From the NCBI GenBank assembly GCA_037043015.1, contig CM073324.1, positions 25,002,097 through 25,066,096 of the forward strand: DNA of 64,000 nucleotides, in the 5' to 3' direction. Positions 1-64,000 of the stretch are shown here, piece by piece. Below the pieces are notes generated by a model. That model was not told the DNA's origin. It saw only the letters and a program-made list of their open reading frames with translations, and ran no database searches. Made by a program: the position numbers and the translations under genes. The DNA comes from Bryum argenteum. Lineage: Eukaryota; Streptophyta; Bryopsida; Bryales; Bryaceae. Each line of letters opens with the position of its first letter. The first letter of the stretch is position 1.

Positions 1-3
1 CAT

Positions 4-581
4 TGTCACGGACGTGCCATACCGGGTGTCATCCGCACGCATGAGTTTACCGTGGTTCACTTGTGTTACAAGTATTTTCCAGATTATGTTTATCTAGTAG
101 TTAAGTTTAAGGTTAGTTCTAGAACCTTCTAGTAGTTGTTAGAAGTTCCTATTAAATATAGGAAGCTTCCGCCGCACAATCCTAGATTCCCAAAACATCT
201 TAAGCTTCCGGAAAATCCTATGGTTGCTTCATGAGTCTTACCCTGGAAGCTTCTTAGATTCAGGAAGCTTCCGCTTTGCCTTCCTAGATTCCGGAAGCCG
301 CCTAAGCCTCCGGAAAGCCCTATAGATGCTTCCAGGATACTACCACGGAAGCTTCCTCTAGCCTAGTATATATAGAGAGCTTGAGGATGTTGTTCCTCAC
401 TCTCTTCAACACCAGTTGTATCTATCCTCTTGTTATCAATACTACTTCTCCTTGTCTTCTCCCAAGTACTATCTTGAGTCTTCTGTGAGGAATCCCCTCA
501 CTTCCATTCTATCTTCGTCTCCATTTGAGGTCTCCCCTCAATTTAGTATCGAGTCTTGTCTTTGAGTTGCGGTCCGCAACA
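4..581. repeat. LTR-like segment (possible solo LTR)
   Basis: The segment starts TGTCACGGAC and ends GTCCGCAACA; the end, read in reverse complement, is TGTTGCGGAC, so 8 of 10 terminal bases match as short inverted ends of the TG...CA type seen in LTRs. A TATA-like run (tatatataga, about 367-376) is followed by a pyrimidine-rich leader, as in an LTR promoter. Several AAGCTTCC / CCGGAAGC motifs recur inside. No primer-binding site, polypurine tract or target duplication can be seen, so the call is tentative. It may instead be the 5' part of the neighbouring transposase locus. Confidence 0.35.
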
Positions 582-688
582 CTCATCTGCTGCACTTGTC
601 TTGCGTTTCGAAGGACGGCAACTCCGATCACCTAACACTGGTGATTCTCAATGAACTTCTCATTGAAAGTCGCTTGACCTGAAAGGAG

Positions 689-2291
689 GTGGTGTCGAAG
701 CTGGTCTCTTTCGGCGCTGACGGTGTGAGTACGTTCAAGGGCACTCACTCAGAAGTCATTGCTCAGTTGAAGCGCATAGTGCCCTTCATGCTTGGAATCC
801 ATTGCACTTTCATAGGACTAACCTGGTTGTCCAAACATATTCTAACTTTCCTATCATTTTTTGTTTGGAAGGCATGTTGGCATCTATCTACACCTACTTC
901 TGCAGGAGTAACAAGAAGCATCCTGAGCTCCAAAAGCTGGCCAGTGTCATGGAAACTAAGGAAAACAAGATGTTGAGGAATGTGACCACGTGTTTGATCA
1001 AACGCGAAGCCCAACTCTTCGTATATTTGATGAGTACAAGACCCTAGTAGTGAAGATGGGCTTGGACATGACAGCCCTATCTTGAAAATAAGCTTGTGCC
1101 ACAGCCACCCATAATTTCAAGACGTTGGTTGATATGGAGGTCTTCCTATGTTTGTCGATAGTGCAGCCATTGTTCTCCTGTGTTCATCTGCTTTGCAAGT
1201 TTTCACAATCCCGGGACATGTTCATATGTAATTTCTTAGAAGTTGTGAAGGTGGCACATGGTGAGCTTGCGGCAAAATACATTGAGCCACAAACACCCGT
1301 TGGGGAGCATGACTTTAAGGAGTACCACAACTTGCATGCTTTAGAGTACAAGGCAATTCCAATGGCGTGGAAGGAGCTCCCCGGCAATAGTGGAATCGAG
1401 TACATGTACTTTGATTTTGGGACGATTGATGTCTTTGCAAATTGCCACCATAAGAGCACTGGTGAGCTCCTGTTTGTGACTGAGGAGCAACTTCATCGTT
1501 GCCAGTTGAATGTCGAACGTCAAATTTCAGGTTCTTTTCTTGCTTTGTTTCCCATTCTTGTTTTGTTTTGTTTCTTTGTTCAAATCTATTCGACATGCTT
1601 GCTGATGTTTGAAGCATGCTTGCATCCCTTGGTGATGAAACTGAGGAGTGGGTATTTGGTGTGCAGAGATTGCCCAAGCTCTTTCCGATGAACTCGATTG
1701 GAGGTTTCCCCATCAAGAGGTGTTGGATGCCTTTGGCACAATATATCCTCGGTATTGGATGTAGGAAGGGGCATACAAGAGCTTCCAGAAGTACTTGGAG
1801 ATTTTGAAACAGTTCTATAGTGGCGACCGGGAACTGAAGGATGGAAAGGAGGACGGGAAGTGGAGAACGGGAAGCCTTACACTGTCTCTGAGATGCTCAA
1901 TACATCAAGACTTGATACACAACAAGGTGTTTTAAAGATCAGCATGAAGGCTAATTGTGAGGCAGCCTTCGCCTCTCTCTTGGGAGTGAATCCGTTGATC
2001 AAGCTTTGGTGGAACATGTCAACTTCCCGACACCTCTCAAAACTCATTCAGGAGTATATAATGTTGGCAAAAATTGGGTTTGTGCTTGTGTTGGGTTTGG
2101 TGGAGGGTGAGAGATGCTTTTCTTCCTTGAAGTTTCTGAAATCATGCCAGAGGAATCACTTGGACAAGCACTTGCCGCTTGTGGCACACATGCTTGGCCA
2201 AAAATTCTATTTCTTAAAGTCCTTTTCTTGTGATAAGGCTATGAAGTCTTGGAAAGAGGCTGTTAAGGTGGGCCGGCAAGGGGACGCTTGA
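689..2291 (+). pseudogene. Degenerate hAT-superfamily transposase
   Basis: Protein fragments in several frames read as one decayed transposase. The first (about 690-1050, with one frame change near 800) contains FGADGVSTFKGTHSEV and HRTNLVVQT, typical of the DDE core of hAT-like transposases of the ZNF862/KIAA type. A middle part (1125-1535) is less distinctive. The last (1860-2291) contains LWWNMST, then GERCFSSLKF and QRNHLDKHLPL, which fit the C-terminal hAT dimerisation region. Stops and frame changes separate the pieces, and a segment around 1530-1665 looks like an intron (tttcttgc...gtgcag) or an insertion. No intact frame covers the protein, so it is probably inactive. The superfamily is fairly clear from the C-terminal motif; the exact family is not. 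Confidence 0.6.
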
Positions 2292-2961
2292 GAGTATTTT
2301 AGTATCACATTCTAGTATCCTCAACTCAAAAATTCCTTAGTTTCCATGATGCTATGCTAGCTTTGAAGCTCACTTAGAGAGAAATTTGTGTGAGATTGTG
2401 AGTTCCTTGGTACAAGTTTATCTAGAGCTGGCTTCGATGGAGCAGTGGGAGCTGCAATGTGAGAGTGGAGCTTTGAAGCATTCGGTGGAGTTGTGCAGGA
2501 CCGATTTTTTATTCAAATTGTGGCTTGTTTATTTGTGTGCAGGACACTAGTGCTGCAATGGGCAGTGTTGCTTTGCAACAAGGGTTCCATTCCCTCACTA
2601 GTGACTTAGAATTTAGATTTGAAATTTACAATTGAACTTATAATTGTTCATTCACATTGAAATGCAATTGCACATTGATCATGTTTGTGTGTTAATCTCT
2701 CATGTTTGAATGTTATGAATGTTATGAATGTTTGTGAGTTTAAATGTTATGAACATGTTTAAATGTTATGAACACATGAGTTTCACCATTTTTTTCCCAC
2801 TTACCATTTTAATGAGCACTTCATTCCATCACTTAGCTTTATTTCTCACATTACTGGAGTTTCTTAGCGTTTTTTGTCGACCAACGATAGCATATCTCCT
2901 AATTTCAGAAAAGCAGTCCTGGGAACGCTGGGCAGAGCCTTTCCCTCAGGGGCAGGGTACA
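2292..2961. other. Intergenic, no gene seen
   Basis: AT-rich sequence following the transposase relic. A short iterated stretch (tgttatgaatgttatgaatgt, about 2710-2775) is visible. The last 60 bases (GGGCAGAGCC...CTCAGGGGCAGG) resemble the sequence just after the element at 43782-43862, which suggests they belong to an older, larger version of the adjacent TTAA element. Confidence 0.4.
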
Positions 2962-3299
2962 TTAACTCCTAAACGCCTGAGATGACCCGAGGGGTCATAT
3001 TCCAATAGAATCTCCTCTGTAGCTCTCAATGTACTCAACTTTTCACTTATATTTTGATGTCAAACTGGTCACCTTCTTTTGATGCATTCAAAAAGTGAAA
3101 TTTTAGAATTAAATCACAATTTGTATGAGTGATTTTGTGCTTTGAAAGGATTGTGATAGGTAGGTTGGGGTTGTACATAACCTTGTAGGAGGTTGCAAGC
3201 TCATCATTGAGTGGATCATTCATGATGCCCAAGTCCAAAAGATGCTGTGATCCAATACTGGGCTGCCCAAATCCGTATAGCCTGACGTTTAAGGGTTAA
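2962..3299. repeat. TTAA-flanked MITE, copy A
   Basis: The element begins TTAA-CTCCTAAACGCC and ends GACGTTTAAGGG-TTAA, an imperfect 12-bp terminal inverted repeat inside TTAA. About 330 bp is homologous, with scattered substitutions, to 38695-39064, including a long shared stretch with GGTAGGTTGGGGTTGTAC. A 7-bp hairpin (ATGACCC-GAG-GGGTCAT, 2982-2998) lies just inside the left end. TTAA targets and ends starting CCC fit the piggyBac superfamily; no transposase is encoded. Confidence 0.7.
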
Positions 3300-3848
3300 A
3301 TGGTTTACCCTATACAAAATTCCAACCTCGGGCAGTAGAGTACAGAATGCCCTGCAAAATCAGAGCAGCAGAATTAGGGTTTCGATTTTCGACGGAGTTC
3401 CTTTCGCCGAGACAATCATCGACAGATCGTCAGCTTACTTGAAGCGCTGGATCCCCAATTCGGTCCTCAAATTGATTTTTAACGCCGAACAAGGCAAAAT
3501 TGGAAGCTCAGTGGACACTCCATGAATTAATTCGAAAATTCTAGTGGTCGATTCTTCTCGGCAGAGATCCGATGCCGAAGTTTCGATCTGCTAATTTTTT
3601 TTCTAATATACCACAATGAAGTGTGTCGGAAGTCAGTGAAATTTTGCAAATTCCCTGACAGATCGATCAATGTCGGAGTATTGTTGATAGTGACCGCGGA
3701 TTCTGATATTGATTCCAGCTGGTAAAGTGGCGATTGTAGCTTTGTTGTGAATTTATAAGGAGCTGTGTCGTCTTATGCTTGGAGGTTAATCATTTAGTTG
3801 CCTCGGAGGAATTCATGACTCTACAGAGCTGGGAGGAGGAGGGGCGGA
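3300..3848 (+). promoter_or_regulatory. Upstream region of the PP2C-kinase gene
   Basis: About 550 bases between a MITE and the start codon. A telo-box-like TAGGGTTT lies near 3375, a motif common in the 5' regions of plant housekeeping genes. No TATA box is evident. The 3' part contains an upstream ATG at 3815 (separate entry). Confidence 0.35.
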
Positions 3849-3928
3849 ATGAGTCAGAGAGCTGCGGTGCTGCTCCTCCTGGTTTTTTCTTTGCAATGTG
3901 TCGTTGCTTTCAGCAAACAGGGGGATAG
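3815..3928 (+). promoter_or_regulatory. Upstream ORF overlapping the PP2C-kinase start
   Basis: An ATG at 3815 opens a 37-codon frame that ends at TAG 3926-3928. It overlaps the main start codon (3849) in a different frame. If it lies in the mature mRNA, ribosomes that start there cannot restart at 3849, so it would lower translation of the kinase-phosphatase. The transcription start is unknown; the ATG may be outside the mRNA. Confidence 0.4.
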
Positions 3929-6900
3929 CGATCCTGAAGGGCGTATCGTTTCTCTGGCGTCTGAGAACTCTGTTATTCAGTACGTGATTCTTCGTGATGC
4001 ACTTTCTTTTGTGAGAGTTTTGTTGATCCAGGATGTTAATCTTGAAATTTTCCTCGTGCGAGCAGCGACGATGGCGCAGAATTGATCAGTTGTGGAGCAG
4101 CGATCTTACAGGGATTGCGCCCTCGCCAGGAGGATCGTGTTCTTTGTATGGCGGATATTGCACTACCCTCATTCGGTAAGTCTGACTTCTTTGACAGTCA
4201 ATGAACGGTGAATTGATCATTAAATTGGTACATGTACAGTGACATGAATATTCTGAACATAAGTAGTTTGGAGCTTCGTTGTATAGTTTTGCTTGAATAT
4301 GTTCGTTTCTATTTAGGGAGATCAAATGGTATCGGTGCTTGAGAATGCCTTCAAGAATGGTTCACTTGTATCTTTGTGGATTGTTGAGCTCGCATTATGT
4401 GGAATTTGGACCGGGTAGGTGATCTACCAGATACGAAAGTTAGCCTGTATGCAGTTTTTGATGGCCATGGCGGAGATGAAGCCAGTCACTTAGCATCTCA
4501 AAACCTCCACAAAAGATTCCTTCACCATTTATCTAAAAGAGTTCAGGCAAGGCACTTGGATTCAACCCCAGGATTGCCCTCTGCTGGTGGGAAAGAGACT
4601 CCGGGAACCCGCATCCGCGAGTTCGTTAATACTTCGACACCGAATGCAAGTGGGACAGACGCAGCAGGGGAGCTTTTTGTGCACTCTGCACTTGGAGTTG
4701 TTTTGAAAGAGGCTTTGGCGGAAGCTCTTTCTGATGTTGAATCAACCTTTTTGATTGTAAGTTGCAGACTCATTATATCTTCACCAATTAATATTTGTGG
4801 ACCTGTTCAAAATGAAAGCCCTTGAGCTGATTTCTGATACTTCAAAATGTGGATAGGACGCAAAGGCGAGAGGCCTGCAGGCAGGCAGTACAGCTTGTGT
4901 TGTTCTTCAAGTGGACGACCATTTACTGGTTGCTAGTATTGGTGACTCCAAAGCACTTATATGTCCTGTTGCGGCTTGTTCATCATCTCCAGAGGCTTCA
5001 AGAAGTAAGCTTACTTCTTCCATGGTCGTGCTTCTGGATTCTAGTTTCTGAAACTCTTCTAGGCGTGAGCAGTTCTTGCAAGTCTCATTCCACTTCTGTA
5101 CCGTGTGTTGCTGGTCGTGTGCACTATCTCATGTATTCTTGCCCTGTACAATAGAAGTGGATGGTTATGGTTTCTCTTTATCTTCAAACCAGATGGCTGG
5201 CTATATGGACATGTCATGCTGATTAGTTTGGTGAATATTCAGGCGAATGGAGTGACACGAGAAGAAGGGAGATACTGGAACGAAGGTTGAGGAGAAAGAG
5301 TGGGAAAAACTTCGTAGTTGGTGCTTGTGAGGATCGGCCATCTGTTCTAGAACTTACCAGAGATCATCGCCCGGATAGAGAGGATGAGAAGCTAAGGGTA
5401 GAAGCTGCTGGGGGTTTCGTTGTTGATCATGGAGGCCTGCCCCGAGTTAACGGACAGCTTGCAGTTTCACGCTCGATAGGTGACTTAGCATTCAAGAAGT
5501 GAGTTTTTCTTCTACTTAAGAATGTGTTGTATCCATTGACCCCTAAATACCGTGAAACGTGAAGTGGGTCACTACCAAGACCTCCAAGATTGGCTACGAG
5601 TCACATTAAGCATTTTTTAATTGATCATGTGTTGCATGGTAACTTATGCAGGATTGGAGTCAGCGCCGAGCCAGAGTGGAGTGGCTGGCTGAAAATTGAT
5701 AGCAATGCAAGTCATTTGGTTATAGCAACTGATGGCATATTCGAGAAGTTGACAACTCGTGATGTTTGCACTGTCGTATCTGCTATCAAGTCAGGGACTG
5801 ATGTTTCTGTTGCTTTGAATCTACCACAAGTGACCGAATCTCCAATTGCACTACCTCCTAGGATCCCAAAGTTGGACGAGAGGAAAACTTCACAGTAAGT
5901 GCGTCCTGTCATCTGCATTCTTCAAATAATTTCACTCTATCAAGTAGGTTCGTCCTGAGTTCATCTTTCGTTTGAAAGTAGCCAGCTCCTATTAGGCAGA
6001 TATCAATTATGTTCAAGAGATAATCCGAATCTCATAACTTGCAAGTCTAGGGGTGTCTTAACAGATATACATTGTTAGCTTCCTAATCAATTCAGAACAA
6101 AGTTGTGCTTCCTACGAGAAACTGACACGCGCAGGTGGATTCTGCAGAGCTATTGTCCCTATTCCTGAAGGCAACATCGGATCTGTGTCATCGCACCGTG
6201 TGGATACTAAACAGCAGATAAATTTTGTTGACAAGCAAGACGTAAGAGATGCAGACCCACGTGGTCTAAATGAAAAATATCTCTCTGTATATCCAGAACC
6301 AGACTTTCAAGATGAAGAGCTGTTCACTGGAGGAACAGACGTTGGTGTTGGCAGTGAAGTCGTACCTCATACTCCTGAGTATCCGGCTAGAGTCCTTGCA
6401 AAAGCTATAGTCGATGCAGCATTGAGATCAGGCAGTAGGGACAATCTTGCTGCGATTGTTGTTCCTCTTCATAATGGTAAGCCGATACTTATCGTTTATC
6501 CCAGCAAGAGGTATTTGTGTGCTTTGATGTAGGATATGGTCCTGAAAGATCATCTGAAAGTAATTTCTATGTGTTTGAGTGGTTATTATTGTTCAGTTGA
6601 AGTGCTAGAGTTATGAACGTTTCCTGGTTACTTTTGAATTGTGAATGCATGTAACTCGATTATCAGTAAGTCCGGAAGGGCCATGGTGTTTTATAATCCT
6701 GGTTTTTTCCCTCTCTCCTGTCACTCCGTGTAAGGAAAGAGGCATAATCTGAAGCTTATCTCCTTGTCTCTTTCAGCACTTGTTTGAGGTCTCAGCAGAC
6801 CATCTGCTTATCTAAAAGGTTTTTGATGGCCTAGGTATCAAGCATGGCGAAAACTCAATATTGCATGAAAAATATATCGAAAATCATGCTGCCCGTAGGG

Positions 6901-9675
6901 TGGTGGAGCCTGTTAAAAAGTCGGCTCCAACTCTGATTGATGTACCCAAAGATTTGCTTAGTGGGGAACTTGTAGAAGACGAATTACGTATCATTTCTGG
7001 AATGCTGGTAAGTTGTCTCACATCTTTTCTGTCTAATGCCCCGGGGAACTTCGACCATGAGCAAGAGATGGTTTTGAATCTAAATGAAGCTTCCATCCCA
7101 TCAAAGCAGGTCAATTCAAAGCGACGAGATGTGCATAACGTCTTTGGTGGAGTTGCAGGTCAAAGGTTTTGGAAATGGAGATTGCTACGAGCTTGTTGAC
7201 ACAGTTGTGGGGAGCGCAATTCTCCCATGGCGCCCTGTTATGGAGTCAACATTTACCAAGAACTCCAATGAGGCAGTTGAACCGGGCGTCGAACGTCTGC
7301 CAGGAAGTTCTCCTCACGGAGGTGACTCTCTTCTCTTCAAGAATCAGTGAGAGCCCTAGTGCATCCCTCACATTGCTTTCGAGATAAAAGATAACTACTA
7401 AAAGATAACTACTAGGTAGATCTCTTACTTGCATTGCGGAGGCTATCTAAAATGTTAAAACTATGGTACAAGACAAGACTATGTATGCATGCACCAAAAA
7501 TGCACATCTTTAGCAACACCGACGAATACTATCAGATTTTTTCAGCGTTACTTGAATTTTTTAAAGCTGGGTCAATTAGTCCCAACTGATTGATCTATTA
7601 CCTCCTAGTCGTATAGTAAGGGTGTGAATGTGACTATTTCAGGTGTTGCTGGCGGACAGTTAGAGATTTATCGTGAGCATCTGATATGTACACCAAAAAT
7701 TACAGCGAAAGGGGATATCAAGGAAGTGTGTTTACCACCCGAAGGTCTTGCTCGCTTTTTGAGCCTCATTGGATCGATTCCGCTAGACAAGGAACGCTTA
7801 ATGCCTAGATATTGGGATTCAAACGGTCGACCCCGAGGCTCCAAATCCGTTCCACCGTACTCCATACAGCACCACAGGTATGGCAACAACATATTCTTAT
7901 CCATAACTGTCAAATATTTCTTCATCTTTTAGTGAAAGTTACTAGTCTGGGTATCATCTGCTTTTGTTAAGTATATGACAGGCCTCTGTCTGCTTTTAGA
8001 CGTCGTCAAAATCTGCTGCTACATATTATTTTGGCTGAAAGTTTTCTTATGTGAAATGCATATTGCACTCTCTGCCTGTTGATTTGTTGGACATTTTGTC
8101 GTCGTTCTTCAGATACATGTTGCAGAAGAACTTCGCTAGAGGGGCTTTTGGAGAGATATGGTTAGCAATCAAGCGCCCATGTTTGAAGGAAGCCACTGGT
8201 GAAAAGGAGTTCTTTTCTGTACTCAGTAAAGAATCTCTGCAAACCAACTCCTCAGAGTCCCAGCGCGCAGGCTTCAACTCAAATGGAAAGTACTCTAGCA
8301 AACATCGCAGTAATGTTGGTTGGGCTTCAGGACATTTTCGACATGGTGACACATATATATTGAAGAGAATCATGGTAATCTGAACCACTAGCTTCTTTAC
8401 CTTTGATAGAAATGTGTATTTCATGCATCAGCATGAATCTTTTACTTCCATGCATTCGTTCGCTTTCTATTTCATTTGTCTCAAAACCATGGTGTCTGCC
8501 AGGTCGAGAAAGGCGGCAATGCGTATTTAAGTGGTCTTCGTGAGAAGCATTTTGGAGAGCTATTTCTGAATGAAACTCAAGTTCATAGAAACGACAAAGG
8601 TTTTTCTTCTCTTAAGACTGGCAGCAACCGGAAGGGTTCGTACTGGACGGGTTCATGGAGTCCGAAAAGGGTGCTGGAGTTTTTTCACTTCGCCAACGCG
8701 AGTAGGCAGATTGAGGACCCAAGTTCAGGTTTAGATCATATTGCGCGCTATGTTGAATCCTTCGAGTGGCCTGGTAAAGAATTGTGGCTTGTTTTTCAAT
8801 ACGAAGGGAAGTCACTATCTAGCCTTTTGTACAATGCTGCGGGGGCGGATGGCGAGGACGATCTAAAAGGTTTCAAAGTTGTTCAACCATCACCGTGGTG
8901 GAGGTGGCTCAAAACAACGGAAGAGGGTAGGCTGGAGATGCGGAACATTATACACCAACTGCTACTCGCTGTCAAAGCGTGCCATGATCGCAACATCACT
9001 CATCGAGATATCAAACCTGAAAATATGGTGGTGAGCGCTGATAGAGGAAGTGACTGGCCTTCCAACTTGACGGTGCGGATTATAGACTTCGGAAGTGCTA
9101 TCGACCGATACTCTTTGAAGCATCTGTATAGCCCTTCTGGACCTACGCAAGCGGAGCAAACAGTAGAATATGCACCCCCAGAAGCCACTCTTAGCCAACA
9201 TTGGCTTTACTTCCATCCAGATCAAGCACATGTGTACGACATGTGGAGCGTTGGAATTGTAATGCTGGAGTTGGTGCTGGGCACCCCCCATGTGTTTCAG
9301 ATTAGTTCACGCACTCGTGTTCTCCTGGACCAGCAGCTCGAAGGCATGGATGAAGCAGCCAGAAATACTATCTATTTATTGAGGGCATATCTAGAGATGT
9401 GTATCTTGCTTCCAGGAATCCCCCCACAGCATCACCATCACCATCAATCAGGTGGTACCTCTGAGCAATCTGAGGAAGTGCGGTTAGCAGCCTGGAAGTG
9501 TACAGAGGAGTCGGTCATGCAGCAAATCAAGCAGCGGGATCCTCTTGGCATTGGAATGCCAGATGTATGGGCACTTCGACTTCTTCGCGAGTTGTTACAA
9601 TGGTATCCTGAGGATCGAATTTCAGTGCACGAGGCTCTAAAACATCCTTATCTTCATCCAAGCCATCAGCACTGA
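3849..9675 (+). CDS. PP2C phosphatase-protein kinase fusion protein
   Basis: Twelve exons join in frame: 3849-3979, 4066-4175, 4419-4756, 4857-5004, 5243-5498, 5652-5894, 6148-6476, 6835-7007, 7159-7321, 7643-7877, 8113-8374, 8503-9675; about 1186 residues. A hydrophobic N-terminus ([20 protein letters not shown]) looks like a signal peptide or anchor. The N-terminal half is a PP2C: RPRQEDR (about 62-68), YAVFDGHGG (91-99), [17 protein letters not shown] (about 352-359) and GSRDNLA (about 502-508) carry the metal-binding acidic residues. The C-terminal half is a kinase: ARGAFGEIW glycine loop, a long insert, Lys in YILKRIM (about 793), HRDIKPEN (963-970), DFG (991-993) and APPE. All key residues are present, so both domains may be active. 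It resembles the Arabidopsis PP2C-kinase protein encoded around At3g63340/At3g63330. A run of six His codons lies near the C-terminus. The acceptors of exons 3 and 8 are the least certain. Confidence 0.85.
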
Positions 9676-10408
9676 TTGAAGCATCACTCATATGGATGTT
9701 CAGCTTGAAGTACACCAAGGACTTCTGAGACCAATGTCACAGATGAGTATTATCCTACTGATGCGACTTGCTGCTGTTACAGGCCCTTTGAGGTACTCAT
9801 CTCGACGTCTCGTTCTTTGCAGTACCGTCATTGTTGCAGGTTTAATTGTTCTAAAACACTTGAATCGTTTCTTTTCAGGGCTGATTATTACTACACAATC
9901 ATTCTCGTTCACCCTCAGGAGTTGCCGTCCGAATTCGCAATCACAAACCAAGAATATCTGCAACTGCTGCGACGTCGATAAGCCCTCATAATCTCTGGGT
10001 TACAACTCTGTTTCTCAGCGTTTATGACAAATTGGATCAGGGGACTTATTGGAAGGGCGTGGCAGTTAGTGGTACAATTTTAACACGGTTTCACTCCTGT
10101 TCATTGTACGACAAGATTAATTGGACACTCCTGTTCACGGAGCTATATATTTGAGACTGCCATTTCCTCCAATGTCGACTCAACATCACCTGATTTGTCG
10201 TGTTAAATTGCAGCTCTTTTGAATGCCTTACGATACATATGCAGAGGGCTATCATGTCAAAGAGACGCCCGATTGCTTGAATGGAGGACAGCTACAAATA
10301 AGGTTCAGAATCTAAGTAGATATGATAGTAATACTAAAGCAGAGAAGAGGCACTGATTCATTGATGAATCAAGCGAATCCACCTCGTCTGTGTTTCTTCA
10401 GAAATTTG
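9676..10408. other. Convergent intergenic region (two 3' ends)
   Basis: About 730 bases between the stop of the PP2C-kinase gene (+) and the stop of the XS-domain gene (-). It should hold both 3' UTRs and polyadenylation sites. No other gene is seen. Confidence 0.5.
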
Positions 10409-13400
10409 TTATAGAAAGCTTTTGCTCACAATTTTCCAGTTCTGGACGTACTTGCGGGTGGGATCAAAGACCTCCATGTGCCGAGGCTCCGCCAAGTAGC
10501 CGTACAGCACCCGTTTCGGTTTCCCTGTGTCATCCAAGCGCACAAAATCTGTGCCGTCTTTGATGCTCTCTGGACCTAGCTGTCGCCATCGGGGTTTTAC
10601 AGCCAGCCACTCGGTGTAGCCCCGAGCATTCATCTTGAATTGCTTGTGTAGGGTGGTGGCGTCGACCCAAGCCTGCCTTGAGGGTGGGAACTCAACCAGT
10701 ACCCGCCCCTTGTGCCCGTTCTTCCCACAAACTGGCCTGAATGTGTGGTTTCCCTTGTGAGCCAATGCTACTGCAACCACAGTGGATCCATCAGCGTGCA
10801 ATAAGTGAAGAAGCAGTGATACTGGTCGTAGAATAGGTTCAATGCAATGGCGACGTACCTTCGAGCACTTCGGTAAGTTCTGCCTCATCTACACCCTTCC
10901 ATTGACCATCCGGACCTTTCTCTGTACGTGTGTTTTCCAGCACCAGTACAGGGGGCCATACCATGATTTCATCACTTGACTTTTTTGAGGACCTGTCGAT
11001 AGATTTGTTGACTTGATCTTGTGCTATTATGTCGAAGTTCATGAGTTCGCAGATTGCGCGTGCGTAGCCTCGGTGCTCAGCCATTTTTATTCTCTTCATG
11101 GTCTTCGCATGCGACACCAGTGCCTTGACATCGGGAACACGCTTCATTTTCCTGAGAGAACAGTTATATTGGGGTACTTAGTGCACATCTGCAGAATATT
11201 CTTATCCTAAAAGCTAATGAGTCAGGTGGATTTGGAATCCATAGTCAGGTGCGAATATTTTTGCCATCATCTTCATGTATCGAGCTGGAAGGGGTCGCCT
11301 TACCCTCCGAGGTTGCAGACATCACAAGTTAACCCTTCCGCGGATTCAAATTTTTCTTTCCAGCTCTTGTCATCTGCAAATAATCTCAAGTACCGGATCA
11401 CAGCTCTTTCCTCCCTCTGACAAGCCTCGTCATCGTAATCTTGGTCGTTCGCACTTGTGCAGACGGAGTCGAAGGAGCTGTCAGATTTTTCGGGAGCTGG
11501 TGCCACAGGGGCCTGGTAGAGTGGGGATGGTTTCCAGGCAAGTGTCTTCTCACTCTTCACACCTACGAAGCACACAATGAAGATCATAAACTGACGAGAG
11601 CTCCGTAACATGTCTATGCTGTGTTGCTCTAAAAGTGCTCAGAATGCTTAGATTCTTGCTTTTTTAAAGGCAAGACACCTATTTTCAATCTTTAGAAATG
11701 CTTTCATGTAGTAAATTCGATTTCTATCAGTGTAATGTGCCAATTCTACCTTATCATAATGGGATGACCCTTCAAACACCTCGTGAAAGTTCACCATCTT
11801 CGATGACAAGCCGGCTCGACATGACACGAACACTGCAGAGGTCTGGGGTTAAAGATTTACCTGGATGAATCAGATCCTGATCGGGTACAACAATCTCGCA
11901 TTCTGGATTGCCATCTGGATTCTCCCTCGATTCTTGAAGGTCACAATCGTCAATGAAGTCAGGTGGATCATATTGAATTCGACCTTCGATGTCGGATCTT
12001 TGCATTGCTCGGAGACCAGAAGGGACTCCACCGCTTCGGGTTGCATTCTTGCCTAAATCACAAGCCTCGGGGGAAAGCGACACATCGGAGCTATCGATTC
12101 TTTTGAGACGACCTGAGACGGTCAGCGACGGAGTTGAGAGTTCCTGGGGCCTGGACTCTGCTTCGGATTCTAACGTAATCTTTTCACCTCGTATCAATGC
12201 AGGACCAGGAACAGGACCAGGTTGCTGTTTCAAGCAGTCCCAATTCTCGACATTCCTCAAGCGCACCGTCATGCGGCTGGACGGGTCCATTTGATTTCGT
12301 GTAGGCCCATTCGTGGGGGTCGACGACAAGTCTTGACCACAGATCCCTGAGCCTTCGTCAGATTTGGAGGTCCCATTTTGAGCTGCTCCATTCCTCCGAA
12401 TCCTGGGCCTGGACCTTGGACCACCCTCTCGCGATGAGTGGTGACGATTAGCAGCGAATCTGTCCTTGCGTCGGTGCTCGCCATGGCCACTTCCTCTCTC
12501 CTTATGCTCACTCCGTCGCTCTTTATGATCATGCCCATGCCCTCCACTTCGCCTCTCTGGGTTGGGTAACTCTTTTGCCATATCGACCTCATTCCAGTTC
12601 CTGCTGCGACTGGGTGGGTGCTTGTTGGAGGGTGATTCCGTGGGCGGCGGCGTGTCCCAAGGCGAAACGAAGATCTCAAGAGGCGACGATCTCCCTGCAT
12701 ACACAGCGAACGCTGAGATCTTACTTCTTAGAAGCACGAGCTCACTACACTATATTCTGGTTAGTGGCATTCATGCTTTATTTCAACACTACAATATTGT
12801 AACATAGAGTAGATTCAGAGTCATTGTTTACCTTGGGATTATCATCATCAAGAAGTTTTTCAGTGGATTGTCCAACACGAGATCCAAAGCTCAGTACCTA
12901 ATTCATGAGGATCCTACTATATTTGATAGGCTGGACTACAAAAGAGAATTGTACACTAAATAGTTAAAAACGTGTCCGAGGCAGTCACTTCAAAATGGAG
13001 CCCTAAACTCAGACAAGGAATCATCAACATATTATCGGTTGGCGCTGATTCGTACCGCAATGCTGTGCATCATCAAGCGGATTCTCAACTCTCCGAAGCT
13101 CTGATGGGTGCATCTCCTGAAGGCGTGTTTCGATTGAATGCCCTTCTCTGGCACTTCCGTAGAGACGTTCATATGATTTCAGATCAGCTGCGGTTGGATA
13201 TCCTATATCCTTGATTGCAGCAAAATGCCCGGCGGTATCTGCCTTTGACTCAGAAGGATCCGAGGCTCCTCCGTATTTTACATCGATACCTGGTTCTCCT
13301 CCGTGTGGCCCTGCTGGACCTTCATCTCAATGCAGCTCCGTCAAGAACTACGTTGTTGAAACTACTTTGCCAAAACGCTGATAGTATGTGAGTGCCCTAA

Positions 13401-13681
13401 TGTGAGAAAGACGAATAAGACTCACCGTTGAAGAAGAAATGTGTTGGATACTTGGACGCAAGCCACTGTGAGCATTCGGCCAGATCCTCGGACGAACAGG
13501 GGCGAGCGATGGGAGTTCCCATTGGGCTTGCCAACGCAAATGCGAAGTGCGTGCTGTCGCCCAACCGGATTTTGTGGGCAATCAGCCCAAACTCACAGAG
13601 CACTTCTTTCAGTTTTCTCTTTCTCTCGAACCTCTTCATCGTCTCCTCCGGTGTCTCCATCATCATCCTCGTGTAATCCAT
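10409..13681 (-). CDS. XS-domain / zf-XS protein, SGS3-like
   Basis: Six exons on the minus strand keep frame: 13681-13426, 13310-13056, 12694-11861, 11572-11314, 11151-10859, 10770-10409; 752 residues. The first two exons (start MDYTRMMMETPEETMKRFER) form a conserved-looking N-terminus I cannot assign. Exon 3 is low-complexity and rich in Arg, His, Ser and Pro. Exons 4-5 carry a zinc-finger-like region, CDVC (about 527-530) followed by His in VSHAK and AEHRGYA. The XS domain starts at IMVWPPVLVLENT (about 596) and continues with GHKGRVLVEFPPS and MNARGYTEW. XS domains occur in plant RNA-silencing proteins such as SGS3 and the FDM family and bind RNA; no long coiled coil follows here, unlike those. 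It best matches the XS-only class (Arabidopsis At3g22430 type). A role in RNA silencing is inferred from the domain. Confidence 0.75.
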
Positions 13682-15116
13682 CTCCCCCCTCCTATAATAT
13701 AGCTCTCAAGCTTCGTACTTCCTTCCTGCTCCTCTTCATACCTGCAACCGCCAGGTGTGTCAACGCCCAGCAACCTCAATTTCCATTCTCATGCTACAAA
13801 ATCACACCTTACCGCTCCCCGAACTTTGCCTAAATCTTCACTGCTGACATGATCAAAACTGGGCAATGACCCAGTTGAACGTTCGGAATCCAGAACTGCC
13901 TTGTCTGGCGGCTGGCTCTCAAGGCAGAACGATTTCAGTTGCTGCAGCTATTTCGTTTAGTTTCGCCCATCTATACCGCTCTATATCAGAGTTTTAAAAC
14001 AATGATCAAGAGTTTCGGGCAGGACGCGAAACCCTTGTTGCAGACGATGCAGACGATGATCGGCTTGCCGAGGAACAAGAAGTGTTCACTCTCCCGATCA
14101 GGAATTGCTCAGTTTCCACTAGTTGATGATCGAGACCTGAACGTGGTACACGGCATCGCCACCGTTGATTCATTGTGGAAAGCGTGACAGACTTTCTATT
14201 CCAGATTCCAGTGACTACAAGAACATGAGATTTACCTGAGGACATGAAACCAAAGCTCCTGCAAAACTGGTCTCAATCATCCCTTGACTACAGCGGCAGC
14301 TCCTCATGAAAACCCATCGACCAGCAATGGCCCGGCCTTCGAGATCATGTGCTAAGTCGAGAACTTTGACACGATTGCTTAAAGGAATAGCAACACCTTC
14401 TATCCTTGAATCCTTCAACCTTGTATCCTTCTAGAGAGCGAGAGACTGTTCTACTTCCACACGAATGCACCAATGCGCCTAAAATCTGGGTTAGGGTGAG
14501 TCCTCTCGTGGAACTGCAACTTCTCACATCATGGTTCGATCAGCCGAAACTTGCTAGCTCGCCGCAATCGATCTCTGCCTCTCACACTCTGAGAGTTATC
14601 TGCAACTGTTGGCCGCCTGACAAGAGGAATCTAGGTCAGGGAATATGAAATTATGGTGGCGGTGGTTATGGAAGGAGGCCATGGATCGATCTGTACGTAG
14701 GGGTGATGACGACGACTGAGAGGTTGTTGCAGAGTAGGTTGGCGTTTCTTGCAGGGAAGGAGACGAAGGTGGTTGCAAAGAGACTGGTTCAACAGAAATG
14801 GTGGCCATCCATCCATCTTCAGTCGATTCTCAACATCTCATCCACAGTATCTCACACGCATTTATTGCTGAACACTCAAGAGTCAGTGTTGTCACAAAAA
14901 AAGCGAAGGGGAAAAACATACACATCATTTCGATTGGGCAGTTGCCTGCATGCCTTACGTTTCCCTCTTGAGAACTCAAGACTGCAGAAATTTGTTTTGC
15001 AACTCCATGATAATTAAGAGCCAGAGTTTATAGACTTATAATTAACTGTGTAGACCCTGGTAATTGATCCTTAATTGAGTCAGAGATTGTCTGACAGGAG
15101 CTGATCACCCAGTATT
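13682..15116. other. Divergent promoter region, XS gene and RPT4
   Basis: About 1.4 kb lies between the start codons of the XS gene (-) and RPT4 (+). It is less AT-rich than the gene-poor tracts. Several short open frames occur, but none shows a recognisable domain or a consistent splice pattern. It probably holds both promoters and 5' UTRs; a non-coding transcript cannot be excluded. Confidence 0.4.
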
Positions 15117-17953
<2,837 letters not shown>

Positions 17954-19825
17954 CGATTGAAAACACGTAGTATCGATTTTGTGTACTTGCAAGATCCACA
18001 TTCAGGGAAAATCTGACCGACCACTACAGTCACTGCACCGCTCATCTTGCTCAACCTGGCAATTCTGAAGTTTAGAAACACTCTAGCCGAGGGGATTAAG
18101 GTAGGTAACTGCTGCTGCATGGCTGTGAACCGACCGGGATTCGGTATCTGTCATGACCAAGTCTCTCGAAACCAGATTAGTTTCTTACGTGTCGATCGCC
18201 AGCTTGTAAGTTATTAGACAGTACAAGACTACGTCAATGCTAGACTAGTACTAAATTACGGCGCAGGAGTTGAATTCGAAGAGCGCTACCTTAGCACCTG
18301 ACGCGCGCGGCACCAACACGTCATGACCTAGAACTTCATTCTACTCACGTATCGTGGGACCCAAGTATTGCTGAGGAGACTAAAACATTAAACCAGCCGC
18401 CTGTGGGATGATGATGATGATGATGATCAGTACTACAACTACTACTGCTGCTCCTCACTTGGTGCATGTATTCTTTAACTTCTGTCTGATTTCCAGTCTC
18501 CACGCTTCTCCTGCTCAGTATCAATTGTGGCTGTCTTGACTACGATGATTCTGACCAGATTCTTTTTCTTGGCTGTATTGACTGACCAGTTTCTTTTTCT
18601 ATTGTGATTCTATTGACCACGTTGCAGCATCCATTGCGAGTGTGTCGTGGGACCAACAGATGGTTGGCATCCAGGGAGGCCACGAAGGTGCGGACACATG
18701 GTAGCTATCTAGCAGGTGGTTTCACTGCAGCTACTACTCCATGACTGATAACTGACCAGGGATTCCGGTGCATGAAGCTCGTGGCGGTGACGCTCTGATC
18801 AGTTGCGCCATGTATACACGCCATTGCACCAGTTCCTCAATCCCCGCACCGTGCGTTTGGTGCCGACCAGATATTCGTGTTGCAGCCACTGGTCACCCTC
18901 AAATCTATGAGTTTCGGAGATTTCCGAGCGAGTGACATGATGATTCTCATCCGCGCGAGGGTTTGGATGTTCCAAAGCTTCGATGCATTTTTGGACTGTT
19001 TTGGACATTCCCCTCGCTCCTTCCTCATGCAAGGGACCTTTGTTTGTACGTGTGTAATATCTGGTGGTAATTGAAGTGAGGAGGATGGAACCATGTATTC
19101 TGCGCCTGGCTTCGTAACTTGTACCGCATTGGAATGAGAAGCGTCCTCAAATACCCTTCAGTTGCTTTTTAATTGGTTTCAGTCATGCTTGGAGGCTCCA
19201 TGGGAGGACCATCGGTTTACTTATTGAGTATGAAGGTGGGTTAGCTCTTTTGTCAGGCTCTTCTTGTGGGGCCAATTCAATGATTGTTTTCTTTGTGCTT
19301 CTAATACTGAAAGGGGAGCATGCTTTGCAAAGGTGGTCAGGGGGATGTGAGTCAAAGGGACCTGAGAGGGGCCTACCTATATCCAGATATCCTTACCCTC
19401 CCTTTTTCCCCCTAAAGATCCCTTTCCACCTGGCTTTTAATTTGTTAAGAATATACATTCAATTAACACCTCCACAAACTTGATGATATCCCTTCTTCTT
19501 AGGAAAATTGAAAAGGTGTCGTCAATGACACTTGGAAAAGTGGCATGAATAGTAGCCTTAATTACATAATGGCTCCTCAAAGGCATCATTAACTAAAACG
19601 ACTCTCAAGTGTTCAAAACTAGAGAATCTTTCCTTGATAATTGCCCACTAATGCCTCATTATTTTTAGTCCTCCCAAATAATAGCTGATATTTGTTTGTC
19701 ATCCATTCTTTGAAGCTTGCCATGTGGGCATCCATGTGAGATTGGTAATTACAGACTAAAGAATATAGGTGGGGACACACTCTTTTAAGGAGATAAGACC
19801 ACCTTGTACGACAACCTCTAAGGGC
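17954..19825. other. Intergenic, no gene seen
   Basis: Follows the RPT4 stop, so the first few hundred bases probably hold its 3' UTR. A short GAT repeat (about 18409-18427) and CTACTACAACTACTACTGCTGC (abbreviated here as a TAC/TGC-rich run, 18431-18452) are visible. The small frames at 18800-19100 on both strands show no domain. Confidence 0.4.
18409..18427. repeat. (GAT)n microsatellite
   Basis: Six uninterrupted GAT/ATG units in the 3' flank of RPT4, immediately followed by an imperfect TAC-rich run. Confidence 0.7.
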
Positions 19826-22208
19826 CGGTTTACACTACGCTGGAAAAGTCCGCCGGTCATGAAAAGAAGGGGAATTCTTGATTGTGATTGGTTGAGACCG
19901 TGCTTCTTGACCGGTGGGTGTTTACACTAGGTGAAGAAAGCAATGGTGGTGAAGAATTCTGATGGATGATAAAATGACATGGCCACCTATGTGGAGGCAC
20001 TTTCTAAAGAAAGAGTTCTCCGAAGGTGGATTTTTTTGTCCGGCCTCAAGAATACAGACAAGAAATCACTGTTCTGGAGAACACCAATTAAAATTTTAAA
20101 ATATGTATTTAAAGCACATTTACTATAGAGGGCAGAGTTATTATAAGAAAATGAACACTGTAAAAAGGGAATAAAGTCGGATTTCAAGGACATCACTATT
20201 TTGAGAGTATAAAAAATACCCCATTTGAGCATGACTGTTTGTAATTTTTTTCACCTCGTGATGCCCCCATGCGCATGCGGTTGCACTTCATAACCATACA
20301 TATCATTTGTGTTGAACCAATTAATCAGTACATGATCATTTTTTTTTCCCATCTCTATCTATGTGAATTTTATTTAATTAAAAGAGAGGTGAAATTAGTA
20401 AATTATGTTTTTATATTCCTCATACGTTCCTAATTGAATGTATGTTATTGTTTGTAGAAAGAATGAGGTTTTGTTTAAACTATAAAGTTTACTTCACCTC
20501 ATGGTATTGAAATGGATAATTGAAGTTTTCTAGTAAATTACGAATATGCATTTGAATTTGTAAATGATAGGATTTTGTTTCGTACTTAAAAGTTTTATGG
20601 TTTTTGAGGCAAAGTTATTATTTGGTCCACTGTTGGATTCTAATGTTTTTGTTGGGACCAATTTGGATCTATTTTTTGTAATAGAAACCTCGATATTATC
20701 CAAGATGTAAGGAAGACAGTTATAGCATTCATTTTTGTGCAAGGAGCCTAGTTGTGAACATTTTTTCTTTTGTAAGTTTTTAAGCAATTTTCACCATTGT
20801 AAAGTCAATTTTCCGCAAACAAAATTTTATCATGGATTTTTTCCTAATACATTATGAGCTTACAATATTTGAGGCCTCATGACTAAAAATTTTACCCATG
20901 TGATGTACAATATCTCTACTACAAAATTGTATGGTTGATGTTTGAGAAACTTCAACTTTTTCTCATTTACGATGTTTTTTTTAAGGATGTGTTCTTTTTG
21001 CTACAAATGAGTCAAACTATTTGGGGGTTAACATCCAAGAAAACATTTGTTTCTTAAATGAGTTTAAAATTGACAAAAAATTTGGTAATTTTTTGAAAAG
21101 TTGTATAGACTTGAACACAATATTACCATGTGATGTCATTTAAGTATTTGAAAGTAATGATGTATCAAAAAGTTGTTATTTACAACACGATTGATATGCA
21201 AATTGAAACAAAGTTAAATCAAATTGTCATACATATATATTTCAATTTTTCATGAACACAATTTTTGATCAATTTTTTTTAAACAATGTACATGTAAGGA
21301 AATATAGTTTTTCTTATCATAGCTACCTTTCACCATTTGGTAAACTTCTCTTCACTGGTGGACTTCTCCGGTGAAAATTCTCTTTTAGGTGTTTAGACTA
21401 CAACCGGTTAAGACTCCTTAAAAAAAAAAAAAAATTATTGCCTTTAATTCTTCTCCGGTACATTCACCACTTACCAAGACCTCCGGTTGGTCAAGAATGC
21501 TTGGCCAAGACATGGTCATAAGACCAAGTGGGAACATACCTCAATACGCTCATATTCCAAAGATTCCATTTTATACCAAGAAGGGGTATTAAGATGCCCA
21601 AAGGCACAAGAAAATTTTATCTCTCAAAGCCCAAAAGTTTTAATAGTGGTCTTTGTGAGGTGAGGTAGGTGGCTCAATAACGGCTCAAATTTCATAGTAT
21701 CAAGCTCATGGGGGGAAGTCCTGCAAAACTATTTTGAAAGATCTATGTGCAAAGTATATAGAAATTAAGACCGTATTAGATTTATTTTAAATTAGTTCTA
21801 AGTTCTAGAAGTTGAACCCATAGATGAACCTAAAACCGTAATGTCTAAATGTACACAATAAGTACATTGAAAACTGAAAGTGGAAGCTTAAATGTATCCC
21901 TAGCTTGAATGCCCTAGGAACTTATTAGTATCATATGGATTTTAAGCCAGCTATCGTCATGTTTTATCTTCTTGAGAAAAGATATGAGGTTCTACTCTGT
22001 TATAATTTTCAATAAATGCAAAAAAGTAGAACTAGTGTAAAATAATAACACATGTAATGGCATATAAGGATTGTTTGTTAAAAAAATTGGGCATTGGGCA
22101 TTGAGGGGATAAGCCAATTTAGAGCATTATCAATATAGAACCATGAAGGTGGTCGTTTATCATAAAATTATGCTTGATATAACCCTTCCAAATTTGATCC
22201 CCAAAGTC
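19826..22208. other. AT-rich repeat-like tract, no gene
   Basis: Strongly AT-rich sequence with no long open frame. The motif GTTTACACTA occurs at about 19829 and 19919, and a related GTTTAGACTA near 21395. Inverted similarity between TTCTTGACCGG near 19904 and its complement near 21488 hints at a decayed inverted-repeat element, but the ends cannot be fixed. A run of about 14 A lies at 21421-21434. Confidence 0.35.
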
Positions 22209-22209
22209 C

Positions 22210-22658
22210 TTGATATCCATAAAGATAGAAGTGATTCTTAATCTTGAGCCTCCTACTACGGTTAAGGGAGGTATTCAACGAGTATGGAGACATTTTGGAT
22301 GGTATAGAGATATCATGTTAAATTATGCCACGCTGGCCATTCCACTCACCAATCCCACATGCAAGGATGTTAAGTTTGTGTGGATCTCACACTTCAAGAA
22401 GTTCTTTATGCTCTTAGAGCCAAGTTGACATCTTTCCCTTGCCTTGTTGCGCCACATTGGGAGAAGCCCTTCCACGTGTATTGTGATGCATTGGTCCTGG
22501 CCGTTCGAGCTACATTGTGTCAAGCTCGTGGTCCTGAAAACAAGGACCATCCTATCGCTTTTGCTAATAGGCAATTGACAGTTTCAAAGCGGAATTATTC
22601 CACCACAAATTTTAATAGGAGTGTAGTCTTAGCGGTAAACAACTTGACCCAATCATAA
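22210..22658 (+). pseudogene. Ty3/gypsy pol relic (RT end to RNase H)
   Basis: Two overlapping frames read as the junction between reverse transcriptase and RNase H of a Ty3/gypsy polyprotein. The first has a motif like the FLGL..YYR..I.NYA..A.PLT stretch (seen as RHFGWYRDIMLNYATLAIPL), then VKFVW. The second contains KPFHVYCDAL and IAFANRQLTVSKRNYST, matching the RNase H start (F.l.tDAS) and the SRKL...E.NY motif. A frame change near 22400 and internal stops show it is dead. No LTRs, integrase or gag were found nearby. Confidence 0.7.
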
Positions 22659-22929
22659 GTGTTTTGAAGGTAAGGCAAGAATTTGAGTGCAAGGGGTGTA
22701 GTTCTCGACTACTTTTCATCTGTAAACATTTTAGCAATTTGCACAATTGCAAGCTACTACTTAAGACAAGAATTTATTTATGTTTTTTTTGGGAGGCGGG
22801 TGTTATTGAGATGAAGGTGAACAACCTTGTACATGGTGAAATTTTCATTGCAACTGATCTATTGGTAGCATTTCCACTAAACCCTAAACCACTAGTGAAA
22901 ATGATGAAATTTTGTAGTCTAGTTTGAGG

Positions 22930-23720
22930 ACTAATATGTTATGATCTTCCAATCTATGACGCTTGATGACTCATATTCTGGTCCACATGACCTACTATAA
23001 ATCTACTACAACTTTGTAGTGTTAAGATTTGAACAAGTTATCTTTGCATACTCTTGCAACTAGATTTTCTAACTTGCTCAAATGAGAGATTTCACTCATT
23101 GATCAAACAGAGAATTACAACAATGTTAACCCCTAAACATCCATGCCATTTTTTTGTCAAAAAACATGGTGTTCTGATGACTTCATAGACAAAAATGGAA
23201 GTAAGTTATTTAGATCTCGACCGTACAATCTTGTAAGAAATTTAGTGTAGGTCATGTGGGTCAAATTTGGAGTCATGGGGCCTTTTAGATTGCAAGATCG
23301 TAATGCATTTGTGCTCAAAATAGATTATTGAATTTTAGCATTTTCACTTTGAAGTGAAAAATAATACTATCAACAAACCAATTGCAATCAAACAATAAAG
23401 TTGTTTACCTTCATTTCAGAAACACTATTAAAGAGGGGAAAAAAAAAATAAAAAAAAATAAAAAAATAAAAAAATTACATGGCTCAAATAATAGCCTTGC
23501 AATGGTGAAAAATTTACAAATGAGGAAGAATAGTCCAAATCTGAACATTGTGCACTGAAATCCATGCCATGTCTTCAAAAAATATTGTCTTCAAGATTTC
23601 TGAAAAAAGAACTAGACTTGAATCGGATTCCAGTCCAAAAACTAAAAATTGAAATCTAACAGTGGATATAAGAGAAAGAACTCCTCAAAGACCATGTTTT
23701 TTCTGCCTCGGGTTTTTCGA
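22930..23720. repeat. Interspersed repeat family R3, copy 1
   Basis: Shares diverged blocks with 24470-25440 and 42720-43720. The clearest is around 23196-23310: a TTAGATCTC..GTACAATCTTGTA start, then GTGGGTCAAATTTGGAGTCATG and GATTGCAAGATCGTAATG. It holds a TTAACCCCTAAA motif at 23126, like the ends of TTAA elements elsewhere in the window. No coding capacity is visible. Confidence 0.55.
23438..23477. repeat. A-rich low-complexity run
   Basis: Runs of A broken by single T residues, inside repeat family R3. A similar A-rich run occurs at the matching place of copy 3 (about 43463-43512). Confidence 0.6.
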
Positions 23721-24469
23721 CCCAAAAATGCTTAGGGGTTGTATTTGTACTCTACACTAAACGAAATTGAGATTGTCAATTTTGAAATTGGTTTTATCAG
23801 GTTCAATTCTAATAGTAATTTTTAATAATCACTGACCAAGTTTTCTCAGTTGTACAATTGCATCTAATTTAGAAATGTGCACCAAGTCTTATCATGTACC
23901 TCCCCTTTTGTTTTAACCCCTAAAGTCTAAAAGAGCTATATTCTTGGGCAATGGTTCGTGGCAGCTACCAAGGAGGCACCTAGAATCCGTGGGGACCTCC
24001 CAAGGCTGTTTTTGATAATTTTGAATTCAAATTTGAGGTCTGCGACCCCAAGTTACCCTTGAAGCCTACTCCTTGGCATTTAATGTCTATACATCAAAAA
24101 ATTAGGGGGCTCATTACCCCTCCTCCATCCTCCTTGGTAGCTGCTACGAACTCTTACCCTATATTCTTGTTGTTTAGCCTTTGGTCACCCTCGGGTATAC
24201 TCAACTATTTAGCAATGAAGTTCCAACCGTTAAAGATAGTCGAATTTTCCCATAAATTCCAAGAAGACCACTCTTGCTTTATAGTTCTTTACGGATTAGG
24301 GCTTATTAATTTCCGAACTTTAAAAATGTGATTGGGACAAGGTGAAAGTTTCCTAAAACAATAGTAAATTCTTAACTATCATCCAAATTGGTTTAAGAAT
24401 ATAACAATGCTAGATTCTTCACTAATTTGCCAAAACCTAGATTTTACATTTTTTTAGGTTTCTGAACAT
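23721..24469. other. Intergenic between R3 copies, no gene seen
   Basis: AT-rich DNA with an unpaired TTAACCCCTAAAG motif at 23913. The 90-codon frame at 24059-24331 has no recognisable domain. Confidence 0.35.
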
Positions 24470-25440
24470 GACGAACTATGGTCTATGGCGTGTTTTGGAC
24501 ATCCAGATTCTTGAAACAACAAATTTTCATCTACCTTTTTGATTGTCAAAACTGGCCTTTCAAAGTCAGTTATTTGAATCTTAATTTGAAGTAGATTTTT
24601 GAAGGTTATGTGAGTAGAATCTAGAGTCATGAGGCCTTATAGATTGCAAGATCGTAACGTATTTATACTAAAGAATAAATTACATAATTTCATTAATTTC
24701 ACCTTGAGGTTGGACTTTTACTTCAAAGTGAAGTCTTCCACTTTCAAAATGAAGAAAACATATTGCAAAGAAAAATTCACGGACTAGAAAGTTGTTCACC
24801 TTCTCTCAATAACACACTTGTATCAAATAGATTCATAAAACAGAAAATCTTGGCTCAAGTAATAGCCTTGCATCGGTAAAAAGAGCTCCAAACTACTTTC
24901 GTAAAAAAGTCTAAAATTAGACCCTTGCACTAGAATGCATGTGTTGTCTTCCTCATATCTTGGATAGATTTAACCCCTAAAGGCCCGAGTGGTTTGGAGA
25001 AAAACTCAGGTGTGTTATAACATATGAATTCTATAACTTTTATGATGTAGCGCTCCAAAAATAGTATAAATCCATCCCATAAATTAAAGTTAAAATCCAA
25101 TAGTCGATGATGGAGATACAACTTTTCAAAATCATCCATTTTTTTATTTTTTCATTGTAGAAACATCATTGGAAATCGAATACCAAAAGTATTTGGATTA
25201 GGATCTTCCGACTAAAAAGTTCTTAAGTTTCATCTTGACATCATGATTAAGCAAAAAAATATCATGAAAAAATATTGTTGGTTTCACAAGATAGACTTAC
25301 ATTGGTAAAACATGAACCATGTTTGAGAACCCAAAAACGAAATCTTCCTTCACTAAAATGCATGCCATTAAACTTATATTTGAATTATGTGGGTCTGAAA
25401 TATTTTACCACACGAGCCTAATTGACTCTACATTTTCTTG
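24470..25440. repeat. Interspersed repeat family R3, copy 2
   Basis: Matches copy 1 around 24600-24660 (GAGTCATGAGGCCTTATAGA, then GCAAGATCGTAACG) and copy 3 around 25150 (CATTGTAGAAACATCATTG). An unpaired TTAACCCCTAAAGG motif lies at 24970. Substitutions and indels are frequent, so the insertion is old. Confidence 0.55.
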
Positions 25441-26379
25441 CGCCCATTGCTAGAAAAGGCGCAAGAAAATCTACATTTTTAGTTTGTTTTGTTTTTCTTT
25501 TTTGACGTATCGTGATAAATTAACGTAAGTGATGCCAGGTATTATATCAAACAAATGCTATGTTTGTCAACATGGGAACAATGAACCGCATAGCAAAAAT
25601 AAATAGTGCTATGGGCCACAACCCAAGTAATTTCATCCAAAATGGACTTTGGATGAAGAAACATGGCTCTTCTAAGTTGTTGCTTGCATCTATGGTTCAA
25701 CACACGGCACATTCAAGGAAATACTTACTCCAATTCATGTCATTCTTATTGTTAACTACATTATCTTGTCGGTGACGCATATTTACACCGACCATTTTTT
25801 GTTGTATAGTAGAAGTATTGGTGTGGGACATTACTACTAGATTGGTTCAACAATGAATAACACTTAGTTGAAAACACTAGAAAACACTTCGAAGAATCTA
25901 TTTAAATTTGTTCTTAGTGAAGACACTTTGAAGACATCATTCACAAATTGTGGTTGAGCTATAATTGTACAATATACCTCTATATGAAGACCTAATTCAA
26001 TCCCTTTGTTTCTTCAAAGACTATGACTTTGTGGTCGCACTACACTGCAGTCATATGTACACAAGTTTCAATCAAATGGCCTTGCATGCAATCTTGGAGA
26101 TTGTAGGTGAGTTAATATCTATACAATACGCTCGATTAAACCGTTGAGTCTTTTCACAGATAATGACTTCAATGTGGCACGAGAATGGTCTTCGTTGCAA
26201 TTAGCATACATGAAGTTTACACGAACGGCCGTGCATGCAATCTTGGAGATTAGAAGTGAATGATTAGAGCTATATAGTGGTTGGTCATCATGATGGTACT
26301 TCTTGGCACGTATGTAAAAGTCATGCTAGTGGTTCTTACAACAATCATAAGAGACATGGTTTTATGAGCACAATGACAT
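25441..26379. other. Intergenic, no gene seen
   Basis: AT-rich. Two related segments (26040-26110 and 26195-26260) share GGCC(T/G)TGCATGCAATCTTGGA and CACATGTAC/TGAAGTTTACA-type words, a local partial duplication of about 155-bp spacing. No domain-bearing frame. Confidence 0.4.
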
Positions 26380-27010
26380 AGGTATGAAACTTGAAGACTC
26401 ATATGACATGGCAGGGGGTTCCCGGTCGAGTGCTGAAGGGTGCAGTTGTTCCCAGTGGGTCGTGCACTTGCGCAGAAGTGTGCAGGGGCAGGGAAGAATC
26501 ATTTACTGGGCAACAGGTATCATCCGGGCTCAACACCTAACTGAACTTGTTCCTTTCTTCCAGAGTGAGTCCATTCACGTAAGTTATAAGTTGCACGGGA
26601 GTGTGGTCCTGCCAGAGTCAGCGAAACTGTTGCTGGCCAAATGAAAAGGGAGTCACAAAAATCTGAGTCTCACAGAAACATACACGAAGATACGTGGACT
26701 TCGCACATGCTCTGTAGGTGGGCACCGGCGTCGACCGCTCCAGCGCCGGCGTCGACCAGCTCCAGCACCGGCGTCGACCGGCTCCAGAGCGGCCTGCCTA
26801 AATTGGACAACGTCTCTGACCAGCCAGGCCAGTCATAGCCCTCCTCCCATGCCGCGCGACCCAGGCAGCCCCAGCCCCGCCTCCATGCAGCAGTAGATGG
26901 ATCACTTTTTGTTTTTCGTTTGTGGGACAGGTGCAGGAGCGTTTGGGCAAGGTGCCACAAAGCCAAGCGCAGGCTGGTGCAAGTTTTTTTCGAAGCGTGC
27001 AGGGAGAGGC
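26380..27010. other. GC-rich island of unknown origin
   Basis: About 630 bases much richer in G+C than the flanks, bounded on the right by a MITE. Frames at 26384-26644 (+) and 26670-26966 (-) are short and show no domain. It may be a relic of a gene, of a transposon or of captured DNA. Confidence 0.4.
26722..26786. repeat. GC-rich minisatellite, three 21-22-bp units
   Basis: Three tandem units of the form GC(A/G)CCGGCGTCGACC(G/A)GCTCCA, each carrying a GTCGAC site. The units differ by one or two bases and one indel. Confidence 0.8.
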
Positions 27011-27012
27011 AC

Positions 27013-27232
27013 TACACTAAATAGGTAGATTAGTGTTAAATTTTTATAAGATTTGAAAATGCTACAAGTTTTTACTTTTGGTCAAAAAATTTACCAAGAG
27101 TATTGATTCCAATACTATGTAAGGATCCCCATCTTGACCATTGTAAAGGGTAAAAATATTGACTAACAGTAAAAACCTATAGCCTATTAATGTAAATTAG
27201 TGTATCTGACACTAATCTACCTATTTAGTGTA
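27013..27232. repeat. TA-flanked MITE with perfect inverted ends
   Basis: Bases 27012-27036 and 27209-27233 are perfect 25-base inverted repeats (left end CTACACTAAATAGGTAGATT). The interior is AT-rich and non-coding. Reading the target duplication as TA makes the ends CACTAAATAGG, which fits the Tc1/mariner-type (Stowaway-like) pattern; the assignment rests only on the TA and the TIR. Perfect ends suggest a fairly recent insertion. Confidence 0.75.
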
Positions 27233-27233
27233 G

Positions 27234-28052
27234 CTGGCACAGTGGCAGGTTTGAGATGCTCAGCCTAACGGCTTATGGTGAGGTAACGGAAGGGCGACCG
27301 ACCAATTGACATCCAGCCACTTCTCTCGCGTCACCGGCGGAGATTCAAATGAAAGCAAGACCGTTGGAAATCATTTTGCCGCTAGATTGAAACCACACTA
27401 CCGTCCGTGCCGCACACGCACGGCTGGTAACAGCTGCAGCATAGACGCCAACCATATGCTCGTGCTCCATCCCAAGAGTAGCAACCAGTACTCTTCATAG
27501 CATGCCTTAGAGCATGGTCACTCTTACTCTACATTCTCGTTCTGAAAAAATTGTTTTCCGTGTATTTTTTGAGATGAAGAGCCCAAAAAAATTCACGGCC
27601 CCACCCATACTCCTAGAACGCATGTTCCCTTTTCCGTGTGAGTGCTGCAATTCCCTCCTCAAAGCTCAATCGTTTACCGCAACTTCTTTTGTCGTTTCAA
27701 GAATTTTTGTTGTCGTTTTTCAAGGGCTTCTATTGTGATGGTGTAGAATTTCGGATACGACGCTTGCCCAAGAGTCTTCCGTGCATGCGAAAAGAGTGGG
27801 CCACATGACAAGTTTGAATCCACATGAAAGCCATATTGGATTCTCTGTTTGAGCAGTGGCCCTTCTTCATGAAGGCAAAGCCTCGATAGTTGCGTTCTGT
27901 GTTGTTTTCAGTTTACAAGTGGCCAAGTTCTTAATATTAGGATTGTAACCATGTGTAAGAATTGGACATAACATCGACTCAGGCATGGCATGGGAAGATT
28001 TTCTTAGGGCCAGGGTTTCCGTATAATATTGCCTTGGTCACACCAAAGAGGG
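27234..28052. other. Intergenic, no gene seen
   Basis: Mixed composition. Short frames (27306-27500, 27514-27738) show no domain. A TTAGAGCATG motif near 27508 resembles the ends of the TAA-flanked MITEs at 37925 and 42140 but has no partner. Confidence 0.35.
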
Positions 28053-28108
28053 TGCATTTGCAAAAGAGTCAATGTCTTCATGCATTTGCAAAGGAGTCAA
28101 TGTCTTTA
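28053..28108. repeat. 28-bp tandem duplication
   Basis: Two 28-base units starting TGCATTTGCAAAAGAGTCAA differ at two positions, a young local duplication. Confidence 0.75.
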
Positions 28109-31100
28109 CGTTTACGGGTAGTAGGAAAGCAAGGAGATTGCGCCAAGAAGGAGACGAGGTTGCAATATTGTGCCTCATTTACTACACAAGAGTTGTTGAT
28201 TAGTGTTATTTACCAAAGGTACATATTACATTATTTCTCAAAAAAACTCTTTTAAGATTTACATTCACTTTGGGCCGCCATTGCAATCAATGTCCCTTGT
28301 CTTCTCTTCAAGCTACCAATTGCACCACTTACAGTAAATTCTTCCACTTCCAAGAAAGATTGCATAGTTACCGTCACATTCAGTCTAACAAATAGTGTTC
28401 ACTTATATTAATACTATGATGATGTGTGACATTTAGCGTTACAGTCCGCAATTAACGTTTGTAACACTAAACAACAACTCTTGTGTGACTAAAAAGTGTG
28501 CATTTTCCACCAAGCTAAAATGACACATTCCACTAGGACTTGGTGAAATGACACTCTTGATGAAAATATTGGTAAAGAACCTACTTTGTGGCATCTACAC
28601 TTTATCACTAGATTATGGACATGGCTCCATCCACAACTCTCCCTTCACTCGTGTTTGGATGTTGTACAAATCTATAGGAGTTGCTCTCAGTGCCTCCGCC
28701 TTCATGGCACACAATCATTCCCGAGACCGTAACTTCCACTTGCGGAAATGCACTGCCACTGAGTGGCGGAAGCGCGCGGCAGACTTGACTGACTAGCCTT
28801 GTGTCGGAACAAGTCAGGAATTAGTGCAGCTTTAGCGCCCCGTCCGTCATGGTCCCAATCCCAGGACCTTGCACCCAGAAACTGATCAAAATTGGGTCCC
28901 AGTTTATGAATGCAAGCTACGTAATGATACTCTGCTTCTGCACCTATCAGCTTTAAATGCTTCTTGGTACAATGCTCGATTGGTTGGCGGCTGATGTGCA
29001 ACAACTCTGCACAAAAACAAAAAATTGTAAGCTAGAATGTGCAGGGCAATTCTCAGAGCACACGACGTATTTTCCGCTGCACCAACTGCGGAGGCGTCAG
29101 TTCAAAAAATCCAACTCAGTTTCCAGATTTTTAATTGAGTCAAAACTTTTTGAGATACATCCACTGAAAGGTAGTTCATGCCTCGGAGTCACTCAAAACA
29201 CAACAATGGTCATGTTTTTTTATAGTTTGTGCCTTGAAACCACTCGAACACAACAATGGTCATGTCTTTTCACAATAGTTGCATCCTTCCTATCTTCCTA
29301 GATGCTACACTCATGAATTTACAAATGACTATATTTATTCAACATTAAGACGAAATTTTGGTGTTATACAAAATAGCATGCCCACCTCTAATGGGTCCTC
29401 AGCTTTGAGCTCCCATTTCTCAAGCTCTAGTAGGACTATTGAAGTGCTTAAAGCAAGAGTCGTGTTCACATTGAATACAATTTGCAAAAACAAAAGCCAG
29501 ATTCACTCATTTATAAAATTCTCGTCAAAATAGGGGTAGACACAACTACTTTACTTGAATATTGGGTATTAAGTTGATTTTTTACACAAAATTAGGGGTT
29601 GTATGCCCAGCAAAGTAACGTAGATACCGAAAAATGTAACTTTGAGGTACTGTAGAGTTTGAGTTGTTTCTTCCTCTTATAATGATTTTTCATTTCCAAA
29701 TCAAAATTTGTAGTATAGGTCTTTGAGTATACTACCATATGCATTAGTTACAATTCAGATTCCAATTTTGTATTAAGATCAATTGATAAATTGCTATTGC
29801 AAGTTGGAGTGTTGGAAGCCAAAAATGTATTTTGAGAGAGTGGGCAACTCTTGGGTACTTCCTTGGACGTTCTCAATTATCAACGTGGCCCTGCTATAGC
29901 GTGATCACCAATGAAGCAAACCTAAAGTCAACAAGTAATGCAACAGAAGCAAAATAATATGAGGTTGTTACTGGTGAGGTTTGTTTTTGGAAACTGTGAG
30001 TAAATAAGCATATAAATTATCATTTTACATTCCTTTATTTTTATATTTTTTAAATATTTTTTTTATATTTTTGAAAACACGCAAATTTCTTCTCTTAAAG
30101 TCTTAGGGTTGGATTCATTCATCCTTTTACCTTACAAGGATCAAGAGTGGGGGTACAAAAACTGTGCGAACTTTATTTTGAAAATCTTGGATTAGTACAG
30201 TCCATAATTGGAGACATTTTTGAAATATTTCAGAATATTATTTTAGTTCCATTGCATGTAACAGAAGCTTATTCTTCTCCTTCAATAGTACATTTTCAAC
30301 ATTGTACACAAACGAATGATTTAAGTCTCGTACTGTCACTCCGTTCATGTAAAGCTTTTTAAGGGACTTGGTTGAATTGTTCAAACCTCTCTCAAATTGT
30401 TATGACAGCACGATGCAAATGTCCTCACAATGAGGACGGGAGCATTATTGCAATTGAAGAATTCATGCTAACTCATGAAAATCTACCAAGGAAAAAAATG
30501 AACATACATGCCAACAAATATGACAACAAACACGACACTCGCCTTGCCTCTCATTGATTGCTTCAAAAAATTCCCAACTGCCTATTCGCTTGGACTGATA
30601 AAACTGTGGTCAGAATGGGTCAATCGTTACCGAATGCCGATATCCGCACATACCTGTGTACGAATAGAAGGAAAATGCATACCACCTGCATAATTATACT
30701 GTAGACAGTAGGTATATGTTGCTAATACACATACGCATCCAAGTCAAGAGCAGAGCTCCACAAATCCTTGTCACCAGAAAGTAACATCAGAAAGCAGACT
30801 GAGAGAGCGAGAGAGAGTACAGGCATTGAAGGCAAGGGGGGGAGAGTGATGTCGTCCGGCGGGGGTCAAATGGTGTGCTTCCGAAATCAGCGGACGAATT
30901 TGGCATGCAGCCTGCGTCCAAACTCCCGGGTCGCATCGACACGGTGCACATGCTGCACTTCTGCCACACTCTCCGTACTAGACTGGTTTTCCATCATCAC
31001 TCACGACTCTGGTTACCACATTCTCTCGCATTCCACTCTAGACGTCATTGTAGTTGGAAGGTGTACCACGCCCCACTTTCCTTCCGGCCTTACCCCAGCC

Positions 31101-31981
31101 TCGATCACTTCGCTCTGCCACAGCCTCCGTCACACGTGCTAACTCATGCAGTTTTTGGTGCAGGATTCCTTAATCATCGGAAACATAATCTTCCGGTACG
31201 AAATCATTGATCGGAAAAATGTGGAGTTCTCTGCACCTTGGAACACGTCCGTGATAATAATAATGATAGTACGCTACCATTGAGAGGCTTCGTCGCTCGA
31301 AAAAACATGTGCAATTTTGAGGAGAGAGGTAGGAGTACATGTTTCATACTTTAAGGATTGAAATACGCAAGGTACATAAGAATCGCTTTATATTCCTATG
31401 TTTTGCATGGATGTCAGTGAGCATTATCAAAGCGTAAACAAGAGGAGGCAGTTATATAACGGTCTACATTCTGCGAGTGCCGTACAGACATGCAAGGAAA
31501 AGTGGAGATGAGGAATGAATATGCTTTGTACACAGAGACGAGGATATATGGAAGTTGAAGATATGAGATTGCATGTGTGTCTTTTTTCATTTCAAAAAAT
31601 GCTGAACAAATGGATTTTTGTGGTTTTTGTAATGGGTCTGCTGAGCCCGAGTAAAAATGAAACTATCTACAGACCTCTGCACCGGTGGCAACGGTAGAGA
31701 GCGGTCCAGAAACGCACAAAACTTGCTCAACTTCGATCTCGAGCACTTGGAAAATGCTGGATACGAGACAAGGTTTGCGGAAAAAATGCGAGGCAGCAGA
31801 GATTAGTCCTCGGCAAAAGTGGATGGCGCTCAACTGGGCAGGGTTCGTATACTGTCTATGAACACTAGCTCCTGTAACTGTACATTCAAGCAGAAATTCG
31901 GCTACTCGAGAAAAAGAGCCGTGTGTGTGTTTGTATACATGGGGTCGGGGCGGCTTGGAAATGCCGGGCCGCCGACCCGAG
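28109..31981. other. Gene-poor tract downstream of NCED
   Basis: No frame with a recognisable domain in 3.9 kb. It contains an imperfect 50-bp tandem duplication (29171-29270, both units with CACAACAATGGTCATGT) and a purine-rich stretch at 30785-30850. The last few hundred bases (about 31500-31981) should include the 3' UTR of the NCED gene, which is on the minus strand. Confidence 0.4.
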
Positions 31982-33733
31982 TTAGTTGGTTTGTAAGTCT
32001 TCGGCCTTGATGAATGCGCCGTGGAAGCCGTAGGGGACGCGCGACGGCAGCTTGACGGACGCCACGGGCGCCAGGGACGGCGACGCCGCGTCCAGCACCA
32101 GAAGCTCAGAGCGTCCGGAGGACTCGTCGTGGCAATACGCGAGCAAGTATCCGTCGTCTTCGGCGCCTGTCTCGCTGCGCGGCACGAACATTGGCTCGCC
32201 CCCGAATCGGTTCGGGCCGTACTCGTACCGCGCCACCACCTCTCCGGATTCCAAGTCCACCTTCGCAATCCCCGACACCTTCGGCCATGGCTCCACGATG
32301 GCCAGGTACATGAATTGGGTCTTGGTCCCCACGTGATTGGGGTTTATTTTCCCCACTTCTAAGTTGAGGCTCGCGAGCTCGCGCTTGCGCGCTGTGCCCG
32401 TCACGCGGTTTAGTCGCACCTCTGTTAGCAGCGCGCGGGGCACCTCTGACGTCTTGAAAATAATGTCGGCGGGCGTCATCGAGGAGCCGATGACCACCAC
32501 CTCGTCGCCCTCCTCCCACGCATTAAACAAATGAAAAAAGAAACAATCCGGGACGTCGATCCATTGCAGCTCGGCTTCAGTCGTCGCGTACTTCGGCATC
32601 ACGCCAAACCTCGGAGTCTTCTTCGGATCCAGCACAACAGGCGACCCACCAGTAAGCATCTCCTTCAGTCGAAACACGATCTGCTGATCAGGAATCACGA
32701 CGAAGTTCTCCGTAATGGCAAAATCATGCGTCATGGCAGCTTCCGTCAATGTGATCGGCACCTCGCGCTTCTTCTCGCCGTCGGCACTAAAGATGAGATA
32801 TTTCAAAAACGGCGCGGTGAGAACGTTGTAGCTCAGACTGAAAAGCTCCCCTGTGGCGGGATCGAGCTTGGGGTGCGCGATCATGGAATGCCCGAGCTGA
32901 CCGTGAAAGTCGTACCGGCCAACAGTCTCCAGATCATCGTTCGCCGTCATGCGAACCTCCATAGGCAAATCATCTTCAGAAATCGCCAGCAAGCGGTTAT
33001 TGAACCACACAAGTCCCGCATTCGCCACGCCCATGCCTTGACTCCCATCCAGAATACCACAAAGCTCCCGAGTCCAGTGCGCAACCAAGCGCGTCACACC
33101 GCCGAACCCATGAAGCTCCCCAATCGGCTTGGGGAAAAACGCACGCCCGTGTCGCGCCTCCTCCTCAAACCGGTACGTGCGCGTGTAGCGACACGCGTAA
33201 CTAACACTTCCGCCCTCATGAAAGCTCACGGCGTGCAGCATGCCATCGCCGTCGAACAAGTGGTGACGCCCGGTGGGTAAGAATTGCGGATTCGGGCCGT
33301 TGCGAACATACACACCCTGAATACACTCCGGCAGACGTCCCACGACTTCCAAGTTGTGAGACACGGGATGCTCAGCAACAGGAAAGTAGTTGCCCTCCAA
33401 TTGCACATGCGGATCAACAGACGACGGCATGGGCTCCTCGGGATTCCATTGCAGTTGCTCCAGCTTCCGCTCCACAGCGTCGATCACAATATCCGCCAAC
33501 TTCTGTGCGAAGTTGAGCGGCCTCCTCTGAACTACTCTACGGTCCTCACCATCACTCTCCACAACCAACTTCGGCAATTCTGAAACACCCCGGCGTCTAC
33601 CAGCAACAGCGCTCGCACGCCAATCGCGGCGCCCACAAACTCCATTATCCCCAAAGCCACCACCACGCAACAGAAGGGCACCGTTGCCCAATTTCGATAC
33701 ACAGGCCATGAATTGGCACTCAAAAACTCGCAA
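31982..33733 (-). CDS. NCED: 9-cis-epoxycarotenoid dioxygenase, plastid
   Basis: A single uninterrupted frame of 583 residues, close to the length of maize VP14 (about 600). NCED cleaves 9-cis-violaxanthin or neoxanthin to xanthoxin, the committed step of abscisic acid synthesis in plastids. The four iron-binding histidines of carotenoid oxygenases are present: His287 (AHPKLDP), His336 (MTHDFAIT), His401 (FHLFNAWEE) and His571 (YGFHGAFI). Other family motifs are GVYVRNGPNPQF, HLFDGDGMLHA, SEDDLPMEV and VGTKTQFMYLAIVEPWPKVS. The N-terminal 60 residues are Arg/Gly/Ser-rich and acid-poor, as in a plastid transit peptide. Lack of introns is typical of plant NCEDs. A second ATG eight codons later (MACVSKLG) could also be the start. 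CCD4-type dioxygenases are the main alternative, but the C-terminal part fits NCED better. Confidence 0.9.
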   Translation of the reverse strand: MRVFECQFMACVSKLGNGALLLRGGGFGDNGVCGRRDWRASAVAGRRRGVSELPKLVVESDGEDRRVVQRRPLNFAQKLADIVIDAVERKLEQLQWNPEEPMPSSVDPHVQLEGNYFPVAEHPVSHNLEVVGRLPECIQGVYVRNGPNPQFLPTGRHHLFDGDGMLHAVSFHEGGSVSYACRYTRTYRFEEEARHGRAFFPKPIGELHGFGGVTRLVAHWTRELCGILDGSQGMGVANAGLVWFNNRLLAISEDDLPMEVRMTANDDLETVGRYDFHGQLGHSMIAHPKLDPATGELFSLSYNVLTAPFLKYLIFSADGEKKREVPITLTEAAMTHDFAITENFVVIPDQQIVFRLKEMLTGGSPVVLDPKKTPRFGVMPKYATTEAELQWIDVPDCFFFHLFNAWEEGDEVVVIGSSMTPADIIFKTSEVPRALLTEVRLNRVTGTARKRELASLNLEVGKINPNHVGTKTQFMYLAIVEPWPKVSGIAKVDLESGEVVARYEYGPNRFGGEPMFVPRSETGAEDDGYLLAYCHDESSGRSELLVLDAASPSLAPVASVKLPSRVPYGFHGAFIKAEDLQTN

Positions 33734-34924
33734 TAACCGTCAGCGAAGGATCATGAGCAATGCAACAGGACTGGAGAGTCCCGCATTAGTTGTTCTAGGG
33801 TGAGAAAGAATGTGCAGTAGTTGAAGTATCTGAATGAGAGGATGTCCAGGAAAGAGTGGGAATGGGTGGATGTGTCGGGAGAGGCCGCCATAGCTGCGGG
33901 TTATGTAGACAACGGGGGAGGGGAGTCCGGGGGTGTGCTGTCCCGCGCGCTACAGGAGCACTCGCTTATGCTTCCCACGCCTGTACGCGCGCCATGTGGC
34001 GCAAGTGCTAGTTCACTCTTGGCCGGGGCCTGAGGGGCTTGTCCTCCGAGGAAACGAGCCGGCACCTTCCCCTTATCATTGGGGGACCCCTCCACCACCA
34101 CCTCCGGGACTCCTCCAGCCAGCCCAGCCCCTGCGAGACAAGGATTTACTTCGACTACGGGAGTCGTGGGGGGGTGGCAGCCGTCTTTGCCAATAGCGTT
34201 GCAATATTTTTTAATCCACTGAGTTGGCACTCCACATGGCAGGATACCATGGTTCCAATTCTTGCCTCCAGCTGCCTTGGGGACGACTTTCAACAGCTTC
34301 TCACCCCTTTCACACCTCACCCTCCCCTCAAAAGATTCCAGTCAATGCTTCCCCTTACTTTTCGTCCAGACATGATTACTTTTACCTCTCGTGGTTTTGT
34401 CACCTTTTTGGTTTTGACGGTTTATTCGAGGCTTCCTGTGCTGTACAGGGCTTGCTCTTGTCTTTTCCATCCATTGGAGCCTCCGTTCCTTTCAGTAGCC
34501 CCCATTCCTACAACTTCCTCTCAGTAGCCCCCATTCTTTCAAGTTCCTCTCAGGAGCCCCCATTCTCGACAACCAGTTATCCAGACAGACTATAAAGGGG
34601 TTGCAGTAAAGTTGTGCTGTCCAGGGAAAAGGTGTTGTACTCTAGAATATGTGATGTTATAATACCCACCGAAATGGAATGTTGGGCGTACTGAAATAAT
34701 GAGTTTTTAGAAATTTCTGTCGAGATGTACTGCGTTGCTTGTTTTCGTGTCTTAACACTTTGAATATGCCAAGAATTACGATCATACCTTTGGACATACA
34801 TGGCCTTCACACCCAACTCTACGAAGCTGTGTGGGAGGCTTCGGCCACCTTTCAGGAGCTAACCCCTCACCGTCCTTGAAGCCCGATATGGGTTTTGCAA
34901 TCTCGGGAATCCTTTATGAAGGTG
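33734..34924. promoter_or_regulatory. Upstream region of NCED
   Basis: About 1.2 kb upstream of the minus-strand NCED start. The first 600 bases are GC- and pyrimidine-rich compared with the surroundings. Overlapping frames on both strands here reflect composition, not visible domains. A clear TATA box was not found. Confidence 0.35.
34492..34578. repeat. Three 29-bp tandem units upstream of NCED
   Basis: Units beginning TCAGTAGCCCCCATTC at 34492 and 34521, and TCAGGAGCCCCCATTC at 34550, are spaced exactly 29 bases apart. The C-run core is constant while the spacer varies. Confidence 0.75.
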
Positions 34925-35157
34925 TTAACCCCTAAAGGTCTGAGCGTGCCGTGGCGACCAGTAGAATACGATGTATTTTGGTTGTATTTGGAGTGAATGC
35001 ACACCTTTAATGGCTTTAAGTTCAAAGAAGAAGTTGACATTTGAACTAATGCGGTTTTAGTGAGCTATTACGATTCCATTTTAGAGTTTCTTGTTGGTAG
35101 CAAATCCTTATTATACGACAGCGTACATACTATCCCCAAGGGACTTTTAAGGGTTAA
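34925..35157. repeat. TTAA element module C
   Basis: Begins TTAA-CCCCTAAAGGTC and ends GACTTTTAAGGG-TTAA, a 12-bp inverted repeat with two mismatches inside TTAA. It may be a separate 233-bp element or the left part of a longer copy that ends near 35652. Confidence 0.6.
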
Positions 35158-35652
35158 AAGTAATCTTTTTTTACAAGACGCTCCATACACTGCAAAGTCT
35201 ATGTGGTAAATTGCAAAGCCAGATTTCAATTATTTAGTTTTCTAGGGAATTTCTTGGGGTGCAAGCCAAGATGGGGACAACTTAAGTATATCTTCTTTTT
35301 TATTTTTTATTTTTTTGGAAATATGTTCATGATCAAATCACTATTTAAGTTTGAAAGGGCCCTAGTCAAAAAAATTACCAACTGTACAAGGGTATCCTTC
35401 AAAAGTAATCTTCATAATGCTCAAAAAAACTTGGAAGACAAACTTTGGATGTTACGATCTCTTAAATGGTATACATCCAACAGTCAATTTTTGGACCAAA
35501 AACCGAAAATAGTCTTAGGTACAAGATCTTACAATTGGAAGTTTGAAAAAGGGGGGAAAATTTGGTGAACATCCGTGGGAGTGTAGAGAGGTAGAAAATC
35601 GCAGTTTTAAGGTTTCAAGGTCTCAAAAACACGCAGAGGCGGATAGGGGTTG
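34925..35652. repeat. Repeat family R4, copy 1
   Basis: The body after 35154 (TTAAAAGTAATC..., TGCAAAGTCTATGTGGTAAA, ATCAAATCACTATTTAAGTT) matches the body of 45395-46165 throughout, with many substitutions. The right end reads GGATAGGGGTTGA, a mutated CCCC/TTAA end. Confidence 0.55.
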
Positions 35653-35687
35653 ATTCACTTACAATAGTTTGAGAACAATTACAACAC

Positions 35688-36509
35688 TTAACCCCTAAAG
35701 TTTCAAGGCACCATTTGCATGTTTTACCCTCAAATAAACATCTTTTCAGTGCAAAGTAAGAATCTTTATTTGATAGTGTATTTGAAGTATGTAACTACAG
35801 GATCCAATACTTAACTTGTACAAGATCATGTACGCAAAACTTTAAAACAAATTTCCTCACCCAGTTGCAAGATTGTAAGGTTTGAAGTTGATAAAGAAGT
35901 CTTTCTCGCTTGTTGTGAAAAGGAAAGGCAATGTTTTGAGGGCCAAAAATACCATTGTGAGAAGTAAATATGAATCGAGGCTCTTTTAATTATTGTTCCT
36001 AGGTGAGTTTGGAATATGTTGATGCAATTTTACTCTCATACAACCTATAAAGCTTAATTAAATGCTTGATTATTCACATGGAGATTCAAATACAAAGGCA
36101 GGTCTATGACAACAAATAAGGCATGTGAAAAATAATTGAATTGAAAATTTGAGCGGTGAGATCATGCCTTAAAACCTTATTTACATGTACAAAAAGCAAA
36201 ACTCAAAAAAAGTAACTCAATTTTTGGTGAATTCTAAAAGCTTCCGCAGTCTAATTAATTTTGTGCACATTTTGAGGACATATGAGCATAGACTTTAGTT
36301 AGGGCAAATATCTAATAGTGCTCTCAAATCTTGAATATGCATATCTCCTAAAGTTTGAGGATTTTGGAGGCTTGTAATGACTTTTCAAAAAGTTATAGAA
36401 AAACTCTACAACATGCATAATGTTTCAAATGTATACGAACTAAAAACAGTAATTGAGAGGCTAAGAGTCAAATCAGCCCAAAACGGGCCTCACGATACTT
36501 TAGGAGTCA
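35688..36509. repeat. TTAA-type repeat family R2, copy 1
   Basis: Starts TTAA-CCCCTAAAGTTTC; the right end GATACTTTAGGAG is its inverted match with two mismatches, although the right TTAA has decayed. Most of the interior matches 48700-49420, for example GGCAATGTTTTGAGGGCC, CGAGGCTCTTTTAATT and AAATGCTTGATTATTCACA. Confidence 0.55.
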
Positions 36510-37924
36510 TTATTATTGAGTATTAATCCATCCAATGGGTCATCTTTACTAGAATTTTGTAATCTCGCTGTAAACCGTATTCATAGTAAAACTTGGAGAG
36601 TGGAAGGCTTGATTACTCTATACAATCGCCGTAGATGAATTTTAATATTCACATCAAAATTCACACAATTCTTAAATGTTCTCTAAGAACCGTTTCACAT
36701 GAGGGGCCAAGCCATGAATGGGGCCAATTCAAGGCCAAATCCTCTCTTGTGATCGGTCTCATTCTTGAAATTGGCCAGAGGAGCTTTACATGTGAAGTCA
36801 AGGCCAATTTTTCTGAAATTATATTATAATGGGTGGGGAACAAGTTATGACACGCCCTGCACTCCAAAAGTTGGGAGATACAAGAATGGAAGGCCAATTC
36901 ATGGCCGAGAGGCCGTTCCTTGATTTCAATACAGCATCATTATTTCATTAAAATATTTGAATGCGAACAAATTAAAAGCATGAAATATTTGTAGCCAATA
37001 ATACAAATTAGCATTGTTTTTCCCTGTACAAATCAGCTCCAAAAACTTTCCACATGGGGAAATTGGCCCACACTTTATTATTTGTTTAATGTGTTCACTA
37101 AGTGGCACATGGAGCCAATAGGGATCAAAATATGAATAAATTGGCTTGAAGATTTGCTCCCCATGTAAAGCGTCCCTTAGTTGTAATACTTGGAAGTTTG
37201 CTTTATTGCACTTGTTCCGAGGTCCAATTGGGTTGTTGGGTTGATCATGGAGTGACCTCACTAGCATGACATCATGGATTCATGCGTCATGGAACATCTT
37301 TTGGTATGCAAAGCAAAGTCACACTAATTAAAGGACTCCATATTATACAGTGGCACTTTAGAGTGCGAGGAGAAATTGCATGAGATCCTTCAAATATGTT
37401 TGCATGTGATCCACACCAGAAGCGGTGCATTGGTGCAATTTTAAAATAAGCTTATTAAATTGAATATAATATATAATATAATTGGGGATGTAGGCACCGG
37501 CCAAAGGGAGCCATTTAAATTTCAATAAAACCTCGCCGACTCCCCCTCCACTCCATTTGAATTGTGTCCATCATTCAATCTTCATGACACTTTGCTTATT
37601 TTTATATTTCATGCCACTACAAATACTATGGTCCCCCCCTCCCTTGAAGAGTCCACATCCAATTAACCAATTTCATTCGTTCAAGCCAAGTCCATGCCAC
37701 TCAGGCTTGTTACAACATAAGTTATGTGTAAAGTACAAATAGTGTGCTTGATAGGAGCTTCGAATTTTTGTACACAACAAGCCAATTCCTTTTAATTTTA
37801 TCTTCTTCTATTATATGAAAGAAAAATGTCTGTCTGGTTTTTGAAGAGTTTCGGTGTGTCAACCACTAAGAGTTTTTATGACACTTGCAAGCTTCTCCAC
37901 AACAATAGCTACGAACCACTCTAA
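36510..37924. other. Intergenic, no gene seen
   Basis: AT-rich DNA. Several GGCCAA(T/G) words between 36700 and 36915 form a loose inverted pattern around GCCATGAAT, possibly an old palindromic element. No domain-bearing frame. Confidence 0.35.
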
Positions 37925-38321
37925 GAGTATGCCCAGCCCAATACGTTGGGCCGGCCTGTGGAGGCGAATTTGGGGAGTGGGGGCCCCAGCCCACACCTCA
38001 ACCCTCTAACCCGGCCAAGAGGGTTGGAGTACCCATGATTCTAGCACTCCAAAATCCCAAGTTATCCCGTGCCTGCACTCAAAGTTTAGCGTCCCCTTCA
38101 ACCAATGAGAGAGTGCCATGTGGAATTGAATTCATTGGCAGAAAATGGATTCTATTAATACTAAGCTTGTCAAAGATTTGATTGGTGAGCAGACTTGGGC
38201 TGCCCTGCTTTCCGGCCTCTCTTCCGGCTTGGGCTGGGGCTTCAAGCCTTGGCCGAGCTTCCCCTGAGTATTTTCAACGCAGCGTGCTGGCCCGGCCTGG
38301 CGAGCCGGGCTGGGCATGCTC
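37925..38321. repeat. TAA-flanked MITE, PIF/Harbinger-like, copy 1
   Basis: Left end GAGTATGCCCAGCCC and right end GGGCTGGGCATGCTC are inverted repeats with one mismatch. Both sides are flanked by TAA (37922-37924 and 38322-38324). A 3-bp TWA duplication is characteristic of the PIF/Harbinger superfamily. The left half is homologous to 42140-42370. The sequence is GC-rich compared with its surroundings and non-coding. Confidence 0.7.
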
Positions 38322-38694
38322 TAACCATTACGAGCATTTGTGACACTTGCCAACTTTCTCAACCCCTCAAGATCTTAGCACACGTGTCCATTTTCACAAA
38401 AAAATTCAAATTTTGAGCATAATATATGTATTAATATAAGGTCAAATTGTATATATACTTTCATATACTATGTATGATTTATGTGGTAATAAGTTTGAAG
38501 TTATTAAGATACAAGTCCTTACCTGTGTCCTCTTGATACGGACATCAAAAAAGGTCATATTGAAATTTATAGGATATATAAAAAATTAAGACCTACGTAT
38601 AATAAAATACGAAGTTGGAGTTTTTGGTGATATTAAAAATATGGGATATGCAATCAATACGCAAGTTCCTTGCTTCGCAATTCTCCCATGTTGT

Positions 38695-39064
38695 TTAACC
38701 CTTAAACGCCCAAGCAAGCCCGAGGGGCTTGATTCCAACATAATCTTCCCTGTAGCTCTCATTGTACTCAACTTTTCACTTATATTTTGATGTCAAACTC
38801 GTCATCGTCTTATGATGCATTCAAAAAGTGAAATTTTACAATTCAAATCACAATTTGTATGAATGATTTTGTGCTTTGAAAGGATTGTGGTAGGTAGGTT
38901 GGGGTTGTACAAAGCCTTGTAGGAGGTTGCAAGCTCATCATTGATTGGTCCATTCATGATGCCCAAGTTCAAAAAGTGCACTATTCATGATGCCCAAGTC
39001 CAAAAGATGTTGTGATCCAATTCTGGGCTGCCCGTTTTAGACCCCAAGGGCATTCAAGGGTTAA
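38695..39064. repeat. TTAA-flanked MITE, copy B
   Basis: Begins TTAA-CCCTTAAACGCC and ends GGCATTCAAGGG-TTAA (10 of 12 terminal bases pair). It is homologous to copy A (2962-3299) along its whole length but has an extra partial duplication near its right side (ATTCATGATGCCCAAGT occurs twice). A subterminal hairpin CAAGCCC-GAG-GGGCTTG lies at 38715-38731. Confidence 0.75.
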
Positions 39065-39517
39065 GATTTGTACCATGTCCTCCATTCCCATCTTTTCGTT
39101 CCTCGTGTTTTTAAAGATTTGTGATATGTTCTCCGTTCCCTTGTTCCATTATTTCCCTGATCTCTATTATGGTTCCCCATTCTCCATTATTTTCTTACTA
39201 ATTTTATACCTCCAAACTCTTGTTCATAGTTCCCATCTTGTTTCCAGTTTCCCATCCCCAAACTTCCCTAATTGGTCTCCAAAATTCGTTCTCGGTTCCC
39301 ATCACTCATTCCTAGTTCAATAGTTTCCATCAGTCATTCAGAGTTTTCATTATTTGTTCTTAGTTTTCATCCTCCGTTCTCAGTTCTTATTCTTTCTTCC
39401 CTGTTACCAATTGTTCCCTTCATCCCCCTTCACTTCTTCTTTGCTCTCATTTTCATGTTTCATATGAATTCCTTCTCCCTTTGCCTCCTTGTTACATTCT
39501 TAAGATCTAAAAAATTC
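39065..39517. other. Pyrimidine-rich intergenic stretch
   Basis: A strongly T/C-biased strand with many repeats of the form TTCCCAT / TTCTCAGTT / CCATTATT, probably an expanded degenerate pyrimidine repeat. Frames seen here come from this bias. Confidence 0.4.
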
Positions 39518-39785
39518 TTAATCCCTAAATCTCCTTGTTGCAAAACAGTCTAAGTCACAAAATTTGACCTTCCCTTAGATTAAGCTCAAAAAATCTCAAT
39601 CTAAGCAATATTTGAAGGATTCAACCGTAAGATCTCAAAGTTCACTTAACATTCTTCTCACATACCAAATTTGAACCGTTCATTCTTTCTAATTTGTGAG
39701 ATTATAATGGTCAAAGTTGGCTGAGTTTTTCTCCTGCAGGAACCTGCAAGACCCGTTTCGGGTTCTAAGGGGAGTTAGGGGTTAA
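39518..39785. repeat. Candidate TTAA element
   Basis: TTAA-TCCCTAAATCTCC at the left and GGGGAGTTAGGGG-TTAA at the right pair at 10 of 13 bases. A hairpin AGACCCG-TTT-CGGGTTCT lies just inside the right end (about 39749-39766), as in copies A, B and D. Pairing of these two ends is plausible, not certain. Confidence 0.45.
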
Positions 39786-40200
39786 TAACAATCAAATACC
39801 GCTTAGGGAAACTCTTCAAGATCTTCCGAACTCTTCATACCATGTATACATGACCAAATGATGATGACCATGACCATGATCATGCATCGCCATGGACAGA
39901 CAAATTGTAAATCGTGTTCTTTAATATATAGAGGTATAAACCTCTTGGCTGGACCAATGCTGGTGTCAATGTAGTCTCTTCATCACTACTTGAAGGGGTT
40001 TTTTATTTAAATAAGAAAAAGAAAAAAAGACTTTTGAGAATCTCCTTCTTTGAGAATTAGACTATAAGATTATTCAAAACCATAAATATCTTTTCTCGTA
40101 AAGTTTATAAAGAGGTTCATTAAAATTTGAAGTTGCTTGTTGGAATTGTTGGGACATGGGGGCCCCACCATACAATTCATATATGTATACTTATGATCAT
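39786..40200. other. Intergenic, no gene seen
   Basis: AT-rich; a small run of ATGACCATGACCATGATC-type repeats lies near 39865. No gene signal. Confidence 0.35.
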
Positions 40201-40410
40201 ATCTATCATTTAAGGCACCTGGTTTGTTTCGTTTTATTTTGGACGTGAGATTATGATCTTGGGCACGCTAGTTGGATCAAGGCGCATGAAGTGTTGTTGG
40301 AAGAGAGTTTTTTGAAGAGTTGTGGAGAACAATTGGATTGCAAAACAGGTCAATACAAAGATATTGAATCTCAAAGTATTTATGACCCCACAAATACTGG
40401 AAATTATTTG
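40201..40410. repeat. Repeat family R5, copy 1
   Basis: Homologous to about 57145-57345: shared words include GGTTTGTTTCGTTTTATTTT, GATTATGATCTTG, TTGGATTGCA and ATATTGAATCTCAAAGTATT. Non-coding; family unknown. Confidence 0.5.
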
Positions 40411-40821
40411 TATGAGCGTCACAACACCGCAGGGACGTAGTAGTAGTTTTTTTGAATATAAGACTAAAGACTAACAACCTTAATCTTCAAACACCTATAC
40501 TTACATCGTCTTTTCTCCTTCTTTGAACCATTTCCCACGGACAAAAAAAAGTGATATAGACCATCAAATATACTGCCATAATTATGAAATGGTTATAAGA
40601 TCTAAACAAGGGGGAAACACGGAATCTAGTAGGATGATGATAGGTGAATTAGGCAATGTGGTTAATTTGAAGACATTTTGGGGCAAAAGATTATAATATA
40701 TTTCAAGATCTCTCTAAGAAATTTTTCAAATCTAGAAGATTCATACAAAAAGCATATTTGATCAAAAGCTCAAATTTGTTGTCCTTTAGATCGATATGAA
40801 GTTGAAAGAATCTCAAAACTC

Positions 40822-40824
<3 letters not shown>

Positions 40825-40888
<64 letters not shown>
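40825..40888. repeat. (AT)32 microsatellite
   Basis: Sixty-four bases of uninterrupted alternating AT, preceded by CTAC and followed by AGTTTATC. It should be highly variable and prone to cruciform extrusion. Confidence 0.95.
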
Positions 40889-40892
<4 letters not shown>

Positions 40893-41889
40893 TATCTATG
40901 TCTTTCTGTTTTTTGAGAACAAAGTTCTTTAAAAAGTCAAGTACATTTTTTTAAAGAACATTTCAAGAATTTCTAGGTTTCTATGAGTATCTCAAGATAT
41001 ATACATAAATCTTCATTTAAATGAACACTCGTAGCTTGATGACCAACTTCATGAACAACGATTTCAACGGATAATGAGCATTGATTCATGCATATTCAAC
41101 GAGGATTTGAATGTGCTCGAAAAGGTGCAGAGGATTATGAAGCACGATGAGGATTGGTGTAGACATGGAATTACGGATAGTAATGCCAACAAGGGTTGGC
41201 TTGCATATACACGCGCACCAATACACCACCTTCCTCCTTTTGGTGTACTTGTTCAAGAGTACTATAGGCACTTTTCCACTATTATATACTCATTACATTT
41301 TTTTTCATATTGTTTATCAATAATTGACAACTCAAATGTGTTCATAATAGAAGGTCAACATTGAAAGATTATCCGTTTTGCATTGTGAAGTTTAATAGAT
41401 CACTTTCATGAAACGTTAAGTTATTACTTGATTAGAATATTGTATGTAGCAAATAAACATGCGTAAATGACCAATCAAGGTAAAGTTTCAAAAGGCTCAT
41501 TAGAGCATTTATTTATGTTTATTTTGGGGTTGAGAATCTTGTATTGTGGGGAGGAAATCCCCCACCACAACAAGAAGCCACTTTACAAACCACAGAAAGG
41601 CTCTTTTGTAAAGCAGGCCTTCAATATGGAAAGCTCTCCAAAAGGCCTCAGTTGGAATTATGCAGCGCCACAACTTTTTCCTTGTTTTGTTTTTTGGATT
41701 TGTTTTTTAAATGCTCAGTGCCACAACTTTGAGTGTCCTGTGCTGAAGCGACCTTTGTCACTCGTTTTAGGCCAAAATTGTGGCTCTTAAGCATTATTTT
41801 TATTACAAAGCTGGAGGGATTGCAGCACCGAAGCAGGGATTTGCAGCAACAAAGAGGAAGAGAGGGTCCGATGTATAGCGCCATATACC
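40889..41889. other. Intergenic, no gene seen
   Basis: Several frames of 60-130 codons overlap on both strands (41074-41364, 41467-41790, 41648-42034). None shows a domain or agrees with a splice pattern, so I do not call a gene. Confidence 0.35.
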
Positions 41890-42079
41890 TGTCATGTATC
41901 CTCAAGGCACTAGTAACTAGGCTAGAAACTAGCGTAGTTATAGTGTCCACCCTCGAGAGGGGGAAGTAGTATTGTTCCAATTTCCCCTTGTCCGGTGGCC
42001 ATCGGGATATTAGCATTACGAACGGACACTTCATTCACGCCGGCCCCTTAGAAAGGGACCGGAGTTTCTATCTATCTAT
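41890..42079. mobile_element. SINE-like retroposon insertion
   Basis: The 190-base segment is flanked by an exact 11-base direct repeat CGCCATATACC (41879-41889 and 42080-42090). It ends in a short (TCTA)n tail immediately before the right repeat. Target duplications of this size plus a simple-sequence tail fit target-primed retroposition of a short element. No convincing tRNA A/B box was found, so it could be a 5S- or unknown-derived SINE or a processed transcript. Confidence 0.55.
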
Positions 42080-42139
42080 CGCCATATACCGGAAGAAGTC
42101 TGAACTTGGTTGAGGCCTGCGTGGTCAAGATTTCACTAA

Positions 42140-42590
42140 AAGCATGCCCAACCCAGACGGCACGCAGGAGCTTGGAGCCATGGATGTCGTGCGGGATCCC
42201 CACCCCCATGCAACAATCCTCTAACCTGGCCAATGGAGTTGGAGTCTCCTGAATTCTAACTCCACATGATTCCAAGTTTTCACGTGCCCTCTCTAACATT
42301 TAGTTTTCTCTATGACCAATGGCAATGCGACACGTGGCACAAATCTAATTGGTGGTAAATTCTTGTGAAGGTTGAGAACACGTCGAGCATGTTGATACGT
42401 TCTACCCATGGCTACGACAGACGACTGTACTCTGCAGCGGTTGGCGGCCGTAAGCGTCGTTCAGCGGCGGCGGCCCTACTGGGCAGCCCATGCTCGTTGA
42501 CTTGGCTCGCTAGCGTGGCCTATGAGCATCTTAGGCACGACATATGGGTGGTTCCCTATCCTAGCCTGGCCTACCAGGTTGAGCATGCTC
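42140..42590. repeat. TAA-flanked MITE, PIF/Harbinger-like, copy 2
   Basis: Left end AAGCATGCCCAACC and right end GGTTGAGCATGCTC pair at 12 of 14 bases, with TAA on both sides (42137-42139, 42591-42593). The left 230 bases match copy 1 (37925-), including CTCTAACC(C/T)GGCCAA and GAC/ACCAATG...CATGTGG/ACGTGGC blocks, whereas the right part differs. Confidence 0.65.
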
Positions 42591-42719
42591 TAAGGTACTA
42601 ACTAATGGGCTACTGTAAGACACTGGTTGTAAGTTCTCCATTCACTGTGCGGGAGCTTTGTGGACATGTTCTCGCCAGGCTGCCGTAATCTGCTCCGGCA
42701 ACCAAAATCCGACCACTTC

Positions 42720-43720
42720 GAATGAATAGTCTTAGAAATTTTTTATCAACTCTTTGCATACTCACTCCGCCATTCTTGATTTAAATGGTTTAACTCATTG
42801 GTAGACAAAATAACACATTCCAAGAAGAATTGTTATAAATGGAAACGAAGGTAAGTTAGTTAGATCTCAATTGTACAATCTTGTAGTAGAGATATTGTAC
42901 ATCATGTGGGTCAAATTTTGAGTCATGAGGCCTCACAGATTGCAAGATCATATTGTATTAGTACAAGCTCATCAAAAAAGCTCTCAACATTTTCACTTTG
43001 AAGTGAAAATGTTGCTGATATAATCAAAAAAATTCACCAACTACGAAGATGTTTACTTTCATTTCAGTAACACCCTTGAACGAAAGAAACCTTTACAAAA
43101 ATTTCTTTGAGCAAGTAATGACCTTGCAATGGTGAGAACTACCAAAAAGTTTATGTTAAAGGAAAAATAGTCCAAAACTCAACCATATGCACTCAAATCT
43201 ATGCCTTATCTTTGCTACATCTTCGATTTTGTCAAGGTTTTTACCACGTAACTAGACTCAAATTGGAAACCATCCCAAAAAACAAAAGTCAAAATCTAAC
43301 ACTTGATGAAGGAGATATAGTTCCTCAAGAATCATCCATTATTTACTTTTTTCATTGTAGAAACATCATTGCTCATCCAATTGCTCATCATTGTTAATTG
43401 GATAAAAAAAAATCCCAATAGAGAGTTGTTAACCTTCATCTTAAGATCATGATTCTATGGGGAAAAAAATAAAAAAATAAAAAAATAATTAAAAGATAAT
43501 TTTAAAAAAACATTTTTTTTGAATTCCCATTACTACCTTATAAGGATAAAACGAGCCCCATGTTTGAAAATTCAAAAACAAGAGCTACCTTCACAAATAT
43601 GCATGCCAATTAGTCTTACTTTATTTTACAGGTTTGCAATTTTTTTATCACACAAACTAGACTTGATTTGGGACCCATTCCAAGTAACTTCATTCAAAAC
43701 AGATTCTAGATGGAGAAGTC
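42720..43720. repeat. Interspersed repeat family R3, copy 3
   Basis: Matches copies at 22930 and 24470: GTTAGATCTCAATTGTACAA, then CATGTGGGTCAAATTTTGAG and CATTGTAGAAACATCATTG. The 43519-43920 frame running through it shows no domain. Confidence 0.55.
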
Positions 43721-43781
43721 GTAGCTCTTCAAATTTGCTACAATCATCCAAAATGTTGATTTTTGACATTCGGCCCGACGG

Positions 43782-43862
43782 TCAACCCTTAAACGCCCCA
43801 AGCATGCCCATCGGGCTTGCTTTTTGGTGTATTTTCAGAGAGGCTGAGAGTTTAAGGGTTAA
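43782..43862. repeat. Short TTAA element, copy D (81 bp)
   Basis: Left TCAA-CCCTTAAACGCC and right GAGTTTAAGGG-TTAA are inverted repeats; the left TTAA has one substitution. A subterminal hairpin (AGCATGCCC-ATC-GGGCTTGCT, one mismatch, 43801-43821) sits four bases inside the left end, as in copies A and B. It looks like a minimal, internally deleted member of the A/B family. Confidence 0.65.
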
Positions 43863-44382
43863 GGAGCGTGCACCTTCGGGATGGGGCAGAGCCCTCCCCC
43901 TCACGGGTAGGACTCCTTAAAACCAAGAATGCCCTTGTGAGTATGCTTTACTCATGCAAAATATATAAAAGCACCTACAAAGTATCTAGCTAGTAGACAT
44001 GAATGTAAGTTAGTGAAGATTCGATCACCACTTATGAAGAATTTTGCATGATTTCTTGGTGGCATATACGGATAGAGGTTTGGATACAACACCACCGGAA
44101 AAGAGATATATTCTCCATAACCTTGGCCCGGACTTTTGTCTGACTTTGCCATACATGGCATAGTCTTTCCTTTTATATATTTTCTTAATGCAGTAATGGA
44201 GACCCTCAAATTTAGTCAAAAACAAAAGAGAAAAATATCTACTTTAGATCTTTCAAACATGATTTCACAAATTGCTGTAAGTGGTATATGATCACATAAT
44301 CTCCATGTACAGTAGATGAACCGACCACTTTTGGCACAAATATAGAAGTACCCACTTTGCAAAGGAACTAACCTCAATTTCG
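43863..44382. other. Intergenic, no gene seen
   Basis: The first 60 bases (GGGGCAGAGCCCTCCCCCTC) resemble the sequence just left of copy A (2935-2960), so this may be extra family sequence. The rest is AT-rich without a domain-bearing frame. Confidence 0.35.
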
Positions 44383-45331
44383 TTAACCCTTTCATGACCA
44401 ATCAACCAAATATGGTCGCTGAAGTGTGGTTATTCCATGATTGAGTAGAATCTGTGTAGAAACAACAAAATGTTAGAGAACAATGTCGGAAGAGGAGTGT
44501 GTGTTGGATCTATTACACAAAACAACGATGCATTTGGACTTGTACTCCGCCTGGTAGAGCTGTCTATACATGGTGATGAGTATGAAATATGGTAGCTGGT
44601 CTGGAAAGAAGTGAGAAAGATTCACGAAATACGGCTGTCGAGTACACATGACACCAATTCTAAGGGTCCCTTGGGAACATGGGAACATGGGGGTACTACT
44701 CAATTGGCTCCGTCGACAAAAGAAGAGTTGATTTCTTTTGGCAACCCAACACCGTCTATCAAAGCGTATACATTTGTAGAACCTCAAATCCTCCCCAAAA
44801 AGAATCAACCACATGTTGTTTGCACACTGATTCTACGTCAAGGCTCGGCGTCTGATGAATGTGACCATGTCTGATTTTTCAATCTGACCATATTTGCTAC
44901 GATATTTCATGTATTTCTCGTACGCTATCGTATACAAGGAACTGGGTTCTTCGTCTCTTTTCACAATTTCAGTTTCATAAATGCTGGAAATGTAACGCTC
45001 ATGGTGTTGTTGGATAGATCTTTAAACTCTCTACAATATTGACCACATGTGTTTTGCCCAAATGTGGATATTCTGGTCTCTAATTCTAGTAAAAAGCTTC
45101 AAGGTCATGTATACGCTATGTACTACACTTGACTCGGAACATCATAATACTCTAGTTCATACGGTAGATCTGACCCATGTTTGGCCACTAGCATGAATAT
45201 GAAGTTCACTACACATTTATACGGTCGGATCTTAATTTTGACCCTTCATTTGTTCGATGCACTCCAAAATACATCCAAACACCTCAAAAAAACCTCGACT
45301 TCCAAAACAGGATTGGTCATGAAAGGGTTAA
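44383..45331. mobile_element. piggyBac-like element with perfect 17-bp TIRs
   Basis: TTAA (44383-44386) is followed by CCCTTTCATGACCAATC (44387-44403); the right end (45311-45327) is its perfect reverse complement and is followed by TTAA (45328-45331). TTAA duplication plus termini starting CCC are diagnostic features of the piggyBac superfamily. The interior of about 907 bases has only short frames (longest 113 codons on the minus strand, 44473-44814), and I could not recognise the DDD catalytic domain, so it is best read as non-autonomous or decayed. Its right TTAA is also the left TTAA of the next element, so one of them inserted into the other's border. Confidence 0.75.
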
Positions 45332-46165
45332 CCCCGGAAGGTCCAAGAAAGCGGATTGTGCTTTTTGCGATATTGGGCAGCCTAGATGGAGGGGTTAAAA
45401 GTAATATTTGTGCCTAAGATTTTTACTGGGTGATCCGTGTATTGCAAAGTATATGTAGTAAAATTTGCAAAGCTTGGATCCAATTTTGAAACCTTCATGT
45501 AGAAACTTTAGGTTTCAAGTCCAAATTTTTAGATTTCTTTTTGGAAGTTTTTTCATTACCAAATCATTATTCAAGTTCCAAAGTGACCTAAGTCAAAAGT
45601 TTTGTGGATGTCACAAGGGCAGCCTCCAAAAATTACAAAAACAAAGTCCACAATTTCTAGTAGTTTCCGAATTATTTCTTACAAAGCTTGTCAAAAAACA
45701 AGATTTTAGTTTTTTCCCATTTTTTTGATTTTTTATTTTTTTCTTGAAATTCAAAAACTCATATAGGCAAATTAATTATATCCAATGAAATGCATGTTTT
45801 ACTATGTTGTTGATTTTAGACCTTCTTCTAAAAAATAATTTGCATGAAGGTTAAAAAAGTGGAATGAGTCCACTACAATTTTGCACAAGCAAAATGTTCG
45901 GAGTAAGAATCATCAAGTCTCCCTAAGACTATGTTTTTCAGGCAAAGCCTAAAAAACATAACCTTCAGTCAACTTTGAACATCATGATCTTACAATTGGT
46001 ATAGAATCAACGGTTGAAAATTTAATTGAAAGTAGTAAGATCTTACGGTTGAAAAAAACAAAAATAGTAAATCAAATTGAATCATACCTCAACTTGTACA
46101 AGGTGGTCAAAAATTCACAATTTTTGATTTAGGAGGTTCAAGAACCCTTGGACCTGTAGGGTTAA
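45328..46165. repeat. Repeat family R4, copy 2 (TTAA element)
   Basis: Begins TTAA-CCCCGGAAGGTCCAAG and ends CTTGGACCTGTAGGG-TTAA; the ends are inverted repeats of 15-16 bases with three differences, one of them a gap. The body matches 35154-35560 (copy 1). An internal GGGG-TTAAAAGTAAT at 45391-45405 marks the boundary of a 71-bp left module. Confidence 0.65.
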
Positions 46166-48136
46166 AATGACATCATGATAAGCCACACCATAACTTGCAT
46201 TTGTATGCTTATATAATGATAACATTCATATATTATAAAATCACCATCAAATTCTGCAATGTCATGTGGTTTCTAGACTATCATTCGGAAAGTTGAGACG
46301 TGCCATTTTAGTGAAATGATGTCATCTTAACAACATGTCAACTCAAGATGATATAAGAGTTTGTTTATGAAATGTGTCCAAGATAGAGGGAGGAAGTACT
46401 ACTTTGCAAATAGAAGAAAACTTGGTGGGTCCTTAACAAGTCAACCATCACCCATTTTAGATGAACAGTAGAAGAGTTCAAAATTGATGATTCCAGTTGC
46501 TTCATCTTTCTACTAATTTTCTCCAAGCCACGAATATTGCTTGCACTGCTAACATCCCTGTGCTGAAAATTGAGCACCTTACTATAGCAGTCTTGTACTC
46601 CTACAAACAAAGGTCACTCTTGTGGACCATTTTCCGAGTGATTGTGCCCATTTTGGTATGGTAGCGTGCCATTATGGAGCAGGCTACCTAATCGTGGGGG
46701 GGGGGGAGGTGGTGGGGAAGGTGGATAAGGCAGGCAAGTAAGGTAATGGGGCCTTTGGAAGATGCAATTGTCAAGAAGTGATATCAGTTGAACTAAGGTT
46801 GAGTGTCCTAAAAGCACCAACTTAAGCGACCTGACCTATTTTTAGCACTAGTAAATTCAAAATAAAATTATGACCACATTCGAAATAGGTTTTCAGGAGG
46901 ATTGCAAAAATTTGCAGCATGTCATTCGCATTTGACCCAAAGTTTCAAAGTTCCAAAGTACTAAGTAAGATTTGACCCAATTGCGTTATATACAAACGAG
47001 GTATCTGTATTTTCACAATCTACAAATGAGGTACAGTGCGCTTTTAGGCCCCCTGGCGCTTTTAGGTAGTCCAACCGTAAGTTGGTTTGAATATGTGTCT
47101 ATCAGGAAAACTTGGCCGATTTCTCACTTACTTCCAGATTCCTCAAGTTACTGCTTCTTCCGTTCTGTTGTTGTTGTTGTTGTTGTGCAGATTCAATGCT
47201 CCCACTGCCATTTGTCCTTCATCCCTGATTCTTCAATCCCTGGCTTGTCCCCACTGCGAACTTGTCAACCCATCTCTAAGCTTACTAACATTGTCAGCCA
47301 CTAATTTGTGATTACGATATAGCACATTATATATGGGAACAGTTATATATGGATGGTATCATGGTTGCTAGAGTACCAAGAACATTCTGTACCTGTGTCA
47401 AGAATCCTCTAAAAAAGAAATATTTTGTAACACTGTCTGGGAACTTCAGTCAATGATCGGGAAGAGTCGACGGCTAGTTTATGATGACCCGATGGATTTA
47501 GCACAATGGCCGGTCTGAAACCACTGGCTAAAAACCCATGAAAATTACAAATAAATTTCTATTCAGCATGAAATAAGGTAATTGCCAAAAGAGATCTGTG
47601 AAAAACCGATTGGGTAGTGGGAAATGCCGGTTATTAGTCAAAAAACTTCCCGAAGCCTGCATCCGGTTATAATCCTCTACTTTACATTTGTAGCTCGTTA
47701 TTTTGATTGATATCCGCATCATACATGTGTGTGGTACCCATGTGATGACTGGGTGATACTTGGGTGTATTTCAAGAATCGTGACCTGAACTTCGAAACTC
47801 TAGTCAGTTTTTCAGAAAATCAATCGGCTGACGTTCTATTGGCCAAGAATTTAAAATTTTCACATCAAGCAATAAATTCAAGAGTTTGATTTAGGAGTTA
47901 TTGTTCTGTCTATATAATTATTTGGGGGAGAATATTTTGGTGAAATTTGATAGGTTAAGTTAGTATGAACAAAAAGGGAGAAAACAGGAACCTTGGCCAC
48001 TTTAATTACCTTGTCCCATGTTGGTCCACATGTCAAGGCAAGAGAGAGAATTGAAAGGAGATCAAAATTAGGCAATGGTAGCTATCACAAATCCCAATGG
48101 CGTGCTCCCGTGTGCCACATCACAAAAGGCTGCTGA
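46166..48136. other. Intergenic, no gene seen
   Basis: Contains an 11-G run (46696-46706), a (TTG)n-like stretch near 47164-47183 and AT-rich DNA. Frames at 46972-47304 show no convincing domain. Confidence 0.35.
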
Positions 48137-48435
48137 GTGAGTGAGGGAAACTCAACTAAAGGCTTTGGCATTCATTCAAGTGTGGCTAGTGTGGATGGGT
48201 GCCATGTTGCATGGTCCTATCACCTTCCTTCTCTTTTTTTGTCTCAACACAACATGAGCCAAAGTCTTATCAAACGTCACCTTCGTCGTGCATCGTCAAG
48301 CTCAAAAAATCTCCATTCCAAGGAGATGCACGATCATTGTATGTTCGTACATTTGAGGAATTCACTATTCTTAAGAGTGGTGGAATGAGTGTCTTCCTAG
48401 TGCCAAATAGAAATGATGAAGCTTCCCTGCTTTAA
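48137..48435 (+). pseudogene. Possible DDE transposase scrap (PIF/Harbinger-like)
   Basis: The frame contains SSVASVDGCHVAWSYHLPS, which recalls the first catalytic Asp block (...SVDGxHvaw...) of plant PIF/Harbinger nucleases; the later part, in another frame, contains YVRTFEEFTIL. The match is short and the rest is unrecognisable, so it could be chance. It is of interest because two TAA-flanked MITEs lie in the same window. Confidence 0.3.
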
Positions 48436-48512
48436 GAAGCACTTGTAATAATAACTACGAATTTAAGAAGTGATTAATATAGGTTAACCTGTAATCGGAC
48501 ACCCTTACTATT

Positions 48513-48537
48513 GTATGTATGTATGTATGTATGTATG
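48513..48537. repeat. (TATG)n microsatellite
   Basis: About six TATG units, followed by GGGG. A separate imperfect GTGTGTATG run lies near 48823-48851. Confidence 0.8.
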
Positions 48538-48699
48538 GGGGTACGTTAAGAGTTAAGAGTAATTTTAGGGTGCTCTAATCTTCATTGAAGCAACAATCTG
48601 ACATGTGCGCTTTTAGAGGGATGGCTGCCCTCTAGGTTCTCTTTGTAAAGTTCAAGTTTGTGTTGGGAAGTGGAGCATCAATTCAGTTCTTGGGTTTTA

Positions 48700-49420
48700 A
48701 GTTAAAAGTCAACTAGCCTCGAAGCTGTCGTACACTCTCAAAAACTGCCTTCCTTCAAAGTAAAGTGAAAACTCTCAACTTTTGACTAAATTTCTTATAT
48801 GTAACCATAGGATTCAGTACCTTACTTGTGTGTGTATGTGTGTATGTGTGTATCAAATCTTGAATTCAAATTCCTCATCGATTTCCGAGATCGTGAAGTT
48901 CAATGTGGCGAACGACTGTTTCTTTCCTTGTTGTAGAAAGGGTGTGCAATGTTTCGAGGGCCGAAACGACCATTTCGGGAAGTGGAGATGAACTAAGGCT
49001 CTTCTCATTCTTTTTCTTAGGTAAGTTGGGAATATGTCTATGCAATTTTTACCCTCATAGGACATACAAAATTCATTGAAATGCTTGATTATACACACGG
49101 AGTTTTAAAATTCAATACAAAGGCTGGTCTTTGATAATAGAAAAGGCAATGTAAGAACTTATTGCATTGGACATGTCTGGTACCTTTTCTACATGTACTA
49201 GAAACAAAACTTGAAAGTGAAGATCTCAATTTTTGGTGAATATTTTCTGCAATTTAATTGATTTAGACACATTTTGAGAATAAATGAGCACATACCGTAT
49301 ATTTGAGCATATTTTACTATACTTTGACTGCAAATATCTCCTAAGTGTGAGGAATCTTAAATCATGAATGATTTTTTGAAAGGTATAGAAAAACTCTACA
49401 ACCTCCGAAAGGATTGAGTT
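48700..49420. repeat. Repeat family R2, copy 2
   Basis: Homologous to about 35750-36420: GTGCAATGTTTCGAGGGCC, CTAAGGCTCTTCTCATT, GAAATGCTTGATTATACACA and TATAGAAAAACTCTACAAC. Divergence is substantial. No clean terminal repeats were found. Confidence 0.55.
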
Positions 49421-49516
49421 TTATTCTTTTTGCTCAACCCTTTTAACTTCTATCTAAATTGAGTAAGTAGAGGCTCACCAATCCCTAATCAACGTTGCCT
49501 CCATCTTCATTAGAGG

Positions 49517-49591
49517 TTAAGCCCTAAAGATAAAAAAAAAAAGCAAGAGTTATTTTTTTACTATTTGGGGAAATCTAGATAAAGGGGTTAA
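49517..49591. repeat. Short TTAA module before R4-like body
   Basis: TTAA-GCCCTAAAG at the left and AAAGGGG-TTAA at the right delimit 75 bases. What follows (TTAAGATTTAATATTTTTGCC) resembles the R4 body start at 45395 and 35154, so this is a third locus with a short module at that place. Confidence 0.45.
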
Positions 49592-51199
49592 GATTTAATA
49601 TTTTTGCCTAAATCTTTGCTTGGTAATTCCTCTTATACTACAAGGTATGTGTGCAAAATATTGAAAGGTAAAATTCTTATTTAATAACTCCCAATGTGGG
49701 GGTTTAAAGTAGACTAGGGTGGACCATTTATGACCATCAAAAATACTAAACAGTTAGAGTTTTCAAGAATTTTAACCATTATTTGGCAGAAGTCAATCCA
49801 AATGAACTTTTTATGCGATTCAAACATCTGACTCTTATAGGTTAGTACTTGATGTATTAGAATTAGTGTTTGAATTTGAAATGAAACATTTGCTATACTA
49901 ACTTATGGTATGTCAAAGGTTTAGTACTTTGGGAGCAAAAATTATGAAACACAATTTCATTTTTTTCAATGCAACAACGTGGAATCTAAAGGCATTTCAG
50001 ATGCTTTTAAGCACTTGAAAGTTAGTACTATCTTTCTTATATAACATGATTTTTGTACTTGTGTGAACTTCTTGGCAAATTTTAATGAGATTGCGACATG
50101 ATTCAAAGTTGAGAGAATATATACACATGTCCCTAAAGTTTTTGGAATAAAGGGACATTGGGTATCAATATTCATCACCTCCCTCACTATACTCTTAGTA
50201 CTTTACCATTAAGAGCCTTGTAAACTGGACATTGATATAGATTTATTCTTTGAAAATTAAAAGATAATGTACTATCTGGTACACTCTAAATGGGCAATTT
50301 TATCAAATTGAGATTTTCTACAAATCATTCTTTTCTAAGATTGTTGAGATTAGCAAACTTAGATTAATCTCAATATAATGAAATTGCCATTATTGTGTGT
50401 TTGACCATGTGAGGGTTTAGGAATAATGTTAAACACTCAAAATTGAGCTTCTCACATTTTACTTACTAAAATTACTAAAATAATAGCCTTCAACTTCAAG
50501 CGTGGACAAAAGTATCTGATGCAAAATAAGTCATTACCCACATTAAGTTAGATTCTATTGAATGAAGTGCTTGTGGTTTTTTTGTTCAAAAAGCATTGAC
50601 ATATTTCCACAACAATGAGCGCTTGAGACTCCTGAGGCCCTGAATTATGTTCAAAAAATGCTATACTGTATACTGCCATTTTCTTTCACATCTTTACTAG
50701 ATTAAAGTGTCAAAGTAACAAGTACCTACACTGGGGACATCAACAATAAGTTTGAGTATAATTATACCATGACTAATTTCATAATAAATGGTGAAGGGAC
50801 ACATATGGGATTGAGTATACCCCACGAATGAAACTGAATGTTGACTCTTAAAGTCTCAATCTCGATAGGTTTCAGACGCCATAACATTATCACCACAAAC
50901 AAGACCATTCTTGAGCAAGAGACAAGCTACCACACTCAGATTATTTTCAAACACACACACATCACGATATTTCACACACTACATGGCTCAATACTCTTTG
51001 ATTCAATTTTTTTATTATGGCAGTAGATAGAGTCAAGCTCGGCACTAAAACCTCCTCACTACCGGCAAGAGCCACGGTTACATCCCAAACTCTGGAATCA
51101 TACTTAAGCAATCATAGACTTGTCCTTTCAGCATAACGGAGCAAATTAAAACATACTAGACTCTCAAAGTATGACTATGAAAAAGCAGTGAATGATGAT
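49592..51199. other. AT-rich intergenic, no gene seen
   Basis: No domain-bearing frame in 1.6 kb. The last part (about 51000-51199) probably contains the 3' UTR of the minus-strand S1-type gene. Confidence 0.4.
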
Positions 51200-51589
51200 C
51201 TACTGCCACTTCTCCGTGTACTGACCACCCTCACACGAGAGTCCAGACTTGGCCACGGACCAGTGGCAGTCGCGGCACCGACAGAAGTAGGTGTGGAGGT
51301 TGAAGCCTTCGTAGACGTGCATTTTCTTGGCCGGCATTCCCTGCGAGTAGAAAGTGCACTCGACCACATCCAGCCCCATCGGGCTGGTGGGGAACTCCAA
51401 CTTCACACTTCCTCGAGGGGGCATGGCGTGGTAGCCTAAGTCGCCGTAGCCGTGGTAACACTTCACTGCGAGTGCCACCCCCGGCCCCATGTCGTTGTAG
51501 ATGGTCACCGTGTCTGCTCGCACCTGCAAGCACAAACTCATCATCGCCACCAGCACCACCACCGCAGCCACCAGCACCTTGGAACCCAT
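51200..51589 (-). CDS. Secreted S1 self-incompatibility-type protein (SPH)
   Basis: An intronless 129-residue protein. Residues 1-25 (MGSKVLVAAVVVLVAMMSLC...) form a signal peptide, with cleavage likely near VRA-DTV. The mature part follows the plant S-protein homologue pattern: VTIYNDMG at the start, an aligned VKCYHGYGDLGYHAMPPRG block, KLEF, then VECTFYSQ and CHWSVAKSGLSC. Six cysteines (44, 78, 103, 105, 108, 119) could form disulphides; the CRCRDC cluster is more Cys-rich than the usual family pattern. Founding members act as stigma recognition factors in poppy, but the function of most homologues is unknown and nothing here shows the target. Start chosen at the ATG directly before the signal peptide. 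A TATA motif lies about 140 bases upstream. Confidence 0.8.
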   Translation of the reverse strand: MGSKVLVAAVVVLVAMMSLCLQVRADTVTIYNDMGPGVALAVKCYHGYGDLGYHAMPPRGSVKLEFPTSPMGLDVVECTFYSQGMPAKKMHVYEGFNLHTYFCRCRDCHWSVAKSGLSCEGGQYTEKWQ

Positions 51590-51618
51590 GGTCGATCGCT
51601 AGCTCGCTCCTCAAACAA

Positions 51619-51699
51619 GCTTGAAGAATCGTTGCTGCTCGCTTGAAGAATCGTTGCTGCTCGCTCGCTAGCTCCGCAAACAAGCTTGAAGAATCGTCG
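51619..51699. repeat. Tandem 22-bp repeats in the S1-type gene leader
   Basis: GCTTGAAGAATCGTTGCTGC followed by TC occurs at 51619-51640 and 51641-51662, and a third partial unit is at 51684-51699. The larger block with CAAACAAGCTTGAAGAATCG recurs with 64-bp spacing. All lie between the TATA motif and the start codon, so they are probably in the 5' UTR. Confidence 0.7.
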
Positions 51700-51727
51700 A
51701 TGACTGAGGTTGCATGGACAGTATGTG

Positions 51728-51735
51728 TTTTTATA
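51728..51735 (-). promoter_or_regulatory. TATA box of the S1-type gene
   Basis: The minus strand reads TATAAAAA about 140 bases upstream of the start codon at 51589, which would give a leader of roughly 110 bases. Confidence 0.5.
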
Positions 51736-51739
51736 CTGG

Positions 51740-54393
51740 ATCATCAGAGGGTTGATTTTGTTTGATTTCATGATTTGCAATCAGTTGGTGAATTGGATCT
51801 TTCAATAGATTTTGAAGATCTGTTACCTTCGTATTGATGGTTACAAAAATCGCATCTTCGGAGCATCTGTGCGCTGTGCTGTTGTACGTCCTCCCATGTC
51901 TAAGTCATTCAAGCAGTGGTCATGTCTTTTTGAAGTCAACGAATTTTTTACATATGTTTCTGTGTTGTTTCATTGATCTAAGTCTTTTACCAGAAGCAAA
52001 TGCAATGTGGACTCACTAAGTTCTCACGTATACCTTTGTGAAGTTTGTATGATAGCGTGATATTTTGAAAATTTAGAGATTTAAATCTACATGAAGTTGA
52101 TTGAAAGTTATAAGGAAAAGTTTTGTAAGGTGCCATATCTCTATTGTTTCGAGGTAAGGGTTATCAAACTTCATATAATTAGAACTCTGTGAAGTGAGGA
52201 GAGATAGAAAATTGTGTCACCACCTAATATGAGTGAATTGGAAGTCTCAATGGTCACATAGTTTGAGGGAAACCATGCTTCTTCATGTTTGTCACTTCAA
52301 GAAGTTTGTTGAATTGAATCATGGTGTTATGAAGCATACTATTGATAGAAATCATCATTGTGTTATGAAAAGAGGCTTGACTCTAATTTGCAATTCCTCT
52401 ATAAAGCTCTAGTTGTGGTTTTGAAATTTGGTTCTTGTAGTTGTTACTTTCTTAGCAAGATAAAAGATAAATTTTGATCAGTATCATATTATTTTTTTTC
52501 ATCATTTATCAAGTGCTAAACAACATAGTCAAAGGAATAGTGTACAAGATAGTTCGATTCTTTAGTTCATTTTGAGTGTGATGATCCTAAAGTTTACAAA
52601 GAATTTACAGTAAAAATCTCTTATACTTCAATGAAATACATAATTTTTGATCTTATGATTACTTCTAGTCAAGAGTTCTTAAATGATGCAATAAAAATGA
52701 TACTTTGGTATGAGATGACCTTTTTAATTAACAAATAATGGTGGTAAAAAACTTAAGAGTTGTTATTGCCATGAGGTTGCAACATTTTTTTTGAGATTTG
52801 AAATCTTCTTACTTTTTGATGTTTCATCCTATTTCTTGAGCTTTAGTGCGCACTTGTGCAATAATAAATAAATATTATATCTAAATAAATTTTTCAAGTA
52901 TATAAAAAAATTCCTCTTCAAAACCACAATGGATTGGAAGAGGTTAGAAAAGATCTCGATTTATAAGCACCAATTGGATTCTAAACATATAAATGACATT
53001 CATGATGAACATAAGTCATATTCAAAGTACACTTATAATGTCCACTCTTTGTCCACATAAAGGTCAAGTCAAGTACATTGTATTTGATCATATATTGTAT
53101 GTCATTTTTCTATATATTAGCTTTAAAAACATTTTATAGCTTAGAATTCAAGTGTGATAAGAAATTATTTCAGCCTTTCAGGTTACAATAATCTCAAGAT
53201 GTGGACAAAATTACAATCATAGCTCCTAATGACAATTCCAATCCTAAAATAAAAATAGAATGGATTTTTTAAAGATAATTTTAAGACAAGTTCAATCTCA
53301 AGTTTTCAATGTTTTGCAATTTACTTTTAGTCTTAGTTTTTAATTAAATGCGTCATTCGTATCCAAAGAATAAGTTGTCTAATCTACTTATTCTAGAGTG
53401 AAAAGCATTGCATCTCTTTATATCTAAGTTGTCTTCCAAGAACTTTTCTTTCAACAACATTTGCACTTCATGTTATTCATAAAGCAAAAATGAGATTCAT
53501 ATGAAACTCTTTTACTTACAACATGTGCTATTTGAGAAACCATTAGGGGATCCTCCAAGAATGAACACATACTTAGAGTCCAACCTCTATACATGTTACA
53601 CTTATGATTGTTAGCCCTCTCTAGATGCCCACATATTGCAAACTAAAAATGTATAAATGTGTTATTTGTTAACAAAACAATACTCCCGTCTTTGTAATTT
53701 TGATTCTATGAATGTTAATTGGATGATGAACATCACTTTACATCCACGATAAGAATTAATAAAAGCTAGAATTTGTACAATGTCAAATTCTACTATATGA
53801 TTTTGAATCCCACTCCATGAATTTGAATTAGTTGAATGTATACATGTTATAAACATTATATTCTCAAAATTATATTTTTTGAACCTATTCATATTTTATT
53901 CATGTCAAATTTGAAAAGTTCTCAAAAATAATTTTCTCTATTTGTTAATTGTTGATTGTAAATGCTCAGCAACACTTATTTTAAATGGTTAACAATCATA
54001 GAAGGCAGATTATAGATCCCCTACATCAATCTTCAATCAACATGGTAATCATCTCAGAGTACTAAGAAAAAATCCAAGATATATATTAGTACAAATTTCT
54101 TAGATGGGACTGAATTCAATTGAGTACAAGATTTTGTTGTACTATAAGCACATTATTAACTTTGTTATGATATGAAATACATACCTTGAGTATGTCATTT
54201 CATATAAACATATTGCCTCTAATATTTTTAATAGTAGGAAACCTCAATTGGGAAGGAGGATAACACAAGTGTTATCATTCCACCATACAACTGCTTCTTA
54301 AAAAGTGTAAGTCGGTGAGAGCTCCGGATGAAGGCTGCAATTCAAAGGCTTAGAATGTGAGTGTAGAGGAGCCCCAAGCAAGGCAAAAGCCCG
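51740..54393. other. AT-rich intergenic, no gene seen
   Basis: About 2.6 kb of very AT-rich DNA with no frame that shows a domain and no paired terminal repeats that I could find. The right end leads into the ClpP4 promoter. Confidence 0.4.
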
Positions 54394-54401
54394 AAACCCT
54401 A
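54394..54401 (+). promoter_or_regulatory. Telo-box upstream of ClpP4
   Basis: AAACCCTA lies 78 bases before the ATG. This motif is frequent near transcription starts of plant housekeeping and plastid-biogenesis genes; activity here is inferred. Confidence 0.4.
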
Positions 54402-54478
54402 CAATTCAAACAAACGCTATCCACTCCGGTGAGTGGGCCGTGCCCACAATTCAATTCAATCCAATCCTCGCAGCAACC

Positions 54479-56120
54479 ATGGCAGCCATGGCGGTGTCCA
54501 TGGCCGTAGCCACTTCGAAGCTCACTCTTCAGCAAGGGACCCCGCTATCCTCTCCTTTGCCGCGAGGGCGCTTGCCTGCTCGCTCAGCTTTTAAATCCAC
54601 TCTTATTCGAGCTTCTGCTTCTTTTGAGAGCCATGCTCACTCCAATTCTTCTTCGTTATGGATGCCCGCCATGGCGTCGCAAGCGGCGCCCCCGGCCATG
54701 GGGCGCTCCGCGGAAGCAGACGTGATGGGCCTCATGTTGCGCCAACGCATTGTGTTTCTTGGGAATCAAATGGATGATTTTGTCGCCGACGCTATCATCA
54801 GCCAGTTGCTACTCTTGGACGCTGTTGACCCCAAGAAGGAGATTCGTCTCTTCATCAATTGCCCCGGAGGCTCTATCAGGTTAGTCTCAGCTCAAATTCT
54901 AGGGTCCCCTACCCGCAATTGCTCAATCTTTATCCGTAAATGTTCAAGCTCACACCGTTGTAAAGCAGTCGTAAACACATAAACGACTAATTTGAGTCAT
55001 CGTGGACTATCATCGTGGACTATATGAGTGATATTTTTTTCACAATTGAGGAGGTTACTTTATCAATTAATTGTGGATTTAGGGTTTGATGAAGGACGCT
55101 TTACGACTAGTTTGAGTGATTATGGAGTGTTATAAACCATGGTGATAATTCTGTATCATCTGTTGTGAGGAAGTTAACTTTGTTGCGTTCTAGGGTTTGA
55201 TGTGGTCGATTTGGATTGGATTGCAGTGCGGCGATGGGGATTTTCGATGCGATGCAATTGTGTCGAGCCGACGTCTCCACCATTTGCTTTGGCTTTGCTG
55301 CTTCCACGGCCGCAGTGGTGCTTGCAGGAGGTACCAAGGGCAAGCGACTGGCCATGCCAAACTCACGTATCATGATGCATCAACCTTTAGGTGGTGCTAG
55401 TGGACAGGCTATTGATGTGGAAATTCAAGCCAAGGAGGTCATGTACCATAAGAGCAATATCACTCGTATTTTGTCGGAGATTACAGGACGAACTATTGAA
55501 CAGGTTTGTGAACTCGAAACGCTCCTTTACGTCAATAGGATACAATGTACAATATGATTATTGTTAAAAGTTCGAAATACAATCATCTCAATCACTTAAA
55601 TTATGTGTGGGTGACCTCGAATACAACATGAAAACCTTTATAAACTGTTAAGCAGTTACACCATGCATGTAAATCGAAGTGTAGGGAAATTACTCGGGGA
55701 TTTGGCGAGTAAAGTGAGTAAGCTCGCTTGAAGATGTGTATGAGTCAGTGATTGTTTTTCGTAGATAGTGAGTTCTCGTGGTTTGATTTGATCTTTTTGA
55801 TAGTGCGCATCATGCATGCTATCTGGACTAGATTTTTCAGGATTTGGCAAGTGAGCATTGCACGGGTGGCTGCGGTACTGATGTTGCGATTTTTGTGTCT
55901 GCAGGTAGAGAAAGACATCGATAGGGACCGATACATGTCGCCCATTGAAGCGATGGAGTACGGTATCATCGATGGGGTGATCGATAAGGATGCCATCATT
56001 GCTATTAATGAATTGCCTGTTGTGTCTGAAAGGGTAAAACCCCGGAAGGAGAATCTAGCTGCCATGGAAAACCCTCGGAAGTTTTTGACTCCTGAAATTC
56101 CTGATGACGAGATTTATTAG
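54479..56120 (+). CDS. CLPP4: Plastid Clp protease proteolytic subunit 4
   Basis: Three exons join in frame: 54479-54879, 55227-55503, 55905-56120; 297 residues against about 292 in Arabidopsis. A Ser/Ala/Arg-rich N-terminus of about 80 residues is a plastid transit peptide. The rest matches ClpP4 rather than the other ClpP/ClpR paralogues: AEADVMGLMLRQRIVFLG, QPLGGASGQAIDVEIQAKEV, DRDRYMSPIEAMEYGIIDG and the C-terminus LTPEIPDDEIY. Catalytic Ser160 (FAASTAAV), His185 (MMHQPLGG) and probable Asp234 (DRDRYM) are present, so the subunit should be active. It works in the stromal ClpPR core, which degrades proteins delivered by ClpC/ClpD chaperones. The first ATG (MAAMAVSM) was chosen; two more in-frame ATGs follow within eight codons. 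Confidence 0.95.
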
Positions 56121-57144
56121 CTGACTCTTATTCAGATGTACTGTACATTCGGTCCATGTAGATTTTAATTCAGTGGCTCAGTGTTGCCCTTTTGTATCAT
56201 TTTATGCATCATCTCTGCTTGTGGAGGACTTGTGATCGAGCGCTCGTAAAGTTCATGGCATTGAAGTAATAAGTTTCTCATCTTTGTGTGGTGTAAGAGC
56301 AGTTCTTTTCTTTCTCTTTATCTTCAAGTAGAAAGCTCATTGAGTTTGTGAGCGAAGTGTGGAAGGTGAGGTATAGCTTAATTACTGTATTTGATTGCAA
56401 GATTAGCCTACACAATCACTCAACAGGGGCACTTCTGTTTCCGGAGGAGCTCCAAAATGATTGGGAATGATTGTTTACTAGCCTTCCTACTGTAGTTGGC
56501 CGAACACTAATGGAAAGGTGGTATGAGTGAAGCCATAGTGGCTCATTATGGCTTTGAAGTGCCACTATGGGTTTACTTGTGGCTTTACTTAAACAAACTT
56601 TCCACCAGTGAAAAAAGAATGTAATGATTTTTGATTAATAGTTGTTTCCCATAGAAATCTGCACCTCACTAATGTTTATAATGGATGTTGTGAAGTTTTG
56701 AGGGTTGTGGTATTGTATAGATTTCATATAAACACTTGCCAAAAAAGAAATGCATCGTATTGATTGTAATCCTCTTCACACTTGACTAACCTATTTACAA
56801 TAGATGGTGTGGGAATTTTGCAAATTGGTTGTATGGTTCAAGCCATGAGTAAGATTAATTCATGTTGAGCTTAAGCACATGATGAAAACTTCTCAGCCAT
56901 TAAGTGGAGAATCATGTGCGTTGTTTGTGATTGGCTTGTTGATGTAGACGTGTTCAAATCAAAATGGTTGAAGACTGAATGAGGTCAATTTGTAAAATAT
57001 AGCAATAAAATATTGGTCCACTTTGCCCTTGCTGACAACAAGAGCGTGTGTATGAGTTTGTTTGGTAAATACAAATATAGATGGTGCTTTTAAAATCATA
57101 TTTATAATGCTTAAAAATAATAATATGAGATCTATATATTTAAG
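56121..57144. other. ClpP4 3' UTR and intergenic DNA
   Basis: The first 200 bases probably hold the ClpP4 3' UTR (TTTTGTATCATT...). A short inverted pattern around GGCTTTGAAGTGCCACTATGG near 56540-56580 suggests a small palindromic repeat (GCCATAGTGGC / GCCACTATGG). No gene. Confidence 0.4.
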
Positions 57145-57345
57145 GCTAATGGTTTGTTTGTTTTGTTTGTATGTGACATTATGATCTTGAGGACCACAGG
57201 TCAGATCAGGCCGGATGAGGTGTAATTGGAAGTGAGTTTTTTTGGTGGGGTCAAGGCAATGATCGGATTGTAGACCATGCAGAAGAATTTTGAGATATTG
57301 GATTTCAAAATATTTATGATTTCAATAATTACCAAAAATTACAAA
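57145..57345. repeat. Repeat family R5, copy 2
   Basis: Matches 40201-40410: GGTTTGTTTGTTTTGTTTGT, ACATTATGATCTTGAGG, GAGATATTGGATTTCAAAAT. Divergence is moderate. Confidence 0.5.
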
Positions 57346-57807
57346 ATTATTAATTTCAGATTGAGAATAAATATAAGAGGAACCCAATTGCACAAGAATC
57401 AAAGCATTTGGAGCTCTAGAAATTTCACCCAAAATAGTAATGTGGGCCTATGAGCGTAGAATTACAGTCTTTTTTTTGTTCCCTTAGGTTAGTAGGGACA
57501 AGCATGGTTAAAGTATTTATGTGGGCGTGATAATGTTGCACATGCGTGCTAGTCATGTCTAAATCTTAGGGAAGTGATAGAAAATACGCTTTGTTCTTTT
57601 CATATTTTGTTCTTTTCATGGATTGTGCCAAAAGAATAATGAAAGCACCAATATGAAGTGCACTTAAACTCCCTTCATGTCACGTTCCATAATTTCACAT
57701 TTGGGATATATTCCAAAAACTAAGACCAAGGTAGACATCTTTGAATGATCATTGTTCATGTGTAACATTCCCAATATGTGACATTATGAAGGGAGTGCCA
57801 CCCAAGA
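57346..57807. other. Intergenic, no gene seen
   Basis: AT-rich DNA between repeat R5 and the insertion at 57821; no domain-bearing frame. Confidence 0.35.
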
Positions 57808-57820
57808 TGTAACAATAAGA

Positions 57821-57997
57821 GGGTTAGAGCATGCACTATGCGCCTCGTCAAGAGGCCCATGAATGGCACTTCTAAGGAGCACCTGAGTTTTCTCGCCCCA
57901 ATGCGACCGCCAAGGCTCACATCATTTTCTAGTCTCTCGCCAATGAGCTCTCAATCTCGTCAAATTCACCTTACTTGCCGTAAGTTCTTCCTCTCCC
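57821..57997. mobile_element. Short insertion with 13-bp direct repeats
   Basis: The 177-base segment is flanked by an exact 13-base direct repeat TGTAACAATAAGA (57808-57820 and 57998-58010), as left by target-primed retroposition. It starts GGGTTAGAGCATGCAC, which resembles the ends of the TAA-flanked MITEs, and ends in a pyrimidine-rich stretch. Its nature is unclear. Confidence 0.45.
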
Positions 57998-58010
57998 TGT
58001 AACAATAAGA

Positions 58011-58666
58011 CAACAAACCCTCGCTTATGGTGTTGCGTGTGAAAATTGCCGCTTTCTTGAACAACTCTCTTGATGGTCGAATTGCAGTTCGCAAAGCGGT
58101 TCTGTGCAAGCCTACTCTTAGGGTGTATTACTCAATTCAGTTGTCTTCATCTTCGCATCAAACATGACTCAACAATATGTTTAACTTGTCAAGACATTTC
58201 AGCGCCACGTGTCAGCAGCTCAAGCGCCCTCAGCCCCTTGTCCCTGTCATCACTGGGATCAATTGTAAGGCATCATCTCCGTAATATCACACCCTATGCC
58301 TCTTTCTCTCGAACCAACTGAGATCACCTTGTCACAGCCATGGCACCACCTCCGTAATATCACAAACCTCTGCATGAACGCCACTGCAAGCCTCTCTACC
58401 TCTCACCCACTTCATCGCAAAATGGAGCACAGTAATTAGATCTTCAGATCGTCACCCTCTCCTGCCAAATCTTCGTCTCATCATCTTCTTTACCTTCTCG
58501 CCACGATTCTTTCCACTGTAAGTAAGCTCTTCCTGCATGCGCACAGACCCACCCATGCTTGAAAATTAGGGCTCTGTATGTGATCGCAATCGAAGTTTGA
58601 ATTGGGAACAATTGGAGGTGTTTGGAATCATCGAGCGAGTGATCTTTGCATTGTACAGAAGCGATC
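58011..58666 (+). promoter_or_regulatory. Upstream region of phosphoglucomutase
   Basis: Pyrimidine-rich sequence with CTCTCTACCTCTCACCC-type words up to the start codon. A pyrimidine-rich leader without a clear TATA box is common for plant housekeeping genes. The 83-codon frame at 58070-58321 shows no domain. Confidence 0.35.
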
Positions 58667-62907
<4,241 letters not shown>

Positions 62908-63782
62908 AAGGTGAGTTGTGATGGCAAACAGAGAAAAGCGAGGCAAGACATCGGTATTGTGGACGTAGTTTGAGCAAATTTTGAAATTAGTTGTTCCTTA
63001 AATTTGCATCTAGTTGGATATATCTGGTTGTACAAAGTAGCCTAGCGCGGCGGCATGATGTTACTGAAACTGCAGAGAAAGGACCTGAGCGTGTGTTAAA
63101 GCTGTGTTAGAAGCTTTTGAGGATTGCAGTCTGATGTTTTACACTCAAGCTCACGAACAAAGTATTGTTCGGAATTCGTAGTTCTCTTCAAGATTTGAGT
63201 TTGAGAAAATTTCTCGTAAGTCATTGGATCTACCTTAGCTTCAAGTTGACCAGTTTTACGTCTTGCAGTTCACTTGAAATTTTACACTTTGCTAGCTTAA
63301 CAACCTCTGCAGAAGCAATGAAAGCTGGTCAGTGGGGCACTTATCATAATGCAGAACACTAAAGTCAAAATTATTGTTGGTGTTCTGTGCACTTAATGTG
63401 ACTCTAAACATGAAGTTTAATGGTGGGCACTGGTTAAAAAATACGTAGTCGGTGACGACAATTTACACCAAGCAGTACACCCAACTCATCGAAGCCCACT
63501 CTCCTCGCTGTCATTGCTCCATACAGAATCTATATAGAATCCATAGAAAATCCAAGAACGCCGATCAAGAATGTTCGAATTTGAGCCCATGACAGATGAA
63601 TCAAAGTCTTGATAGATTAAGACCCATACAAGCCTTCTGTGATGTAAAAGTCCCATATACTTTTGGGTCGTGTAAATGTATGATGAACAATGAAAACCCT
63701 AAATGTCGATACACCACTAATCTCTGTAATGCAATGCAATGTAATGTAATGAATCCCCACGCTCTACAATTGGTAGTGAAGA
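62908..63782. other. Convergent intergenic region
   Basis: About 870 bases between the PGM stop (+) and the stop of the hydrolase gene (-); it should hold both 3' UTRs. A short AATGCAATGCAATGTAATG run lies near 63728-63748. No other gene is seen. Confidence 0.45.
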
Positions 63783-64000
63783 TCACTCCATGAGTCCCGT
63801 TTTTTGTCCAGCTCGCCGACTGCTGGTGCTCGCGAGCTCCAAATCTCCACTCATCTCGTGCGCTTTCCGGAACGCAGGTAGATCTGTGCTGCTCTCTTGT
63901 ATGGTCTCCAAGTATTGCATGATCAATGGATCTGTCCATGGGCAGCCGAATGGAGCCTCCGGGCCTGCTATCCATCCCAAGTGACCTCCGTATGGAGTCA
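63783..64000 (-). CDS. EMB8-like alpha/beta hydrolase, C-terminal part
   Basis: An open frame enters from the right edge and stops at 63783-63785, giving the last 72 residues. It begins TPYGGHLGWIAG and continues APFGCPWTDPLIMQYLE. The GGHxGW block with the catalytic His and the PWTDP motif match the C-terminus of the plant EMB8-like / ABHD1-3 (YheT-type) alpha/beta hydrolases, probable esterases or lipases. The nucleophile and acid residues lie outside the window. The Ser/Arg-rich tail after the domain (TSSRRAGQKT) is poorly conserved in the family. An overlapping minus-strand frame at 63601-63975 is a shadow. Confidence 0.75.
   Translation of the reverse strand, partial: TPYGGHLGWIAGPEAPFGCPWTDPLIMQYLETIQESSTDLPAFRKAHEMSGDLELASTSSRRAGQKTGLME

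Follow-up and report, generated by a model that had tools for sequence, protein, structure and literature searches.

A TTAA-bounded element with perfect 17-bp inverted ends in the land plant Bryum argenteum, a probable non-autonomous piggyBac-type transposon

The piggyBac superfamily is best known from animals, where it has been studied in depth. The termini of piggyBac transposons are described as 5'-CC..GG-3' (PMC10045372). In beetle piggyBac elements, CCCT or CCCTTT is given among the conserved 5' motifs, together with a TTAA duplication and terminal inverted repeats (TIRs) of up to 26 bp (PMC12732532), and CCCTT is reported as the most conserved piggyBac motif in small animal genomes (PMC10813416). 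Exceptions are described from bees, with CAC instead of CCC and with duplications other than TTAA (PMC10140906). Kolobok elements also duplicate TTAA, but their ends start with RR (PMC9587614); for Kolobok/T2-MITE a TTAA target is likewise given, and frog elements are listed with AG ends (PMC6004289). Sola3 is named among the MITE superfamilies listed in PMC5199201. As for plants, the superfamilies included in a plant review comprise PiggyBac (PMC10794571). The repeat table of the fern Ceratopteris richardii gives 1230 PiggyBac elements (122417 bp) and also has Sola elements (PMC6890710), that of the grass Stipa capillata gives one PiggyBac element of 75 bp (PMC8319324), and a 2025 paper describes piggyBac as only occasional among plants and mentions red algae (PMC12732532). 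The fern and grass entries are annotation counts; neither terminal sequences nor target duplications nor empty sites are given with them in these tables. The open-licence literature searched yielded no study devoted to piggyBac in land plants, although such work may exist elsewhere. The preliminary description of the locus studied here had called the superfamily poorly documented in land plants, which is a fair statement but not an absolute one, since the fern table lists PiggyBac (PMC6890710).

We analysed a 64-kb stretch of the B. argenteum genome (hereafter the window), in which a TTAA followed by perfect 17-bp inverted ends starting with CCC had been noted at 44383-45331. These coordinates proved exact, from TTAA to TTAA (element E5; Table 1). 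Directly inside the TTAA at each edge lie the 17 nt CCCTTTCATGACCAATC, inverted at the right edge and matching at 17 of 17 positions. The whole inverted repeat is 22 nt long and 100% complementary (44382-44403 / 45311-45332), being composed of the TTAA, the 17 nt and one outer G/C pair, which may be there by chance. Similarity between the arms stops right after base 17, and the sequences beyond are unrelated. Both ends begin with CCCTTT. E5 thus has the TTAA at both edges, the 5'-CC..GG-3' termini with CCCT/CCCTTT given for piggyBac (PMC10045372, PMC12732532) and short TIRs (17 bp inside the TTAA, perfect).

Table 1 Positions of TTAA-bounded elements and related sites in the window
Feature	Position	Strand	Description
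E5	44383..45331	.	949-bp TTAA-bounded element, perfect 17-bp TIRs, no transposase found
E5 left TTAA + 17-bp end CCCTTTCATGACCAATC	44383..44403	+	
E5 right 17-bp end + TTAA	45311..45331	-	Perfect inverse of left end
E1	2962..3299	.	338-bp TTAA-bounded element, family shared with E3
E2	34925..35157	.	233-bp TTAA-bounded element; two related empty sites in window
E3	38695..39064	.	370-bp TTAA-bounded element, E1 relative
E4	39518..39785	.	Candidate 268-bp TTAA-bounded element; only basis is its ends, 11/14
E7	43782..43862	.	81-bp mini element, bounded by TCAA on the left and TTAA on the right
First E2 empty-site relative, single TTAA	45395..45398	+	Aligned stretch 45363-45473
Second E2 empty-site relative, single TTAA	49588..49591	+	

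The interior of E5 was searched through all 16 stop-to-stop ORFs of at least 40 aa that overlap it, the longest of 119 aa. A Pfam scan of the 16 ORFs gave no family above its cut-off and hence no transposase, the piggyBac-type DDD transposase (PF13843) included, in agreement with the earlier reading of the interior; E5 is therefore non-autonomous as far as visible. The first ten of these ORFs gave three weak, unrelated sub-threshold matches. Ten ORFs from the repeat-rich parts of the window likewise gave nothing above a family cut-off, and an Rfam search of the window at gathering threshold returned 0 matches. In a separate set of ten window ORFs given to Pfam, eight had domains, including an RPE65-type carotenoid oxygenase, plant self-incompatibility S1, XS, Clp protease, PP2C and a kinase. 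Among proteins of solved structure, the carotenoid enzyme is closest to a chloroplastic 9-cis-epoxycarotenoid dioxygenase (3npe, E 9.2e-187). This gene content fits a land plant, and the attribution to a plant genome made beforehand from the letters was borne out by these domains and the 3npe relative.

Compared by published description, E5 resembles non-autonomous (MITE-like) piggyBac elements in its TTAA edges, CCCTTT ends, 17-bp TIRs and an interior in which no transposase was found. It differs from described piggyBac in its host, a land plant, and in that an autonomous partner was not among the sequences examined. With Kolobok/T2-MITE it shares the TTAA edges and the short, MITE-like form (PMC6004289, PMC9587614), but E5 starts with CCC and lacks the RR terminus described for Kolobok.

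A search of the window with TTAACCCTTTCATGACC, allowing up to 3 mismatches, gave 3 matches against 0.33 expected, namely both E5 ends and the 3-mismatch end of another element at 39064; a second copy with the ends of E5 was not found by this search in the 64 kb. An empty site for E5 was not found in the window either (the best sum of left and right flank matches was 29/64, the background level), so its target duplication is read solely from its two TTAA edges. The possibility that E5 is nested in the repeat that also occurs around 49517 was considered and rejected (its left flank matches there at 4/32). Outside the window, the 21-nt and 17-nt ends of E5 gave 0 matches to viral contigs. An exact 18-nt match to an E5 end occurred in 5 bacterial contigs of a genome contig collection, which is about the number expected by chance (~7.5, from 2 x 257 Gb / 4^18).

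E5 is accompanied by other TTAA-linked ends. The window has 16 occurrences of TTAACCCYT, about one per 4 kb, whereas 50 simulated runs averaged 1.22 and never exceeded 5. For TTAACCCYTAAA there are 9 exact matches, and 17 when one mismatch is allowed; the means in 15 simulated runs were 0 and 0.87. CCCYTAAA directly follows an exact TTAA in 9 of 13 cases, with two more after TTGA and TCAA, whereas 100 simulated windows had a mean of 4.58 CCCYTAAA and at most 1 after TTAA; this test is not wholly independent, because the motif was chosen after the TTAA-anchored ends had been listed. With the looser CYCYTRAA, an exact TTAA precedes 11 of the 38 occurrences. The window also has further TTAA-bounded elements. 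E1 and E3 are 88.9% identical across 280 columns and 96% across a further 51; both start with TTAAC[TC]C[CT]TAAACGCC and finish with the inverse TTAACCCTTRAAYG. At their left TTAA, 8 of 30 positions match outside, where the two are unrelated, and 22 of 30 inside. The corresponding values at the right TTAA are 16/30 and 15/30, high identity stopping about 31 nt inside, so that this boundary is not clean, with no drop in identity across the TTAA. The first ~40 nt of E7 match the left end of E3 at 85%. E1, E3 and E7 thus form a three-member family in the window, in which E5 stands alone.

Just inside their left ends and at the same place, E1 (2982-3001) and E3 (38715-38734, both approximate) carry a perfect short hairpin. 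The hairpins have a common GAG loop and different stems (TGACCC/GGGTCA and AAGCCC/GGGCTT), and since both stems are perfect their arms have changed together. A subterminal hairpin as a feature common to the ends was rejected: perfect 6-bp stems occur in 3 of 17 ends and in 11% of background 70-nt windows.

No empty sites were found in the window for E1, E3 and E4, whereas E2, the best example, has two related ones. The flanks of E2, joined at one TTAA, align with 45363-45473 (111 columns, 69%, E 2e-8) across the lone TTAA at 45395. When the 32-nt left flank of E2 was compared with 650 TTAA site-orientations, the top sites were 45395 (23/32) and 49588 (22/32), and the next reached 17/32. Both sites had already been found through right-flank homology, the 49 kb stretch by way of the flank of E5. 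Therefore, E2 looks like an insertion into a TTAA, missing from the related copies. GGGG precedes both lone TTAA sites and resembles the right end of an element, so an older element end at these sites is possible. An unbiased empty-site scan gave 12 cases for TTAA, 30 for AATT, 8 for CATG, 6 for TGCA and more than 1000 each for ATAT and TATA, counts that do not single out TTAA because repeats give many matches for other tetramers. The other TTAA-bounded elements of the window strengthen the suspicion of a real TTAA signature.

The window contains further repeats. Diverged copies (~60-72%) of a long repeat lie in both orientations at 20597-21063, 22614-23580, 24563-25413 and 42783-43653, and within this repeat the segment 22662-23580 is itself largely palindromic. 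A repeat of ~700 bp has two copies, 35720-36434 and 48726-49424, with 67% identity. Near the former copy two ends are located, TTAACCCCTAAAG at 35688 and, on the opposite strand, CTCCTAAAG at 36506; because of these ends the repeat may represent one more TTAA element, now decayed. Another TTAACCCCTAAAG end at 23913 is followed by an imperfect palindrome (23922-24182, 60%), and 23913-24182 is possibly an old TTAA element whose right end has been lost.

It is highly improbable that the inverted repeat of E5 is due to chance or is a stray palindrome. As a null model we simulated the window 50 times with a first-order Markov chain and recorded the longest perfect, non-simple inverted repeat with a span below 3 kb; the maximum was 17 nt, against 22 nt in E5, and the repeat of E5 sits precisely at TTAA and carries CCCTTT, a piggyBac motif. 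In the real window, six inverted repeats of this sort and of at least 14 nt were found: that of E5, one of 25 nt, and four others of at most 17 nt. The 25-nt repeat belongs to a 222-bp stretch (27012-27233) with 30-nt inverted ends (93%, 25 nt perfect) that start with CTACACTAAATAGG; it is not TTAA-bounded and is another small inverted-repeat element. In favour of coincidence are the single copy of E5 in the window and the fact that inverted pairs at TTAA are no commoner than at some other tetramers: ends matching at 11 or more of 14 positions were found in 3 of 4360 TTAA pairs, 5 of 6719 CATG pairs and 3 of 13505 AATT pairs. TTAA-bounded inverted pairs are thus not enriched by count, and the 14/14 score of E5 alone stands out. 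The observation of E5 as a TTAA-bounded element with perfect TIRs is confirmed. The CCCYTAAA ends, for their part, might be scattered telomere-like motifs and not transposon ends. CCCTAAA is the plant telomere unit, it occurs 16 times in the window, and CCCCTAAA includes it. But CCCTAAACCC is absent from both strands of the window, TTAA is conserved outside CCCYTAAA, half of the ends are CCCTTAAA, and the end of E5 does not match CCCYTAAA at all, and we consider this explanation extremely improbable.

A different assignment of the element type has also to be weighed. Each TTAA contains a TA, and E5 could be read as a Tc1/mariner-type element with a TA duplication and ends starting with A, as TA-flanked ACCC..GGGT is equally symmetric and the empty site of E2 by itself cannot separate TTAA from TA. 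In the 13 CCCYTAAA motifs, which belong to other ends and not to those of E5, 12 have T as the outermost tetramer base, and the next position outward is mixed (T6 G3 C3 A1), so that conservation outside the ends spans four bases, not two; a Tc1/mariner origin is very unlikely. Sola3 is a TTAA-targeting group. E5 and its neighbours could be moved by Sola3, by Kolobok or by an undescribed plant group. TTAA is not unique to piggyBac, being used by Kolobok as well (PMC9587614, PMC6004289), Sola elements appear in the fern table (PMC6890710), and the 16 ORFs of E5 offer no transposase by which to decide the superfamily. The 5'-RR ends given for Kolobok (PMC9587614) are at variance with the pyrimidine start of E5, E1, E2, E3 and E4, a point that bears on Kolobok only and not on Sola3. 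On balance, another TTAA-targeting superfamily seems unlikely.

The reading we prefer is that E5 is likely a non-autonomous piggyBac-type cut-and-paste element in a land-plant nuclear genome, its membership of piggyBac being probable from its edges and ends, and it is best read as one of several TTAA-bounded families in the window. A piggyBac-type transposase made elsewhere and acting in trans would bind the 17-bp ends of E5, excise the element at TTAA and insert it into another TTAA. We infer that E5 was moved by such a (DDD) transposase, which would exist or have existed in this genome, and that its own target was a single TTAA. A more tentative suggestion, to which we give somewhat less than an even chance, is that the lineage has long hosted several piggyBac-type families, which would account for the density of TTAACCCYT ends in the window; their source would be an autonomous plant piggyBac that may still be working.

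The preliminary description, whose interpretation is partly supported overall, had also taken the perfect ends to imply recent mobility. This argument is weak, since 0 mismatches in 17 pairs allow an arm divergence of up to 16% (95% bound), and a living source of transposase is therefore not implied. The ends of E1 to E4 match at 10 or 11 of 14 positions and those of E5 are better kept, which fits a younger, undated insertion.

The case would extend the host range of a known kind of element. If the piggyBac reading is true, the several TTAA-bounded families of this land plant would mean that the piggyBac superfamily reached land plants and spread in them, and the choice between vertical descent and horizontal transfer would then arise. 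They would also indicate a plant-adapted transposase, which may be of practical use, as piggyBac is reported to excise seamlessly (PMC7351741).
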